In this document: one piece after another, positions 1-64,000 of the stretch
Numbering within the stretch: position 1 is the first letter of the stretch
Layout: each line of letters begins with the position of its first letter
The notes under the pieces: model-generated
What the model saw: the letters and a program-made list of their open reading frames with translations, nothing else
Told to the model about the DNA's origin: nothing
Databases searched by the model: none
Assembly (NCBI GenBank): GCA_913043255.1
Contig: CAJWLK010000006.1
Span: forward strand, 1 to 64,000
Origin: an uncultured Gemmatimonadota bacterium
Lineage (GTDB): Bacteria; Gemmatimonadota; Gemmatimonadetes; Palauibacterales; Palauibacteraceae
Direction of reading: 5' to 3'
DNA length: 64,000 nucleotides
Program-made: the position numbers and the translations under genes

Positions 1-82
1 AAGTATGCGCGATCTCTTTTGCCCCCTTGCCCGGAGGGAGGATGGAACTGTCTTGTTCTAGGCGCGAGTTGTCTGGAGGCAT
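1..82 (-). CDS. possible start of an unknown gene, cut by the window edge
   Basis: An open frame starts at an ATG whose first base is position 82 and runs off the left end after 27 codons (MPPDNSRLEQDSS...). It lies 58 bases downstream of the phoR stop on the same strand, where phosphate-regulon genes such as phoU or pst genes often sit. The visible residues match no family I recognise. An AAGG about a dozen bases upstream is a weak ribosome site. It could also be non-coding. Confidence 0.3.
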   Translation of the reverse strand, partial: MPPDNSRLEQDSSILPPGKGAKEIAHT

Positions 83-140
83 ATCACGACAACCTTATAC
101 TAAGGAAACAATGCCCTTGTGACTTGAATCACGGCTGCGA

Positions 141-1318
141 TCATCCAGGACTTGCCCTCGGATTCTCGCCAGTTGATGGGAGTGTAAACCATACCGAAGT
201 TCCCTGACCAAGTTCACTCTCGACTCCGACCTCTCCACCATGTGCTGCTACGAAGTGCTTTACAATTGCCAACCCTAAACCAGTTCCACCCTGTTGGCGC
301 GACCTCCCTGGATCCACTCGATAGAAACGCTCAAATACACGCTCCAAATGAACAGACGGGATCCCCGACCCATGGTCTCTAATCTCGACTCGGATAAAAT
401 CCCCATCTGGACGAGTACTTACTTCGATGGGTACGTCGTCCACCCCATACCTGGCCGCGTTATCAAGAAGGTTGGCGAGAATTTGACGAATTGCTTCCGG
501 GTCTACGTATGCCTCATCCGGTCCATCCTTGAGTTCTATCTCGGCTCGCTTTGAGCCAGCTTCAGAAGGGAGCGTTTTCCACGCTTCGCGTGAAACTTCC
601 CGCACAGAGACCAACTCGGGATCAGGTTTCCATCGTCCTGACTCCACCAGTGAAAGATCAAGTAGATCATTAACCAAATGACGCATCCGCGTCGCGTTCG
701 CTAAAATTCGATCCGCAAAATCCTTAACCTTATCAGGGGGAAGCTCTGTTTCGAAAAGCGCTTCCGCAAACCCGACGACACTAGTCAGTGGAGTCTTTAG
801 CTCGTGGGAGACGTTTGCGACGAAATCTCGACGAATCGCATCAAGCTGTTGCTCATCGGTTAACCCTTGGAGCATCAGGAAAGCTCCTGATCGATGTGGT
901 TGGGCCGACAGCAAAACAATTTGGTCTCCCAATTCCACCTCGTCAGTCACATGCTGACCCGCCTGCGCTTTGATCAGCGCATCGACGATCCGGGGAGTTT
1001 TAAACAACTTTTCAATCTCTATTCCGGACGAAACCGGACGACCAGCCCAGCGCTCGAATGCCGGATTGCAAAAATTCACAAACCCATCACCATCTATAAA
1101 CGCCAGACCTTCCTCTAAGCCATCAAAGAGTGTACTAAGGTCAGCTACCTTTTGTTCAGAAGCCTCCAGTCGATCTCTGAGCTGTTCCACCACTTGGTCA
1201 ATTTCTCTGCTCAAAAGACTGACCGAATCATTTTGGCTTGCAATCCACGTGTCACCAGCCAAATCGTCGCCACAAGTGCCACGGCGACGGCAAAATATAG
1301 ACGATTCGAGAATTTCAC
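141..1318 (-). CDS. phoR: PhoR-type sensor histidine kinase with an apparent frameshift
   Basis: Membrane-bound sensor kinase that would phosphorylate the response regulator encoded 76 bases upstream. The long frame shows a PAS-like segment (GLAFIDGDG), the HisKA phosphoacceptor helix (VANVSHELKTPLTS) and HATPase boxes (LLDNAARYG, RDHGSGIP, GGTGLGLAIVKHF). Read in that frame alone, the N-terminus is implausible and has no membrane segment. A second frame from the GTG at 1318 encodes a convincing transmembrane start (MKFSNRLYFAVAVALVATIW, then LVTRG) and stops at 1211-1213. The two frames meet at a run of four A on the plus strand (1213-1216). One extra base there would join them as ...MIRSVFLSREIDQ. 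The family normally has this helix, so I treat the gene as one ORF with an indel, from sequencing error or real mutation. Confidence 0.85.
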
Positions 1319-1394
1319 CTTTTCCGCTCACCGTTAACTCCACGATCTTATCCCCACCCTGAGGAGTCGATCTTGAAGAGCTTTGAGAGGGTTC

Positions 1395-2090
1395 CTACTT
1401 ATCAAGTGCGCGGAACCGGTATCCAACCCCCCGCACAGTTTCAATGAGAGAAGCGGCTGCACCAAGCTTCATACGAAGTCGACCCACATGCATATCGACC
1501 GTCCGAGTCTCAATCGCAGCGTTCGTATCCCAAACCGCTTGGAGAAGCTGGCGGCGGTCTTGTACTCGACCTCGGCGTTGAATTAGTATCTCAAGTAATC
1601 GATATTCAAGTGGGGTAAGTTCTATTTCCTCATCACCTACAAACGCTCGGTGAGCCTCACGGTCGAGTGCTATAGGACCGATCGTAAGGCGCCGGTTGGC
1701 CGATACTGGGTCCGCTTTTGAACGGCGAAGTAGTGCCTCCACCCGTAACCCGAGTTCACGTGCACTAAACGGTTTCGCAATATAGTCGTCGGCACCAACC
1801 TCGAACCCTTTCACACGTTCCTCTTCTTCTACAAGAGCCGTGAGCAGAATTACGGGGATCGACCCTAACCGCTCATCACTTCGTAGTCGCGCTAGAACTT
1901 CATATCCATCCATCCCGGGAAGCATGAGGTCAAGAATAATCAGATCGGGACGATCAACCTCTGCTGCCTTCAGCGCACCCTGTCCATTAACGGCGGTTTT
2001 AACCTGATACCCCTCACGACTTAAATGATATACCAGCACGCTGAGGATATCGGGCTCGTCGTCGACAACAAGAATCTGCAAATCTTTCAT
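1395..2090 (-). CDS. phoB: PhoB/OmpR-family response regulator
   Basis: DNA-binding response regulator of 231 residues, cytoplasmic, partner of the adjacent histidine kinase. The receiver domain (about 1-120) has the acidic pocket DDE at 10-12, phosphoacceptor Asp54 in LILD, Thr84 and Lys106 (AKPFS). The C-terminal part (about 130-231) is a winged helix ending in RTVDMHVGRLRMKL and VRGVGYRF, typical of OmpR/PhoB. The phoB-then-phoR order is the common one for phosphate control. No clear Pho box is visible upstream, so phosphate as the signal is inferred from family and synteny only. Confidence 0.9.
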   Translation of the reverse strand: MKDLQILVVDDEPDILSVLVYHLSREGYQVKTAVNGQGALKAAEVDRPDLIILDLMLPGMDGYEVLARLRSDERLGSIPVILLTALVEEEERVKGFEVGADDYIAKPFSARELGLRVEALLRRSKADPVSANRRLTIGPIALDREAHRAFVGDEEIELTPLEYRLLEILIQRRGRVQDRRQLLQAVWDTNAAIETRTVDMHVGRLRMKLGAAASLIETVRGVGYRFRALDK

Positions 2091-2208
2091 ATTATTAATG
2101 ATCCAATCAGCAGCTATCTATGATCAGATTCGGATGAGTTTGTATCAGTTTATATTTTCACAGTAACATGATGGAACAAGAAGGAGAACGGCTGAACTTC
2201 CCTGACAT

Positions 2209-3372
2209 TTACTTGAGCCGCACGTAGTAAAGGTATTCAGTTACTCGGTTTCCTTTGTAGTTTCTCGCCTGATTGTCAGAGTCAGAGCGGTACCGTTTGT
2301 AATCACGACCAACTCGCTGATATGTGTGCGTCAATCCAAACTCTTTGAATAATCGTTCAATATCATTTTCACCAATAATGCCTTCATTATTGTAGCTAAG
2401 TAGCACGTGTGTCGCATCGGCATTTTTGAGCATTTCTTCTAAGGCAAACACACAGTCCGTACGGCTAGACCATTGAGATTTCTTGTGTTCGTCTGGGACC
2501 AGTCCTGTCTTACCACGCAGAGTCGGCTCCTCATCAAACCAACCCTCTGCAATCAGTTCAGGGACATGGTAATACGCACTGTATTGACGTGTATTATAGG
2601 GTGGGTCCAGGTAAAGCAGATCAAAGCTTCCGAGTTTCGGAATCAATTGGTTGACATCGCCCTGTAACGCTTCACACACTCGGTTATCAGACGAAACAAG
2701 CAAGGGGATCTTGAATTTCAACGGGCGAAGTGCATTCGATTGCCATGTTTTTACGAAAGCCGCATAAACGCCCGTCGTATTCGCAACCGAATCGGCAGCT
2801 TCAAGCAGGCACGCAAGAAGTAAATGGAACTCATCATCGTCAACACTCCCTCCCTTCTGCCAGGTATGAAGTTGGCCCCGTATCATGTCGATGCACCTAG
2901 CATTCGCTTCGGTAAAGTACATCCGAGAACCTTCCTGACCTTCATGGGGCGCTGAGTAGTTCTTTGTTATGAAGCCGGCGTGGGAGGCTAGAACGGTGTC
3001 GAGGTACACCAAAACTTCCTTGAGTGCGCGAGCTTCATCCGATGAGGTATCAAATAACTCTTCCTGCTCCGCAAACCGTGATTCAACCATTTGTTGGAAC
3101 GATCCATCTTCACGAACACTCTGGAAGTTGGAGTCAGCTATAAGCCTCGAGAAGGACGGATATCCATTAGTCACGACATAGGCGCGTTGGAAAGCGTAGC
3201 TGCTCGACAAGATGTCACACGTGACAACTTCCATCCCGCGCGATTTCAGGTAACGACCTACCGTCGCAGTTCCTGCGAAAGCGTCGAGAGCCCGTCCTCT
3301 CTCAATACCCATGTCATCAAGAAAGGCGTCGATAAAGGGCAGCAGCTTGTTCTTGTTACCAATATACCTCAC
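2209..3372 (-). CDS. D12-class adenine-specific DNA methyltransferase, apparently orphan
   Basis: Likely N6-adenine DNA methyltransferase of 387 residues using S-adenosylmethionine. The N-terminus MRYIGNKNKLLPFID is the Dam/D12 signature. The AdoMet-binding motif I is DAFAGTATVGRYL (about 30-42) and the catalytic motif IV is DPPYNTRQYS (256-265). The order motif I then DPPY and the overall length fit PF02086. No restriction endonuclease or specificity gene lies next to it, so it may be a solitary epigenetic methylase or a remnant of a restriction system. The recognition site cannot be read from sequence. Confidence 0.82.
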   Translation of the reverse strand: MRYIGNKNKLLPFIDAFLDDMGIERGRALDAFAGTATVGRYLKSRGMEVVTCDILSSSYAFQRAYVVTNGYPSFSRLIADSNFQSVREDGSFQQMVESRFAEQEELFDTSSDEARALKEVLVYLDTVLASHAGFITKNYSAPHEGQEGSRMYFTEANARCIDMIRGQLHTWQKGGSVDDDEFHLLLACLLEAADSVANTTGVYAAFVKTWQSNALRPLKFKIPLLVSSDNRVCEALQGDVNQLIPKLGSFDLLYLDPPYNTRQYSAYYHVPELIAEGWFDEEPTLRGKTGLVPDEHKKSQWSSRTDCVFALEEMLKNADATHVLLSYNNEGIIGENDIERLFKEFGLTHTYQRVGRDYKRYRSDSDNQARNYKGNRVTEYLYYVRLK

Positions 3373-3390
3373 GCCTGACCATTTCCTTTA

Positions 3391-3424
3391 AAGAAAAAGG
3401 CACCGCCGTTTCCCGTGCGGTGCC
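3391..3424 (-). terminator. intrinsic terminator after the S9 peptidase gene
   Basis: On the minus strand an 8-bp stem GGCACCGC/GCGGTGCC encloses the loop ACGGGAAACG and is followed by TTTTTCTT. It begins 45 bases past the stop of the upstream S9 peptidase gene, the right place to end that transcript. The same stem and loop core recur at 5667-5703. Confidence 0.85.
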
Positions 3425-3469
3425 CAATAAATGGGAGGTAGCCTTCCTTATCAGTCTGTAGTCACATGA

Positions 3470-5497
3470 TCAGTGGTCTGCAACCTTGTAGCGGTCAAAC
3501 CAGTTCCTCAGTAACAACTGCACACGTATGAAGTTCGTCGGGGGACGACTCCGACTGTGCCACCCGTCTGTGAGACGAACCATCGCCGTCGGAATCTGGC
3601 GAAGCTTAAGCGCGCGGTAGAACTGTTCCGTCTGTTCCATCGGCGTACGCAGATCCCGTTCACCCGTCATGACCATCGTGGGTGTCGTGACATTGCCGAC
3701 GTACATGATCGGCGAGCGCTGCAAATGCTCCGACGGGTCTTCCCAGAAGTGTTTTTCAAAATCGAAGTACCAGCTCGATCCGTCAGTGGTACCCACAAAG
3801 CTCGTCCAGTTCGTCACAGGCGCCTTTGCAACAGCAGCTGTGAAGCGATTTGTGTGGCCTACAATCCAAGAAGTCAGCACCCCACCCCCTGAGCCTCCAT
3901 ACACAAAGAGGTTCCTCTCGTCGATGTAGCCTCGAGCTATCAACGAATCGACACCGACCATCAAATCATCGTAGTCCATGGATGGATAGGCATAGTTGAT
4001 GGCGTTCCCAAAATTCGACCCGTAGCCTGAGCTGCCCCTCGGGTTCGTGTACAATACAACGTAATCGTTGGCTGCATGATCCTGATTCTTGAAATCGAAT
4101 CCCGAGTTATACATCGAGTGCGGACCACCGTGGATGCGCAGAATAAGTGGATACTTTTTTTCGCTATCGAAGTCGGGCGGCTTGTTGATCCAACCTTGGA
4201 TCTGGAGCCCATCGACCGACTCGTACCAAATCTCTTCGACCTCGCCTAATTGTACCTGAGCCAGCACCGTTTCATTGGTCCTCTTGAGGACACGGATCTC
4301 GCTGGGGCTGTTGAGCGAATAGCTAACTAGGCTACCTGGTTCATGGTACGATGTTCGCACTCCGACTACCGATCCATTATCCGCAATGTCTGTGCTTGAG
4401 AGCATGTGGTTGCCCTCGGTGACACTCCGCAGCTCTCCACTGAGTGGCGCAAACCAAAGGTTTGAGGTTCCACGCATTGATGATGTGAAATACAGGCCAC
4501 TTCCATCGGCAGCCCAAGTCACGCCGCTGATTCCCCCTACTTCACGGGCTATCACTCGGGAACCAGAGCCATCCGCATTCATCACATACAGTTCTTGCTC
4601 CACGTACGTGTCAGTCGTGAACTCGTTGCCCTGGTAGGCAATCAAGCTTCCGTCAGGCGACGGTAGTGGGTTAGTCTCACTTCCCCGGCGGGTCGTAACC
4701 TGCCGGATGTTCCCCGACGATACATCTACGGAATAGAGCGCAGACTCACGGTACTGATACTCGGCATCGTTGGCCCTTAGACCGGAAAACAAGATGCTCA
4801 GTCCGTCCGGCATCCATTGGGGTGAACCATGGTCGAAGTCCCCGCTGGTGACACGCCGAGCTGCACCTCCGGACGCCGATACAACATAGATATGCCGTGA
4901 TCCCACTGGAGACCACCCAGAGCCATCACGTCTGTAGTTGAGCTTCTCCACAATCCTCGGAGGGGCCGTCCAATCCGCACCTTCCGGACGCTGGGGCATC
5001 TCAAGTCGCCATGCCGGATCCAACGGAGCTTCATCCACAACATTGAAGGAGATCCACCTACCGTCTGGAGACCACTGAAGACTTGAAGGAGATTCCGTCA
5101 GCCTAGTCACCTGTGACACCGCCCCCTCCGCATCCATCCAGCGCACAAAAATCTGAGCGCCTTGTGGTTCACCTTCCTTCACGAAAGCGACTCTCGTCCC
5201 ATCCGGAGACCACGCTGGAGATCCACCCTCTAGTAAGAAGCGGTTCCGGCTACCATTCGCGTCCATGATCCATACTTCAGAAGCATGCTTGTCGTTGACC
5301 TTATCGATCCATTCACGCACGTAGATCACCTGGCTTGCATCCGGAGAAAGCTGAGGATTTCGGACGAACTCCCAATCGAGATAATGATCAACCTCAAGAC
5401 GTGCGGATCCCTCCTGAGCCTGTGTTTCTGGACTGTAAAACACGAACGCGAGAGCTACGAGCGTCATTAGGCTGCAAGATACTGGGTAAGATCTCAT
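3470..5497 (-). CDS. secreted S9-family (prolyl oligopeptidase-like) peptidase
   Basis: Exported serine peptidase of 675 residues. A signal peptide (MRSYPVSCSLMTLVALAFVF, cleavage probably after TQAQ) precedes a seven-bladed-propeller-type region rich in PD40 repeats (SPDASQV, SPDGTRV, SPDGRWI, SPDGSLI). The C-terminal alpha/beta-hydrolase carries nucleophile Ser536 in GGSGGG, probable Asp615 in GERDLRTP and His647 in DGWHS. The start has a good AAGGAG ribosome site. It is transcribed alone, between tRNA-Met with its terminator and its own terminator. A paralogue lies at 50890-52971. Substrates are probably oligopeptides in the periplasm; the natural substrate is unknown. Confidence 0.88.
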   Translation of the reverse strand: MRSYPVSCSLMTLVALAFVFYSPETQAQEGSARLEVDHYLDWEFVRNPQLSPDASQVIYVREWIDKVNDKHASEVWIMDANGSRNRFLLEGGSPAWSPDGTRVAFVKEGEPQGAQIFVRWMDAEGAVSQVTRLTESPSSLQWSPDGRWISFNVVDEAPLDPAWRLEMPQRPEGADWTAPPRIVEKLNYRRDGSGWSPVGSRHIYVVSASGGAARRVTSGDFDHGSPQWMPDGLSILFSGLRANDAEYQYRESALYSVDVSSGNIRQVTTRRGSETNPLPSPDGSLIAYQGNEFTTDTYVEQELYVMNADGSGSRVIAREVGGISGVTWAADGSGLYFTSSMRGTSNLWFAPLSGELRSVTEGNHMLSSTDIADNGSVVGVRTSYHEPGSLVSYSLNSPSEIRVLKRTNETVLAQVQLGEVEEIWYESVDGLQIQGWINKPPDFDSEKKYPLILRIHGGPHSMYNSGFDFKNQDHAANDYVVLYTNPRGSSGYGSNFGNAINYAYPSMDYDDLMVGVDSLIARGYIDERNLFVYGGSGGGVLTSWIVGHTNRFTAAVAKAPVTNWTSFVGTTDGSSWYFDFEKHFWEDPSEHLQRSPIMYVGNVTTPTMVMTGERDLRTPMEQTEQFYRALKLRQIPTAMVRLTDGWHSRSRPPTNFIRVQLLLRNWFDRYKVADH

Positions 5498-5666
5498 GAG
5501 AAGACTCCTTCTCTACAGGTAAGTCGGGCCACGACTGCATAGTTTCAGGTACACCTCAAGTCCTGACCTCGCAATAGACGAAGGCTCCACGAATTGCGGA
5601 GAACTGCTGCTGGTTTCGGAATTTCCTTGCCGGCTACGGCACAGTTTCGGGAGCCGTATGAAGATC

Positions 5667-5703
5667 AAAGAAAAAGGCACCGCGCCGTTTCCCGTGCGAT
5701 GCC
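5667..5703 (-). terminator. intrinsic terminator after tRNA-Met
   Basis: Minus-strand hairpin GGCATCGC/GCGGTGCC (8 pairs, one U-G) with a 12-base loop containing ACGGGAAACGG, then TTTTTCTTT. It starts 15 bases after the 3' end of the tRNA. Nearly identical to the terminator at 3391-3424, including the loop. Confidence 0.8.
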
Positions 5704-5718
5704 TAACTCCCCTCGAAA

Positions 5719-5792
5719 TGGCAGGGGCGGGATTTGAACCCGCGACCCAGGGCTTATGAGTCCCTTGCTCTACCAGGCTGAGCTACCCTGCC
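5719..5792 (-). tRNA. tRNA-Met (anticodon CAU)
   Basis: 74-base cloverleaf: acceptor GGCAGGG/CCCTGCC plus discriminator A, D arm GCTC...GAGC, anticodon loop CTCATAA, T arm GCGGG-TTCAAAT-CCCGC. CCA is not encoded. G1-C72 is paired, which argues against initiator tRNA. Elongator Met is favoured, and lysidine-modified Ile2 is the alternative. The last anticodon-stem pair (31-39) reads A-G, an unusual mismatch. Confidence 0.93.
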
Positions 5793-5857
5793 GTTAGGTG
5801 TGCGCAATCCTAAAACTCATCACGCTCGGGGCAAGACCAAGAAGAGAACCCCTCCCT

Positions 5858-6169
5858 CTAATCGGGCGTTACTTGATCAGTCTCTATGAACCTGACTAAC
5901 ACCTCTCCGGAGCGGATGAAACTGTACCTTTCACGGGCAACACGTTCAACCACCCAAGAATTGTTCAAGAGGCTATCTCCCCAAATCCGAATCGAGTTCA
6001 ACTCTGCACTCATCGAGTCAACCTCGGCCGTTCTTATTGCAACTTGACGCTTTAGCTTTTGAAGGTCGCGAAGATGGTATTCTCCACCGAAGATTAGCTG
6101 ATAGCCTGTAAGCACTAGTACTGCGAATGCGATCATTCGACTGAGTATACGACTTACGGCATCAGGCAT
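5858..6169 (-). CDS. ftsB: FtsB/DivIC-family septum formation initiator
   Basis: Small bitopic membrane protein (103 residues) of the cell-division FtsB/DivIC family, which bridges early and late divisome proteins. One N-terminal transmembrane segment (about 10-27, MIAFAVLVLTGYQLIF) is followed by a coiled coil (about 33-62) and the family's C-terminal part with ERVARERYSFIRSGEVLVRF. It starts 4 bases after the enolase stop, and the eno-ftsB/divIC order is common in bacteria. The extreme C-terminus is variable in this family. FtsB and DivIC cannot be told apart from sequence alone. Confidence 0.85.
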   Translation of the reverse strand: MPDAVSRILSRMIAFAVLVLTGYQLIFGGEYHLRDLQKLKRQVAIRTAEVDSMSAELNSIRIWGDSLLNNSWVVERVARERYSFIRSGEVLVRFIETDQVTPD

Positions 6170-6173
6170 TCAG

Positions 6174-7472
<1,299 letters not shown>

Positions 7473-7593
7473 TCACCATTCATTTGTATGTTCAGGAGAA
7501 TCATTGAGATGAGCCCCACCACCCCGCGGTTTTGACCGCATCATCCGCCACCGGTAAGAAAATGCCCTCGTCATGCCCCGGGAACAAGTCCAC

Positions 7594-8310
7594 TCAGCTG
7601 TCTCGGGCTCTATCTAACATAGACCTGATCGTTTCCCGAGTATCCGCACTTAGGCGATCTCGATCAGATGAAGAACACTCCGACAGAGGTACGGCCGGAG
7701 CCAGCCGGATCGACAACGTGCCCGATGAGATCCGCCACGCACCCCGCGGGCAGACCACGTGCCCTCCATCTACTGCCACAGGAATGAGGTGCGCACCAGT
7801 CTCAATAGCAAGTGCAAACGAACCTCGAAGAAAGCGGCCGAGTTTTCCGTCATATGAACGTGTACCCTCTGGGAATAATACCAGAGACAATCCCTCCTTG
7901 TGCATGCGCATACCTGCCGACCGAATCGTATCGACTGTTCTCGATGCACGACTTCGATCGATAAATACATGGCCCGCAGTCCGCATGGCACCCGCCAGCA
8001 AAGGGACTTTAGTCAGTTCTGACTTCGCTACAAACCGGAGAGACACCGGGAGTACCGACATAAGAGCCCATATATCCAAAAAGGATTGATGATTCGCCAT
8101 AATGATTTGGGGCCGTCCGCTTTTGAGGTGTTCAAGACCCTCAACATCGATATGAATTCCCGCCACCCATAAAAGACCCCGGGCCCAGTTTCGGTGTACC
8201 CAATCGAAAAACGCGTGCTTGGCACCTAAAAGTCCACCGGTGATACTCAGCAGGCAAAAGAGGATAGTCGACGGCACGGCGGCAGTATAGAAAACGCAGG
8301 TACGGATCAC
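7594..8310 (-). CDS. plsC: 1-acyl-sn-glycerol-3-phosphate acyltransferase
   Basis: Makes phosphatidic acid by acylating lysophosphatidic acid at the inner membrane. 238 residues with an N-terminal hydrophobic segment (about 5-30), the catalytic HX4D box NHQSFLD (His74, Asp79), the substrate motif FPEGTRS (146-152) and a PVAVDGG-type block. The start overlaps the thiL stop by ATGA, so translation is probably coupled. Family assignment is firm; acyl specificity is not readable. Confidence 0.92.
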   Translation of the reverse strand: MIRTCVFYTAAVPSTILFCLLSITGGLLGAKHAFFDWVHRNWARGLLWVAGIHIDVEGLEHLKSGRPQIIMANHQSFLDIWALMSVLPVSLRFVAKSELTKVPLLAGAMRTAGHVFIDRSRASRTVDTIRSAGMRMHKEGLSLVLFPEGTRSYDGKLGRFLRGSFALAIETGAHLIPVAVDGGHVVCPRGAWRISSGTLSIRLAPAVPLSECSSSDRDRLSADTRETIRSMLDRARDS

Positions 8311-9314
8311 ATGGACAGCCCAAAATGATCGAATCCATCCACCAAATCACCCACGTCGAGCCCATGCACCGAGACCCCAACTCCCTCGTGCGCATGCCCT
8401 ACTTGAGTAATTTCTGTCCCAAATTCATCCTTGAATAATTCAGCGACCTGATTGACTGACCCAGCGGGAGCGGTGAAGAGAAACTCATAATCCTCGCCTC
8501 CTGCTAAGAGGAACTGCGCACCAGATGAAGTTTTTCGAATCGACTCAAGCGACGGCAGCGTTGGCACCTGATCAAAAACGATCTGTATTGCTAACCCCGA
8601 CGCCATGGCCAGGTGTCGTGCATCCCGAAGGAGGCCATCAGACACATCGATAGCTGCCGTGATGTTCAAATGCTCAGCAAGCCACCGAGCCTCAGTGAGT
8701 CGAGGGCACGGTCTTTCAAAAACTTTCCGCACCTCTGGGTGAGGCTCCATCTGGGCACTAAAGTCATGTATCGTAGCAGCAGCTCCACCCAAAGTACCTG
8801 TAACCCATACCTCATCTCCAAGCGAGACACCATTTCGTCTGAGAGGGTTCCCAACATGACCCAGCACAGTCACATCGAGGAAGACCGGACCCGGGGACGC
8901 AACCAGATCACCACCGAGCAGTAACGCATCATGGCCATGCAGGGCTTCACCAACCCCATGTCCCAAGGCCACAGCTGTTTCTACCCCTAACTCTGGAGGC
9001 AACGCAACTGACAAAAGAATACCGATCGGTGTTGCAGCCATTGCGGCGAGATCACTAAGGGCAGCGGCTACAGCTCTATACCCAATTGTCTCCCAGGTCA
9101 TCCACTCGCGACGGAAATGGACTTCTTCTACACTTGCATCTGAGCTGACTACAACGTCATGCCCCTGCGGTGGGGTGAAGGCAGCTGCATCATCACCTAC
9201 TGGAACTGATATTTCGCCATGGCCTGCGACTGACTGCGCCTCTTGAACCAGCACACGAATCCGTTCTGTTTCGAGACCGGGCGCCAAACCAAGATCTAGA
9301 AACGACTCGCTCAT
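8307..9314 (-). CDS. thiL: thiamine-monophosphate kinase
   Basis: Phosphorylates thiamine monophosphate to the cofactor thiamine diphosphate using ATP. The product has 335 residues in the PurM/ThiL fold: PVGDDAAAF, DASVEEVHFRREW, GYRAVAAALSDLAAMAA, LLLGGDLVASPG, IDVSDGLLRDARHLA and GGEDYEFLF are all ThiL hallmarks. I chose the ATG at 9314, which overlaps the nnr stop by ATGA; a longer frame to 9365 adds 17 non-conserved residues. No TPP riboswitch is visible here. Grouping with nnr and plsC looks like a housekeeping operon. Confidence 0.93.
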   Translation of the reverse strand: MSESFLDLGLAPGLETERIRVLVQEAQSVAGHGEISVPVGDDAAAFTPPQGHDVVVSSDASVEEVHFRREWMTWETIGYRAVAAALSDLAAMAATPIGILLSVALPPELGVETAVALGHGVGEALHGHDALLLGGDLVASPGPVFLDVTVLGHVGNPLRRNGVSLGDEVWVTGTLGGAAATIHDFSAQMEPHPEVRKVFERPCPRLTEARWLAEHLNITAAIDVSDGLLRDARHLAMASGLAIQIVFDQVPTLPSLESIRKTSSGAQFLLAGGEDYEFLFTAPAGSVNQVAELFKDEFGTEITQVGHAHEGVGVSVHGLDVGDLVDGFDHFGLSM

Positions 9315-10876
9315 ACCGCGGAGCCATCCCGAGCTGCAGGGAGAGCCATGACAACTCCCGGCCACGCTCCTGGACTCACTTCAAGTAGTGATGCTCGAGC
9401 CTCAACCACAGCTGCGGGGATGTCTCTGGAAGAACTTCCAACAGGATCAAGCTTCGTCGAGACGGCGAGAGCCGTGATAGCAAGAGCAGCCGTTGCAGCA
9501 TCAACAGGTGACAACCCCGTCGCCAAATAAGCACCACAAGTACCCGTGAGCACATCACCCATGCCAGCACTCGCAAAAGCCGGACTGACTATAGATGTGA
9601 CCCGAAGATCTCCGTTCGGTTCCGCTACCCACGTCGGCGCTCCCTTAAGAAGTGCTGTGGCCCCAGTTCGCCGGGCCAACTCACGAGCTATGGCGGGAGG
9701 GTCTTCTTGGACAAGCGTAGTCGACATCCCAAGTAACCGTCCCATTTCTCCGGGGTGAGGAGTAAGAAGCATACCCTTATCAGAAAGGGGCGCCAGAGAC
9801 GAAAGATCGCCTTCTATGAGATTGAGCGCATCCGCATCTACGACGGTAGGACTAGAGAGCACCGCAAGCACGTCATTCAACAACTCCGCCTGATCAGAGT
9901 CACACCCGAATCCGGGTCCGACAGCGATGGCATCAGCCCAGGCCACTGCCTCTCGAACTGCTGTCAGATCACCCCAATCCACAAATACGGCATCTGGCAC
10001 AGTCGACTGAACAATTTCACGATTGGCTCCATCGCACACAACGCGGACAATGCCCACGCCAGCGCGAATTGCAGCTTCAGCTGCAAGGATTAAAGCTCCC
10101 GCCATTCCAGACTGACCACCTATCAGCGTCAGGTACCCCGCATCACCTTTGTGCACATTATCCGCCCGGCTACCAAGTAGCTCCTTGGCCCAAGAGGCTG
10201 TTATCGCCCGGGCACGCGGCAAAAGAGTTGGTGGCGGAAAGCCAATCTCAACACAAATGATATTTCCGCAGCATGACCTTGCAGGAAAACGCAAGAGACC
10301 AAGCTTTGGCCAACCAAAGGTTATTGTTAGCTCTGCATGGATTACTGAGCCTGGCGTTCGACCCGTAGTAAAATCGATCCCGCTTGGGCCATCTACCGCA
10401 ACAACTGAGACTTGGGCCTCATTGACTCGTTCAATAATCGCCGCCTGTACTTCACGTGGAGCTGTTTCAAGCCCGGTTCCCAAGATACCATCGATAACGA
10501 CGTCATTTCGTGTCAGCGCCTCCGCAATGAGATCCGGCCCTAATACGTTGAATTCCCAGCCAGCGTGGACGTTCGGGTCTGGGAACTGACTGCCACATTG
10601 CACAACCTCCACCTCACGACCCCACATGTGAAGCGTACGCCCCGCAACCAGCGCATCGGCTCCATTATGACCACTACCAGCCAAAACAAGTACTCGACCA
10701 TTGGGGTAGCGCTCATAAAGCGCGTGCGCCACTGCACGACCAGCGTTCTCAATGAGAACGCGTTCGGGCATGACACCTGAGGATGTCGCCGCAAAATCAA
10801 GGCTGGCCATCTCACTCGCCGTGGGAAGCCAAACCTCGGGCGCGGCGACCTTCCACCAATCAGAAGGAAGAAACAC
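9311..10876 (-). CDS. nnr: bifunctional NAD(P)H-hydrate epimerase / ADP-dependent NAD(P)H-hydrate dehydratase
   Basis: Nicotinamide-nucleotide repair enzyme, 521 residues, two domains. The N-terminal YjeF_N epimerase (about 15-220) shows ENAGRAVAHAL, VLVLAGSGHNGADALVAGR and VVAVDGPSGIDFTTG. The C-terminal ribokinase-like dehydratase (about 235-510) shows HKGDAGYLTLIGG, VGPGFG, VVDADALNL, LTPHPGEMGRLLG and GMGDVLTGTCGAYLA. Together they repair S- and R-NAD(P)H hydrates. It follows the zinc-ribbon gene and is coupled to thiL. Confidence 0.95.
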   Translation of the reverse strand: MFLPSDWWKVAAPEVWLPTASEMASLDFAATSSGVMPERVLIENAGRAVAHALYERYPNGRVLVLAGSGHNGADALVAGRTLHMWGREVEVVQCGSQFPDPNVHAGWEFNVLGPDLIAEALTRNDVVIDGILGTGLETAPREVQAAIIERVNEAQVSVVAVDGPSGIDFTTGRTPGSVIHAELTITFGWPKLGLLRFPARSCCGNIICVEIGFPPPTLLPRARAITASWAKELLGSRADNVHKGDAGYLTLIGGQSGMAGALILAAEAAIRAGVGIVRVVCDGANREIVQSTVPDAVFVDWGDLTAVREAVAWADAIAVGPGFGCDSDQAELLNDVLAVLSSPTVVDADALNLIEGDLSSLAPLSDKGMLLTPHPGEMGRLLGMSTTLVQEDPPAIARELARRTGATALLKGAPTWVAEPNGDLRVTSIVSPAFASAGMGDVLTGTCGAYLATGLSPVDAATAALAITALAVSTKLDPVGSSSRDIPAAVVEARASLLEVSPGAWPGVVMALPAARDGSAV

Positions 10877-10892
10877 CAGGGGTTATCTCACC

Positions 10893-10913
10893 GGGCGGGG
10901 ACTGAACCCGCCC
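10893..10913 (-). terminator. GC-rich stem-loop between zinc-ribbon gene and nnr
   Basis: Perfect 7-bp stem GGGCGGG/CCCGCCC with loop TTCAGTC, starting 5 bases past the zinc-ribbon stop. There is no T-tract, so it is not a classical intrinsic terminator. It may be an RNA-stability or partial-attenuation hairpin. Confidence 0.35.
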
Positions 10914-10917
10914 AAGG

Positions 10918-11115
10918 TTACTTGTAGGACTGTTGAATATTACGTCCGAAACTGATTTCGCCATTGTCAATACGGATATTGAACCCACAATCAGGTTTCG
11001 AACATACCCACGCCTTGTAGCGGATCGGGGCACCATCACGCCCGTAATCCGAGAGCGGCAGCAGAACTCCCTCACCGCAGCTTAGGCACTTCGTGCACTG
11101 ACCGTTGCACTCCAC
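10918..11115 (-). CDS. small zinc-ribbon protein, function unknown
   Basis: A 65-residue protein with clustered cysteines (C-x3-C-x2-C-x2-C near the N-terminus, MECNGQCTKCLSC; then CSKPDC) that suggest one or two zinc sites. I placed the start at the GTG at 11115, nine bases after a strong GGGGAGG ribosome site; a TTG at 11133 would put that site inside the gene. I do not recognise the family. It sits between a Minf_1886 gene and nnr on the same strand. A 9-bp inverted repeat lies just upstream (11143-11180). Confidence 0.65.
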   Translation of the reverse strand: MECNGQCTKCLSCGEGVLLPLSDYGRDGAPIRYKAWVCSKPDCGFNIRIDNGEISFGRNIQQSYK

Positions 11116-11142
11116 TCGATCACACCTCCCCAATTGTAAACA

Positions 11143-11180
11143 GTTGACCCGAAAAAACCTTGTTCCATACCCGGGTCAAC
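11143..11180. repeat. 9-bp perfect inverted repeat upstream of the zinc-ribbon gene
   Basis: GTTGACCCG at 11143-11151 and its exact complement CGGGTCAAC at 11172-11180 flank a 20-base spacer that contains an A6 run. It is 27 bases upstream of the zinc-ribbon start. The A/T run lies in the loop, so it is not a terminator. It could be a leader hairpin or a protein-binding palindrome. Confidence 0.5.
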
Positions 11181-11224
11181 CATCTGCCCGCCGCCCCCAT
11201 GGCCGCGTGGCAGACCCAGCACCT

Positions 11225-11602
11225 CTACCCATTCCAAGGGTAGTCATTCTTGAACGCTTCCTCAAATGTAAACAATGAATCAAAATCTTCGCGCATATCG
11301 GTCGGCTCTTTTATTAAGACCCCACACTCAACTAGCGCAAAAACTATTTCACCCATGTCGCTTGTGGAATGCACCCCCCAATGCTCAAGGATGGTTCGGG
11401 CCAGAGGGCCAAAACGCTCAAGCGCCATTTCTCTGATAGCATTTGCAACTTCATGGCCAGAAACGTGTCGCGGCAATGGGAGCCCAGACAAACGCCGGTG
11501 GAGTGCCGAAAGAACAAAGAGGTACGCCTGTTCTTTATACCTAGGGTTCTTCCGTTGAAGATCCGCAAGGGCATTTTTCGCCTTCACATCGGTCACACCC
11601 AC
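11225..11602 (-). CDS. Minf_1886 family protein, function unknown
   Basis: Conserved 125-residue cytoplasmic protein. NPRYKEQAYLFVLSALHR, GHEVANAIREMALERFGPLA, GEIVFALVECGVLIKEP and DFDSLFTFEEAF match what I know of the Minf_1886 family, found in Verrucomicrobia, Planctomycetes, Gemmatimonadota and relatives. No function is known. It is 106 bases after glyA on the same strand and may share its transcript. Confidence 0.75.
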   Translation of the reverse strand: MGVTDVKAKNALADLQRKNPRYKEQAYLFVLSALHRRLSGLPLPRHVSGHEVANAIREMALERFGPLARTILEHWGVHSTSDMGEIVFALVECGVLIKEPTDMREDFDSLFTFEEAFKNDYPWNG

Positions 11603-11708
11603 CCCATTTCTCGTGGCATCCTTTCCCAGTCCTTAAAGATGCTTAAGGTGAAAAGCTAGAAGCGGCGAAAACTTTACGTCAAGATGCCCCGTGCAATCTA
11701 ACTTCTGA

Positions 11709-13037
11709 TCACCCCTCCACACCCAACTCAGGATACAGGGGAAACGCCTGGCATAAAGTCGTAACTCGATCCGCTATATCCGCGATAATTATATCATCTC
11801 CTCCCGAAATAAGCGCTTCGTTCATTAAGTCTGCAATAAGACACATTTCATCTTCACCCATTGATCGGGTGGAGACTGCCGCCGTCCCCAAGCGAATACC
11901 CGAAGCGACAAAAGGAGAACGAGTTTCGAACGGAACCGTATTCTTATTTACTGTGATTTCAGCCCTTCCAAGTAGGGCTTCTGCATCTTTTCCGGTCAAT
12001 TCCGTGTTGCGTAAATCAATTAAGATCAGATGCGTATCAGTACCCCCTCCTACAACATCATACCCATGTGCAGCCAGCCGATCAGCCAACACTTGAGCAT
12101 TATGAACCACACGGTCCGTGTATTCGCGAAATTCGGGCGTCAGCGCCTCCGCAAAAGCGACTGCTTTTGCCGCAATTGCATGCATCAGAGGACCTCCCTG
12201 AAACCCTGGGAACACCGCTTTATCAACGGCTGCAGCGTGTTCCTCTCGACAAATAATAAGCCCACCTCGAGGTCCTCTTAGCGTCTTATGTGTTGTTGTC
12301 GTAACTATATCAGCATAAGGGACGGGAGACGGGTGGACCCCTGTTGCCACCAACCCGGCAATATGTGCCATATCAACTAAAAGCTTCGCCCCTACTTCGG
12401 AAGCAATCTCGCCCATACGTGCGAAGTCAATCTCCCGTGGATAGGCACTAGCACCTCCGATAATTACCGAAGGTTTCTCTACTTGAGCTAAGCGACGCAA
12501 TTCATCGTAGTCGAGAGTGCGGTCTAACTCTCTAACGCCGTACGGTACAACTCGATAGGAACGTCCCGAGAAATTCACCGCCGAGCCATGCGTAAGGTGA
12601 CCTCCATGTGACAAGTTCATCCCCAGCACGGTGTGCTCTCGAGACCGATCAATTTCGGTCACGAGCATACCCGGCTCCGTAAGCGCTTGGAGCGCGGCCA
12701 TATTCGCTTGTGATCCACTATGTGGCTGTGCATTTGCGTGATCACCCCCGAAAAGTTCAAGCGCACGATTCTGAGCTAACAACTCAACCGCATCCACGTT
12801 CTCACAGCCACCATACCAACGGCGACCAGGATATCCTTCGGCGTATTTGTTGGTCATCACGCAGCCGGTCGCCTCCAACACCGCCCTCGACACAAAATTC
12901 TCGCTGGCAATTAACTCCAACCCAGACCTCTGCCGTTCAAGTTCCCGGCGGATTGCCGTGGCAACTTCGGGGTCAACCTCTTGGAGTGGCCCGGGATTCA
13001 GAGCACCCGTCACAGTCTTTTCTGCCGTTGTGGTCAA
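11709..13037 (-). CDS. glyA: serine hydroxymethyltransferase
   Basis: PLP enzyme that interconverts serine and glycine while loading tetrahydrofolate with a one-carbon unit, feeding the methionine/folate genes at 54-60 kb. 442 residues. Signatures: [58 protein letters not shown] and the PLP-lysine region [16 protein letters not shown]. The start is a TTG preceded by GAGGAG at good spacing. It lies directly downstream of the terminator that closes the rex operon, so it probably has its own promoter. Confidence 0.97.
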
Positions 13038-13066
13038 ACGTATAGCTCCTCGAGTTAGATTCTCAG

Positions 13067-13106
13067 AAAAATAAGACTAGGTGCTTCCCCGTCCCCACTC
13101 ACCTAG
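13067..13106 (-). terminator. intrinsic terminator closing the rex operon
   Basis: Minus-strand hairpin CTAGGTG/CACCTAG (7 bp) with a 16-base purine-rich loop, followed by TCTTATTTTT. It is 34 bases past the acyl-CoA dehydrogenase stop and 30 bases before the glyA start, so it separates the two units. Confidence 0.75.
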
Positions 13107-13139
13107 GCTTGATACCATTATTCTTCGGGGACTTAGACT

Positions 13140-14321
13140 CTATATTTCATCCTCTCGGTACAACTGTCGAGCAATCAAACTGCGGTGTATCTCATTTGCC
13201 CCCTCATAGATTTCGGTAACCTTCGCATCACGAAAGAGGCGCTCTACTGGGTATTCGCGAGAATACCCGTATCCACCAAATACCTGCACAGCCTCACGAG
13301 TGGCAAATACTGCCGTTTCACTTGCCACAAGCTTTGCAACGCTTGAGAGACGGCGGGCTCGAGGGTCATCTACCATGTGCGCCGTAGCTGCCCGTTCAAC
13401 CAAGCCGCGCCCTGCTTCGAGCTGTGCACTCATATTTCCTAGCTTGAACTCTACACCCTGGAATTTTCTCAGCACCCGCCCAAACTGGGATCGCGTATTT
13501 GCGTACTCCACAGCTTCGTCTAGGGCCGCCGATGCGATACCAAGAGCTTGTGCCGCAATGCCAAGTCGTCCCTCTTCGAGAGCCTCAAGCGCGTATGAAA
13601 AACCACTGGAAGGGTCACCAATCAAGTGTTCGTGCCCAAGCTTCACATTCTCAAGTGAAAGGCTTACAGTTTCGGACCCACGCTGTCCCATCTTCCGTTC
13701 CTTCTTCCCAGCATTGTACCCAACAACGTCAGTCGGTACGAGGAACGCTCCAATACCGTGGGCACCTTTCCTATCACTCGGAGTGTCCGTGCGAGCACAA
13801 ATCAATACAAGCGCCGCAGAAGCTCCATTCGTGACCCACATCTTTTCCCCATTCAGGACCCACCCATCATCATCTCGGGTCGCTTGTGTTCTGAGTGCAG
13901 CAGCGTCCGTCCCCGCGTCTGCTTCCGACAGTGAAAAAGCTGCGAGGACCTCTCCCAGCGCCATCTTAGGAAGCCAACGTTGACGCTGTTCTTCCGACCC
14001 ATGTTTCGTGAGGATTGAGACCGGAAGCGAGTTGTGTACACTAACTGACACCGCAACTCCTGGATCGCCCCAAGCCAGCTCTTCAAGAACGTACAGATAG
14101 GTGAGAAGATCTAACCCCAATCCACCATAGGCTTCGGGTATTCGCATGCCAAGAAAACCTAACTCGCCCAGTTGCTGATGGATTGCTCCATCAAATACAT
14201 CCTCGTGCAGATCACGTTCTCCTGCAGTCGGGCGTAAGCGTTCTTCTGAAAACTCTCGCGCTAACGCGAGGAGTTGGGCAGACTCTGGAGACAGGTTGAT
14301 ACCAGTATATGACCGTCGCAT
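13140..14321 (-). CDS. short-chain-type acyl-CoA dehydrogenase
   Basis: FAD enzyme oxidising an acyl-CoA to trans-2-enoyl-CoA, 393 residues, full length. Motifs: GLGLDLLTYLYVLEELAWGDPGVAVSV, FSLSEADAGTDAAALRT, WVTNGASAALVLICART, VQVFGGYGYSREYPVERLFRDAK and the C-terminal catalytic-Glu signature EIYEGANEIHR. Last gene of the rex-thiolase-CPBP-hbd unit, 3 bases after hbd. Its neighbours suggest a short-chain (butyryl-like) substrate, but chain length cannot be read directly. Confidence 0.94.
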   Translation of the reverse strand: MRRSYTGINLSPESAQLLALAREFSEERLRPTAGERDLHEDVFDGAIHQQLGELGFLGMRIPEAYGGLGLDLLTYLYVLEELAWGDPGVAVSVSVHNSLPVSILTKHGSEEQRQRWLPKMALGEVLAAFSLSEADAGTDAAALRTQATRDDDGWVLNGEKMWVTNGASAALVLICARTDTPSDRKGAHGIGAFLVPTDVVGYNAGKKERKMGQRGSETVSLSLENVKLGHEHLIGDPSSGFSYALEALEEGRLGIAAQALGIASAALDEAVEYANTRSQFGRVLRKFQGVEFKLGNMSAQLEAGRGLVERAATAHMVDDPRARRLSSVAKLVASETAVFATREAVQVFGGYGYSREYPVERLFRDAKVTEIYEGANEIHRSLIARQLYREDEI

Positions 14322-14324
14322 TTT

Positions 14325-15194
14325 TTAGGTCTCCCTATATTCAAATACGCCACAACCTGATTTCCGTCCCAATCGACCAGCCGCAACATATTTCCTAAGA
14401 AGAGGACAAGGTCGATACTTTGAGTCTCCCAACCCGTGGTGTAGCACTTCCATAATGGCAAGGCACGTATCAAGCCCAATCAGGTCCGCCAACGCCAAAG
14501 GACCCATGGGGTGGTTCATCCCCAACTGCATGATTGAGTCAACTGCATCAGGCTCCGCCACACCTTCCATAACGCAGTACAAAGCCTCGTTTATCATAGG
14601 CATAAGTACCCTATTGGCGACAAAACCTGGGTAGTCGTTCGCAAGCACTGGCACCTTCGATACGCGTTTACAAAGATCCATCGTAAACTTCGTCACACCG
14701 TCTGAGGTTTCCAATCCACGAATCACTTCTACTAACTGCATAACCGGAACCGGGTTCATAAAATGCATGCCAATCACACGACTGGGTTCGTTTACTCGTG
14801 CGGCAATCTCCGTGATCGAAATTGAACTCGTATTGGTAGCGAGGAGCGCATCTTCGGCTGTGACGGACGAGAGCAACTCAAACAACTCGAATTTAAGTGC
14901 GGGACTCTCTGTGGCCGCTTCAATAACGACCTCCACATCCGAGAGCGACTCAATCGATGTTTCAGCCTCAATCCGTTGGAGTGCTACGACAGCATCTGAG
15001 TCAGAACAAGTCCCTTTTTGAACTTGCCGATCTAAATTCTTTTCAATGGTTGCAAGAGCACGTTCAAGTAACCCTTTGTCCACATCGACCAATGTCACAT
15101 GGACACCATGAAGAGCAAATATATGGGCGATCCCATTGCCCATTGTGCCAGCACCAACCACGCCTGCACGAGTCACATCATTCGCTTTGATCAT
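14325..15194 (-). CDS. hbd: 3-hydroxybutyryl-CoA dehydrogenase
   Basis: NAD-dependent oxidation or reduction between 3-hydroxyacyl-CoA and acetoacetyl-CoA-type substrates. 289 residues: Rossmann GAGTMGNGIAHIFALHG, NTSSISITEIA, the catalytic His region GMHFMNPVPVMQLVEVIRG, and the C-terminal FVANRVLMPMINEAL and GMNHPMGPLALADLIGLD. I chose the ATG at 15194; an upstream TTG adds 14 non-conserved residues. Directly upstream of acyl-CoA dehydrogenase in the Rex-headed operon. Confidence 0.94.
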   Translation of the reverse strand: MIKANDVTRAGVVGAGTMGNGIAHIFALHGVHVTLVDVDKGLLERALATIEKNLDRQVQKGTCSDSDAVVALQRIEAETSIESLSDVEVVIEAATESPALKFELFELLSSVTAEDALLATNTSSISITEIAARVNEPSRVIGMHFMNPVPVMQLVEVIRGLETSDGVTKFTMDLCKRVSKVPVLANDYPGFVANRVLMPMINEALYCVMEGVAEPDAVDSIMQLGMNHPMGPLALADLIGLDTCLAIMEVLHHGLGDSKYRPCPLLRKYVAAGRLGRKSGCGVFEYRET

Positions 15195-15262
15195 CTGTCG
15201 AGAGCCGTCAATCGTTGGTGGGGCCCAGGTTATCAATCACACCTTAACGCGGCGGAAACACC

Positions 15263-16171
15263 TTATTCGCTCGTTGCCCCCGGGGGAATATTAAGAATTC
15301 CGGATAAACTCTCGTCTCGTCTACCAAAACGCCACATCCACACTACACCTACTACAGTTGCGATCGTCGCAAGAAGCCCACCTTCTGGACCAAACTCCCC
15401 CCCCGTCCAGAGAACAGGACCGGTGGCAATGGGTTCAAAGGTGGGCATCGACATCTCAATCCCGCTAACGGAAAGTTCGCTAATCGCCATGATCCAATTC
15501 CACCCGAGGTGCACACCGGTCACGAACCAAAGACTTCCCGTTCGCCAGTATGCCACACCAAGAAGTATCCCGGCGAGCGAAATATTAATTAGCGCCAGTA
15601 GTGTAACATTCGGGTTTGCAGCGTGAAGTAAACCGAACGCGCTTGAGGTCACCAATATCGCAGTAGCCGGGTTAAATCGTTTGGCTAATAACTGGAATGG
15701 ATACCCGCGAAATAGTAGTTCTTCGACGAATGCTGCGACGAAGAGAATGCCTCCAATTGTGAGCCCAGCACCGAGAGGCGAACCTGATTCCGAGACTCCA
15801 TTCCACGACACCCATTGCAAAAGTGCTGCAGTGAGCACAACCGATCCGACAATGAGCGCTCCTGCAATGGTACCGATTATGAGATCACTCAACCCACCTG
15901 TACCCGGACGCAAACCCAACGAACGTAAAGGACGTCGCTCGACAATTCGCACAAAGATCCAACTGGCGACTAAAGCAGCTACCAATAAAGGAAGTACGTT
16001 CCAAACTGTAAGCGCTTCGGACGGTATCACACCTAGGAATGCGAGAACCAGCCCAAAAGAAAAAGTTGCGAAAGAAAAGATCGCGGCAAAACTAACAAGC
16101 TTCGCCATGACACCGATGAGAGACCACAGCCAGGTCCTAAACGGGCTGCGAGAGACCCAAGCCTTAAACAT
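15263..16171 (-). CDS. CPBP-family intramembrane metalloprotease (Abi/CAAX-type)
   Basis: Polytopic membrane protein of about 302 residues with some seven to eight hydrophobic segments. It carries the CPBP motifs EELLFRG, FGLLHAANPN and HLGWNW, whose Glu and His residues form the metal site. Start taken at the ATG at 16171, 8 bases after the thiolase stop. Family members process prenylated proteins or peptides, or act in bacteriocin immunity; the substrate here is unknown. Its place inside a fatty-acid/acetyl-CoA operon is odd and may only reflect co-transcription. Confidence 0.85.
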   Translation of the reverse strand: MFKAWVSRSPFRTWLWSLIGVMAKLVSFAAIFSFATFSFGLVLAFLGVIPSEALTVWNVLPLLVAALVASWIFVRIVERRPLRSLGLRPGTGGLSDLIIGTIAGALIVGSVVLTAALLQWVSWNGVSESGSPLGAGLTIGGILFVAAFVEELLFRGYPFQLLAKRFNPATAILVTSSAFGLLHAANPNVTLLALINISLAGILLGVAYWRTGSLWFVTGVHLGWNWIMAISELSVSGIEMSMPTFEPIATGPVLWTGGEFGPEGGLLATIATVVGVVWMWRFGRRDESLSGILNIPPGATSE

Positions 16172-16179
16172 GCCTTGGC

Positions 16180-17397
16180 TCAAGCTCGCTCTACACTCAA
16201 GGCAACAGCGTTCCCTCCGCCCAAGCACAACGTCACCAAACCTCGCTCTGCGTCTCGGTCTCGCATTCCGAAAAGAAGAGTGGTAAGGATCTTCGCACCC
16301 GAAGCGCCAATGGGGTGTCCTAGAGCGATAGCACCTCCACGAACATTGACCCGATCTAGATCCAACTCCAAAGCGCGCGCATCCGCCAATGTTTGCACGG
16401 CAAACGCTTCGTTCATTTCGACCAGATCGTAATCACCAATTTGTGTGCCATCTCGCTCCATTAGGTTGTTCACCGCGGCCACAGGAGCAAAAAAGAGGTC
16501 CTTTGGAGCGGTTGCACCCACAGCATATGCACGAATTCGACCGAGGATAGATAGGCCATTTGCTTCGGCGTAGGCTTCCGTCGTAACCACGGTTGCCGCC
16601 GCCCCATCGTTAAGCCCTGGAGCGTTCCCCGCCGTCACACTCGGCTGTATCACCTCCGGTGGCGCATCTCCGACGAACGCTGGTTTGAGACGAGCGAGCG
16701 CCTCCAGTGACGTTTCCCGACGAGGGCCTTCGTCAACATCGACGGTGAGTGCACCCTTGCGTGTCTGAATTTCTACAGAGATCAACTCAGCCTCAAACTC
16801 ACCATCATCCATAGCACGTATGGCCCTTTGATGACTTAGATAGGCAAAGTCATCCTGATCTTCCCGGCTAACCCCAGCTTTATGTGCGGTATACTCAGCA
16901 TGCCCCCCCATGTGACAAGTGCCAAAAGAACACCACAACCCATCATGAATCAGTGCATCTGTGAGCGCGTCATCACCGAACTTCACACCACCGCGGTGGC
17001 CCCTCATCAAATATGGTGCGTTGGACATGGACTCCATCCCCCCCGCAACGAGGACTTCCGCATCACCTGCCCTAATAGCCTGGGCAGCCAACATCACTGC
17101 CTTTAGCCCCGAACCGCACACTTTGTTAATCGTGACAGCCGGGACTGTCTCGGGAACGCCACCTCTTAGGGCCGCCTGCCGGGCCGGGGCCTGACCTACC
17201 CCAGCCTGTAGGACATTGCCCATGATCACTTCATCAATGTCTCCCGAGGGCACCCCAGAACGCTCTACGGTGGCCTTGATGGCCCGCGCTCCCAGTTCAG
17301 AAGCCTGGAGCGATGAAAGCCCGCCCATAAATCGTCCCGTAGGCAGCCTAGCCGCCGCAACGATTACCGCTGTCCGTTCCTTAGTACTCATCATCAT
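16180..17397 (-). CDS. thl: acetyl-CoA C-acetyltransferase (thiolase)
   Basis: Condenses two acetyl-CoA or cleaves acetoacetyl-CoA. 405 residues, cytoplasmic. The nucleophile Cys is in INKVCGSGLKAVM, the His in EMNEAFAVQTL, the GHP box in RGGAIALGHPIGASGA and the second Cys in LVTLCLGGGNAV. Start placed at the first of three consecutive ATGs (17397), 57 bases after the rex stop; a GTG/ATG further up adds non-conserved residues. Second gene of the Rex-headed operon with hbd and acyl-CoA dehydrogenase. No crotonase is present here, so enoyl-CoA hydration must be encoded elsewhere. Confidence 0.94.
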   Translation of the reverse strand: MMMSTKERTAVIVAAARLPTGRFMGGLSSLQASELGARAIKATVERSGVPSGDIDEVIMGNVLQAGVGQAPARQAALRGGVPETVPAVTINKVCGSGLKAVMLAAQAIRAGDAEVLVAGGMESMSNAPYLMRGHRGGVKFGDDALTDALIHDGLWCSFGTCHMGGHAEYTAHKAGVSREDQDDFAYLSHQRAIRAMDDGEFEAELISVEIQTRKGALTVDVDEGPRRETSLEALARLKPAFVGDAPPEVIQPSVTAGNAPGLNDGAAATVVTTEAYAEANGLSILGRIRAYAVGATAPKDLFFAPVAAVNNLMERDGTQIGDYDLVEMNEAFAVQTLADARALELDLDRVNVRGGAIALGHPIGASGAKILTTLLFGMRDRDAERGLVTLCLGGGNAVALSVERA

Positions 17398-17454
17398 CTC
17401 TAAATGCACCTCATTGGGAAAGTCATTACAAGATCTTCCGCCACACCGCATCCA

Positions 17455-18108
17455 TCACTCATCTGTTTTACTTGCATCAAGTCGTCGGGCTGTCGCCAAC
17501 AAGTAACTTAGACCCTCCAGTTCAAGAACAATGTCTACGGCTCGAACCGCAACACAATCACTCACCTGGAGCTCAGTAGGTGCGAAGTTGAGGATAGCAC
17601 CTACACCGACATCCCCTAGCGACTTTGCCACCTCCGCTGCCACTTCAGGTGGTGTCGCAACAATCCCAATCTCGACACCGCATTCCTTAACGATGCGCTC
17701 CAGGTCCGAGAGTGGCGACACCGTTAGACCAAACACCTGTTTACCAATCTTCGCAGCATCAACGTCAAATGCAGCCACGATATCAAATCCGCGCGCATCA
17801 AGATCACGATACCCAAGAAGTGCCGTACCTATTTTCCCAACACCTACGAGCCCCACCTTCCAAGTCCGTACAAGTCCGAGGATCTCTTCTAGAGTATTGC
17901 TTAAAGATCCTACAGAATATCCTCGACCACGTTTTCCAAATGACCCAAACAGGCTGAGATCTTTTCGCACTTGGGCGGATGTTGCCCCTGCGCGCCCTGC
18001 CAACTCATGACTCGAAACGAACTCGCGATTGGTGCGCCCGAGTTCACGGAGCATCCGGAGATAAAGAGACAGGCGTCGGACCGTCGAATCGGGTATTCTT
18101 CCGCTCAT
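17455..18108 (-). CDS. rex: redox-sensing transcriptional repressor Rex
   Basis: NADH/NAD-ratio sensor. The 217-residue product has an N-terminal winged helix (PDSTVRRLSLYLRMLRELG, then VSSHELAGRAGATSAQVRKDL and SLFGSFGKRGRGY) and a C-terminal Rossmann domain (VGLVGVGKIGTALLGY, FDVDAAKIG, IGIVATPPEVAAEVA, ILNFAPTEL). I placed the start at the ATG at 18108, which has AAGGTGG just upstream. An in-frame ATG at 18132 lies inside the Rex operator and is unlikely. Rex probably represses itself and the four downstream acyl-CoA genes when NADH is low. Confidence 0.97.
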   Translation of the reverse strand: MSGRIPDSTVRRLSLYLRMLRELGRTNREFVSSHELAGRAGATSAQVRKDLSLFGSFGKRGRGYSVGSLSNTLEEILGLVRTWKVGLVGVGKIGTALLGYRDLDARGFDIVAAFDVDAAKIGKQVFGLTVSPLSDLERIVKECGVEIGIVATPPEVAAEVAKSLGDVGVGAILNFAPTELQVSDCVAVRAVDIVLELEGLSYLLATARRLDASKTDE

Positions 18109-18116
18109 ACCCACCT

Positions 18117-18134
18117 TTGTGAAAGTATTCACAA
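18117..18134. promoter_or_regulatory. perfect Rex operator upstream of rex
   Basis: On the minus strand TTGTGAA-TACT-TTCACAA is an uninterrupted palindrome matching the known Rex consensus (TTGTGAAnnnnTTCACAA). It ends 9 bases before the rex ATG and lies directly after a -10-like hexamer, where bound Rex would block initiation. This supports autoregulation of the rex operon. Confidence 0.92.
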
Positions 18135-18137
18135 ACC

Positions 18138-18166
18138 AACATAGGTGGAGCCCTCCTTCAACTCAA
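18138..18166 (-). promoter_or_regulatory. probable sigma-70-type promoter of the rex operon
   Basis: Minus-strand TTGAGT (18166-18161), 17-base spacer, TATGTT (18143-18138). Both hexamers are four-of-six matches with ideal spacing. The predicted start of transcription falls inside the Rex operator. It overlaps the end of rsmA territory, so rex can be expressed apart from the upstream operon. Confidence 0.55.
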
Positions 18167-18170
18167 CGCG

Positions 18171-18977
18171 CTATAGTTTCTGCAGGGCCTCTGTAAGGCG
18201 GACGAATGTTATTGGAGACAATGATTCTGGTCGTTGTTTCGGAGAAATCCCAAGCTCATTTAAGAAGGAGATAGGGTCACCCTCAAAACTAAGCTCCGGC
18301 GCTGAACGCAATATCTTTTGGAGCTGCTTTCGGCGACGATTAAAGCAGGCCCTTGTAACAGAACGCAAAGCCGAGGGTTTAACTGTACCAATTGCCTCTG
18401 GTTCAGGCTCGACCAAGAGAACCGAAGAATCCACCTCCGGTCGTGGCCGAAATACTTCACGCCCTATCGAAAAACGTAACGAAACCCGTGCAACCGCCTG
18501 TACCCCGACCGAAAGTGCCCCGTAGCTCTTTTGACCTGGAGCTGCCACGACACGTTCGGCCAATTCTTTCTGAACAGTCAACACTATCCGCTCAGGAACC
18601 GGCCGCATTGCAAGCAATGAAAAGATTAGGGGCGATGTTATGTTGTATGGTACGTTCGATATGACGCGAACGGGTCCACTACTATGGCTCATTAATTCTG
18701 ACAGGTTCAATTGAAGGGCATCACCTTCCACAATAGTTACACCGCCCAATGTTCCCCATCGTGCACTCAATTGAGCTACTAGTAAACGGTCTTTTTCGAC
18801 CATGGTTAACCGGCCTACACGGCTAACTAGATGTTGGCTCAACTCTCCGTGGCCTGGACCAATCTCTAGAACGGTGCTCTCCGGTCCCGAAGCCAATTCT
18901 GCGACAATCTTTCGCTGTAAATTTGGATCGATCAGAAAGTTCTGCCCAAGCGACCGCTTCGGGTTGAACTCATTCAA
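18171..18977 (-). CDS. rsmA: 16S rRNA dimethyladenosine transferase
   Basis: Dimethylates A1518 and A1519 in the 3' helix of 16S rRNA (E. coli numbering). The N-terminal hallmark PKRSLGQNFLIDPNLQRKIV is followed by AdoMet motif I VLEIGPGHGELSQHL, a VEKDRLL acidic motif, and the catalytic NVPYNITSPLIFSLL. A TTG at 18977 overlaps the pta stop (TTGA) and places RSLGQNF at the usual position; an ATG at 19025 would add 16 residues inside pta. About 268 residues. Last gene of the recJ-rsmD-coaD-pta-rsmA run. Confidence 0.95.
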   Translation of the reverse strand: MNEFNPKRSLGQNFLIDPNLQRKIVAELASGPESTVLEIGPGHGELSQHLVSRVGRLTMVEKDRLLVAQLSARWGTLGGVTIVEGDALQLNLSELMSHSSGPVRVISNVPYNITSPLIFSLLAMRPVPERIVLTVQKELAERVVAAPGQKSYGALSVGVQAVARVSLRFSIGREVFRPRPEVDSSVLLVEPEPEAIGTVKPSALRSVTRACFNRRRKQLQKILRSAPELSFEGDPISFLNELGISPKQRPESLSPITFVRLTEALQKL

Positions 18978-19855
18978 CTGAGAGACTCGCGCTTCACCCC
19001 TTGGGACATCAGTGCCGTGATGCATGCAACATCTACGATATCCGAGACCGAAGCCCCGCGAGAGAGGTCGTTCAAGGGGGCTCGCAGTCCATGCAAAATA
19101 GGGCCGAGCGCTCGTGCACCTGCGAGGCGTTCAACTAGCTTGTAAGCAATGTTTCCCGAGCCCAAGTCTGGGAACACCAATACGTTCGCACGTCCAGCAA
19201 CCTCGGAGCCTGGTGCCTTTGTCTCACCTACCGATCTCACCAATGCCGCATCCGCCTGAAGTTCTCCATCCGCAAGGATCTCTGGATGTCGTCTTTGAAA
19301 ACGCCGCACCGCTTCTCTAACAAGCTCTACTTGTCCCCCCCCAGATGATCCGTGCGTTGAGTAGGAAAGAAACGCAACCCGTGGGTCATCCCCAACTATC
19401 ATTTGTCGAAGCCTACATGCGGCCAGCGCACTATCAGCGAGTTGCTCTACCGAGGGCTCTGGAACCACGGCTGGGTCCGTGAAGGTCAAGACGGACTGAT
19501 CCCCTAAAACCTGCACCATAAAGAACGAGGCTGATACCATCTGAACTCCATCCGCCATGCCAAGTTCCCGGAGACCTGCGCGGATCACTTCAGCGGTGGG
19601 ATGGACAGCCCCTGCAACAACTCCGTCTAACTCGCCAGCTTTGAGACGTCTAAGGGCTCCCTCAAGTCCACCCTCAGCCTCAGATATCTTTCGCGGAACA
19701 ACCCAACAGTTCTGACTAAGGAGTTCGATAGCTTCCGCCGTGCGGACCTCATCAGCTTCCGGAAAACCTATTCGCGCTCCTACGCGTGAGGAACGGGCAC
19801 GTAGCTGTCCAATGAAACCCTGACTAGGACTCGGTCGACTTAGTGCTGAATTCAC
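18974..19855 (-). CDS. pta: phosphate acetyltransferase (PTA_PTB family)
   Basis: Interconverts acetyl-CoA and acetyl phosphate. 293 residues, equivalent to the catalytic PTA_PTB domain without the long N-terminal DRTGG extension. Motifs: GFPEADEVRTAEAIELL, GAVHPTAEVIRAGLREL, DPAVVPEPSVEQLAD, FLSYSTHGSSGG, VFPDLGSGNIAYKLVERL and GPILHGLRAPLNDLSRG. No acetate kinase gene is adjacent. Overlaps coaD by ATGA; both act on CoA metabolism. A phosphate butyryltransferase is a possible alternative, but the LNDLSRGASVSDIV tail fits Pta. Confidence 0.88.
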   Translation of the reverse strand: MNSALSRPSPSQGFIGQLRARSSRVGARIGFPEADEVRTAEAIELLSQNCWVVPRKISEAEGGLEGALRRLKAGELDGVVAGAVHPTAEVIRAGLRELGMADGVQMVSASFFMVQVLGDQSVLTFTDPAVVPEPSVEQLADSALAACRLRQMIVGDDPRVAFLSYSTHGSSGGGQVELVREAVRRFQRRHPEILADGELQADAALVRSVGETKAPGSEVAGRANVLVFPDLGSGNIAYKLVERLAGARALGPILHGLRAPLNDLSRGASVSDIVDVACITALMSQGVKRESLS

Positions 19856-20355
19856 TCCTTTGAATCACACATAAACCGCTCATCCATACGAACTTTCACG
19901 AGAGGGTTAACAAACTTCGTCACATCTCCACCGAGCCTACCAACTTCACGGACCAGTGATGAGCTAAGGAACGTATGACGGCTATCGGGCGCCATGAAAA
20001 GGACTTCAACTTCCGGCCAAAGTGACCGATTCATCAGCGCCATCTGAAATTCGTACTCAAAGTCGCTCACAGCCCTGAGACCTCGAACAATGAGTCGTGC
20101 CTCCCGAGCCTGAGCGAAGTCCACGAGCAACCCACTAAACGAGGTGGCTTCCACTCTCGGTTCATCGGCGTAGACTTCTCTAATCAGGTCGACTCGCTCC
20201 TCGATCGAGAACAACCCGGCCTTGCCCTGTGTCGCGGTCTCTGCAACGGCAACGATAAGGTGGTCAACAAGCCGCAAACTCCGCTGGACGAGGTCGTCAT
20301 GCCCAACAGTTAGCGGGTCGAAGGAGCCTGGGTACACTGCGATCGATTCGTTCAT
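19852..20355 (-). CDS. coaD: phosphopantetheine adenylyltransferase
   Basis: Penultimate step of CoA synthesis: adenylates 4'-phosphopantetheine. 167 residues with the nucleotidyltransferase start AVYPGSFDPLTVGHDDLVQRS (TxGH motif), IVRGLRAVSDFEYEFQMALMNR and FLSSSLVREVGRLGGD, all classical CoaD positions. Start overlaps rsmD by ATGA, and the rsmD-coaD pair is widespread in bacteria. Confidence 0.97.
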   Translation of the reverse strand: MNESIAVYPGSFDPLTVGHDDLVQRSLRLVDHLIVAVAETATQGKAGLFSIEERVDLIREVYADEPRVEATSFSGLLVDFAQAREARLIVRGLRAVSDFEYEFQMALMNRSLWPEVEVLFMAPDSRHTFLSSSLVREVGRLGGDVTKFVNPLVKVRMDERFMCDSKE

Positions 20356-20918
20356 TCGAAATCCGGTTGAGGTGGTTCATTGTTATGCACCAGAACATCA
20401 GCCCAGTGCCCGCTCACATTTGTCTCCCCATAACATCGCGTCCAACTTGCACCATCTGAAACACCGTCCGACCCATCATGTTCAATCCAAAGCTGACCAG
20501 CGAACGCTTGTTTCCGAAACTGCGACAGAAGTTCCTTAGCTAGGGAAGACCCATAGGGCGGGTCCGCGAACGCGACGTCAAACATCTCATGATTCCGAAC
20601 TACATAGTGAAGCGCATCTGCCCGTATGATAGTGCTTTGGCTCTCTATCCCTAGTTCTGCCACATTGCGTTTCAATGTTGATACTGTCCGCCGATCAGCT
20701 TCAACAAAATGAACATGCCGCGCGCCCCGCGACAGCGCTTCAATTCCGAGAGCCCCAGAGCCAGAGCATAAATCCAACACTTTTGCATGCCGAATGTCAT
20801 CTCCGACGGCTGAGAACCATGCCTCTCGGATACGGGCTGCAGTAGGGCGCGTAGTCTGACCCTTGGGGGCAGTGATGAAGCGGCCCCCATGAATTCCAGC
20901 AATGATCCGCAGTTTCAT
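20352..20918 (-). CDS. rsmD: 16S rRNA (guanine966-N2)-methyltransferase
   Basis: Methylates G966 of 16S rRNA during 30S assembly. 188 residues. N-terminal MKLRIIAGIHGGRFI and RPTAARIREAWFSAV, AdoMet motif VLDLCSGSGALGIEALSRGA, VEADRRTVSTLKRN and catalytic ADPPYGSS fit RsmD. Lies 22 bases after recJ and overlaps coaD. Confidence 0.95.
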   Translation of the reverse strand: MKLRIIAGIHGGRFITAPKGQTTRPTAARIREAWFSAVGDDIRHAKVLDLCSGSGALGIEALSRGARHVHFVEADRRTVSTLKRNVAELGIESQSTIIRADALHYVVRNHEMFDVAFADPPYGSSLAKELLSQFRKQAFAGQLWIEHDGSDGVSDGASWTRCYGETNVSGHWADVLVHNNEPPQPDFE

Positions 20919-20940
20919 ATCTCCATGACCACTTAGCCAC

Positions 20941-22635
20941 CTAAGCCTCTCGCAAACCCAGCACGTGTGCCTGTGACCGAAGACCCCGTTTTTTTTCTTC
21001 TACATGCAATTCGTATACGATATCTCGTGGCTGCCCATCCGCCACTGTAGCCAGATCCGGTCGACCAAAAGCGATGGCATCGAGCCCTCTTCTTCCATCA
21101 ATAAGCCGCATACGAGCATGCTGCTTCCTCTTTCCTATCATCTCAACAGCTTGCACCCGAATGTTGCGGGCATGGAATCGAGGAATCGGGTTACCTCTCC
21201 CAAAAGGCTCTAGATATGTAAGACCCTTAGCAATCTCTGTTGTGACCTCTCGGATGGGGAGCTCTTGTTCGAGGCGAAGCCCAGGCTTACGCAGTTGTGG
21301 GCCCATCACACCTACCGCATGCGAATTGATGGCACTCCGGAGGGCAGCCAATCGGTCTCTACAAACATCAAAACCAGCCGCCGCAGCATGACCACCGAAC
21401 CGTTCGAAAAGGTCGGAACAACTTATCAACGCTTCCAATACATTAAAGCCGGGAATCGATCTCGCAGATCCTCGACCACGATCACCTTCCATCCCAATGA
21501 GAAGCACCGGGCGATGTATCTCCTGCGCAATCCGACCAGCCACAATTCCTAGGACTCCCGGGTGCCAGTCGTCTCCCCACATGACAAGTGCCATGTCCCT
21601 CTCCGCATCGAACTCATCACTGAGCCGTTCGTGGACCTTCTCAAGAACCCAACTGTCCAGTTCCCGTCGTGCGGTGTTGTTGTCTTCTATTACCCGTGCC
21701 AACGAATCAGCCTCGGCCCGATCAGAACTCATGAGGAGAAGCGCCCCATCTCTCGCTTCTCCAATCCTTCCCGCCGAGTTCAGGCGAGGAGCCAGCCGAA
21801 ATGCGACATCCGTTGCACGAGCCTTACTCCACTTCCCCACATTCGCTGCTCGGCATAAGGCTTGGATCCCAGGTCTCCTCGAGCGATTAAGCACCCGAAG
21901 GCCGAATCGGGCCAGAACACGATTTTCTCCTACTAGTTCCGCTTGGTCCGCAATTGTACCCAGCGCAACTAGATCAAGATATTGGTTTAAGTATTCCTCT
22001 CTAACACCTTTTATTGCAAATAATTGCTGGATCAACTTAAACGCTACTCCAACACCAGCCAGATCTCGAAATGGGTAGTCCTGATTTTCTCGATTTGGAT
22101 TAACAACGGCCACAGCGGGTGGCAAGATCGCCCCTGGCTGGTGGTGGTCTGTAACAATGACATCAATACCCAGCGAAGCGGCATCTTCCACGGCGCCAGA
22201 AGCTTTAATCCCACAATCTGCTGTCACTATGAGCGTTGCGCCCTGGGCTCGCGCCTCCTCTATGCCAGATGGGCCTAGGTCATAACCATCTCGCGACCTC
22301 TCTGGCACAAATGGAGCCGTACGCAATCCGATATGGCGCAACCCTAGTGTAAGAAGAGCCGTCGCCGTCATTCCATCTGCATCGTAATCGCCGTGCACAA
22401 GCACGGTCTCTCCATCACGAATAGCACATTCAATACGTTCGGCAGCCGTCGAAAGGTCGGCCAGTTTCAAAGGATCATGCAAATCAGTAAAACTAGGGCG
22501 GAGGAAGCGTTGGGTTGACTGCTCAGGTTTGAAACCCCTACGAACCAGCAACTCGCAAAGTGGGGTTGGAAGGCCCACGTACTCCTTCAGCGTTCGGGTG
22601 TCTGAAGCTTTGACAACCGTGGGCTCAGTCCACAA
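20941..22635 (-). CDS. recJ: single-stranded-DNA-specific exonuclease RecJ
   Basis: 5'-3' exonuclease acting in recombination and mismatch repair. 564 residues. DHH phosphoesterase motifs: VHGDYDADGMTATALL (DYDADG at 83-88), VTADCGIKA, VTDHHQPG (163-165) and PRLNSAGRIGEARDGALLL; the DHHA1 motif GRGSARSIPGFNVLEAL and GGHAAAAGF follow. The start appears to be TTG. It is 25 bases after the zf-RING_7 gene. Confidence 0.96.
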   Translation of the reverse strand: MWTEPTVVKASDTRTLKEYVGLPTPLCELLVRRGFKPEQSTQRFLRPSFTDLHDPLKLADLSTAAERIECAIRDGETVLVHGDYDADGMTATALLTLGLRHIGLRTAPFVPERSRDGYDLGPSGIEEARAQGATLIVTADCGIKASGAVEDAASLGIDVIVTDHHQPGAILPPAVAVVNPNRENQDYPFRDLAGVGVAFKLIQQLFAIKGVREEYLNQYLDLVALGTIADQAELVGENRVLARFGLRVLNRSRRPGIQALCRAANVGKWSKARATDVAFRLAPRLNSAGRIGEARDGALLLMSSDRAEADSLARVIEDNNTARRELDSWVLEKVHERLSDEFDAERDMALVMWGDDWHPGVLGIVAGRIAQEIHRPVLLIGMEGDRGRGSARSIPGFNVLEALISCSDLFERFGGHAAAAGFDVCRDRLAALRSAINSHAVGVMGPQLRKPGLRLEQELPIREVTTEIAKGLTYLEPFGRGNPIPRFHARNIRVQAVEMIGKRKQHARMRLIDGRRGLDAIAFGRPDLATVADGQPRDIVYELHVEEKKRGLRSQAHVLGLREA

Positions 22636-22660
22636 CGGCTCTGCGACGGTGCCCTCGGTA

Positions 22661-23392
22661 TCAGGCGTCGGTCATCTCCGCATGAAGGATGACTCCACAA
22701 CCTTCACAAAGAGCCAGGCTCCGGCCTGATCGGATATCAGCCCGCCGCTGTTTCGGAACCGTCGTATAACAACGACCACACACACCATCCACCGGCCCCT
22801 CGACAATGGCCGCCAAGGCCGAATCCGATCGCTTAGCGCTAACCGATCGATAAAGGCGAAGAGTATTCATCTCGATTTGGCCCTCTTGTTCCTCTCTCGA
22901 AGTGATATGTGCTTCAAGTTGACCCTCGAGTTCTGATCGCTGGTTTCCAACCTCAGTTCCCCGACTCGCCAGCACTTCTTTTGCTTGTGCCAGATCACCA
23001 ACAACCTCCATTAGCCCAAGCCGTGCCGTCTCAGCGTCCTGCATAGCAGAAAGCTGCTCATCTTCTGCTGCCCGCAGGTTCCGCCGGGCGGTATCCGTCT
23101 CACTCTTAACCGCGAAGTGCTGTTGCATATTCGCGACAGCCGTCACACGCATCTCTAACCGCTTGAGGGTTTCACGTCCCGCATTAACGGAACGTTGAAA
23201 TCGCTGGACGCGCTGTTCCGCTTCTCCTGTCTGATCACGAAGCTGTACTTCTTTAGCTGTTAGTTCCTCAACTTCCAACGCGAGTGTCGACAACTCCTGC
23301 TTTAGGCACTCCAATTCCTCATTAACCTTCAGGATTTCAAGATCGATCCCCTGAAGGACAATCAACTCCCCGACGATATCACTCGTTCCCAT
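22661..23392 (-). CDS. coiled-coil protein with C-terminal zinc ribbon (zf-RING_7/DUF164)
   Basis: 243 residues. Residues about 10-190 are nearly all coiled coil (Glu/Leu/Gln-rich heptads, VDDLEI-like helices). The C-terminus carries CGRCYTTVP and LCEGCGVIL, four cysteines for one zinc. This is the architecture of the C4-type zinc-ribbon family PF02591 that is often found between dnaG/rpoD and recJ or near rnhA. Proposed nucleic-acid binding is only inferred. Sits between dnaG and recJ with short gaps. Confidence 0.82.
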   Translation of the reverse strand: MGTSDIVGELIVLQGIDLEILKVNEELECLKQELSTLALEVEELTAKEVQLRDQTGEAEQRVQRFQRSVNAGRETLKRLEMRVTAVANMQQHFAVKSETDTARRNLRAAEDEQLSAMQDAETARLGLMEVVGDLAQAKEVLASRGTEVGNQRSELEGQLEAHITSREEQEGQIEMNTLRLYRSVSAKRSDSALAAIVEGPVDGVCGRCYTTVPKQRRADIRSGRSLALCEGCGVILHAEMTDA

Positions 23393-23460
23393 TCTCTCTC
23401 CTGCGCCTGGTCACTTCGACAAACTAGACGAAGTACACCCATTCCGCTCGACTGATCTTT

Positions 23461-25230
23461 TCACCGCACACCTGGCATAAATGTCACCGCTTCTCCTGCA
23501 CTACGTAGCTCTGAGGCAAGTTCTTGCTTCTCCCCTAACAATCGACGTTGCTGGTCACTATCCGCAAGCTCAAGCTCACGATCGATCTCGGCCAGTCGTT
23601 CCCGATGTCCTTGAAAGAAAAGTCTGCTCACAGCCGCTTCAAATACACTATTGGGGTCGACCACAGCATCAGTATCCTCCAATAGCCGTTTTACCAGATC
23701 CTGCGCCGAGGGAGAGATTTCTGACCAATCTATATATTCAACGCCACCATCAACGCCCTTAACTAAAGCTTCAAAAACCTCCCGATGCATTTGATCTTCT
23801 AGGTGATGAGCCTCGAAACCAAGCAGACGAGCGCGTTGGACCAAGGAACCATCTCGAACCAGAAGTAGCATCAACTCTCTCTCGATAGGCGAAATAACAT
23901 TTCGACGTGCCGAATTCGGGCGAGTGGATTGGGGCCGTGTCCGTTCTCTCCGTTTGCCGCGAGCAATCTCGTGGACGAGGGTGTCTCTTCGGACACCCAA
24001 ACCATCTACCGCACGAGTAACATACAGATCGCGCAACGCCGGATCGGAAACAGCGCGAAGTGTACTCAGCAGTCCATCGAAGGCCCGACGACGCCCTTCA
24101 ATTTGCTCCAGATATCCCTCTCTACCAAGGATTTGTAGCTTTCGTTCAAGAACATCGACGGCATCATCCATAAGCTCTGTAATCGCAGATGGACCTGCTC
24201 GTTGGATCAGAGAATCAGGATCCTCTCCTTGAGGCAACGTGACCACCATGGGGTGCATTCCAACTCCAAGTAAGATATCAGCAGTCTTAAATGTCGCTCG
24301 AAGACCTGCCGAATCACTGTCATAAATGAGGTAGCACTTTTTAGCATAGCGACTCAAACGCTGAGCCTGCTGGCGGGTAAAAGCCGTACCCAGTCCTGCT
24401 ACTGCAAACCCATGCCCTGCTCGATGCAGGGCAATCACATCTGTAAAGCCTTCGACGATTGCCGCGTGCCCCTCACGACGCATCGAATGGCGTGCCCAGT
24501 TTAACCCGTATAGCTCGTCGCCCTTATGAAAGATCGGAGACTCTGGCGAGTTCAGATATTTGGGGGCATCAGAATCAGGATCCAGGATCCGTCCGCCAAA
24601 CGCAATCGGACGCTCTCGCAGGTCTAGGATCGTAAACATAAGACGGCCCCGAAAACGATCATATGGTTCCGCCGAACGATCGCTGGTTCCAAGCAATCCA
24701 ATTTCGAGAAGCACCTTCTCATCAAAGCCCTGAGCGATGGCTGCATCACGCAACCCCCTCCATTCATCGGGCGCAAATCCTACCCCATATTGCGCCGCAT
24801 CCTCGAGAGAAACTCCACGATGCAGAAGGTATTCTCTAGCCCTCTCCCCCTTTTGTTCAGTAAGACTCGCAGCATACCATTCCGCCGCAAAGGCCAAAGC
24901 ACCTCGAAGGGGAGCATAAGGATCCTCTCGGCGATCATCATGCTCCGGAACTTCGACTCCTACCCGCACCCCGACCTGACGTACCGCTTCTGGAAACTCA
25001 AGCCCTAAATGCTTCATAAGGAACCCGAAAACATCGCCACCTTCATCACATACGAAACACTTGAAGAGTTCACGATCCGGGTCAACTGCAAAATTGGGTC
25101 CATCACCACCGTGCAGAGGACATGGCCCACGATACCCCTTCCCTGACCGCTTGAGCGACACGAATTCGCTCACAATCTCAACGATCTCTGCGCGAGCCCG
25201 TATCTCCTCTACAAGATGGTCACTTACCAC
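23461..25230 (-). CDS. dnaG: DNA primase
   Basis: Makes RNA primers for replication. 589 residues. CHC2 zinc finger with Cys37, His40, Cys58 and Cys61 (CPLHGG...FKCFVCDEGGD), the RNAP-like core with RFRGRLMFTILDLRERPIAFGGR, TOPRIM EGFTD (260-264) and YDSDSAG (303-309), and a divergent C-terminal helicase-binding region after about 430. rpoD does not follow; the zf-RING_7 gene does. Confidence 0.97.
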   Translation of the reverse strand: MVSDHLVEEIRARAEIVEIVSEFVSLKRSGKGYRGPCPLHGGDGPNFAVDPDRELFKCFVCDEGGDVFGFLMKHLGLEFPEAVRQVGVRVGVEVPEHDDRREDPYAPLRGALAFAAEWYAASLTEQKGERAREYLLHRGVSLEDAAQYGVGFAPDEWRGLRDAAIAQGFDEKVLLEIGLLGTSDRSAEPYDRFRGRLMFTILDLRERPIAFGGRILDPDSDAPKYLNSPESPIFHKGDELYGLNWARHSMRREGHAAIVEGFTDVIALHRAGHGFAVAGLGTAFTRQQAQRLSRYAKKCYLIYDSDSAGLRATFKTADILLGVGMHPMVVTLPQGEDPDSLIQRAGPSAITELMDDAVDVLERKLQILGREGYLEQIEGRRRAFDGLLSTLRAVSDPALRDLYVTRAVDGLGVRRDTLVHEIARGKRRERTRPQSTRPNSARRNVISPIERELMLLLVRDGSLVQRARLLGFEAHHLEDQMHREVFEALVKGVDGGVEYIDWSEISPSAQDLVKRLLEDTDAVVDPNSVFEAAVSRLFFQGHRERLAEIDRELELADSDQQRRLLGEKQELASELRSAGEAVTFMPGVR

Positions 25231-25282
25231 CTCAGTATCTTAACCCCGCTCTAGTTCGCAAAATCATCAGTTTCATTTGAGA

Positions 25283-25429
25283 TCAGACATTAGCACTACG
25301 GATGATCTTATCTGCCACTCGTAAATCCAGACACAAGCCTATGGAAGTTACAAACACCTCATGGATCTGGGGTTCCAGCGGTGGACTGACCTCCTCGGGA
25401 AAACCAAGTTGAAGGGTAACAGGCTTCAT
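25283..25429 (-). CDS. possible 48-residue protein coupled to the HIT gene
   Basis: An ATG overlaps the HIT stop codon (ATGA) and opens a 48-codon frame: MKPVTLQLGFPEEVSPPLEP..., ending ...VADKIIRSANV. The overlap geometry is the same as that of many real pairs in this window, and the composition looks protein-like rather than shadow-like. There is no signal peptide or membrane segment, and I recognise no family. It fills most of the 195-base gap before dnaG. A chance frame is possible. Confidence 0.42.
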   Translation of the reverse strand: MKPVTLQLGFPEEVSPPLEPQIHEVFVTSIGLCLDLRVADKIIRSANV

Positions 25430-25767
25430 CCAGGGGGCCACTGCATTTGCCGCCCCCCTAAAACATGAAAGTGGAGGTGTGAGATGGCTTGCCCTCCCTC
25501 TTCTCCCGTATTTGTCACGATGCGGTAACCACTCTCAAGTCCTTCACCATTTGCTACCTTTTGGCAAGCAAATAAAAGTTCTCCCAGCAATTCACTATCA
25601 AGCTCGCCAAGGTCGTTCATGCTTTGTACATGGCGCCTCGGGATCACGAGTATGTGACAGGGAGCAGTAGGGTTCAGGTCACGAAATGCTAGCCACTCGT
25701 CGGAGCCTGCAACGATGTCAGCTTCAATCTCTCCGGAAGCAATTCCACAGAAGACGCATTCACTCAT
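25426..25767 (-). CDS. hinT: HIT-family (HinT-like) nucleotide hydrolase
   Basis: 113-residue histidine-triad protein that hydrolyses AMP-linked substrates. Shows CVFCGIASGEIEAD, VIPRRHV, TNTGEEGGQAISHLHFHVLGG with the HxHxH catalytic triad (SHLHFHV). I chose the ATG at 25767 because of its AGGA ribosome site and because the conserved family starts here. The same frame stays open 145 codons further upstream without a recognisable domain (see 25768-26202). Confidence 0.93.
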   Translation of the reverse strand: MSECVFCGIASGEIEADIVAGSDEWLAFRDLNPTAPCHILVIPRRHVQSMNDLGELDSELLGELLFACQKVANGEGLESGYRIVTNTGEEGGQAISHLHFHVLGGRQMQWPPG

Positions 25768-26202
25768 TTTTTTTCCTATGCAAGAGTACGAGTCGCTGCT
25801 GGAATAGGCATCTCGCATCATCACACATCGCACTGCGCGACCTATCAGTTTCTCCATCCAGACGACCCTTTCGTCGGACAGAAACAGGAACGTATGAGCA
25901 CCTTCGTACGAATCGCCACCGCCCGGAAGTTTGACTCCCGTTTCAGGCTTTTCCGTTCCGCGAATGTAACCTATGTTCGTTTCGCAGAATGAGGCTGTGA
26001 ACTGAACACACGCCAGATCAGATTCAGGTTCAACTGAAGCCGAGAAGTACATACTCAATCTGGTCGGTGAGGGGATGACGATAGCGGGCAACGGCCTTCT
26101 TTCGGCGCGCCAACACAACATCGTCGTAGAATCTCGATGAAAGTTCAGCGTATGCGACCAATCCGAGGCGACTCGGAACTTGATCAGCCCTTCTTCGGGC
26201 AT
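25768..26202 (-). other. 435-base stretch, open in frame with hinT, coding status unresolved
   Basis: The hinT frame continues upstream without a stop to an ATG at 26202. The distal part reads plausibly (GVKLPGGGDSYEGAHTFLFL, then SDERVVWMEKLIG). In the proximal part another frame reads more like protein (AYAELSSRFYDDVVLARRKK, then AVARYRHPLTDQIEYVLLG) before a stop, so a frameshifted small gene is possible. An eight-A run precedes the hinT ATG. I recognise no family in any frame. The divergent tkt operon begins 60 bases to the right. Confidence 0.3.
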
Positions 26203-26261
26203 CTGATGGACAGTGTCTTAGTCATCAAACGGTTACGTGACAACCAAACTTGAGGGGGCAA

Positions 26262-28325
26262 TTGAACGACTCGAAGATGTCTGAACCCAAACATGAATCA
26301 AAAAAATCCGATGCCGCCACCCCGCTAGAAACCCTCGCTATAAATACCATACGGACATTGGCCATGGATGCCGTTGAAAAAGCCGGGTCCGGACACCCCG
26401 GAACGGCGATGGCATTGGCCCCAGTCGCGTATAGTCTTTGGATGCGAAGCATGAAGTATAACCCACGCGACCCACGCTGGTTCGATCGCGACCGCTTTGT
26501 ACTTTCAGCTGGACACGCCTCAATACTTCAATATGCGATGCTACATCTCACAGGATTCGATCTCTCGATGGAAGAACTACAACGGTTCCGCCAATCGGGA
26601 AGCTTAACTCCCGGGCACCCTGAAAACTTTGTGACTTCTGGTGTCGAGACTACGACGGGACCACTTGGTCAGGGGGTCGCAAATTCGGTAGGGCTTGCCA
26701 TGGCCGAAGCCCATCTGGCCGCCAAATTCAACCGGCCAGGTCACAACATCATCGACCATTTCACGTACGTAATTTGCAGCGATGGGGACCTCATGGAAGG
26801 GATTTCCTATGAGGCAGCGTCGTTAGCTGGGCACCTTGGGCTAGGCAAACTAATTTGGCTCTACGATGACAACAAAATCACCATAGATGGGAATACGGAT
26901 TTAGTCTTCTCGGAAAATGTCCAAAATCGATTTGAGGCACTCGGTTGGCACGTGTTGTCCGTCGCTGACGCTAACGACATATCTGCAGTCGATGAGAGTG
27001 TCGCGATGGCCCGTGCTGAAACTGGCCAGCCTTCGCTCATTATCGTGGAGTCACGCATCGGATATGGGTCACCCAATAAGCAAGACACCCCAGATGCGCA
27101 TGGGGCACCCTTAGGTAAAGAAGAAGTTCGTCTCACCAAGGAAGCTTATGGATGGCCGATTGAACCCGATTTTTGGGTCCCGGATGAGGTTCGTGGCCAC
27201 ATGAACGGACAAGTTGAGCGAGGCGAAGCGCTTCAGGCAGCATGGAGGGAGAACTTCACAAGCTACCAAACTGACCACCCTGACCTCGCAGCTGAACTCG
27301 AACGTCGTATCCAAGGCGAACTCCCCAACGATTGGGATACAGACCTGCCTCAGTTCACTGCCGATGACAATCCCATCGCCACACGAGCTGCTTCAGGTCA
27401 CGTACTTCAAGCGCTCGCTTCAAACATCCCCGAACTTCTTGGAGGAAGCGCAGACCTCTCCGGCTCTAATAACACGCTTATTGATGCCCCAAATTTCTCA
27501 CGTAAATGCCCAGAGGGACGAAACGTTCGATGGGGGATCCGTGAACACGCCATGGCATCAATTTCGAACGGCCTCGCACTCCATGGGGCTGTACGACCCT
27601 ACGTAGCCACGTTCTTCATATTTACAGACTATGCTCGGCCCGCAATTCGCCTAGCGGCACTTATGGGCGTTCCGTCCATCTATGTTTTGACACATGATTC
27701 CATCGGCCTTGGAGCCGATGGACCCACTCACCAGCCCGTCGAACATTTGGCTTCGTTCCGAGCCATGCCAGGTGTCGTAGTAGTCCGACCTGCAGACGCC
27801 AATGAAGTGGCACAGGCATGGCGCTTCGCCATCGAGCGTCGTGACGGTCCAACTTTGATCGTCCTAACTCGGCAAAAGGTGCCTCATTTCGTACGAAGTA
27901 ACGGGACACCAGAGAGAGAGTTAAACTGCGGAGCGTATGTCCTAAGCCCCGAGAGCGGGGAAACCCTTCATCTCGTGCTGCTCGCTAGCGGGTCCGAAGT
28001 ACAACTTGCATGTGCTGCTCAAACGGAATTGGCTACACACGGGGTTGAAGCACGGGTCGTATCTTTCCCGAGTTGGGAGTTGTTTCGTCAGCAGACTTCC
28101 GAGTACCAGAACTCAGTTTTGCCGGCAGATATACCTCGGATTGCGGTGGAAGCAGGCGCTTCTTTCGGATGGGCAGAATGGGTTGGTTCGCGAGGAACCG
28201 TAATCGGGGTCGACAAATTCGGACAATCGGGTTCACACTCCGATAATTTTGTTGACTACGGGCTCACCACTGAGGAGATCGTTGCGCGATCACTGAAGGT
28301 GCTTGGGCAAGAAACTCCATCATGA
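26262..28325 (+). CDS. tkt: transketolase
   Basis: Thiamine-diphosphate enzyme of the non-oxidative pentose phosphate pathway. About 687 residues. Motifs: [40 protein letters not shown], the TPP motif [13 protein letters not shown]...[34 protein letters not shown] and [21 protein letters not shown]. The TTG at 26262 follows a GAGGGGG at good spacing; the ATG at 26277 is the alternative. First gene of tkt-rpiB-tal-pgl. It uses thiamine diphosphate, whose last synthetic step may be supplied by the thiL gene here. Confidence 0.97.
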
Positions 28326-28777
28326 AAATCTCTATTGGATCTGACCATGCAGGCGTCTCGTACAAGAGCCAACTAACCGAAAAACTTCGGACAGCTGGAC
28401 ACACCGTAATTGATCTCGGAACTGAGGGTACGGACTCTGTGGACTACCCGGACTTCGCGCATGCGGTCGCAACGAGCGTGGCGACCAAGGAAACTGAGCG
28501 AGGGATCCTTATCTGCGGCTCAGCGGTTGGCGTGAGCATTACAGCAAACAAAGTCCCAGGAGTTCGGGCAGGCGTTTGCCACGATACTTACTCAGCTGCA
28601 CAAGGAGTTGACCACGATGACATGAACGTTCTCTGCCTGGGAGAGCGAGTGATTGGAATCGCACTCGCACACACGATAGTGGATGCGTTTCTTGAGGCGA
28701 ACTTCTCAGGGGCACCCCGCCACCAGAGACGTTTAGATAAGGTTTTGGCCATAGAGGGCAAGTATTTGGCAACGTAA
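28322..28777 (+). CDS. rpiB: ribose-5-phosphate isomerase B
   Basis: Interconverts ribulose 5-phosphate and ribose 5-phosphate. 151 residues of the LacA/RpiB fold: [36 protein letters not shown], the catalytic [20 protein letters not shown], and [26 protein letters not shown]. Overlaps tkt by ATGA. The SAVGVSI in place of the more usual GTGIGMS is worth noting but is seen in related RpiB proteins. Confidence 0.93.
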
Positions 28778-28866
28778 AGGGCCAGTGATAGAGCCCAACT
28801 ATACCGTCATTAATGTTCTGCTGTGCAATTATTGGGTTAACTGAAAACACAAGCGAAAGGAATCAG

Positions 28867-30012
28867 ATGAGTTCGCTTCAGCAACTCTGGAAATTCGGGC
28901 AAAGCGTTTGGCTCGACAATCTTACTCGAGAGATGCTCCATAATGGTGAACTCATTCGCCGGGTGGAGACGGAAGGGGTTCGCGGAGTCACATCAAACCC
29001 AGCCATTTTCCACAAGGCAATTACGCAGGGGAAAGACTATGATGAGGACATTGCACAATTTTCCTCTGCAGGCCTTGGGGTGACGGAGATCTATGACCGA
29101 TTGACCATCACAGATATACGTGATGCGTGCGATATCCTTCATGGCGTCTGGACTACTTCAAACGGATTAGACGGCTATGTATCACTTGAAGTCTCGCCTC
29201 ATCTTGCCAACGATACCCAAGGCACTCTCCACGAAGCCTGCCGACTCTACGAAGCGGTCGATCGAGACAACGTGCTCATCAAGATCCCCGGAACTCCAGC
29301 GGGGGTCCCGGCAATACGAGAAGCCATCTATGAAGGAGTAAACATCAACGTAACGCTGCTGTTTTCGATCGAAGCCTACGAGGCTGTTGCAGACGCATAT
29401 ATAGAGGCACTTGAGCAACGATTGGAAGCAGGCCGTCCAGTAGATGACATGGCGTCTGTCGCAAGCTTTTTCCTCAGCCGAATCGACTCTCTTACAGATG
29501 CGAAGCTTCATAGTCTTCCGGACAAACCAGAAGCGCATATATCGTATTCGGCCGCCGAAGAACTCGAATCACTCCTCGGAGAAGCTGCCATAGCTAATGC
29601 GAAGCTCGCCTACCAATCCTTTGACACCCGAATCAAATCAGACCGCTGGGCCACACTGGCAGCCGAAGGGGCCACACCACAACGCATGTTATGGGCAAGC
29701 ACCAGCACCAAGAACCCAGACTACCCCGACACTAAATATGTCGAACCACTCATTGGTGACCTGACAATCAATACTATGCCAGAGCAGACAATGGCGGCTT
29801 TTCTAGACCATGGTGTAGTCCGCGATACAGTGCGCGAAGATGCCGATAAGGCGAAGGAAGTAATGCGACGGCTATCGGAGGTAGGCATTGAATTTGATGC
29901 CCTCACGAATCAACTTCTCGACGAAGGCCTTGAGAAGTTCGTAGCCCCCTTCGATCGTCTAATCGACAGCCTGGAAGAAAGAGCCTCGCTACTCAGCCGA
30001 CAAACCGCCTAG
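28867..30012 (+). CDS. tal: transaldolase
   Basis: Transfers a dihydroxyacetone unit between sugar phosphates. 381 residues, the longer Tal subfamily. VWLDNLTREML, GVRGVTSNPAIFHKAI, SLEVSPHLANDTQGTL, the Schiff-base Lys139 in VLIKIPGTPAGVPAI, NINVTLLFSIEAYEAVADAYI, and RMLWASTSTKNPDYPDTKYVEPL. Start placed at the ATG at 28867 with AAGGA six bases upstream; an upstream ATG has no ribosome site. Third gene of the pentose phosphate operon. Confidence 0.95.
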   Translation: MSSLQQLWKFGQSVWLDNLTREMLHNGELIRRVETEGVRGVTSNPAIFHKAITQGKDYDEDIAQFSSAGLGVTEIYDRLTITDIRDACDILHGVWTTSNGLDGYVSLEVSPHLANDTQGTLHEACRLYEAVDRDNVLIKIPGTPAGVPAIREAIYEGVNINVTLLFSIEAYEAVADAYIEALEQRLEAGRPVDDMASVASFFLSRIDSLTDAKLHSLPDKPEAHISYSAAEELESLLGEAAIANAKLAYQSFDTRIKSDRWATLAAEGATPQRMLWASTSTKNPDYPDTKYVEPLIGDLTINTMPEQTMAAFLDHGVVRDTVREDADKAKEVMRRLSEVGIEFDALTNQLLDEGLEKFVAPFDRLIDSLEERASLLSRQTA

Positions 30013-30021
30013 GCTTATCCA

Positions 30022-30750
30022 ATGGGGCTTCCAAAACCAACCCCACAGATCTCGGCAGTACCTTCCGGTTACCAAATAATCATTGACCCGGACGCTTTCA
30101 TAAGCACCGCTGCCAAGTTCCTCGCAAGAAAGCTAGTCGCCCTTACAAACATTAGGCATGGATCCATCGCCTTATCTGGCGGTTCTACTCCTGGTCCAAT
30201 TTACCAAAAGATATCTCAACATAAGGGGATTAATTGGAGTCGACTCCACATCTTTTTTACAGACGAACGCATGGTCTCACACGACGATCCAGAGAGCAAC
30301 TATCACCTGGCTCGAGAGACCCTTTTGGATCGAGTACCGATACCCAAAGAACAGATTCATCCAATGCCGGTAGAGGCACAAGATGGAATTCCCCCCGCAC
30401 GCGTCTATTCAAACATTCTGCCAACAAGCATAGACATACTCGTTCTAGGAATAGGAGAAGATGGCCACACTGCATCCCTTTTCCCCCACTCCCCTGCTCT
30501 CAATTCTGAGGAAGCCGTCGCACAAACATATTCGCCACTTCCACCTTTCGAACGTCTAAGCATAACGCCAACGGTCATCAAGAGCGCTCAACTCATGGTG
30601 ACACTAGTGCGAGGTCCCAAAAAAAACCTCGCACTCCACCATGCTCTCGCAAATACAACCTCAGTAGACGAATGGCCAGCGAGGATAGCACGGAAAGGGG
30701 TTTGGATAGTAGGACGTGATGTCCTTACGACACCCATTAAAAATACATGA
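30022..30750 (+). CDS. pgl: 6-phosphogluconolactonase
   Basis: Hydrolyses 6-phosphogluconolactone in the oxidative pentose phosphate branch. 242 residues of the NagB/Pgl fold: IALSGGSTPGPIYQKIS, IFFTDERMVSHDDPESNYHLARE, and LGIGEDGHTASLFPHSPAL. Follows tal by 9 bases. The substrate-producing dehydrogenase (zwf) is not in the window. Ends 19 bases from the convergent dnaJ stop. Confidence 0.92.
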   Translation: MGLPKPTPQISAVPSGYQIIIDPDAFISTAAKFLARKLVALTNIRHGSIALSGGSTPGPIYQKISQHKGINWSRLHIFFTDERMVSHDDPESNYHLARETLLDRVPIPKEQIHPMPVEAQDGIPPARVYSNILPTSIDILVLGIGEDGHTASLFPHSPALNSEEAVAQTYSPLPPFERLSITPTVIKSAQLMVTLVRGPKKNLALHHALANTTSVDEWPARIARKGVWIVGRDVLTTPIKNT

Positions 30751-30769
30751 CCCAATCCTGCAACTCGAC

Positions 30770-31918
30770 TCAGGCCGTGAAAGCTGCTTTTACGCGCTCC
30801 CAGAAAGTTGGATCATCTCCGCGGCCAGGTTCGGGAGGATCCTGTTCAACTGCAGCCAAGTCCTTGAGTGCCGAAAGCTGTTCAGGCCCCACGTCAGTCG
30901 GCGTCCAAACCCGGACTCGTACGAGTTGGTCACCTCGACCATTGGCACGAAGTTTTGGCATACCTTGGCCCCGTAGCCTCAGGATTTGACCAGCCTGGAT
31001 CCCTGCAGGGATGGTAATTCGCGCCTCTGACAAGATAGTCGGAACCTCTAGTTCCACCCCAAGTGCTGCTTGGGAGAACGTAATCGGAAGGTCGATCAAA
31101 AGATCGTCCCCATTCCGATCAAACTGGTCGTGAGGTTCAATCTCAATTCTTACGATCAAATCTCCTGGCTCACCACCCCGCGGACCGACATTTCCACGTC
31201 CACGAAGTTTCAAATAATCTTCTGCTGAGATTCCAGCGGGGATTTCAAGATCAACCATCTTATCGGTCTTGATGCGCCCACTCCCAGAACACTCTCGGCA
31301 TTTATTCTCAATCCTGGTCCCCTCGCCACCACAGGGCCTGCAGGGGCTTACGGAGACGAATTGCCCCAACATAGATCGCTGGACCACCCGAACTTCCCCA
31401 ACCCCCTGGCAGTTCTCGCATGTCACGGTGGAGCTACCCGGTTCGGCACCCCCCGCATTACAGCGTTCGCAAGGACTCATTACGGAGACTCGAACTACCC
31501 GCTCTGCACCGCGGGCCGCCTCTTCAAGTGTGAGAGTGAGTGAAATTTTCAGACTTGATCCAGTCCGAGAATTTGCCCCCCTCTGTCCTCCCCCAAACAA
31601 ATCTCCAAATCCGCCGGCTCCAAACTCGCGCATAAACACTTCGAGTGGGTCAGTGAAGTTCGCAAATCCCCCAAACGGTGATTCTCCAGCACCACCTCGA
31701 CGAACTCCAGCCTCCCCATATCGATCGTAAAGTTCCCGCTTGTCCGGAGTACTCAGAACCTCCCAAGCTTCAGTAACTTCTTTAAAACGTTCTTCCGCAT
31801 CCGGTTCCGAATTACGATCGGGATGGTACTGCATCGCGAGTTTCCGATATGCTTTCCTTATATCGTCAGAACTTGCGTCCCGAGCCACACCGAGAAGCTC
31901 GTAGTAATCCTTACTCAC
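30770..31918 (-). CDS. dnaJ: chaperone protein DnaJ
   Basis: Hsp40 co-chaperone of DnaK, 382 residues. J domain (1-70) with HPD in YHPDRN, Gly/Phe-rich linker (about 75-115), four zinc motifs CERCNAGG, CENCQGVG, CRPCGGEG and CRECSGSG, and a C-terminal substrate domain. I chose the GTG at 31918, which has GGAGG five bases upstream; the GTG at 31930 would contain that ribosome site. It is directly after hrcA, with no grpE or dnaK between. Confidence 0.97.
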   Translation of the reverse strand: MSKDYYELLGVARDASSDDIRKAYRKLAMQYHPDRNSEPDAEERFKEVTEAWEVLSTPDKRELYDRYGEAGVRRGGAGESPFGGFANFTDPLEVFMREFGAGGFGDLFGGGQRGANSRTGSSLKISLTLTLEEAARGAERVVRVSVMSPCERCNAGGAEPGSSTVTCENCQGVGEVRVVQRSMLGQFVSVSPCRPCGGEGTRIENKCRECSGSGRIKTDKMVDLEIPAGISAEDYLKLRGRGNVGPRGGEPGDLIVRIEIEPHDQFDRNGDDLLIDLPITFSQAALGVELEVPTILSEARITIPAGIQAGQILRLRGQGMPKLRANGRGDQLVRVRVWTPTDVGPEQLSALKDLAAVEQDPPEPGRGDDPTFWERVKAAFTA

Positions 31919-31979
31919 GTACGCCTCCACTGACCGCTCGGTGACACGAGTTTCCCAGTGATGATAGAAGAAAGTTCTC

Positions 31980-33023
31980 TCATGGAGTGAGTCGGGTCAT
32001 GAGACCGGACGTCCAATCCACAATGGAAACAACTTTTTGGTATGGCATTCTCGTTGGGCCTATTACTCCGACAGTGCCTCGTAAGCTACCTATAGAGTAG
32101 TTGGCCGTCACAATAGTCAGGTCTTCGAGTTCAGGTTGCGTGTGTTCAGTTCCAATCGTGATTTGAGGACCGTCCGAGTCCGCACGTCCCCCCAATACCG
32201 ACACCAAAAGTTCCCTGCGTTCGGTCAAGTGGATGAGTTCTAGCATCCGATCGCTCGCCGTGAACTCGGGCTGTTCTGCAAGCGCTGTCGTACTTCCAAG
32301 GTGCACGGCTCGCTCTTGCAGCGCGCACTCGAAAACGTCCCGTTCACTATGAAGGAAGATATTCATAAGACCCTGAGCCTCAGGATCAGGAAGATTAACA
32401 CTCTCTAGTCTTTCATGAAGCGTGGCCTGGACTTGGCGCAGCGTTGCACCTGCTAAGCGGTCATTTAAAGCCGCCGAAACTGCTTCTAGGGTCGCCCTCG
32501 GCACAGATGACGTAACGTCCACGTAAACTGTCCGCACAACTCCAGATTCTAATGTCAGAACCAACAACACCTTTTCCGATGAAACCTGTATGAGCTCAAG
32601 CCGCTCGAGTGTAGCCAATGCCAACATTGGCCCCATCGCCAGTCCCAATTCTCCAGTGAGAAGAGTGAGAACACGTGCCGCTTTGGAGACGAGATCTTCG
32701 ACACCTGCCACTTCAAGACCAACAAACTCTTGTTCAATCTGTACTCGCTCTCGAGACGTAAGTCGCCCTCGACGCATGAGTCCATCGACGTAATAGCGGT
32801 AGGCCAAATCTGTCGGAAGACGCCCGGCTGAAGTGTGAGGATGAGTAAGCAGTCCTTTGGCTTCAAGGTCAGCCATCGTATTTCGAATCGTTGCTGCAGA
32901 GACTCCAAACTCGTAGTCCGTTCCAATCTTCTGCGAGCCCACCGGTGCTGCCGTCCGCACAAATGAGTCGATGACTGCCACCAACACATCTCGTTCACGA
33001 TCTGTCAGCGTTGGGATACTCAT
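31980..33023 (-). CDS. hrcA: heat-inducible transcription repressor HrcA
   Basis: Represses class I heat-shock genes by binding CIRCE. 347 residues: N-terminal winged helix (LTDRERDVLVAVIDSFVRTA, GVSAATIRNTMADLEAKGLL, HPHTSAGRLPTDLAYRYYVD) and a GAF-like regulatory domain. The hrcA-dnaJ order is classical. No CIRCE inverted repeat (TTAGCACTC-N9-GAGTGCTAA) is visible nearby, so the controlled promoters are probably groES/dnaK loci elsewhere. Starts at the ATGA overlap with hemW. Confidence 0.96.
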   Translation of the reverse strand: MSIPTLTDRERDVLVAVIDSFVRTAAPVGSQKIGTDYEFGVSAATIRNTMADLEAKGLLTHPHTSAGRLPTDLAYRYYVDGLMRRGRLTSRERVQIEQEFVGLEVAGVEDLVSKAARVLTLLTGELGLAMGPMLALATLERLELIQVSSEKVLLVLTLESGVVRTVYVDVTSSVPRATLEAVSAALNDRLAGATLRQVQATLHERLESVNLPDPEAQGLMNIFLHSERDVFECALQERAVHLGSTTALAEQPEFTASDRMLELIHLTERRELLVSVLGGRADSDGPQITIGTEHTQPELEDLTIVTANYSIGSLRGTVGVIGPTRMPYQKVVSIVDWTSGLMTRLTP

Positions 33024-34243
33024 CTCACCTCAGAGCTTGCGATTTCTGCTACCATTGAATCCATCCTCAACCAACCTTCAACAGTTGGAATCCAACGGTC
33101 CGTTTGGCGTTTCAACCAACCAGCCTCTGCCCAACGTTCGAGCTGAACTGACAGAGTCTTTGACTGCGACCGCATTGACAAACCTTTCATCGTACGCAGC
33201 CCCATCCAGATCCTCTCCAAAGCTTCATCTTTTTCGCTCACACGCTCCCACCCGTCAATTGGGCCCAATCCTTCACTAAGGCTGCCTTCATATTGCTCCC
33301 AACGGTAGACATTCCAGATTCTAATAGGTGGAATGAACCCATGAGCCGATGGCCCGAAGGCAAGATAAGGTGCTCGGTTCCAATAGTACCAGTTGTGTCG
33401 ACACTGCTCCCCCGGGCGGGCAAAGTTAGAAACCTCATAGTGGTCATAGCCCGCCGCACACAACTCCTTTGAAAGAAGACGGTAGCCGTCTGCATAACGA
33501 ATCTCAGACGGTGCACTCACACGACCAGATTGGATCCATTTAGCCAGCGGTGTGCGCGGTTCAACGCTTAAACCATACAAACTGATGTGAGACAGGTTTA
33601 ATTTGATTGCCTCATCGATCTCTCGCACAAGATTTCGTTCGACGTCATCCGGCAATCCGAACAGCAGATCAATACTAACTCTCTCGAACCCTGCAGCATG
33701 GGCTTCGCCCACGGCAGCAACGGCGCGCTCCCGATCGTGTAATCGCCCCAACCACAAAAGTACTGCGTCATCGAGTGACTGAACTCCTAGGCTGATGCGG
33801 TTAACTCCCGACTCTCGCCATACAGTTGCAAGCTCGTACGAAAAAGAAGCAGGGTTGGCTTCAACGGTCCATTCCGTCTTTTCCGGTTCAATATCAAACC
33901 AGCGCGCCAACCGACATTTAAGTTCGACAAGACCTTCAGATCCAATCAAAGACGGGGTACCTCCACCAATAAACAAGGTGTCTAGAACGGCAGGTGATTC
34001 CCATTTCATATTCTCAAACCACCACGCTGTCTCCACTTCGATAGCGTCCAACCAACTACGAACGGGAGGCTCGGCTGACCGCGTAACTGAAAAGTCACAA
34101 TAGTGGCAACGATGCTCACAGAAAGGAAAATGGAGATACAATGACTTCGGCGGTCGAGTGTACCGGTCGAATGCAGGCTGCTCATACTTTGACGCAAGTT
34201 CCAACCCATCCCCACTCAATGCAGGACTCATCGACTGAGGCAT
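33020..34243 (-). CDS. hemW: HemW-like radical SAM protein (heme chaperone family)
   Basis: Radical SAM protein related to oxygen-independent coproporphyrinogen oxidase. 407 residues. The Fe-S motif CEHRCHYCDF (Cys42, Cys46, Cys49), GGGTPSLIG, VEANPASF, RISLGVQSLDDAVLLWLGR and SIDLLFGLPDD are HemW-like. HemN-type residues cannot be fully ruled out, but synteny with hrcA/dnaJ and the length favour HemW, a proposed heme chaperone. I took the ATG at 34243 preceded by TGAGGT. Confidence 0.92.
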   Translation of the reverse strand: MPQSMSPALSGDGLELASKYEQPAFDRYTRPPKSLYLHFPFCEHRCHYCDFSVTRSAEPPVRSWLDAIEVETAWWFENMKWESPAVLDTLFIGGGTPSLIGSEGLVELKCRLARWFDIEPEKTEWTVEANPASFSYELATVWRESGVNRISLGVQSLDDAVLLWLGRLHDRERAVAAVGEAHAAGFERVSIDLLFGLPDDVERNLVREIDEAIKLNLSHISLYGLSVEPRTPLAKWIQSGRVSAPSEIRYADGYRLLSKELCAAGYDHYEVSNFARPGEQCRHNWYYWNRAPYLAFGPSAHGFIPPIRIWNVYRWEQYEGSLSEGLGPIDGWERVSEKDEALERIWMGLRTMKGLSMRSQSKTLSVQLERWAEAGWLKRQTDRWIPTVEGWLRMDSMVAEIASSEVR

Positions 34244-34328
34244 TGACCTCAAGTAAGACACGATTTAAAACAGGACGTTTCCAACCTCAGTGCAACACGA
34301 ATCGACAGAAGATGCAACAACCAAAACC

Positions 34329-35369
34329 TTACGGGCTCCATGTTTCCACTTCATCGAAGGGATCTTGGTCGGAATCTGCAAGCTGACGGTTTTTCTCTGC
34401 TCGGACCTCCGCCCACAAACTATCGAGCACTCCCTTCAATCCAGATCCTGTGACCGCGGAAATCTGGAAAACACCCCATGCCTTTGGGGCATCAATCGTG
34501 ATTTTCGAATCGGCCGACACAAGATCGCTCTTGGTCAGAAGCACGCAGTGTGTAATGTCGGCCAAAGCCGAATCATGCCCACGAAGTTCCTTACGGAGGA
34601 GATCGTATGAAGCCTGTGGATCTTCCTCTTCTAACGGTACTAGGAGTGCCAGCGTGCGAGTCCTTTCAATATGACGGAGGAATTGGGTTCCAAGCCCCTT
34701 CCCTTCATTCGCTCCTTCAATGATCCCTGGGATATCGGCAATAACGAAGGATCGGCCATCACTTAGTCCGACCACGCCCAGATTAGGGGAAAGCGTCGAG
34801 AACGGGTAATCAGCAATCTTTGGATCAGCAGACGTGACGCGGGCGAGGAAAGTTGACTTTCCTGCATTCGGCTGACCTACAAGGCCAACATCGGCAATGA
34901 GTTTGAGCTCAAGTTCTATAGTTCGTTCGTCGCCCCATTCCCCCTTTTCCCACTCTCGCGGTGCCTGGTGCGTCGCAGACGTGTAACTCGCGTTGCCCCG
35001 CCCTCCCTTACCACCATATGCTACGATCAGTTCCTCTCCATCTTCCAACAACTCACCCAATCGCTCACCCGTCTCCGCATCTCGAACAAGCGTACCAAGC
35101 GGGACCGGGAGGGTCAGATGCTCACCTGATACCCCTGCCCGATTCCCACCCTCGCCGTGTCCAGCTCGCCCTGCTTTGTATTGCTGTCTGTATGAGTAAT
35201 CAAGCAACGTATCCAGAGAAGAATCCGCCCTGAGGATGACATGCCCCCCATCTCCCCCTCTTCCACCGCTAGGACCACCACGGGGCACCCCTCTCTCACG
35301 ACGAAACGCGACAGCCCCTGCCCCACCGGGCCCTCCTGTTACTCGAATTTTCGCGACATCGACAAACAC
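34329..35369 (-). CDS. obgE: GTPase Obg
   Basis: Ribosome-associated GTPase needed for 50S assembly and growth control. 346 residues. The glycine-rich Obg fold is N-terminal (1-158: GGPGGAGAVAFRRERGVPRG, GGRGGDGGHVI, GKGGRGN). The G domain follows with G1 GQPNAGKST (165-173), DIPGIIEGANEGKGLG and TKSD. The C-terminal extension is short. GTG start. Confidence 0.97.
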   Translation of the reverse strand: MFVDVAKIRVTGGPGGAGAVAFRRERGVPRGGPSGGRGGDGGHVILRADSSLDTLLDYSYRQQYKAGRAGHGEGGNRAGVSGEHLTLPVPLGTLVRDAETGERLGELLEDGEELIVAYGGKGGRGNASYTSATHQAPREWEKGEWGDERTIELELKLIADVGLVGQPNAGKSTFLARVTSADPKIADYPFSTLSPNLGVVGLSDGRSFVIADIPGIIEGANEGKGLGTQFLRHIERTRTLALLVPLEEEDPQASYDLLRKELRGHDSALADITHCVLLTKSDLVSADSKITIDAPKAWGVFQISAVTGSGLKGVLDSLWAEVRAEKNRQLADSDQDPFDEVETWSP

Positions 35370-35403
35370 GCTTTACTAACTCCAATTTGGAAATCGATAG
35401 GAC

Positions 35404-36042
35404 CTAGAGTCCAACACGGTGTTTCACTTCACTCCACAGACTCAACAACTCGACCCGATTCTCTCGAGTCCCCGAAGCAATTCCAATTTCAAGGACGCTT
35501 TCCACCGCTTCTGGAGTAGCACCCACATTAAGGGCTCCGAATAAGTGCGCCTTCAGCTGCCTATCATGTCGACCAGCAGCAAGTTGTGCGACAATGCACA
35601 ATTCGCGGTCACACAGAGAGAGCCCGGGCCGGGATAGCGTTTTCCCATACCCATCCGCTATCACCCATTGATCCAAATCCGGGTGCAGACTACGAACATT
35701 TTCACGCAGCGAATCGTAGGCTTTTCCATAAATTCGTGCACAGAGTTCTTCTCCCACAATGAGTCGCTCAGTCAGCGATGAATCGATTGATCCCTTTCCA
35801 CACCGAACTTCCTGCGCCCTTAATACCTCGAACGCGTTTAGCACTACCGGGAATCCAACAAACAAACATGACTGGAGTAAAAGTTCTTCGATTTGAACAG
35901 GCGCTGCGATTTTTTGAGCGTCAATAAGCGCTGCCTTCCAGACGCTCGATCGACCACTTGCCAGGGCGGCAGAAACACGCGCTAGCGCCGCACACGCTGG
36001 GCTCAAACTGTCTATTGCGGCAGGAATTCCGTCTTTATCCAC
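35404..36042 (-). CDS. carboxymuconolactone decarboxylase (AhpD-like) family protein
   Basis: About 212 residues, helical. The C-terminal half carries the CMD-type core LCDRELCIVAQLAAGRHDRQ LKAHLFGALNVGATPEAVESVL with two cysteines spaced C-x4-C, as in AhpD-type peroxidase/disulfide proteins. The N-terminal half repeats a similar pattern weakly (LLLQSCLFVGFPVVLNAFEVL). The first ORF start codon lies inside the asparaginase gene; the GTG at 36042, just past its stop, is a reasonable start. Function beyond a possible thiol-redox role is unknown. Confidence 0.72.
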   Translation of the reverse strand: MDKDGIPAAIDSLSPACAALARVSAALASGRSSVWKAALIDAQKIAAPVQIEELLLQSCLFVGFPVVLNAFEVLRAQEVRCGKGSIDSSLTERLIVGEELCARIYGKAYDSLRENVRSLHPDLDQWVIADGYGKTLSRPGLSLCDRELCIVAQLAAGRHDRQLKAHLFGALNVGATPEAVESVLEIGIASGTRENRVELLSLWSEVKHRVGL

Positions 36043-36043
36043 T

Positions 36044-37027
36044 TTAACCGAGCTCAGATACAACTCTAAGACGACCGACCAATTCGCCTCGGGTGTTCTC
36101 TATTTCCGGTTCTCGAAAATGTCCAAGTCGATTCGTATCTGACCCACAAAGCAAATCCAGCCGCGCCAAGCCATGTATGACGGCTGGCCCAATTGCCCTC
36201 ATCGCACCGTCCGCGACCTTAAAGGCAGCCCCCCAACCATCGTTGGGGCATGTGAGACAAAACACCCCTTCCGCCCCTTCCTTGCCCAGTATCCGACCCC
36301 GCGTCGCGAGCATAATGTTGGCTGAGAACGCGGTGTCACCTGAGACTAGCGTGGGGGCAGTCGTCATAGCTGCAATGATTTTCCTAGGTCCAACTTTCCC
36401 TGAGGACCCAAATCGGGAATACGCCCGAGCCATCTCTTCCAGTGATAGTGCAGGAGTGGGGACCCCGCACCCATCCGACCCCCACATCAATCCATCAGGC
36501 TCAGGTCCAAGCCACCGGGCCAACTCTTCGCGGATTGCATGTTGAAGAGGGTGTGTCCGTTGATGGTATCCCTCCAAGGGCCACCCTTGAAACCTTGAGA
36601 AAGCCAGCATAGCAGCGTGCTTGCCCGAGCAGTTGTTGTGAATGCGTTTCGGCAACTGCCCAGACTCATCGAGCACACGCGCGGCCTTTTTATCCATGGG
36701 CCTATGAGCCCCACAAGCCAACCTCTCCTCATCAACCCCAGCAGCGGACAATATCGTGCGGACAATATCGAGGTGGCGGGCCGTACCGTGGTGAGAAGCA
36801 CACGCGAGGGCCAATGCTTCAACCCCCAACCCCAACTTCTCAAACATACCTTCCTCAGCCGCCCGCACAGCCTGAAATGGCTTCATCGACGATCGCCAGA
36901 AAGAAGTGTGCCCCGGATCTCCAAAAGAAAAACTATGCCCTTCATTACGATGCACTACGCAACCATAAACTTGGTGAACCGACTCAGGTTCGCCTCCTCG
37001 CTCGACTAAAACCCGGATCGGCTTCAC
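36044..37027 (-). CDS. asparaginase II family protein
   Basis: Likely L-asparaginase of the thermolabile rhizobial type (PF06089), 327 residues, unrelated to the classical bacterial enzymes. LVERGGEPESVHQVYGCVV, SFWRSSMKPFQAV, ASHHGTARHLDIVRTIL, NNCSGKHAAMLAF and GSDGCGVPTPALSL are family hallmarks (SxxK-type SMKPFQ). Overlaps the preceding glycosyltransferase gene by ATGA. It would hydrolyse asparagine in the cytoplasm; substrate is inferred from family. Confidence 0.9.
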   Translation of the reverse strand: MKPIRVLVERGGEPESVHQVYGCVVHRNEGHSFSFGDPGHTSFWRSSMKPFQAVRAAEEGMFEKLGLGVEALALACASHHGTARHLDIVRTILSAAGVDEERLACGAHRPMDKKAARVLDESGQLPKRIHNNCSGKHAAMLAFSRFQGWPLEGYHQRTHPLQHAIREELARWLGPEPDGLMWGSDGCGVPTPALSLEEMARAYSRFGSSGKVGPRKIIAAMTTAPTLVSGDTAFSANIMLATRGRILGKEGAEGVFCLTCPNDGWGAAFKVADGAMRAIGPAVIHGLARLDLLCGSDTNRLGHFREPEIENTRGELVGRLRVVSELG

Positions 37028-37797
37028 ATCATTCCCCTCTCCGGGTCAGCTCGTTCTTTAATGGTAGCCCAGGCCCTTCCAGTAGCTGAATCAACGGCAA
37101 GGTCATTTTCCATGCGCCAAACATCTTCTGGCCGGTCCACATCGTACCAAGTCGGCAATTCCTCATAAAGCAGACCAAGTCTTAGTGCCTGTTCTCGTGT
37201 CCACTGAAGTAGTGTGGGACTGGACCACGGCGCTGACGAAAAGAGTCTCGAAGCCTCAGGCCACGCTTGTCGCTGTAAGCCTATGGCATAGTAACCACCG
37301 TCATCGGTTGGCCCCAAAACTGCCGACGTATGGCGAAGAGAACAAAATCCCTCCATGAGATATTCCGCTGGTAACGTTGGGTGATCACTTCCAACTGCGA
37401 GCACGTACTCAATCCCTTCCGAAAAGGAGGCTTCGAACGCAGCCATCAGCTTTTCTCCAAGCGAACCCTCCGGCTGCAGTCGAACAGTCGATTGCGGATA
37501 CCGCGAAGATAACTTCTCAAACGCCCCTGGTCGTTCAGGAACCCAAAGCTCGAGTGCGCAGATACTGTTACCCATTCCCAACGCATCGTCGAGGAAACTT
37601 TGGTATAAATCAGATGCGTCTTCCTCGGACAAGAACGGAGCTAGCCGAGTCTTTGCCATACCTGGCTCCGGCAACCGTCCAAAAATAAGGAGCCGCCGGT
37701 TTGCGTTCTGTCCCGTCAACGCGTCGGATGCGTGGTCAAATAACAGATCATGACCTTCTCCCCCAAATGTCCAGCGAAGGGTCGCCGCTGTACGCAC
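37024..37797 (-). CDS. TIGR04282-family glycosyltransferase (DUF2064)
   Basis: Nucleotide-sugar-transferase-fold protein of about 257 residues. LLIFGRLPEPGMAKTRLAP, LVAVGSDHPTLP-like (LAVGSDHPTLPAEYL), AVLGPTDDGGYYAIGL and WYDVDRPEDVWRM match TIGR04282, which includes members assigned to arsenosugar synthesis. No ArsM/ArsS gene is nearby, so the pathway is uncertain. Start taken at the GTG at 37797, after the lipoprotein stop. Confidence 0.82.
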   Translation of the reverse strand: MRTAATLRWTFGGEGHDLLFDHASDALTGQNANRRLLIFGRLPEPGMAKTRLAPFLSEEDASDLYQSFLDDALGMGNSICALELWVPERPGAFEKLSSRYPQSTVRLQPEGSLGEKLMAAFEASFSEGIEYVLAVGSDHPTLPAEYLMEGFCSLRHTSAVLGPTDDGGYYAIGLQRQAWPEASRLFSSAPWSSPTLLQWTREQALRLGLLYEELPTWYDVDRPEDVWRMENDLAVDSATGRAWATIKERADPERGMM

Positions 37798-37804
37798 CTT
37801 CCAC

Positions 37805-38242
37805 TTACCTCGTGTTAACCTCAATCACACCGTTTCGGGACTCGGAACGGACCCGATACTTGGGGGGAACCATACTCGAACGATAAAGCCTAATAGCTAA
37901 GATGTTTTCGGCCGGGATACGTCGCAGTGTGGTAATGGCATCATTCAAGTTAAAGTTTCCGTTAACAACGAGCATCGGTTTGAAATACTCCTGGGCGCCT
38001 CGCCCAAAGGCACTCTCATCTCCACCCTTAAATCCAATCTCTCCCTCAAGCATGATGAGTTCGCGATGGTGTGTAAGAGCCTCGTAGGCAGTACGATATT
38101 TGGCCGCTCGAATTTCAGCACCTGTAATCACCAATCTGGTATAGGTCCCCGACCTGGGCGCACTCGCACAAGCTGTCGATATGATAATTCCCACGAACAA
38201 GACAAGACTCCCACCTCTACGAACGGTACGACAACCACTCAT
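37805..38242 (-). CDS. small lipoprotein with TonB-plug-like domain
   Basis: 145 residues. A signal sequence (LVLFVGIIISTACAS) ends in a lipobox-like STAC, predicting acylation at that Cys. The rest resembles an isolated TonB-receptor plug: KPMLVVNGNFNLNDAITTLRRIPAENILAIRLYRSSM...GVIEVNTR has the plug-type beta-strands and closing GVIEVNTR. No barrel follows. Such stand-alone plugs are frequent in Gemmatimonadota proteomes in my recollection; their function is not known. Starts 42 bases after ctpA. Confidence 0.68.
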   Translation of the reverse strand: MSGCRTVRRGGSLVLFVGIIISTACASAPRSGTYTRLVITGAEIRAAKYRTAYEALTHHRELIMLEGEIGFKGGDESAFGRGAQEYFKPMLVVNGNFNLNDAITTLRRIPAENILAIRLYRSSMVPPKYRVRSESRNGVIEVNTR

Positions 38243-38284
38243 GGAGCACCTCTAATGTGAGGCAGAATCCAACCGGGAGAGCTA

Positions 38285-39931
38285 TTAATGACCACCACCT
38301 GATACTCTTTCCGCAGCACGCGCTTCCGCCTCCTCCTTAGCGATAACCAGCAAAGCCGCAGGGCTTTTAGCTTCCTTCAGCAGATTAATCGCCACCTCGA
38401 CTTGGGCGTCCCGAAGTGAACGACTTAACAGTTGTGCTTTTTCACCAAAAGCAGCACCAGACAACTCCCCAGCGATAAGATAATCGATGTAGTGCAGCGA
38501 GCGATAAAAAAGAGAACGCTCTACCCCTGTACCAGCCTCTTCAAACTTCTGAAAGACGCTCTCCCGCATTGCATCAGTGACAACAAATCCCTCTTTGATT
38601 CGGTGGTTTTGTGCCCAATCGACTGCCCACCTAAACACAATGTTATACGGTGCCGAACCCGCATTCGTTGCGAGCCTCCGCAATTCCTGTTCATCCGTAG
38701 TAAGAGTGTCCTGTTGAACATTAACATCAGGAGTTATTCCACCTCCGCCGTAGACGACTCGTCCGCCATCCGTGCGAAATTCTTCTCGTTCCTCTTCCAC
38801 TTGTTGTGGCACCACCGGTTCACCTGAGATGGCGACTGCACTCGCGACGAAGTTCCGCATTACCTCTTCACGATCAAATTCTCGTGTGATTGAGCGACCC
38901 GCTGGTGTATACCAACGCGCAGTGGTGATTTTGATGTGATTATCCCCACTAAGCCCGTAGAGTGTCTGAACTGATCCCTTGCCATAACTCGTTGTCCCAA
39001 CCAAAGCAGCGCGGTCGTGGTCTTGCAATGCTCCGGCTACAATCTCCGAAGCGCTCGCGCTCAAACCATTCACCAGCACAATCATGGGAAGTCCTTCGTA
39101 ACGCTCTTCAGAAGGGGCAAGATACGTATAATTCTGGTCTGCCAGTCGCGAACGTGTCTCCACAACCTCCAGTCCACTCTCAAGGAAAAGATCTGTCACC
39201 TGAATCCCTTCTTCGAGCAAACCGCCTGGATTTCTTCGCAAATCCAGGATCAAACTGCGGGCGCCCGCCTCTACCAAGGTGTCGATATTCGCGACCAATT
39301 CCTCCTGTGCCTGACGGCTAAAGCCACGTAATGCGACAAACCCAATTCCATCATTCAACATGAAACCCTGAGCCTGCTGCACTTGGATTTCATCTCGAAC
39401 AATTCGAAATGCGAGAGGCCGGTCTACACCAACACGACCGATTGTGATGTTTACAGGTGATCCTTTCGGACCTCGCAAAACGCTGACCGCCTTCTCCGAG
39501 CTCCAGTCTTCTGCTGACTCACCCTCGACCTCCATAATCCGATCTCCGACTTCGAGACCTTGACGCAACGCCGGAGTATTTGGGAGAACTTGGACGACGG
39601 TGATCCAACCATCTTTCGGGTCAATACGGACGCCGAGCCCTCCATAGTTACCTGTGGTACTATAGCGTAAATTTTCCCAATCTCGGCTGTCGAGGAAGTC
39701 CGTGTATGGATCGCCCAACTTCTCAATCATTCCATCAATTGCCATCTGATAAAGCTCATCAGGTGCAACCTCATCGACAAACCGATCAGAAAGGAGCCGA
39801 TGGACTTCGGCAAGAAGGCGACGACTCTCCGCCACACCTACCTCACCACCCTTATTTATTAACCAACCCCCGCTCGTAAGCATAATTACGCCAATCACTA
39901 GTGGGGTTGTCCATGACCGGTCCGTTATCAT
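38285..39931 (-). CDS. ctpA: C-terminal processing peptidase (S41)
   Basis: Periplasmic serine peptidase with an N-terminal signal/anchor (WTTPLVIGVIMLTSGGWLI), a PDZ domain (about 90-180, GGLGVRIDPKDGWITVVQVL) and an S41 core. The catalytic serine lies in SASASE (291-296) and the general-base Lys is Lys318 in SYGKGSVQ. 548 residues. Start at the ATG at 39931 with GGAGGAGGG directly upstream; it overlaps the upstream small ORF by ATGA. Cleaves C-terminal tails of envelope proteins. Confidence 0.93.
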   Translation of the reverse strand: MITDRSWTTPLVIGVIMLTSGGWLINKGGEVGVAESRRLLAEVHRLLSDRFVDEVAPDELYQMAIDGMIEKLGDPYTDFLDSRDWENLRYSTTGNYGGLGVRIDPKDGWITVVQVLPNTPALRQGLEVGDRIMEVEGESAEDWSSEKAVSVLRGPKGSPVNITIGRVGVDRPLAFRIVRDEIQVQQAQGFMLNDGIGFVALRGFSRQAQEELVANIDTLVEAGARSLILDLRRNPGGLLEEGIQVTDLFLESGLEVVETRSRLADQNYTYLAPSEERYEGLPMIVLVNGLSASASEIVAGALQDHDRAALVGTTSYGKGSVQTLYGLSGDNHIKITTARWYTPAGRSITREFDREEVMRNFVASAVAISGEPVVPQQVEEEREEFRTDGGRVVYGGGGITPDVNVQQDTLTTDEQELRRLATNAGSAPYNIVFRWAVDWAQNHRIKEGFVVTDAMRESVFQKFEEAGTGVERSLFYRSLHYIDYLIAGELSGAAFGEKAQLLSRSLRDAQVEVAINLLKEAKSPAALLVIAKEEAEARAAERVSGGGH

Positions 39932-40170
39932 CCCTCCTCCATTCTTCGCACCAAAACCCTGCCACCAATCATTCGTCGAACACCTAAGTCCCAACTTTCA
40001 GCTGCTTTCGCGCTTTTCAAGCTAGCCCTGTCGCAATCAGGTTCCACTTTGTTTTCCTCGTCCGTCGTAATCTCGTGATCCTTGAGGCAGTGCGAAAGTT
40101 CATACACCACCCTAGAGAGATGAATGACAACGAGGTACAAGATTAAAAGGACTCTGAGCTGGACCCGCAC
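39928..40170 (-). CDS. possible 80-residue membrane protein coupled to ctpA
   Basis: GTG-started frame with an N-terminal hydrophobic segment (RVLLILYLVVIHL) and a charged tail ending RRMEEG. Its stop overlaps the ctpA start (ATGA), and its last codons supply the ctpA ribosome site. No family recognised and no good ribosome site of its own is visible. It fills the 287-base gap between tmk and ctpA. Could be a chance frame. Confidence 0.35.
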   Translation of the reverse strand: MRVQLRVLLILYLVVIHLSRVVYELSHCLKDHEITTDEENKVEPDCDRASLKSAKAAESWDLGVRRMIGGRVLVRRMEEG

Positions 40171-40218
40171 ATACTTGCTTTTCGTCCTGCGGTGCCCCAG
40201 CGCATCAAATTACTGGCA

Positions 40219-40875
40219 TCAGTAAGCATCACCAAAAACATTTGGAAAATAGCTTGCCAGGACACCTAATATTGTCTGTTCAACACTGGGAGGAGAGCCA
40301 CTCGCGTCGATCAATTCAGTGCAGTCACCTTCGGTTGCGAGTGCCCGATAGCCTCCTCTAACGCGTTCCATAAAATCGCTCTTTTCTAGCTCGATCCGAT
40401 CTGGCTCATTACCGCCCACTTCCTGTCGAGCCCTACCTACTGAAATCGGGACATCCAGAACAAGATACAAGTCTGGAAGGAGCCCACCCGTGGCCTCCGC
40501 CGTGATGGCTTGGATTGTTTCTTGTGAAACTCCACGACCAAACCCTTGGTAAACACGTGTAGACAGTTCAAAGCGATCGCAAAGGACCACCTCGCCACGG
40601 CTGAGGGCTGGGCGTACGAGCGTTTCTAGGTGTTCATAGCGGGAAGCAGAGAAAAGGAAAAGCTCAGCCATCCCGTCGAGCTTTAGTTCTGGATGATGCA
40701 GGATCACCTCGCGGACGGCTTCTGCGACAGGTGTTCCACCGGGTTCTCGCGTCGTGAGGTGTGAGATGTCTCGTCCAGCAAGAAAACGCGATATTCGGTC
40801 AATCTGGTAAGACTTTCCCGCGCCTTCCGGGCCTTCCAACACGATAAACAGCCCTTGCTTACCCATTTTGATCAT
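40219..40875 (-). CDS. tmk: thymidylate kinase
   Basis: Phosphorylates dTMP to dTDP. About 218 residues. P-loop FIVLEGPEGAGKSYQI, TTREPGGTPVAEAVREVIL, LFLFSASRYEHLETLVRPAL, CDRFELSTRVYQGFGRG and LYLVLDVPISVGRARQ. The DR(Y/F)xxSTxxYQG and REPGGT motifs are diagnostic. The ATG at 40875 is my choice among three close in-frame starts. Confidence 0.95.
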   Translation of the reverse strand: MIKMGKQGLFIVLEGPEGAGKSYQIDRISRFLAGRDISHLTTREPGGTPVAEAVREVILHHPELKLDGMAELFLFSASRYEHLETLVRPALSRGEVVLCDRFELSTRVYQGFGRGVSQETIQAITAEATGGLLPDLYLVLDVPISVGRARQEVGGNEPDRIELEKSDFMERVRGGYRALATEGDCTELIDASGSPPSVEQTILGVLASYFPNVFGDAY

Positions 40876-41050
40876 GTAGTCCAATTCAGATGCAACGAGA
40901 ATAACGTGACAGCGGGATGGTTCAGATCAAAACGTAGGATCCGTCGTAACAAAAAAGTGTGCTAGAGACTGTTCCCGAACCGTTCCTACCATCATATCCA
41001 ATAAGGAGCACCGTGTTACGCGCGCAGAACCGAAGAATTTTTCGCAACCA

Positions 41051-42373
41051 TCAGTCGTAGTATTCGACACCCAGATGCGTAATCTGCTCTTCTCCCATAA
41101 GCCAGCGTAGCGTGTTTTTCAGCTTCCAATGTTGGATAAAGATGTCATGCTCAGGGTAAAGATCCGGTGCCGTTTGCGGTGCTTTAAAATAGAAAGAGAG
41201 CCATTCTTGAATACCCGACAATCCAGCTCGAGCCGCAAGATCTAAAAACAGCGCAAGATCTAACACAATGGGAGCTGCCAAAATCGAATCGCGACACAGA
41301 AAATCTATCTTCACCTGCATTGGGTACCCCATCCAACCAAAGATATCGATATTGTCCCACCCCTCCTTATTGTCGCCACGCGGTGGGTAGTAGTTGATCC
41401 GAACCTTGTGGTACATTTCGCCATACAAGTCCGGATACATCTCCGGTTGGAGTATGTGCTCTAGCGCTCCAAGTTTTGACTCTTCCTTAGTCTTAAAACT
41501 CTCTGGATCATCGAGGACTTCACCGTCTCGATTACCGAGAATATTTGTTGAGAACCATCCACTCAGGCCAAGCATGCGAGCCTTGAGGCCTGGTGCAAGG
41601 ATCGTCTTCATCAGTGTTTGGCCGGTCTTAAAATCCTTTCCTCCAACGGGTACCGAGTTGACCAAGGAAAGGTCGATAAGTGCCGGGATGTCTAAGGTCA
41701 AATTAGGAGCCCCATTTGCAAACGGGACCTTCTCTTTCAGAGCTGCCCATGCATAAAGCATCGACGGAGCAATGGCCGGATCATCTTCATCCATAGCTTT
41801 CTCAAAAGACTCCAGCGTGCTGTGCACATCTGTCGGCTTCATGAAGATCTCAGTGGAAGCCGCCCATATCATCACTAAACGATCACAACCCTGCTCTTCC
41901 TTAAACTTCCTAATGTCCTCGCGAAGCTGTTCGGCAAGTTCTCGTTTACTGGCACCTTTTTTGACGTTCGAACCCTCTAATTTTTTCACATAGTTGGTAT
42001 CGAACGCTGCACTCATCGGTTCAATTTCACTCATGAAATCTTTAAACGGGTCAATATCCTCTGGTCGAAGAACGCCACACACCCTCGCCGACTCAAAAGC
42101 ATTATCCGGTATCGGATCCCACGCCCCAAAAACAAGATCATCTAGACTTGCGAGAGGTACAAAATCACGAATGAGCGGTGTTCGACTGTCCGTTCGTTTT
42201 CCAAGGCGAATCGTGTTCACTTGCGTTAGTGAACCAATCGGCTTTGCAAGACCTCGTCGAGCAGACTCAACCCCAGCGATGAAGGTGGTCGACACTGCAC
42301 CCAATCCCACAAGGAGCACCCCGAGCTTGCCTTCGGGCGCACCGATCTGGTCCGGCGATCTATTTAGTTCCAC
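41051..42373 (-). CDS. ino1: myo-inositol-1-phosphate synthase
   Basis: NAD-dependent conversion of glucose 6-phosphate to inositol 1-phosphate. 440 residues. N-terminal Rossmann VLLVGLGAVSTTFIAGV, DTNYVKKLEG, WAASTEIF, FANGAPNLTLDIPALIDLS, VPVGGKDFKTGQTLMKTILAPGLKAR, GWFSTNILGNRDG and KVRINYYPPRGD fit the family. It is 10 bases after a CDP-alcohol phosphatidyltransferase gene, which suggests inositol-containing phospholipid synthesis. GTG start. Confidence 0.95.
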   Translation of the reverse strand: MELNRSPDQIGAPEGKLGVLLVGLGAVSTTFIAGVESARRGLAKPIGSLTQVNTIRLGKRTDSRTPLIRDFVPLASLDDLVFGAWDPIPDNAFESARVCGVLRPEDIDPFKDFMSEIEPMSAAFDTNYVKKLEGSNVKKGASKRELAEQLREDIRKFKEEQGCDRLVMIWAASTEIFMKPTDVHSTLESFEKAMDEDDPAIAPSMLYAWAALKEKVPFANGAPNLTLDIPALIDLSLVNSVPVGGKDFKTGQTLMKTILAPGLKARMLGLSGWFSTNILGNRDGEVLDDPESFKTKEESKLGALEHILQPEMYPDLYGEMYHKVRINYYPPRGDNKEGWDNIDIFGWMGYPMQVKIDFLCRDSILAAPIVLDLALFLDLAARAGLSGIQEWLSFYFKAPQTAPDLYPEHDIFIQHWKLKNTLRWLMGEEQITHLGVEYYD

Positions 42374-42382
42374 AGTAGTGAT

Positions 42383-43063
42383 TTACTCCGGTTTGGCGGG
42401 CTCTTCTAGCCCGTGACTAAGTTTTGGTTCGCCATCGGGACGCGTTGCACGATAGACCCACCAGATTCGCTGCACCGCAGTCAAGTTAGTCAAAATAGCC
42501 AACAAGATGATTACAGCCTTAAGCACCATCCCTTGTTGGCCAAGATATACTCGCTCGCCAAAGATGAGCGCCGCAAACCCGATCAAGATCACCCGTTCCG
42601 GGCGCTGCATGAGGCCCACAGAACATTTGATCTTTAAGGCTTCAGCCCTCGCCCTCGTGTAACTAATCATCAGAGAGCCCGCCATCGCCCCAACAATCCA
42701 ATAGATCATAGCGACATCACCAAGAGCGAGCCGATAGTCGTTGTAAAGCGATAAAAGGCCAAGATACACCACAATCTCGGACAGTCGATCTAAGGTAGAA
42801 TCGTAAAAGGCCCCAAAGGAAGATGCGAGGCCAGTCCGCCGAGCGACCGTACCATCGAATAGATCGAATACACCGCCCAGAAGAATCAGGAGTCCAGCCC
42901 TACTTACCATATGTTGGTGAAAGAAATAGCCGGATGCACAAGTGACCACGAAACCGATTGTGCTAATTACATTAGGGTGTACTCGGTGCTTGGTCAGCCA
43001 GGCCATTATGGGTTCGAACGTCTTCCGCAGAATACGCTCCCCCATATCACGTACTAGTTTCAT
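42383..43063 (-). CDS. CDP-alcohol phosphatidyltransferase, probably inositol-phospholipid synthase
   Basis: 226-residue integral membrane enzyme with about six hydrophobic segments. The family motif is complete: Asp67, Asp70-Gly71, Ala74-Arg75, Gly84, Asp88, Asp92 (FDLFDGTVARRTGLASSFGAF then YDSTLDR). Basic N-terminal and loop regions flank it. It transfers a polar head group to CDP-diacylglycerol. Adjacency to ino1 suggests inositol phosphate as the acceptor (phosphatidylinositol-phosphate synthase), an inference from context. Coupled to ylbF by ATGA. Confidence 0.88.
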   Translation of the reverse strand: MKLVRDMGERILRKTFEPIMAWLTKHRVHPNVISTIGFVVTCASGYFFHQHMVSRAGLLILLGGVFDLFDGTVARRTGLASSFGAFYDSTLDRLSEIVVYLGLLSLYNDYRLALGDVAMIYWIVGAMAGSLMISYTRARAEALKIKCSVGLMQRPERVILIGFAALIFGERVYLGQQGMVLKAVIILLAILTNLTAVQRIWWVYRATRPDGEPKLSHGLEEPAKPE

Positions 43064-43428
43064 GATGGGATGATGATCCGACTCTCCTCACCCGTACGGA
43101 TTCCTTCTCCGATCGCTCTGTGGACCTTCTCCATCAGCTTATCGAAATTGGCCTGGGAAGAGACAAGTGCTTGGTAGCGAGTGCTAGCCTGAATCTCTTC
43201 TTGAAGATCCGAGAATTCCTTTTCTTGCTCTTCGGTTGGGGTTTCCCCTTTTCCAACCACCTCGAGAAGCGCTTCCTGAAGTCCTCGAAGTTTATTTAAC
43301 ATCTCAGTAGCCTTAGAATCATCACTTATTTCTCGATGTGCCGCAGCAAGATAAGCGTATTCAGGCGTTTGGGAGATAACGCGCCCGAGTTCTTCCGCTC
43401 TTTCGAAGATGCGTTTTCGATCGTCCAT
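43060..43428 (-). CDS. YlbF/YmcA-family protein
   Basis: About 122-residue all-helical protein. RIFERAEELGRVISQTPEYAYLAAAHREISDD and ELQEEIQASTRYQALVSSQANFDKLMEKVHRAI match the com_ylbF family (PF06133). In Bacillus relatives partner with RNase Y and control competence and biofilm genes; whether that holds here is unknown. The start is either the GTG at 43434 or the ATG at 43428. Overlaps the phosphatidyltransferase gene. Confidence 0.8.
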   Translation of the reverse strand: MDDRKRIFERAEELGRVISQTPEYAYLAAAHREISDDSKATEMLNKLRGLQEALLEVVGKGETPTEEQEKEFSDLQEEIQASTRYQALVSSQANFDKLMEKVHRAIGEGIRTGEESRIIIPS

Positions 43429-43578
43429 AACCACCCGCTCATACGTGAATCAGGAAATGCCGTTGACGCCGATGGTGCGGTAATCAACGGCAGGAGTGTT
43501 GGACGCTGACGGGCCTGCTATCAGATCGGCGTCCACCGACCGAGTATAACCGCTACTCGGCACCGACGCGACTCACAC

Positions 43579-44481
43579 CTACACTCGCAGATCGGCCCTC
43601 TTAATGGCGCTCGCAAAGCGCGATCTGCCTGATAAGTCCGGGGAGATGCGTGCTTCAGATAGACCGGGAGTTGACCTAAGAAGGTCGAGGACTGCAGGGC
43701 CTTTTGAGCTGTCAATTTCGAGAAATATGGCCCCACCCAACTCGAGTGCAATAGCTGCCCCAGAGATTATCTGTCGTATGACCTTGAGTCCATCCGGCCC
43801 TCCGTCAATGGCAAGCCGCGGCTCGTAATCTCGCACCTTAGGATCTAACCTCCTCCAATCCATGGAGGCGACATACGGCGGATTTGAAACAACGAGGCCG
43901 AAAGTATCTTGTGGTAACATCGCGGACCAAATGTCCGACTGACACAATCTGAGTTCAAGTCCTTCGATACCACTCATCTCGATGTTTTCCTTCGCTTGCG
44001 CCAATGCTTCTTGGGACACATCTAGACCCACTATGTGACTAACCAGTCCTTCATCAAGGAGTGCTAGGGCAATAGCCCCTGAACCCGTCCCAATATCTAG
44101 ACCACGATTTATCGGCGCACGTTTTCCGATCCAATTTCCGATGTGATCGACCAACTCTTCAGTCTCAGGACGAGGGATTAGAGCACGCGTATCTGAAATC
44201 AATTCAATACTGCGGAATTCGGCCGTACCTTCTATATGCTGTAAGGGCTCTCCGTTTAGACGACGGGCTACGGCCATCGCAACTCGACCCGCGGTTGCAG
44301 GATCAAGCTGGACTCCACCTTGATCCAAAAGATCTGCAGGCTTCACATCTAATACCGTTGACACCAATCGCTCCGCCTCAAGGCGAGAAGATTCTATCCC
44401 CTGAGAGCTGAGTTCACGGGCAACCCCCTGTACAACCTCACGCCGGGTCGGTCCGATTGGACGACGCACCTCACTCTTCAA
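43579..44481 (-). CDS. prmC: release factor glutamine N5-methyltransferase
   Basis: Methylates the GGQ glutamine of RF1/RF2. 300 residues. N-terminal helical domain (1-90), then AdoMet domain with [35 protein letters not shown] and the catalytic NPPYVAS. Overlaps prfA by ATGA, so enzyme and substrate are co-translated. Confidence 0.96.
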
Positions 44482-45569
44482 TCTTCTGCGCCCATAGCCA
44501 TCCGTTCCTCAACGCCTGCTATTCGCAGCGCCTCACACAACTCGCCCAAATCGCCACCAAGAATGGCTTCAAGCCGGTGAGTCGTAAGTCCGATACGATG
44601 ATCGGTTATTCGATTTTGGGGAAAGTTATAGGTTCGGATCTTTGCGGAACGATCGCCGGTACCAACTTGCATCCGCCGCTCTCGCGCCCTCTCAGTCTCC
44701 TGCTCTGCAATCATTCTATCTAACAACCGACTGCGAAGGACTTTCAGGGCCTTCGCTTTATTCTTGTGCTGTGATTTTTCATCTTGACACGAAACAACTA
44801 AGCCCGTGGGAACATGGGTTATTCGTACGGCAGAGTCCGTAGTGTTAACAGATTGTCCACCAGGACCCGAGGACCGGAACACATCGATCTTGAGGTCAGT
44901 TGGAGTGATTTCGACATCCACATCTTCCGCTTCTGGAAGGACTGCCACCGTAGCCGCCGAAGTGTGGACTCGACCCTGACTTTCGGTCTCAGGAACGCGT
45001 TGGACTCGATGCACACCTGATTCATAACGAAGGCGTCCATATGCCTCCTTCCCTCGGGCAATAAAGACGATTTCTTTGAGTCCCCCAAGGGTACCATCAC
45101 TAGAACTCACGAGCTCAACAGTCCAACCAGATTCGCTCGCGAATCGTGAATACATGCGGTAGAGATCGGCTGCAAATAAAGCAGCCTCATCTCCACCAGT
45201 ACCAGCCCGAATCTCAACCACCGCAGGACGATCATCCAGGGGATCTTTGGGTACCAGCAAACGCTGTAAATGTTCTTCCGCTTCCTGACACTCCGATTCG
45301 AGACCTATTACCTCTGCTTGGGCGAGTTCGGTCAATTCTGCATCTTCCCCACTCGCAACAAGCTCCCGAGCTTGATTTAACTCATCAAGCATCTTGAAAT
45401 GGTGAGTGGCGGCGGCGGCTACGGGCTCAAGCTGTGAATGCTCCTTAGCAAGCTCCCGTAATCGACCAACATCGCTGATCACATCTGGATCAGCCATCTT
45501 AAGGCCAAGCTCTTCGTATCGAGTTACTGCTTCGCGCAATCGCTCGATCAGAGGATCAATATCAGGCAT
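44478..45569 (-). CDS. prfA: peptide chain release factor 1
   Basis: Terminates translation at UAA and UAG. 363 residues from the ATG at 45569. The codon-recognition PxT is PET (193-195), which separates RF1 from RF2, and the hydrolysis motif GGQ is at 237-239 in [18 protein letters not shown]. The C-terminal [19 protein letters not shown] is typical. The upstream TTG at 45578 is a weaker start. Confidence 0.97.
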
Positions 45570-45651
45570 TGGTCTCAAGTTTTGGGTCGAGTTTTACGAA
45601 ACAGCCTCGATCGACAGAGGGAAGGAACACCACGCGGGTTCAGGGCGATTC

Positions 45652-46065
45652 TCAGGAAGTCGCCGGGGACTCCTTTTCAGCCTCACCCGAGGCCTCTGGA
45701 CTCGCCGCGTCAGAGCCTTCGTCAGCCGTTACGATACCGGCGTCCGAATCATCGTCGGCATGATCAGGGGCAGAGGTTTCTTTGTCCACTTCCGCCGTAG
45801 AGTCTTGGGACTCAGCCTCTACTTTAGGCGCATCACCTTTTGCCTTCGACTTCTTCTTTGGCGTCTGTGATTCACCATACTTCGCCTTGAAGCGCTCAAC
45901 TCGACCCGCCGTATCAACTAGCTTTTGACGCCCCGTGAAGAACGGGTGGCAGTGGGAACAAATTTCAACATGGATCTCACCAACTGTCGAAAAAGTCTCA
46001 GTTGCCCGCCCACAAGCGCAGGTAATCTTGGCCGCTGCGTATTCTGGATGTATACCGGCTTTCAT
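45652..46065 (-). CDS. rpmE: ribosomal protein bL31 with a long acidic C-terminal tail
   Basis: Residues 1-65 are a zinc-type L31 ([20 protein letters not shown]; Cys16, Cys18, Cys36, Cys39; [20 protein letters not shown]). Typical L31 has 65-85 residues; this product has 137. The added part (about 70-137) is low-complexity, first Lys-rich then Asp/Glu/Ser/Ala-rich ([18 protein letters not shown]). Upstream of prfA on the same strand, a common arrangement. The tail could be disordered and surface-exposed; its role is unknown. Confidence 0.92.
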
Positions 46066-46235
46066 TTTCTATTCCGTACCCTGGTGATCAAAGGAGCCCC
46101 TCACGCGAGGAGCTCACATGACAACTATATCATATCCATGTGGATGAGGATATGTCGGCAACAATATTTTTGTAGAGCGGCACATCTGCAAATTTCTGCC
46201 CCTAGAATTTCCACTGGCTCACAACAGAACCGCGA

Positions 46236-48830
46236 TCACCGCGACGACGGGTTCAGGTCAATTCTCTCCGCTAGTGCCCCTTCGACCTTTTCGCGCGTGT
46301 AGTAGAGCGGAAAAAACCCGTCTCTTGCCCAGCCGTCAAAGAGGTTGCGGTACATGGGATCGTTGGGATCTCCGCCCTGTCCTGGGGTGTTGGCAAACAC
46401 GGCCGCGTCCCAATCGCCCGCTTCGGTGATGAGACGGAACGAAGCGCCGGACGTCTGATTGTCTCCGAAACCTGTCTGACCGACGGTGAAGCCGTTCCCG
46501 CCGCGTGGAGCCGGTCCAACCTCAAGCAGCTCGCGCATCTCATCGTTCACCGCACCGGAAAGCGGATGGCGAAGCCGGACATGCTTGAAACGTTCGTCGC
46601 CGTACCTCCACTCGCGTACATCATTTCCGAACCGGTCACGCACGTCAGCGATCGCAGCGTGGAACGTCTGCCGCAGGAACTCGTCCCGTCCGGCGAACGG
46701 GTCGTTCGCTCTCGCGTCGGCACCGGGGGCCTCGGCCGCAAGCGGACCGAACCACACGGGCGGCGCTGCCAGCCAGTCGATGATTTTCTTCATCGACACC
46801 CCACCGCGCTCATAGTAGCCGAAGGCTGGCCCGACATCGTCGGGCACTGCGAGCCGACCGATGCGCGACATGATTTCGCGTTCCCAGGCCACGTAAACTG
46901 CGGCCTGGGCCGACTCCGGTCGGAGGTCATAGTCCCAGTTCAGTAGCGCCCCCCGCAATCGCTCCGCCATCGAAATCCCCGAGGTGTCTCCCGCGAACGG
47001 GCCTTCCCCACCGCTCAGATCGATCCCCCGCATCATGGGTACGATCGACCGGGCGGGCAACGACACGTAGTCGGTCTGAAGATGCATCATCTCAGCGAGC
47101 GTGAACCGCCGGCCCGACGACAGTACTTCACCGATGCGAGCACCTCGGAACGGGTCGCTCCACTGCCAGCCCACGGCGTCGCGGTGCTCGTATCCCGGCG
47201 GCACGAGGTTCTCGTTCGCGGTGGCGAAGAACCCCTGTTTGGGGTTGTAGACATTGGGTTTGTGTTTGATCTCAAGGTAGCCGTCCCACTCGTAGCTGCC
47301 ATCACCCGGCACCGGCACGAGCCCCGTCCAGTTCCGGCGTATGGGCGCAATTCCGACCGCCTGCCACCCGATGTTCCCGTAGATGTCGGCCCAGACCATG
47401 TTCTCGCCCGGAATGTGGCTGTAGTTGCAGGCCTCGCGGAACTCTTCCCAGTTCTTCGCCTGGTCCATCCGAAGGCTGGCCAGATACGGGGCGCCGCCAA
47501 TCTCCATCCAGCCCGCCCTGACTGCATAAGCGACGTCGTTGTCGGTGTCTTCGTAGACCACGGGGCCGTGGCGCGTGTACTTGTACGTCACACTTTCGTC
47601 GCCCTGTCCCTTCACGGCGATGCGATCCTCGATCGTCCGCATCTCCTCCCAGCCGCCCTTGTACCAGTAGCGGTTCGGGTTTCCGGGATCGGTCTGGTAG
47701 ACGTAGAGATCCTCAGCGTCTGTGGAGAAGACAGTGAGGCCCCACGCTCCATACTCGTTGTGACCGATCGACACGCCCGGCAGCACTGGCTCGCCACCGC
47801 CGATCACGTTCCAGCCGGGACCGACGAGATGGACGAGGTAGCGCAGCGAGGGGGCCGCCTGCACCCGGTGTGGGTCGTTCGCCATGATCGTGTTGCCGCT
47901 CAGCGTCCTCGATCCGTGGACGACCCAGTTGTTGCTTCCGATTGCCGATCGCTCGAGCGCCCCGAACGACTCGTTGATCCCCGGCATCGAGGGGGCGTAC
48001 GCGAGGTCGCCCTCCGACGCGTCATCCTGCCCGTCCCCGCCACCGGGCGCGGACGTTCTACGGTACTGCTCACCGACGTGTTCCGGCCGGAAGCGAATCG
48101 GCCCGCGGAACGCGTTGTAGACGTCGAGGATATCGGACGATAGGAGCGATCCGTCGACCGCCGGGTCCAGATCGATGTCTGGCTCACCGGGGTGGAAGTA
48201 CGAAAGCTCCTTCACCAGGTCGGCACTGGCCGCGTGGACGGCCATCCCGATTGTAAGCTCCTGGTTGATGTTCGACAGGAGCCCCTGGTGGCGTGAGATC
48301 ACGACCGCGGGCGTCCAGTCGCCGGGTGTGATTCCGAGCATCTCGAACTCAATCGGCAGCAGCGACGGGTCGGCCCGCGTCTCGGCGATATAGGCGTTGA
48401 TTCCGTCCACAAACGACTGAACGATCTGCGCGCCTCGCGGGTGGTAGTAGTTGAGCTCATCCTCCATGTCACCCCGGAACATGAAGAGCCGGGTGCCCCG
48501 ATCGCGCTCGATCTCACTCGGCCCGAGAATCTCGGAGACCGTTCCGGTCGCCTGACGCCGCCATACCTCGAACTGGAACAGCCTGTCGCGCACCGCACTG
48601 TACCCCTGTGCAAAAAACAGGTCATGTTCAGTTTGAGCGTAGATATGTGAAATGCCCCATAAATCCTTAAGGATCTCAACTCTAGCTTGAAGCCCAGGAG
48701 CTCTCAGAGTATCAGTCGTAGGGGCTACAAGGCCTTCACTAAACGCATTAGGCTCTACTCGAAACGAGGACCCCAACCAAACTGGAAATGCAATAACCAG
48801 CGCAAGAAGCACAAGTGATCGAACTCGCAT
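46236..48830 (-). CDS. penicillin acylase family protein
   Basis: Exported Ntn-hydrolase of 864 residues (signal MRVRSLVLLALVIAFPVWLG). It matures by cleavage between G298 and the nucleophile Ser299 in AIGSNNWVVHGSRT. Other family signatures: GISHIYAQTEHDLFFAQGY, NDPHRVQAAPS, GVSIGHNEYGAWGLTVF, WPE-like NMVWADIYGNIGWQAVGIAP and VPGDGSYEW. Hydrolyses amides such as beta-lactams or acyl-homoserine lactones in other family members; substrate here unknown. Base composition changes abruptly near 48600: about 65-70% GC in hand-counted lines to the left, about 45% to the right (residues 1-77). Confidence 0.9.
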   Translation of the reverse strand: MRVRSLVLLALVIAFPVWLGSSFRVEPNAFSEGLVAPTTDTLRAPGLQARVEILKDLWGISHIYAQTEHDLFFAQGYSAVRDRLFQFEVWRRQATGTVSEILGPSEIERDRGTRLFMFRGDMEDELNYYHPRGAQIVQSFVDGINAYIAETRADPSLLPIEFEMLGITPGDWTPAVVISRHQGLLSNINQELTIGMAVHAASADLVKELSYFHPGEPDIDLDPAVDGSLLSSDILDVYNAFRGPIRFRPEHVGEQYRRTSAPGGGDGQDDASEGDLAYAPSMPGINESFGALERSAIGSNNWVVHGSRTLSGNTIMANDPHRVQAAPSLRYLVHLVGPGWNVIGGGEPVLPGVSIGHNEYGAWGLTVFSTDAEDLYVYQTDPGNPNRYWYKGGWEEMRTIEDRIAVKGQGDESVTYKYTRHGPVVYEDTDNDVAYAVRAGWMEIGGAPYLASLRMDQAKNWEEFREACNYSHIPGENMVWADIYGNIGWQAVGIAPIRRNWTGLVPVPGDGSYEWDGYLEIKHKPNVYNPKQGFFATANENLVPPGYEHRDAVGWQWSDPFRGARIGEVLSSGRRFTLAEMMHLQTDYVSLPARSIVPMMRGIDLSGGEGPFAGDTSGISMAERLRGALLNWDYDLRPESAQAAVYVAWEREIMSRIGRLAVPDDVGPAFGYYERGGVSMKKIIDWLAAPPVWFGPLAAEAPGADARANDPFAGRDEFLRQTFHAAIADVRDRFGNDVREWRYGDERFKHVRLRHPLSGAVNDEMRELLEVGPAPRGGNGFTVGQTGFGDNQTSGASFRLITEAGDWDAAVFANTPGQGGDPNDPMYRNLFDGWARDGFFPLYYTREKVEGALAERIDLNPSSR

Positions 48831-48976
48831 CAGACCTCCCCCAAAAAATATTTAGCGACCAAAACCCTTCACAATAGAACCCCATAGCGTAAAGCTAAGT
48901 TATGCTTAACAGACTGCTCGAAAGCTTTATTGATACCTACATGCTTGGGGAGTCATCATCCTCCGGCAGTGTATGC

Positions 48977-50890
48977 TTAAGATACCCTTTCCAGAACTTC
49001 CTCGAGCGCCCGTCGCCCTTCCGCTGCCGCACCCGTCCAGTTCTGGTGTCCGCGGAGTTCTGAATGACCGATCGAGATACGCCCAAAAGGTTCTCGAATC
49101 ACATCCGGTGGCGCGGATGCACCGCCTTGCCCAAAGAAAAACCCTGGGCCTGGAGCCACATAAGCATGCCCCCAACGATTTAGTACCAAACCTCCGATGT
49201 CTTCCGCAGGGTCAAAACCTGCCTCCCCGAACAGGGTCACCATCTGTTCCCGTAATCGGCGCTCATATTCCGCAAACGGAGTACTTAGGAGCTCAGTACG
49301 ACCGACAATCCCTTGCTCTACCGCCGACAATCCTGGTCTCTCAAATGTTATATAAAACGTGAGCATGGTTGGGTGATCCGGACCAAACGGGGGTCGGTAT
49401 TCACCGGCATACATCGGACGCCGAATATTGCAGGAAAAACCTAAGTCCCCCTCGTAAATACAAGCAGCAATTCCAAGACGTTCGAGAAAACGCCAGTTTC
49501 GGAGACCCACATTGGCTACGAGAATTGGACCATGGTGGAATGTTTCGTAAGCCGCCCGATGTTCGTCAGGCAAATCCCCTACGACATAGCGGTTCATCCA
49601 GCCACCCGATGCCATAACAACTCCAGAGGCTTCGACTGTGTAGGTCCGGCCCTCGTGCAAGTAGGATACACGAACACGTTCGCCCGCATCTCGTCCTCCT
49701 ATATGACGAACATCAATGACAGACGAAGCCAATCGAATGCGGACAGTTTCTCCTGCTTTATCGAGTGCACCGAAGTCGATCTGTCCACCGATCACATCAC
49801 CGAATTCCATCTTGCCGTCGATTGCATCCGGGATAACATCTTTCACGAAATAGCGAGCGATGCCCGTGTTCCCACCGGGGAATGAGTGAAAAGCTTGATC
49901 GTCGTACCGTGACGGAAGACCGAAGCCGGGGAGCGCGAAATGATGCCCCCACCATGCAGAAACCACATCACAACCAAGCCCGATGATGCTGGCCAGAATG
50001 GGATCGACATATGCTGTCACCTCCGGCGGAAGGCCCAATAAATTCTCGTAGTACTCTTTGAGGGTTATGCGATCGAGCCACTGCAGATCTTCCGGGGTCG
50101 CGCCCGTCGGGCGGTGATCATTGACTTTAGCACTCCTCCATTTGGCGAACCCATTACGCAACTCAGCCGACCATGGAGCCTGTGTTGGATCCTCCCATAG
50201 CCTCCGAATCCAGCCATCACCACCTGATTCCCCGAAGAAATGGCCCACCGAGAACTGATCCTCCACCCAATGCATAAAACCATAGTTCTCTAAAGGAACC
50301 CGGACATCACCATCCCAAGGCGCGTATTCAAACTCCCGGGGAATTCCAAGTGCAGTGAAGTAGTCATCGGGCTCGCCGGTCACGGGCCTGACTCCGAAGT
50401 CATTTGAGCCTTGAGGGCCTATTAACCGAACGCCATCGACCTCGAGTTCATTGCGCTTCGCTTCACCCCCAAAAATGGGGTGGTTGTCAATCACGAGGCA
50501 GTGGCCTGATGGGTGTAATCGTTTGAAATGGTGTGCGGCTGACAAGCCTGCTAACCCTCCGCCAACAATCACCACATCGAAATGTTCCCCTGTATCGATG
50601 GCATCGTTAGGTGCTGGGTGACGAGCATCTCGCAGACGATGGGCTGCCTTCACGACTTCGGGCGTATTTCCATGCGAAGACGCATAATCCCCAATCCCAC
50701 CTGGCCCATACCAGTCAGACCCCAAGACATCTGACCATGGGTCTGATGTAACCGACCTGTCCCCCACAGGCCCATCGAGACCACAGGCAAAAAGCGTTGA
50801 GGCAGCGAGGCCTGCTCCCGCAACATTAACGAAGTCACGACGAGTAATCGCTTGATCAAGCCCTAGCTCATCTCCACGGAATCGACCCAT
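48977..50890 (-). CDS. Tat-exported FAD-dependent oxidoreductase, spermidine-dehydrogenase-like
   Basis: 637 residues. A twin-arginine signal (TRRDFVNVAGAG) followed by a lipobox-like LFAC suggests a Tat-exported lipoprotein. The FAD-binding Rossmann motif is VVIVGGGLAGLSAAHHFKR (106-124). IFGGEAKRNELEVDGVRLIGPQGSN, the FALPGFGLPSRYD region and the overall length resemble spermidine dehydrogenase and related NAD(P)-binding oxidoreductases. Starts at a TAATG overlap with the upstream S9 peptidase stop. Substrate unknown. Confidence 0.78.
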   Translation of the reverse strand: MGRFRGDELGLDQAITRRDFVNVAGAGLAASTLFACGLDGPVGDRSVTSDPWSDVLGSDWYGPGGIGDYASSHGNTPEVVKAAHRLRDARHPAPNDAIDTGEHFDVVIVGGGLAGLSAAHHFKRLHPSGHCLVIDNHPIFGGEAKRNELEVDGVRLIGPQGSNDFGVRPVTGEPDDYFTALGIPREFEYAPWDGDVRVPLENYGFMHWVEDQFSVGHFFGESGGDGWIRRLWEDPTQAPWSAELRNGFAKWRSAKVNDHRPTGATPEDLQWLDRITLKEYYENLLGLPPEVTAYVDPILASIIGLGCDVVSAWWGHHFALPGFGLPSRYDDQAFHSFPGGNTGIARYFVKDVIPDAIDGKMEFGDVIGGQIDFGALDKAGETVRIRLASSVIDVRHIGGRDAGERVRVSYLHEGRTYTVEASGVVMASGGWMNRYVVGDLPDEHRAAYETFHHGPILVANVGLRNWRFLERLGIAACIYEGDLGFSCNIRRPMYAGEYRPPFGPDHPTMLTFYITFERPGLSAVEQGIVGRTELLSTPFAEYERRLREQMVTLFGEAGFDPAEDIGGLVLNRWGHAYVAPGPGFFFGQGGASAPPDVIREPFGRISIGHSELRGHQNWTGAAAEGRRALEEVLERVS

Positions 50891-52971
50891 TACATTCCCC
50901 CAGAAGTCCGATAGCGTTCAAACCAAGCTAGTATGTGTTGGACTTTCGAGATCATATGACTTGGACGTGCTCCAATTCCATGAGATGCCTCCGGAATGCG
51001 AACGAGCGCTGACGGAATTTGTTGGATCTTGAGAGCCTGATAGAACTGCTCAGACTCAGACATCGGAGTCCGCCAGTCCACTTCGCCCGTAATCAACATG
51101 GTCGGTGTCTTGACGTTTGCAACGTGGTGAATCGGTGAACGGTCCATGTAGTGTTCAAGTGCATTCCATGGTGTATCGGGGAACCAGTAATTTAGCCCGC
51201 TCGTTCCACCCATATCTGCGGTAAGGACCCAACTATACCAGTTAATTACCGGCTTCTGAGAAGCGGCTGCTGCAAACCGATCCGTGTGACTTACAATCCA
51301 CGCTGTCAACACTCCGCCCCCCGAACCACCGGTCACAAACAATTGATCCTCATCCACATACCCACGGCGGATCACCTCATCAACTCCTGACATCAGGTCA
51401 TCAAAATCGTTTCCTGGATACGCGTGGTGAATTTCATTTCCGAAATCCTCTCCATAACTCGTGCTTCCACGTGGATTGGTATACAAGACGACGTAGCCCG
51501 CTGACGCATAGAGTTGAACTTCTGCACTAAACCGGTCCCCATAGTTTGAGAACGGCCCTCCATGAATTTCGAGTATGAGTGGATACTTCTTGTTCGAATC
51601 GAATCCTGGCGGTTGCGCAATCCAACCTTGGATTGGGAGTCCATCGTGGGAGGATTCATACCAAACCTCCTCAACGTCACCGATCTTCTTCTGTTCAAAG
51701 AGGTCTTCGTTCACCCACGTCAATCTGGTCGGTTCGGTACCAGGTGAACCCACTGCAAGGTCAGCTGGATGACCGGGTGTCCCATATGTAAACGCAAAAC
51801 GCCCATTCACGGACACCGTGAAGGTTCCGCCACCATAGGGCCGCCCAAGCGAAAGGCCCTGCACGTCCGAGGCAAGATCGGTGACGGTTCCGTCCAAATT
51901 GACGTGAGCAAGACGAGTATTCCCTTCAGTATCGTATTGAACGAAAATTCCTTGACCATCGCCAGCCCACTGCAGGTTCCCTATCGAACGATCCAGGTCA
52001 TCGGCAATCATACGAGGATCACTTCCATCTCGATTCATGATGTAGAGCTTCGAGACCTGGTGACCTAGGAAGCGATCGTCATAGCCTAGGTAAGCGATCT
52101 TTTGGCCATCGGGCGACAATGCTGGTCCACCGTCTGGCCCCCGACGATCCGTGAGTTGGCGCACTCCACCCTCGTCAATTTCGATCTCGTAGATCTCTGA
52201 GTCACTTGCATGGTATTCCCAGTCCTCACGTCGGTTAGCCGAAACGATCAGATACTGCGAATCAGGCGTCCATTCGAGCCCCCCTCCGTGATTATATGGC
52301 CCATCGGTGAGTTGGCGAGGTGTCCCTCCTTCGACTGGAAGCACGAAAATCTGGGAGTGACCCAGCGGGAGGAAACCTGCCCCGTCCGCCCGGTAGATTA
52401 GTCGTTCATAGGTTTTGGCAGGCGGCGCCCAATCTGCCCCATCCGGTTTGGTGGGAAGCTCCGCAAATGGATTGATTGCGTCAGGAACAAACATACTGAA
52501 CGCGATTTTCTCCCCATTCGGTGACCATGAAACACCAGTTGGACCGCGCTCAAGGTGCGTAAGCATGGCAGTCTGTCCGGTATCCATCCAGCGAAGAAAT
52601 AGTTGTTGTTTTCCGTTCTCGTCACTCGCGACATAAAGCAACCTGGATCCATCGGGCGACCAACGCGGCGAAGAAAAGTTCTGCTGTCCTGTAAGAAGAG
52701 GACGGTGTTCTGATCCATCGTAATTCACGATCCACAAATTGCTGCGTTCCCTGTCGGTCATGATGTCAAGAAATGTCCGCACGTAGACAACCTGCGATCC
52801 ATCCCTTGAGATCTGCGGGTCAGCCACATACTCGAGCTCAAACACATCGGCCGGTCCGAAGATGTTCGTGGCCTCTTTTCCCTGCGCACGAGCAACTCCG
52901 CTCGTCGAAATGAGTAGAGCACAAAGGAGAGTAGAACAACTATACGCGCGACGGATCCATAATCTCTTCAT
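50890..52971 (-). CDS. second secreted S9-family peptidase
   Basis: Paralogue of the gene at 3470-5497; 693 residues. Signal peptide after MKRLWIRRAYSC...ISTSGVARA. PD40 propeller repeats (SRDGSQV, SPDGSRL, SPNGEKI, TPDSQYL, SPDGQKI) and a C-terminal hydrolase with nucleophile Ser550 (GGSGGG), Asp632 (VDWRTP) and His664 (SHGIGARP). Start at the ATG at 52971 with GGAGGTATC just upstream. Stop overlaps the FAD-oxidoreductase start (TAATG). Confidence 0.9.
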   Translation of the reverse strand: MKRLWIRRAYSCSTLLCALLISTSGVARAQGKEATNIFGPADVFELEYVADPQISRDGSQVVYVRTFLDIMTDRERSNLWIVNYDGSEHRPLLTGQQNFSSPRWSPDGSRLLYVASDENGKQQLFLRWMDTGQTAMLTHLERGPTGVSWSPNGEKIAFSMFVPDAINPFAELPTKPDGADWAPPAKTYERLIYRADGAGFLPLGHSQIFVLPVEGGTPRQLTDGPYNHGGGLEWTPDSQYLIVSANRREDWEYHASDSEIYEIEIDEGGVRQLTDRRGPDGGPALSPDGQKIAYLGYDDRFLGHQVSKLYIMNRDGSDPRMIADDLDRSIGNLQWAGDGQGIFVQYDTEGNTRLAHVNLDGTVTDLASDVQGLSLGRPYGGGTFTVSVNGRFAFTYGTPGHPADLAVGSPGTEPTRLTWVNEDLFEQKKIGDVEEVWYESSHDGLPIQGWIAQPPGFDSNKKYPLILEIHGGPFSNYGDRFSAEVQLYASAGYVVLYTNPRGSTSYGEDFGNEIHHAYPGNDFDDLMSGVDEVIRRGYVDEDQLFVTGGSGGGVLTAWIVSHTDRFAAAASQKPVINWYSWVLTADMGGTSGLNYWFPDTPWNALEHYMDRSPIHHVANVKTPTMLITGEVDWRTPMSESEQFYQALKIQQIPSALVRIPEASHGIGARPSHMISKVQHILAWFERYRTSGGM

Positions 52972-53081
52972 GATACCTCCAGGATGATATTCATTTTGTG
53001 CGGACACCTCATATATGCAGTCCATCCACAATAGCGTCATTCCGCTTCCCTAGTAAGTTGCTGCCACTTAGATATCCGGGC

Positions 53082-53579
53082 TCAGGATCGGTTCGTATTG
53101 CTTCTATGAACTGCATCATCGTCAAACTGGGCAGCAACTGTGCGAACGATGCGAGCGATATGGGTTAGATCGTTAACAGCATAGGTCGCAAGCAGTTCTT
53201 GCAGGTTACCATCGCTCAAGCCTTGTTGTGTACAGTCACCATCCAAATCTTTTTCACCTTCAAGTAATCTTCCAAAGGCCACTAGAGTCGTTTCTCGCAA
53301 ATTCGAAAACTGCGTAAGCATTTCGTCAAGCGAATGATCCTGTGTGAGACGGGTGTTCTTTGCAGATTCAACAATTTCAAGCAGTTCACCACTCTCTTCT
53401 AGTAGAGTCCAATTATCGGTCTCACCTTGGATTAAGCGTGTAAGCGCAATAATCGGGCTTGATCCACCCTCTCCCACACTTGCATGAAGAAGATGTTCAG
53501 GAAGGTCTTCTAAGATTGTTCGAACAGTGGCCGGTGTTCGAGCTAACAAGGTCAGAAGGTCATTGCTAAGGATAGACAT
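53082..53579 (-). CDS. DinB-like four-helix protein
   Basis: 165 residues, four-helix bundle of the DinB family. IIALTRLIQGETDNWTLL and YAVNDLTHIARIVRTVAAQF match the family's metal-site helices. The family usually has three His ligands; the usual His in the second helix appears to be Arg (ALTR) while the later His in DLTH is kept. Metal binding may therefore be incomplete. Ends 110 bases from the S9 gene on the same strand. Function unknown. Confidence 0.65.
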   Translation of the reverse strand: MSILSNDLLTLLARTPATVRTILEDLPEHLLHASVGEGGSSPIIALTRLIQGETDNWTLLEESGELLEIVESAKNTRLTQDHSLDEMLTQFSNLRETTLVAFGRLLEGEKDLDGDCTQQGLSDGNLQELLATYAVNDLTHIARIVRTVAAQFDDDAVHRSNTNRS

Positions 53580-53734
53580 CTATTGACCTCCTCATAAAAT
53601 CACCGAAAATCTATTCACTACTGGCTATGAATCTACCGACACAAAGGGTTCTACACCCGATAGGTGATATTTACTAGAGTTGTATGCTCCGTAACTCGTC
53701 GGCATTCTTTGCAACGTCGAGCTATGTTTACTCA

Positions 53735-54637
53735 ATGCACAGTGATTCCAATTTGAATAGTAGTACGCCAGAACCGACTCGGTTTCTTGAGCGCCTGCAG
53801 TCTAACAAGCCGCTCATCGGCGTTGAACTTCGTCCGCCTCGAAGGGATCTCACACGAAGCGGGGCGATAGACAGCTGGATTGATCTTTCCCATTCTGTCC
53901 GTCGCGTCGTGTCTCGTGACGCCTTTCTCATGCTCACCGATAATACAGTTGGGCAAGAGGAGGAAGAAAACCTGCAACACCTCACGGTAAATCTCACCAG
54001 TGAGGTAGAGCCTTGGCGGCTGGTCCCTTTTCTAACTACCAAGCATTCACTGGAGTACTGCCTTCATTACGGAGATCGTGCACAGCTAGGAGGGCTCGAT
54101 GCCTTAACTGTTGTTGGGGGCGATGTGATAGGCGCTGCACGCTGTGTGCCACACTCATATGAACTCAGGCAACAACTCCGTGGACGGGCACCTGGGATGG
54201 CCTTGGGTGGTTGGGTAAACCCACACCACCCGACCGATGAACAAATCCAGTTTGTCATGGACCCGAACTTCGAAGCAGACTATTACCTGACTCAAGTTGT
54301 CTCACAACACGAACTTCCCATGGTAGAGAGGTGGTTGCGCGCGACCGACGACGCGGGCCTCAATATCCCGGGAGCCTTCGGAGTCTTTTTCTATCGGAAT
54401 GGCCGACGTGATTCGCTCAAACGCCTGTCTAGCTTCTTACCAGTTCCTGTTGATGCAATAGCAGCGGAGTTTGAATCAGGCATAAGCCCTGTGAAGCACT
54501 GCGCCAATGCCATCATCGCGCTGCGTAAGCTCGGGATTAAACACATTTATCTGTGCAATCTTGGAGCACATCGCGCAGGGGCCTTATTCGAACAGATCCT
54601 TGCCGAAATACAAATACAGTCGACTGGGCCATCGTGA
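53735..54637 (+). CDS. methylenetetrahydrofolate-reductase-like protein
   Basis: 300 residues from the ATG at 53735. A TIM-barrel outline fits the MTHFR superfamily: IGVELRPPRRDLTRSGAI, LDALTVVGGD, MALGGWVNPHHPTDEQI, FEADYYLTQVV with the conserved TQ that contacts folate/FAD in MTHFR, and GIKHIYLCNLGAHRAGALFEQIL. It differs from the MTHFR domain fused in the next gene, and typical MTHFR start motifs are diverged. Probably a flavin or folate enzyme of one-carbon metabolism; exact reaction uncertain. Confidence 0.6.
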   Translation: MHSDSNLNSSTPEPTRFLERLQSNKPLIGVELRPPRRDLTRSGAIDSWIDLSHSVRRVVSRDAFLMLTDNTVGQEEEENLQHLTVNLTSEVEPWRLVPFLTTKHSLEYCLHYGDRAQLGGLDALTVVGGDVIGAARCVPHSYELRQQLRGRAPGMALGGWVNPHHPTDEQIQFVMDPNFEADYYLTQVVSQHELPMVERWLRATDDAGLNIPGAFGVFFYRNGRRDSLKRLSSFLPVPVDAIAAEFESGISPVKHCANAIIALRKLGIKHIYLCNLGAHRAGALFEQILAEIQIQSTGPS

Positions 54638-54760
54638 GCTTAAGGGAGGGGACGAGAACAGCGACATGGGCCCAACATCGAGTTGCTCGTCAGCTTAGGC
54701 AGTTCAACACCAAGATCCATCTCACACGAGTGGCACCATAGAAAACACTCTTACTATGGC

Positions 54761-56611
54761 CTACTCCTGCAGCACGGCAATCGCCCGTTCTACATCACCA
54801 CCCGGCGCGGAGATAAGAACTCCAGCGACTACTGGCCGCACTTCTTCCAAAACCTCTCGAGCTATAGAGGTTCCCTCTTCGAACACTGCCGTTTCATCGC
54901 GTTCGGAGGCTCGGCGCATCCTGTCCAGTACAGATGGAGGAACCTCGACACCGGGGACCTCGTTAGCCAAAAATTCGGCGTTTTCTAATGATGTAGGAGG
55001 CCATAAACCGGCAATGAGTGGAATACCAAACTCTTCGACCAGTTTCGCAAACTTGAGAAATTGAACCGGGTTAAAAATCGGCTGGGTCACAGCGTAATCT
55101 GCCCCGGCTTCAACTTTCCAAGCGAAGCGACGAATCTCTTCTTCTATATCCATTGCACTAGGGTTGACCGCCACTCCAACCACAAAAGACGTTGGTGCGC
55201 CGATCGAACCACCTCCGGGATCGCGACCAACGTTCAACTGACGTACAACATTGGTCAGACCAATGCTGTCGATATCGTAAATGCCTCCAGTATCGTAGGG
55301 ACCTCCTCGTGGAGGATCTCCCGTGACTAGAAACAAATTTCTAAGACCTGCCGCAGCAGCCCCTAAAACATCGCTTACCATACCAAGCATATTGCGGTCT
55401 CGGCAGCTATAGTGGGCGACCGTTTCGAATCCGAGTTCGCGCTCAATGACAATGGCAGCGGGTAGTGAGGCTATCCGGCTACGGTGAACGGGACCGTCTA
55501 CAATGTGAACCGTTTCAATACCAGCGTCCTGTAAGCGCCTTGCACTCGCAAGAAGAGAATCGGGCTCCCAACCACTAGGCGGCGTGAGTTCAACACTCCG
55601 AACAAATTCACCAGATGCCAAACGGCATCCAAGTCCTGATCGGTCCGCAAGCGGCAATGGGTCAGCAACGCTCTCGTGTTCAACATCATGTACTACATGA
55701 CGTTGAACACTAACGGGACGGAACCTTTTCTTTCCAAGCAGGTCAACCATAAATCGTGTGTGCTCTGGCGTCGTCCCACAGCAGCCACCAACAAACCGAG
55801 CACCGGACTCCGCCATGCGCCTTGCATAGCGGCCCATATACTCCGGGTTCGCAAGATAAATCTTTCGATCTCGAACATCACGAGGAACACCCGCATTCGG
55901 GAGCGCGGAGACTGGTTGATCAGTGGCTGCCACCATGCGTTCTACTCCGATGAGCATCGCGGAAGGACCAACAGAGCAGTTCAGGCCAATCACATCGACA
56001 CCTGCTTGGTCGAGGCTTTGAGTGGCAACTTCAATGGTTGTGCCGTAAGCCGTAGCCCCTTCTTCACCGAAAGACATTTGGGCAAATACAGGGGCACTGC
56101 CCGCTACGTTTCGAACTGCACGGACTGCTTGCAGGAGTTCATCGAGATCAGCAAAGGTCTCGAGCATGAAGCCATCTACGCCACCCTCCGCCAATCCAAT
56201 GGCCTGTCGCTCAAATATCTTCGTTGCCTCGTCGACCGATGTCGGCCCCCATGGTTCGATTCGGATACCCAATGGGCCTATTGCCCCGAGTACACTTGCT
56301 CGGCCTCGGGAGCTTTGAATGGCTAACGTCGCTGCAACCTCATTGATTTCTTCGGTGCGATCCTCCAGTGCAAAGGCACTGAGTTTGAGGGGATTGGCAC
56401 CAAACGTGTTGGTCTCGATCAGTTCGGCTCCGGCCCGTACGTATTCCGCATGTACGGAGAGCACCACTTCGGGGTTACTCAGATTAAGCTCATCAAAGCA
56501 CTTGTTTACAAAGACCCCGTGTTGATAGAGCACAGTTCCCATCGCACCATCCAGGACATGCACACCACCGTCCTCAACCAACTCCCGCAGCCGGCTTCTT
56601 CCCTCACTCAT
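54761..56611 (-). CDS. bifunctional homocysteine S-methyltransferase / methylenetetrahydrofolate reductase
   Basis: 616 residues. N-terminal homocysteine methyltransferase (about 1-300) with DGAMGTVLYQHG, ETNTFGANPLKLSAF, the zinc cysteines in GLNCSVGPSAM and GGCCGTTPEH. C-terminal MTHFR (about 335-600) with SVELTPPSGWEPDSLLASA, VAHYSCRDRN, LFLVTGDPPRG, GADYAVTQPIF and LIAGLWP. Start taken at the ATG at 56611, close after metH. The fusion can both make 5-methyl-THF and transfer methyl groups; metH next door uses that donor. Confidence 0.92.
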   Translation of the reverse strand: MSEGRSRLRELVEDGGVHVLDGAMGTVLYQHGVFVNKCFDELNLSNPEVVLSVHAEYVRAGAELIETNTFGANPLKLSAFALEDRTEEINEVAATLAIQSSRGRASVLGAIGPLGIRIEPWGPTSVDEATKIFERQAIGLAEGGVDGFMLETFADLDELLQAVRAVRNVAGSAPVFAQMSFGEEGATAYGTTIEVATQSLDQAGVDVIGLNCSVGPSAMLIGVERMVAATDQPVSALPNAGVPRDVRDRKIYLANPEYMGRYARRMAESGARFVGGCCGTTPEHTRFMVDLLGKKRFRPVSVQRHVVHDVEHESVADPLPLADRSGLGCRLASGEFVRSVELTPPSGWEPDSLLASARRLQDAGIETVHIVDGPVHRSRIASLPAAIVIERELGFETVAHYSCRDRNMLGMVSDVLGAAAAGLRNLFLVTGDPPRGGPYDTGGIYDIDSIGLTNVVRQLNVGRDPGGGSIGAPTSFVVGVAVNPSAMDIEEEIRRFAWKVEAGADYAVTQPIFNPVQFLKFAKLVEEFGIPLIAGLWPPTSLENAEFLANEVPGVEVPPSVLDRMRRASERDETAVFEEGTSIAREVLEEVRPVVAGVLISAPGGDVERAIAVLQE

Positions 56612-56617
56612 CGGCAA

Positions 56618-59600
56618 TCATTCTTTCGGGTCGTAGCTGAGGCTAGGTGATAGTAAACGCTCGGCCTCCGCCGATTCGATCTCACGCCTGCGCGTGTAAT
56701 CTTCGACTTGGTCTCGACCGATCTTACCTACACCGAAATAGTGTGCCTCGGGGTGCGCAAAGTACCAACCACTAACGGAAGCTGCCGGCACCATCGCGAA
56801 AGATTCGGTGAGTTCAATCGCCGTGTTCGAACGCACATTGAGGAGTTCAAAAAGAATCTCTTTCTGAGAATGATCGGGACACGCAGGATAACCAGGCGCA
56901 GGCCGAATCCCGACGTAGGCTTCGCGTATGCGCTCTTCGTTTGAGCATTCCTCTTCATCTGCATACCCCCAGAGGTCCTTCCGAACGACCTCGTGCAGAT
57001 GTTCAGCAAGTGCTTCGGCCAACCGATCAGCAAGCGACTTAGCGAGCAAACTCTGGTAATCATCCTGCTCTGCTTCAAGCGACGCGCAAAACTCATCGAG
57101 ACCAATACCCGCCGTGACGGCAAAAGCACCACTCCAGTCTGGAATCCCCAGACCTTCGTCCACAACGAAATCAGCAAGCGAAAGATTGGGACGTGAGCCT
57201 TTTCGCTCCATCTGTTGACGAAGATGCGAGACAACCGCAAGTGACTCAGATCTTTCTGGATCGTTGAAGAACACAATGTCATCTCCGCGGGAGACGGTAG
57301 GGAATAGTCCCGCAACGGCGCGTGCCGTAAGAACATCATCGCTGACGATACGATCAAGAAGGCTTGTTGCGTCTTCGAAAAGTGTGCGCGCAGCTTGACC
57401 CACCGTCTTATCCTCGAGCACCTCAGGGTAGCGGCCCTTGATCTCCCATGCCCGAAAAAACGGTGTCCAATCAATGTAATTGACCAGAACATCTAACGGA
57501 TATGGATCGAAAACGTGGACACCCGGCTTTCGTGGGGCTTGAGGAGGAAACGCCGAAGAGTCGATCTTTAACCGGTTCTTGCAAGCAATTTCAAATGGAA
57601 CCAGACTACGGGAACGTTCAGAAAAATCGGAACGTATCTTTTCGTACTCACCCCGAACGTTTGCGATGAAGTCCGAGGACCTTTCTTTACTGAGAAGATC
57701 TCCTACCACACCCACAGCTCGAGATGCATCGAGAACATGGACCGTCGCCCCAGAGTACTGTTGTTCAATGCGCACGGCGGTATGCTTCCTGGAGGTGGTA
57801 GCGCCTCCGATTAGTAGTGGAAGCTCAAAGCCTTCACGATCCATCTCCGACGCGACTGTTACCATATGGTCAAGCGATGGAGTAATAAGACCACTCAGCC
57901 CAATTATATCGACGCAATGCGCTTTGGCTTCTGCAAGGATTGTCTCTGGTGGAACCATCACACCTAAATCAATAATTTCATAACCGTTACACTGTAGTAC
58001 AACGCCTACAATATTCTTACCGATGTCGTGAACATCTCCCTTCACCGTCGCAAGGAGAACGGTGCCCTTTCCTTTCGACGCAACCGCTCCCCTCGCACCC
58101 ATTGCTTTCTCAGCTTCCAGGTACGGCACGAGGTACGACACTGCTTTTTTCATCACCCGAGCAGACTTCACGACTTGGGGGAGGAACATGCGCCCACTAC
58201 CGAAGAGATCCCCTACACGATTCATTCCGGCCATAAGTGGTCCCTCGATGACCTCCAGCGAAAAATCGAATTTCTGCCGTGCTTCCTCAGTATCTTCTTC
58301 GATGAACTCGACTAACCCCTCAACCAGTGAATGCTTTAGGCGTTCTTCGACTGAGAGTTCCCGCCACATATGGTCAACAACAACTTCCATACCTCGTTCA
58401 CGAATCGTCCCCGCCAAGTCGGTCAAACGCTCAGTCGCATCATTGGTTCGATTAAAGAGAACGTCCTCGGCGGCGACCAAGAGATCGGGATCGATATCAT
58501 CGTAAACGGGCAAACGACCAGCATTGACGATCCCCATATCGAGACCGGCTCTGATCGCATGGTACAAGAAAGCTGAGTGCATAGCTTCGCGCACAGCGTC
58601 GTTTCCACGATATGAGAAAGAGACATTACTGATGCCCCCGCTTGTTAGCGCACCGGGCAACTCTTCCTTAATTCGGCGTACTGCTTCCACGAACGCAGTT
58701 CCGTACTCGTTGTGCTCGGGGATTCCGGTTCCAACTGCAAATACGTTCGGGTCAAACACGATGTCCGATGATCGAAACCCGACTTCCTGCGTAAGTAGCC
58801 GATAAGCACGCGCACAAATATCGACTTTCCGTTCGATGGTGTCAGCCTGCCCTTCTTCATCAAAGGCCATCACGATCACACTCGCACCGTAGCGTCGGAG
58901 CTGGCGCGCCTGTTGTAAGAACTCATCCTCCCCTTCCTTCAGGGAGATGGAGTTCACGATCGGTCTACCTTGGACACACTTAAGACCGGCTTCAATTACA
59001 GACCACTTTGATGAATCAACAACGACCGGAACCCGAGCGATATCAGGTTCGGCTCCGATAAGGTTGAGGAACTCAGTCATCTTCGCGGCGGAGTCGAGCA
59101 GGCCTTCGTCCATATTTACATCGAGCATCTGTGCACCGCGATCCACCTGATCCCGCGCAACATCTAGAGCCTCCTCTAGACGTTCCTCACCTATAAGCCG
59201 TGCAAAACGTGCGGAGCCCGTCACATTCGTCCGCTCACCAACATTCACAAACAACGTCTCTGGGCGGATCACAAAAGGTTCAAGTCCTGCAAATCGTGGA
59301 AAAGGCTCTGCCTCGATGGGGACACGGGGCGAAACACCAGTTACACGATCAGCTATGGCTCTAATGTGGTCCGGGCCAGTACCACAACACCCCCCTACAA
59401 CGTTCAAAAGGCCACGGTCCGCAAAGCCTCCAAGGACGTCAGCCATGTGTTCAGGTGTATCGTCATAACCTCCAAACTCATTCGGGAGGCCTGCGTTGGG
59501 GTGACAGCTGACGTTCGTCTCCGCGACTCTCGCAAGATCCGCGATGTAGGGCGAAAGTTCGACGGCACCGAGCGCACAGTTCAGGCCTACAAAAATCGGA

Positions 59601-60328
59601 TCAGCATGACGGATCGAGATCCAGAATGCCTCAACCGTTTGACCTGATAGCGTGCGCCCAGAAAGGTCGGTGATTGTACCCGATATCGCGATTGGAATTT
59701 CTTCTTCAAGTTCTTCGGAAAGTTGGAGGATCGCGAAAATCGCTGCCTTACAGTTGAGGGTGTCGAAAACGGTCTCGATGAGAAGCACGTCAGCTCCACC
59801 CGTGAGCAACCCAATGGCCTGCTCACGGTACGCTGCGACTAATTCATCAAAGGTGACCGCACGGAAGGCAGGGTTTTCGACGTCGGGGGAGAGGGATGCG
59901 GTCTGGTTTGTGGGCCCTAAACTCCCCAACACAAAACGCGGCTTCGACACATCCGCCTGAGTAAACTCATCCGCTAGACCTCGGGCAATTTCCGCAGCCG
60001 CCACATTAATCTCACGCACAAAGGCGTCCATCCCATAGTCCGACTGTGAGATCTCCTGCGCATTGAACGTATTTGTGGTGATGAAATCAGCGCCCGCTTC
60101 TAGATAGGCCCGATGAATGGCAGCCATGTCCTCCGAACGCGTGATTGACAAGAGATCATGGTTTCCTAGGAGGGGTGCAGGGTGATTAGCGAATCGATCT
60201 CCACGGTATGCATCTTCACCCAGAAGAAGATCTTGGATCATTGTTCCGGTCGCCCCATCCAACACGAGAATACGCTCAGCTAAGGACGATCGAAGACGGT
60301 GGATTCTTTTTGTGCGTGTGCTTGACAC
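56618..60328 (-). CDS. metH: cobalamin-dependent methionine synthase
   Basis: About 1,236 residues with all four modules: homocysteine domain (1-330; [37 protein letters not shown]), pterin domain (about 355-620; [36 protein letters not shown]), B12 domain (about 640-900; [14 protein letters not shown] with the cobalt His, [29 protein letters not shown]) and the C-terminal reactivation domain (about 920-1236; [34 protein letters not shown]). I favour the GTG at 60328, which has GAGG at good spacing, over the GTG at 60334. A SAM-II riboswitch and terminator lie directly upstream. Confidence 0.97.
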
Positions 60329-60341
60329 AGACACCTCAATT

Positions 60342-60376
60342 AAAAAACCCCGGTCGCCAAGAAATGCGCCCCGGGG
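60342..60376 (-). terminator. intrinsic terminator in the metH leader (attenuator)
   Basis: Minus-strand stem CCCCGG/CCGGGG with a 17-base loop, followed by six T. It sits 13 bases before the metH GTG and directly after the SAM-II aptamer, the right geometry for SAM-dependent transcription termination. The bases just before the stem (ACCACG) can also pair perfectly with the 5' strand of aptamer stem P1. Confidence 0.78.
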
Positions 60377-60382
60377 CGTGGT

Positions 60383-60434
60383 TCTTTAGCGAGTTGTTTA
60401 GCGTGGCTGCAATCTGCCTCAAATCACCACGAGT
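60383..60434 (-). ncRNA. SAM-II riboswitch aptamer upstream of metH
   Basis: The minus-strand sequence lines up with the known 52-base SAM-II aptamer. P1 is CGTGGT/GCCACG. The invariant blocks GATTT and ATTGC lie in the loop, and GCTAAA in the 3' tail. In SAM-II the loop bases pair with the tail as a pseudoknot; here loop GG faces tail CC where the classical RNA has loop CC and tail GG, a compensatory change. Its position before metH, a methionine-pathway gene, and the following terminator make an OFF switch by S-adenosylmethionine likely. Confidence 0.85.
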
Positions 60435-60585
60435 GGGCTAATATTGCCCGTGATTCAACTTATCGGGTGTTAAAGGTGTTGGAAACGTGCAGAGGAAAAT
60501 TGTTAAAGCTTTGGGTTGTCCTGTATCTTGTGGGTTCATAGTCCAAAGTGTGAAAAAAATTCCGGCGTAGGACGACCACATACTT

Positions 60586-60606
60586 GGGGAGGGGGCTGGG
60601 GAGGGG
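60586..60606 (+). other. G-quadruplex motif in the DUF5916 leader
   Basis: GGGG-A-GGGGG-CT-GGGG-A-GGGG on the plus strand: four G-tracts with one- and two-base loops, the tightest type. The region around it has ordinary base composition. Its last tract doubles as a Shine-Dalgarno for the ATG at 60609. It lies 92 bases before the DUF5916 start. The 364-base gap 60335-60698 also holds the metH riboswitch; otherwise I see no gene in it. Confidence 0.7.
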
Positions 60607-60608
60607 AG

Positions 60609-60686
60609 ATGAAGACACGAATCTTCTTTTCAATATGGACGCCACGTAGAACCTGGCGTCAAAACAACCCTACTGTCTACCCCTGA
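60609..60686 (+). CDS. possible 25-residue leader peptide
   Basis: ATG at 60609 preceded by GGGGAGGGGAG opens a 25-codon frame, MKTRIFFSIWTPRRTWRQNN..., stopping 12 bases before the DUF5916 ATG. The DUF5916 start itself lacks a clear ribosome site (TTTCTATATAA precedes it), so coupling from this short frame is conceivable. No conservation evidence is available. It could be chance. Confidence 0.25.
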   Translation: MKTRIFFSIWTPRRTWRQNNPTVYP

Positions 60687-60698
60687 ATTTCTATATAA

Positions 60699-63485
60699 AT
60701 GAAGCTTACTAGAGCCATGATTGTGGCGCTCGCCTGGTTTCCTTGGGTCGCAGACTCACAAGGGAGACTGGCGGGACAAGCCAACGAAATCTTGGAAACT
60801 CCTCGACCAACAATTGCGACTGGTGGGAAAACCGCCATTGCTAGGGCCATCCGTCTCGAAGGCTCCGTTTCAATCGACGGTCGGCTTGATGACCTCGCCT
60901 GGCAAGACGCACCTATAATTTCCAGCTTTGTTCAAGGCGAACCTTTTGAAGGAGCTGAGCCGACAGAGCCGACAGAAGTTCGAGTTTTATTTGATGATCA
61001 AGCCATCTATGTCGGTGCTCTTATGTACGAAACAGACCCAACCGTAATCCGCGCACGCCTCGCCCGGCGTGACGAACGAGCTCCGTTCGACTATTTCACG
61101 CTTTCGTTGGACCCCAACCGAGATGGACTCACCGGCTATCAGTTCCGTGTTAGTGCCGCAGGGGCCGAAGGAGACCGATACCTTTTCGGAGACTCGGAAG
61201 AAGATGGAAACTGGGATGCAATTTGGGATTCGGCGGTTGAAATTAATGACCGAGGCTGGGCCGCTGAAATCCGCATTCCTTTATCTCAGATTCGTTATGA
61301 AGCCAAGCCTGGCGAACAAACTTGGGGAATCAATTTTGAACGGCGTAGGATCGAGTCAAATGAGAAAGATTATTTTTCTCTCGAATCACGCACCGTTCGT
61401 GGTAAAGTTAGCCAATTCGGCACAATCGATGGCCTGCTCCTTACAAGTGCAACCCGACGAATTGAAGCCCGTCCATTCTTCGTATCGCAGTACCACACAG
61501 CTCAACCCGAAGCTGGAAACCCTCTTTTCGATGGAACCGAACTGGACCCAAGAGGTGGAGTCGATCTCAGTGTAGGGATCGGATCAGCGTTCAGTCTCGA
61601 CGCAACTTTTAGCCCCGATTTTGGCCAAGTCGAAGTCGATCCTGAGGTTATTAACCTTACAGCTTTTGAAACTTTCTTCCCAGAAAAACGACCATTTTTC
61701 GTACAAGATGCGCGGATTTTTGACTTTACTGGCAGTCGGGGAGGATATGGAGGACGTGGAGGTAAGGCTCTATTCTTCACTCGCCGCATCGGAAGAGAGC
61801 CAAGCAGTTTCGGACCCGGGGCGGCAGACTTTCGAGATCGACCAGGTCAGACTTCGATTCTAGGTGCGGCCAAATTCACCGGACGAACAAACGGGGGGCT
61901 GTCTGTCGGAGCTCTAGCGGCGGTTACAGGCAGTGAGAGAGGACAAGCCTACTATGCCGAAGGCGATTCAATCGGAACCTTTGTTGCAGAACCGCAAGGT
62001 GAGTTTGCCGTGGTTCGCCTGCAACAGGATTTTCGAGATGGTGGAAGCAAAATGGGGTTCATTGCAACGGGACTTAAACGGGAACTCCCGGAAGACGGAT
62101 CGTTCGACTTTCTAACCTCTAATGCCTACAGCTTCGGGATCGATTTTGAGCACCAGTGGGGCGGTGCTCGTGCACGCGATTTTCGGTTATGGGGGTTCTA
62201 CTCAGGCAGCCTTGTTCAAGGATCCAACGCGGCGCTAATGCGACTCCAACAAAATTCCAACCATTACTTCCAACGCCCTGACGCAGCCTATTTAAGTGTC
62301 GACTCTACAGCCACATCAATGTTCGGAAGTGATTGGCGTCTCCAGCTTGAGAAACAAGGTCAATACTGGACCTGGTCGACATGGCTCGGACAGCAGTCAC
62401 CGGGATTTGAGATTAACGATGCTGGTTTTTTCACAACTGGCGAGCGCCTCGACATCGGTGCGAGCGTTGGGTATCGGCAGATTCGCCCAGGAAAGATCTT
62501 CCGAAACTATAATCTTAACCTCTATACCTACCATAATCTGCGTCACTCACTACTCGATGATGTGACCTCTAGCGCAAATTGGACCCGAGCTTACGAAACA
62601 GGATCAATCTGGCTTAGTACCCGATTCACGTTTCTTAACAACTGGGGCATGAATCTGCGAGGCTCATATTCACCGGAGAGCCAGTCTGATTCGGAAACGA
62701 GGGGCGGCCCCCTCATGACCGACCCTGACAATTGGAATGTCAGTCTCAGCTTCAATACAGATCGAAACGACCCGCTGAGCATCTCGCCAAATGTTTCATA
62801 TAGACAGGGAGGACTGAACAGCGGACACGAGTTTCGAACTGGAATGCGATTCTCGTTTCGACCTCTATCCAACTGGGAAATCGAGTTGGAACCCAACTAC
62901 TCGGTAACGCGTGATGGAGCACAGTATGTGACTTACTCAAACGCACTCGAGTACACTCCGACATATGGATCGAACTATGTGTTCGGGGATATCAAACGAA
63001 GATCTCTCTCCATGGAGACACGGCTCAACGTGGCCTTTACACCCGACGTGAGCTTTCAGCTGTATGTGCAACCTTTGCTCTCATCTGGAGATTACCTCAA
63101 GTACCGACAGCTTGCAGCTTCTGAAACATTCGATTTCATCGACTTCGAGGGAGGCACACCCATCGAGCTTGACGGAATTGTAACCGGCTGCGCAAACGGA
63201 CAGACCTGCACTCTTGATGACCTGCGATATTTCGATTTCAATAACGACGGCACCCTTGATCACACAACAAGTGATCGGGATTTCAACATCCAATCTTTAC
63301 GTGGAAATGCTGTTTTCCGATGGGAGTACCGACCGGGTTCTCAGCTCTTCCTGGTCTGGCAACACAACCGTCGAGAATCTTTGGACGTCGGGAATTTTGA
63401 CTTTGGACGGGATGTGAACGGGTTATTCTCCGCGCCTGCTGACAACGTATTTATCGTTAAGTTTAGCCAGTATATCGGCTTGTAG
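60699..63485 (+). CDS. CBM9-like/DUF5916 outer-membrane beta-barrel protein
   Basis: 928 residues. Signal peptide (MKLTRAMIVALAWFPWVADS), then a CBM9-like domain (about 45-230; LEGSVSIDGRLDDLAWQDAP, VRVLFDDQAIYVGALMYE, WAAEIRIPLSQIRY, TWGINFERRR) and a long DUF5916 region of alternating hydrophobic strands that ends in a barrel-type C-terminus (VFIVKFSQYIGL). FFPEKRPFFVQDARIFDF is a strong family signature. Family members are predicted outer-membrane proteins often near TonB receptors; a role in carbohydrate binding or uptake is inferred only. Confidence 0.88.
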   Translation: MKLTRAMIVALAWFPWVADSQGRLAGQANEILETPRPTIATGGKTAIARAIRLEGSVSIDGRLDDLAWQDAPIISSFVQGEPFEGAEPTEPTEVRVLFDDQAIYVGALMYETDPTVIRARLARRDERAPFDYFTLSLDPNRDGLTGYQFRVSAAGAEGDRYLFGDSEEDGNWDAIWDSAVEINDRGWAAEIRIPLSQIRYEAKPGEQTWGINFERRRIESNEKDYFSLESRTVRGKVSQFGTIDGLLLTSATRRIEARPFFVSQYHTAQPEAGNPLFDGTELDPRGGVDLSVGIGSAFSLDATFSPDFGQVEVDPEVINLTAFETFFPEKRPFFVQDARIFDFTGSRGGYGGRGGKALFFTRRIGREPSSFGPGAADFRDRPGQTSILGAAKFTGRTNGGLSVGALAAVTGSERGQAYYAEGDSIGTFVAEPQGEFAVVRLQQDFRDGGSKMGFIATGLKRELPEDGSFDFLTSNAYSFGIDFEHQWGGARARDFRLWGFYSGSLVQGSNAALMRLQQNSNHYFQRPDAAYLSVDSTATSMFGSDWRLQLEKQGQYWTWSTWLGQQSPGFEINDAGFFTTGERLDIGASVGYRQIRPGKIFRNYNLNLYTYHNLRHSLLDDVTSSANWTRAYETGSIWLSTRFTFLNNWGMNLRGSYSPESQSDSETRGGPLMTDPDNWNVSLSFNTDRNDPLSISPNVSYRQGGLNSGHEFRTGMRFSFRPLSNWEIELEPNYSVTRDGAQYVTYSNALEYTPTYGSNYVFGDIKRRSLSMETRLNVAFTPDVSFQLYVQPLLSSGDYLKYRQLAASETFDFIDFEGGTPIELDGIVTGCANGQTCTLDDLRYFDFNNDGTLDHTTSDRDFNIQSLRGNAVFRWEYRPGSQLFLVWQHNRRESLDVGNFDFGRDVNGLFSAPADNVFIVKFSQYIGL

Positions 63486-63615
63486 ACAGCTTTACATATA
63501 TAGACCATCCCGTGAGACACAGTCGCGCCTCAAGGACATGACGTGCAGGTTGTGTTTGATCAATTAACGGAAGTCCACATCCAGAAAAACACAGGAACCT
63601 TTTTCGTTGATAACG

Positions 63616-64000
63616 ATGAACACAAATGATCATGAGAAGAAGTTTCGCATAGTACGGGTAAACCTCCGCCAGATTGAACTCCCACTTGTCGAACGCTTCG
63701 CCATCTCATCTGGTTGGATAGAGAGCAGAGCCATCCTTCTCCTAGAGTTGGAAGATGAAACCGGAGCCCATGTCTGGTCTGAATGCGTGGCTGGGGACCT
63801 GCCTAACTATTCTCCAGAAACGATTGATACCGCATGGCTTGCTCTTCGAGAATGGTTGCTACCTCGGATTCTCGGGACCGAAATTGAGACGCCGCACCTG
63901 GTTACTGATTTGCTCGACAAGGGAGTGACGGGTCACCACATGGCCAAGGCAGCAATCGAGATGGGGTGCTGGGGTCTGGCGGCCGAAATCGCAAAAGTGT
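63616..64000 (+). CDS. menC: o-succinylbenzoate synthase-like enolase-superfamily protein, cut by the window edge
   Basis: The frame begins at the ATG at 63616 and continues past the window. The first 128 residues show the MenC/NSAR N-terminal capping domain: IELPLVERFAISSGW, ILLLELEDETGAHVWSECVAG, YSPETIDTAWLALREWLLP, and HHMAKAAIEMGCWGLAAEIA. It would act in menaquinone synthesis or as an N-acylamino-acid racemase; the catalytic Lys residues lie beyond the window. Ribosome site is weak. Confidence 0.82.
   Translation, partial: MNTNDHEKKFRIVRVNLRQIELPLVERFAISSGWIESRAILLLELEDETGAHVWSECVAGDLPNYSPETIDTAWLALREWLLPRILGTEIETPHLVTDLLDKGVTGHHMAKAAIEMGCWGLAAEIAKV

Follow-up and report, generated by a model that had tools for sequence, protein, structure and literature searches.

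The window, a stretch of 64,000 nucleotides, comes from an uncultured Gemmatimonadota bacterium whose genus is that of Candidatus Palauibacter, which NCBI places in Gemmatimonadota. Its minus strand carries metH, the gene for a B12-dependent methionine synthase, whose product matches the NCBIfam models NF007024 (1950.7 bits) and TIGR02082 (1613.2 bits) together with five MetH Pfam domains. Directly after metH, with no gap, comes a gene for a homocysteine methyltransferase joined to a methylenetetrahydrofolate reductase (MTHFR), and the two genes are probably carried on one transcript. Upstream of metH, and read in the same direction, lie a SAM-II aptamer and an intrinsic terminator hairpin, with the following parts from 5′ to 3′ along the transcript.

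60366 to 60440, minus strand: SAM-II aptamer, extent of the Rfam match (RF00521, 50.5 bits)
60426 to 60431, minus strand: 5′ strand of helix P1, CGTGGT (sequence; partner 60407-60402)
60417 to 60418, minus strand: 5′ strand of helix P2, GG, in the aptamer loop (pair counts, 137 leaders)
60402 to 60407, minus strand: 3′ strand of P1, GCCACG (sequence)
60385 to 60390, minus strand: SAM-site tail, GCTAAA (sequence; no change across the 14-leader genus alignment)
60382 to 60392, minus strand: 5′ strand of a candidate antiterminator, TCGCTAAAGAA, overlapping the tail (pairs at 10 of 11 positions with 60364-60354; p 0.0085 by shuffling)
60380 to 60381, minus strand: 3′ strand of P2, CC (sequence; pair counts)
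60377 to 60382, minus strand: ACCACG, candidate partner of P1 in an alternative helix, P1alt (complete in each of the 14 distinct genus leaders)
60347 to 60377, minus strand: intrinsic terminator hairpin, GCCCCGG...CCGGGGT (-18.8 kcal/mol, z -2.55)
60354 to 60364, minus strand: 3′ strand of the candidate antiterminator, TTTCTTGGCGA, within the terminator hairpin (folding; pair counts)
60342 to 60347, minus strand: U6 tract of the terminator (sequence; consensus scan)
60334 to 60337, minus strand: Shine-Dalgarno-like GAGG (sequence; 5 nt before GTG 60328)
56618 to 60328, minus strand: metH, B12-dependent methionine synthase, 1236 aa from GTG 60328 (NF007024, TIGR02082, Pfam)
54761 to 56617, minus strand: bifunctional homocysteine S-methyltransferase and methylenetetrahydrofolate reductase (NF006396, 626.7 bits; PF02574, PF02219)

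A second GTG, at 60334, is a possible start of metH; relatives have GTG-TC at the matching place, which makes GTG 60328 the likelier one. A preliminary description of this DNA had assigned 60342-60434 to a riboswitch with a terminator upstream of metH, a span that is too short, as the Rfam match runs from 60440 to 60366 and the gene more probably starts at GTG 60328. A scan upstream of the window's leader gave no promoter of the sigma-70 type. Most genus leaders carry a GCTAGTTTTG-like element about 28 bases before P1, which is absent in the window and in leader L003. The Bacteroidetes -7 motif is TAnnTTTG, and the element, which resembles it in sequence, is possibly a promoter. Beside the methionine genes, on the plus strand (53684-54637), stands an open reading frame of 317 aa, for which neither Pfam nor NCBIfam gave a match at E 0.001.

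The SAM-II aptamer

The preliminary description had proposed the aptamer from an alignment of its parts, namely a minus-strand P1, a loop with GATTT and ATTGC and the tail GCTAAA (60390-60385), all of which are present, and had named a search with the Rfam covariance model as its check. Run on the 64-kb window, RF00521 (SAM_alpha, that is SAM-II) matches 60440-60366 of the minus strand with 50.5 bits against a gathering cut-off of 36 (E 2.1e-8), and in the source genome (2.45 Mb, 93.9% complete) this is the single RF00521 match at E ≤ 0.001. The long-loop SAM-II subtype (RF01726) was rejected, as its score of 26.1 bits in the window falls below the gathering cut-off of 44. P1 consists of six pairs, five Watson-Crick and one G-T. 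The conserved core of GATTT, TTGC and GCTAAA, which we take to hold the bases that contact SAM, is present in the window, aligned to the RF00521 model, and invariant in 14 genus leaders.

The pseudoknot helix P2 had been described as carrying compensating GG/CC changes in the window, and that change is real, but the window retains only two of the three usual P2 pairs: GG/CC is intact, while at the innermost position C 60416 stands opposite A 60382. Among the 137 leaders that share the window's loop length, the three P2 positions are paired in 113, 129 and 134 cases and the innermost is C-G in 132; in the 13 other distinct genus leaders P2 is GGC/GCC. The window's C x A may lower the affinity for SAM, or it may be an assembly error.

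Judged by its covariance-model match and its core, the element is a new member of the known SAM-II class, and its RNA would be expected to bind SAM. It resembles SAM-II (RF00521), as presented in the available parts of Corbino et al. 2005 (PMC1273637), in P1, the GATTT...TTGC loop, the GCTAAA tail, a probable P2 pseudoknot, the methionine gene downstream and, as in many published members, a terminator downstream. It differs in its short loop, its P2 of 2-3 bp and its Gemmatimonadota host.

Distribution in Gemmatimonadota and beyond

At E ≤ 0.001, RF00521 matches 239 of the 394 genomes of the class (197 above the cut-off) and 29 of 60 relatives including the source genome (23 above the cut-off), and it matches none of 14 control genomes. 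The suggestion that the element belongs to a lineage other than the Alphaproteobacteria and Bacteroidetes is borne out: the host is a member of the Gemmatimonadota, and by these counts no isolated oddity within its class. Within the genus, SAM-II stands directly before metH in 15 of 17 genomes, which are all 15 that possess SAM-II; G013 has metH with no SAM-II in the 550 bases upstream, and G006 yielded no complete metH. A broader scan gave at least 117 stretches, and among the 80 matches listed most are from Gemmatimonadota, alongside records labelled Latescibacterota, Marinimicrobia, Caldithrix, Fraserbacteria and Alphaproteobacteria. In a part of the literature that we could consult (PMC3766115), SAM-Alpha is filed among the motifs confined to three taxonomic groups or fewer, and in the open-access literature, supplements aside, we found no paper on a SAM-II riboswitch in Gemmatimonadetes, Gemmatimonas or Latescibacter; the paper on the Palauibacterales (PMC10469786) mentions a riboswitch once. 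To the groups in which SAM-II is frequent these counts add the Gemmatimonadota, with one genus that keeps metH behind it in 15 of 17 genomes.

Three further motifs, before a second metH of G011 (L177, on G011:C18) and the metH genes of G046 (L178) and G026 (L181), look by eye like SAM-II with a very short P1, and Rfam reports none of them even at E 0.1; the true frequency of SAM-II may be higher than counted. Matches to SAM-I (RF00162) and SAM-II occur together in 13 of the 17 genus genomes (G000-G016), and the source genome has SAM-II only. Species with both classes were not known to Barrick and Breaker 2007, as far as the excerpts of that paper go (PMC2258182). In one genus-level group (g5), G020 has SAM-I before metH (L176, 274-392, on G020:C199) and G027 has SAM-II there (L002, on G027:C212), as if one riboswitch class had replaced the other at this gene; contamination of the metagenome-assembled genomes is possible, and the G027 gene was judged from its N-terminus by eye. 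The SAM-I of G020, a genome of the window's family, shares with the window's element the gene and the expected ligand and differs in aptamer class, scoring 76.2 bits in L176.

The terminator and the mode of control

The six-pair GC stem (CCCCGG 60376-60371 with CCGGGG 60353-60348) is followed by T6 (60347-60342) and then by metH, just as had been described. The terminator stretch with its U tract folds at -18.8 kcal/mol (z -2.55), and 4 of 200 shuffles are as good; the leader as a whole (111 nt) has an unremarkable fold (z -0.92), which 31 of 200 shuffles equal or better. In L003 the stem reads CCCCAG/CTGGGG, a compensated pair relative to the window. With aptamer, terminator and metH in line, we predict transcription attenuation of metH as the likely mode of control, in agreement with the earlier proposal.

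A mainly translational switch, in which the folded leader would mask the ribosome site near GAGG and GTG 60328, would also suit the position of the hairpin and U tract directly before both, the U6 ending 4 bases upstream of GAGG and 13 bases before GTG 60328. The metX SAM-II is translational, according to the portions seen of PMC10907184, S. meliloti metA is under two-way regulation, according to those of PMC9373788, and one genus leader, L003, has a poor U tract (TTTCGTG). However, GAGG lies outside both aptamer and hairpin, a run of at least four T follows the stem in 12 of the 13 other genus leaders, and a hairpin of -14 kcal/mol or lower with a T-rich tract is found in 169 of 212 leaders against 503 of 6000 random windows, so that we regard a mainly translational switch as unlikely. 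The sections of PMC6061858 to hand describe most SAM-II as transcriptional and the solved metX RNA as a rare translational case. They also describe SAM-V, whose pseudoknot core and SAM site are closely similar to those of SAM-II and which is translational, its P2a including part of the Shine-Dalgarno sequence, whereas that of the window lies outside the aptamer.

Two candidate alternative folds

The preliminary description had pointed to an alternative fold, P1alt, in which the 5′ strand of P1 pairs with ACCACG (60382-60377); as a switching helix it would form in the absence of SAM. The complement is indeed perfect over six bases, P1alt is found in full in all 14 distinct genus leaders, which represent one lineage, it would exclude both P1 and P2, and it appears in the minimum-energy fold. 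In that fold of the full-length leader, however, P1alt forms together with the terminator. The two overlap only at G60377, a base that can either complete P1alt as its last pair or form the terminator's outermost G-U, and because they share this one base and coexist, P1alt would not prevent termination. Nor is it enriched: 21 of 212 distinct leaders have P1alt in full, and shuffles give 21.0 on average and 32 at most. P1alt as the antiterminator was rejected on these two counts and is distinctly unlikely to be the switching fold; it could act as a brake or timing element. An extended form, in which the terminator's 5′ arm would be sequestered by the bases preceding P1 (CCGG in most leaders of the genus), was seen by eye only and dropped, being unsupported in L003 and not clean in the window, with a flank that is possibly untranscribed.

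The second candidate lies between the aptamer tail and the loop of the terminator. The window's tail UCGCUAAAGAA (60392-60382) pairs with UUUCUUGGCGA (60364-60354) at 10 of 11 positions, an A x C being the exception (p 0.0085, 2000 shuffles). Folded by itself, the antiterminator reaches -15.1 kcal/mol (z -1.97), a value that 8 of 200 shuffles equal or better. Of the 13 other genus leaders, 11 form all 11 pairs (p 0.0005-0.002) and two, L003 and L014, form 9 of them (p 0.0155 and 0.023), and this expression platform is conserved over the 14 distinct genus leaders. When the transcript was grown in 4-nt steps and folded, a calculation that leaves out the pseudoknot, SAM and kinetics, the minimum-energy fold consisted of P1 and the antiterminator at 76 and 80 nt, and the terminator with P1alt entered it from 84 nt; L004 and L042 showed the same order of folds. 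At full length the window's minimum-energy fold, P1alt with the terminator, corresponds to the OFF state without SAM. Tested with a nine-base tail, the window gives a p of only 0.083. On the sequence comparisons, we consider the pairing of tail and terminator loop the better-supported alternative fold of the two.

Tail complements across lineages

Among those listed of 144 leaders compared by eye, the terminator loops often seemed to carry a complement of the tail. In three sets we counted leaders whose terminator hairpin, of -8 kcal/mol or lower, contains TTT[AG]G[CT], the complement of GCUAAA, and compared them with dinucleotide shuffles of the same hairpins. In the first set the complement is present in 33 of 137 leaders (shuffle mean 7.7, maximum 14). 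In a fresh set, fetched after the idea had arisen, it is present in 13 of 44 (mean 2.2, maximum 7); these leaders are from the same class, and partly from the same genomes, as the first set and are therefore not fully independent of it. In an alphaproteobacterial sample it is present in 0 of 15 leaders with a terminator (mean 0.9, maximum 3), which by our criterion is a further difference of the window's element from SAM-II there. Hairpins of 6000 random windows (loci L031-L147) have it in 39 of 1580. Because the leaders share ancestry, all these counts overstate their independence.

The underlying idea preceded the fresh set, whereas the hexamer criterion itself was fixed in the same script with which that set was first analysed. 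The fresh set began as 60 loci and left 45 leaders, and the alphaproteobacterial sample as 29 loci (L192-L220), which left 20 leaders, 15 of them with a hairpin; the sample consists of these loci alone, and the first set (ids below L192) also includes alphaproteobacterial leaders. Leaders were dropped when the aptamer pattern had fewer than 5 of 6 P1 pairs, when fewer than 75 bases lay downstream or when they were identical to another (L011, the same as L010; and L073, the Candidatus Palauibacter poriticola leader). The letter N was treated as A in most sequence computations.

Pairing outside the selected core gives a second line of evidence. Over tail positions 7-9 of 18 hairpin clusters, 44 of 54 pairs are Watson-Crick, whereas permuted tails average 32.6 (p 0.0002). 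At position 8, A-U (8 clusters) alternates with C-G (6), at position 7 A-U (14) with G-C (2), and position 9 is uninformative (p 1.0). Pairing of the tail with the terminator loop, with compensatory changes, extends to other Gemmatimonadota, Latescibacterota and a Caldithrix MAG. Shuffled sequence by sequence, only 8 of 50 cluster representatives come out at p ≤ 0.05, of which 7 are also at p ≤ 0.01, and a duplex-energy version of the test gives 11 of 51 and 5 of 51. The window, L003 and L014 fall outside the 46 leaders selected by the strict core, and the window's A x C sits within that core. Among the 46 are misses that were retained, L031, L161 and L235 with the match in a stem and L064 and L117 with pairing lost beyond the core. 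The core complement is absent in 150 of the 196 leaders with a terminator hairpin, so other platforms exist and the tail type is one among several.

The genes that follow tail-type leaders were checked by Pfam at eight tail-type loci out of ten, L037 (not tail type, with a doubtful ORF) and L050 (no pattern match) being excluded and L048 being tail type by eye, outside the 46. All eight are methionine or SAM genes: metH, metK, a Cys/Met PLP enzyme or homocysteine methyltransferase/MTHFR.

Proposed mechanism

The reading that explains these observations best is a SAM-II attenuator of metH that uses the tail and the terminator loop as its antiterminator; reasoning from sequence and folding, we give it a probability of about 0.7. 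With SAM bound, P1 and the P2 pseudoknot would keep the tail GCUAAAGAACC within the aptamer, the free GCCCCGG would pair with CCGGGGU to form the terminator, and polymerase would stop at U6, leaving metH off. With no SAM, the freed tail would pair with UUUCUUGGCGA once that segment has been transcribed. The antiterminator hairpin UCGCUAAAGAA:UUUCUUGGCGA would enclose the 5′ arm of the terminator and occupy its loop and inner 3′ side, so that termination would be hindered and metH made. The window's own antiterminator, imperfect as it is, is presumed to work in the same way.

Such a scheme, off at high SAM and on at low SAM, fits the OFF-switch logic in print for SAM-II, as found in the available text of PMC1273637. 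The S. meliloti metZ SAM-II of Scheuer et al. 2022 (PMC9373788) is alike in that, in the part of that paper at hand, its aptamer, once SAM is bound, is predicted to lead to a Rho-independent terminator, and it differs in gene and host, being before metZ in Alphaproteobacteria where the window has metH in Gemmatimonadota; for S. meliloti metA, the same part states, a SAM-II-driven antiterminator could not be predicted.

Whether SAM-II riboswitches of Gemmatimonadota, Latescibacterota and their kin share a hitherto undescribed platform, in which the terminator loop complements the invariant SAM-site tail (GCUAAAnnn), is in our judgement an even call. If they do, the bases that hold SAM would double as the antiterminator strand, and since the tail is unable to occupy the SAM site and the antiterminator at once, SAM binding and antitermination would be directly exclusive. 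The covarying antiterminator offers a concrete model, open to testing by mutation. That the window's element is a decayed, non-functional relic in the source genome, as the C x A in P2 and the A x C in the antiterminator might suggest, is very improbable, given that the core nucleotides, terminator and U6 are all retained and that its 50.5 bits exceed 13 of the 14 other genus matches, only that of G004 (L003) being higher at 53.7.

Other platforms and variants

A 'loop type' of platform, in which the 5′ strand of P2 (for example GCCGCG) pairs with the 5′ arm of the terminator, is visible by eye in many leaders but stands out little from shuffles, with p ≤ 0.05 in 7 of 51 representatives and p ≤ 0.01 in 0; it was set aside and stays a lead. 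In alphaproteobacterial leaders the tail GGTCGGG seems, by eye, to pair with a terminator arm, CCCTGACC, and one of these leaders, L214, has a p of 0.025 in the tail test. Five leaders of the same order as the window (L022, L024 and L027-L029) form a variant with an extra base after P1 (GGTGGA-CTGATTTGTGGCCGCTTGCAACCACC in L024), and by eye they appear to have a separate terminator further downstream.
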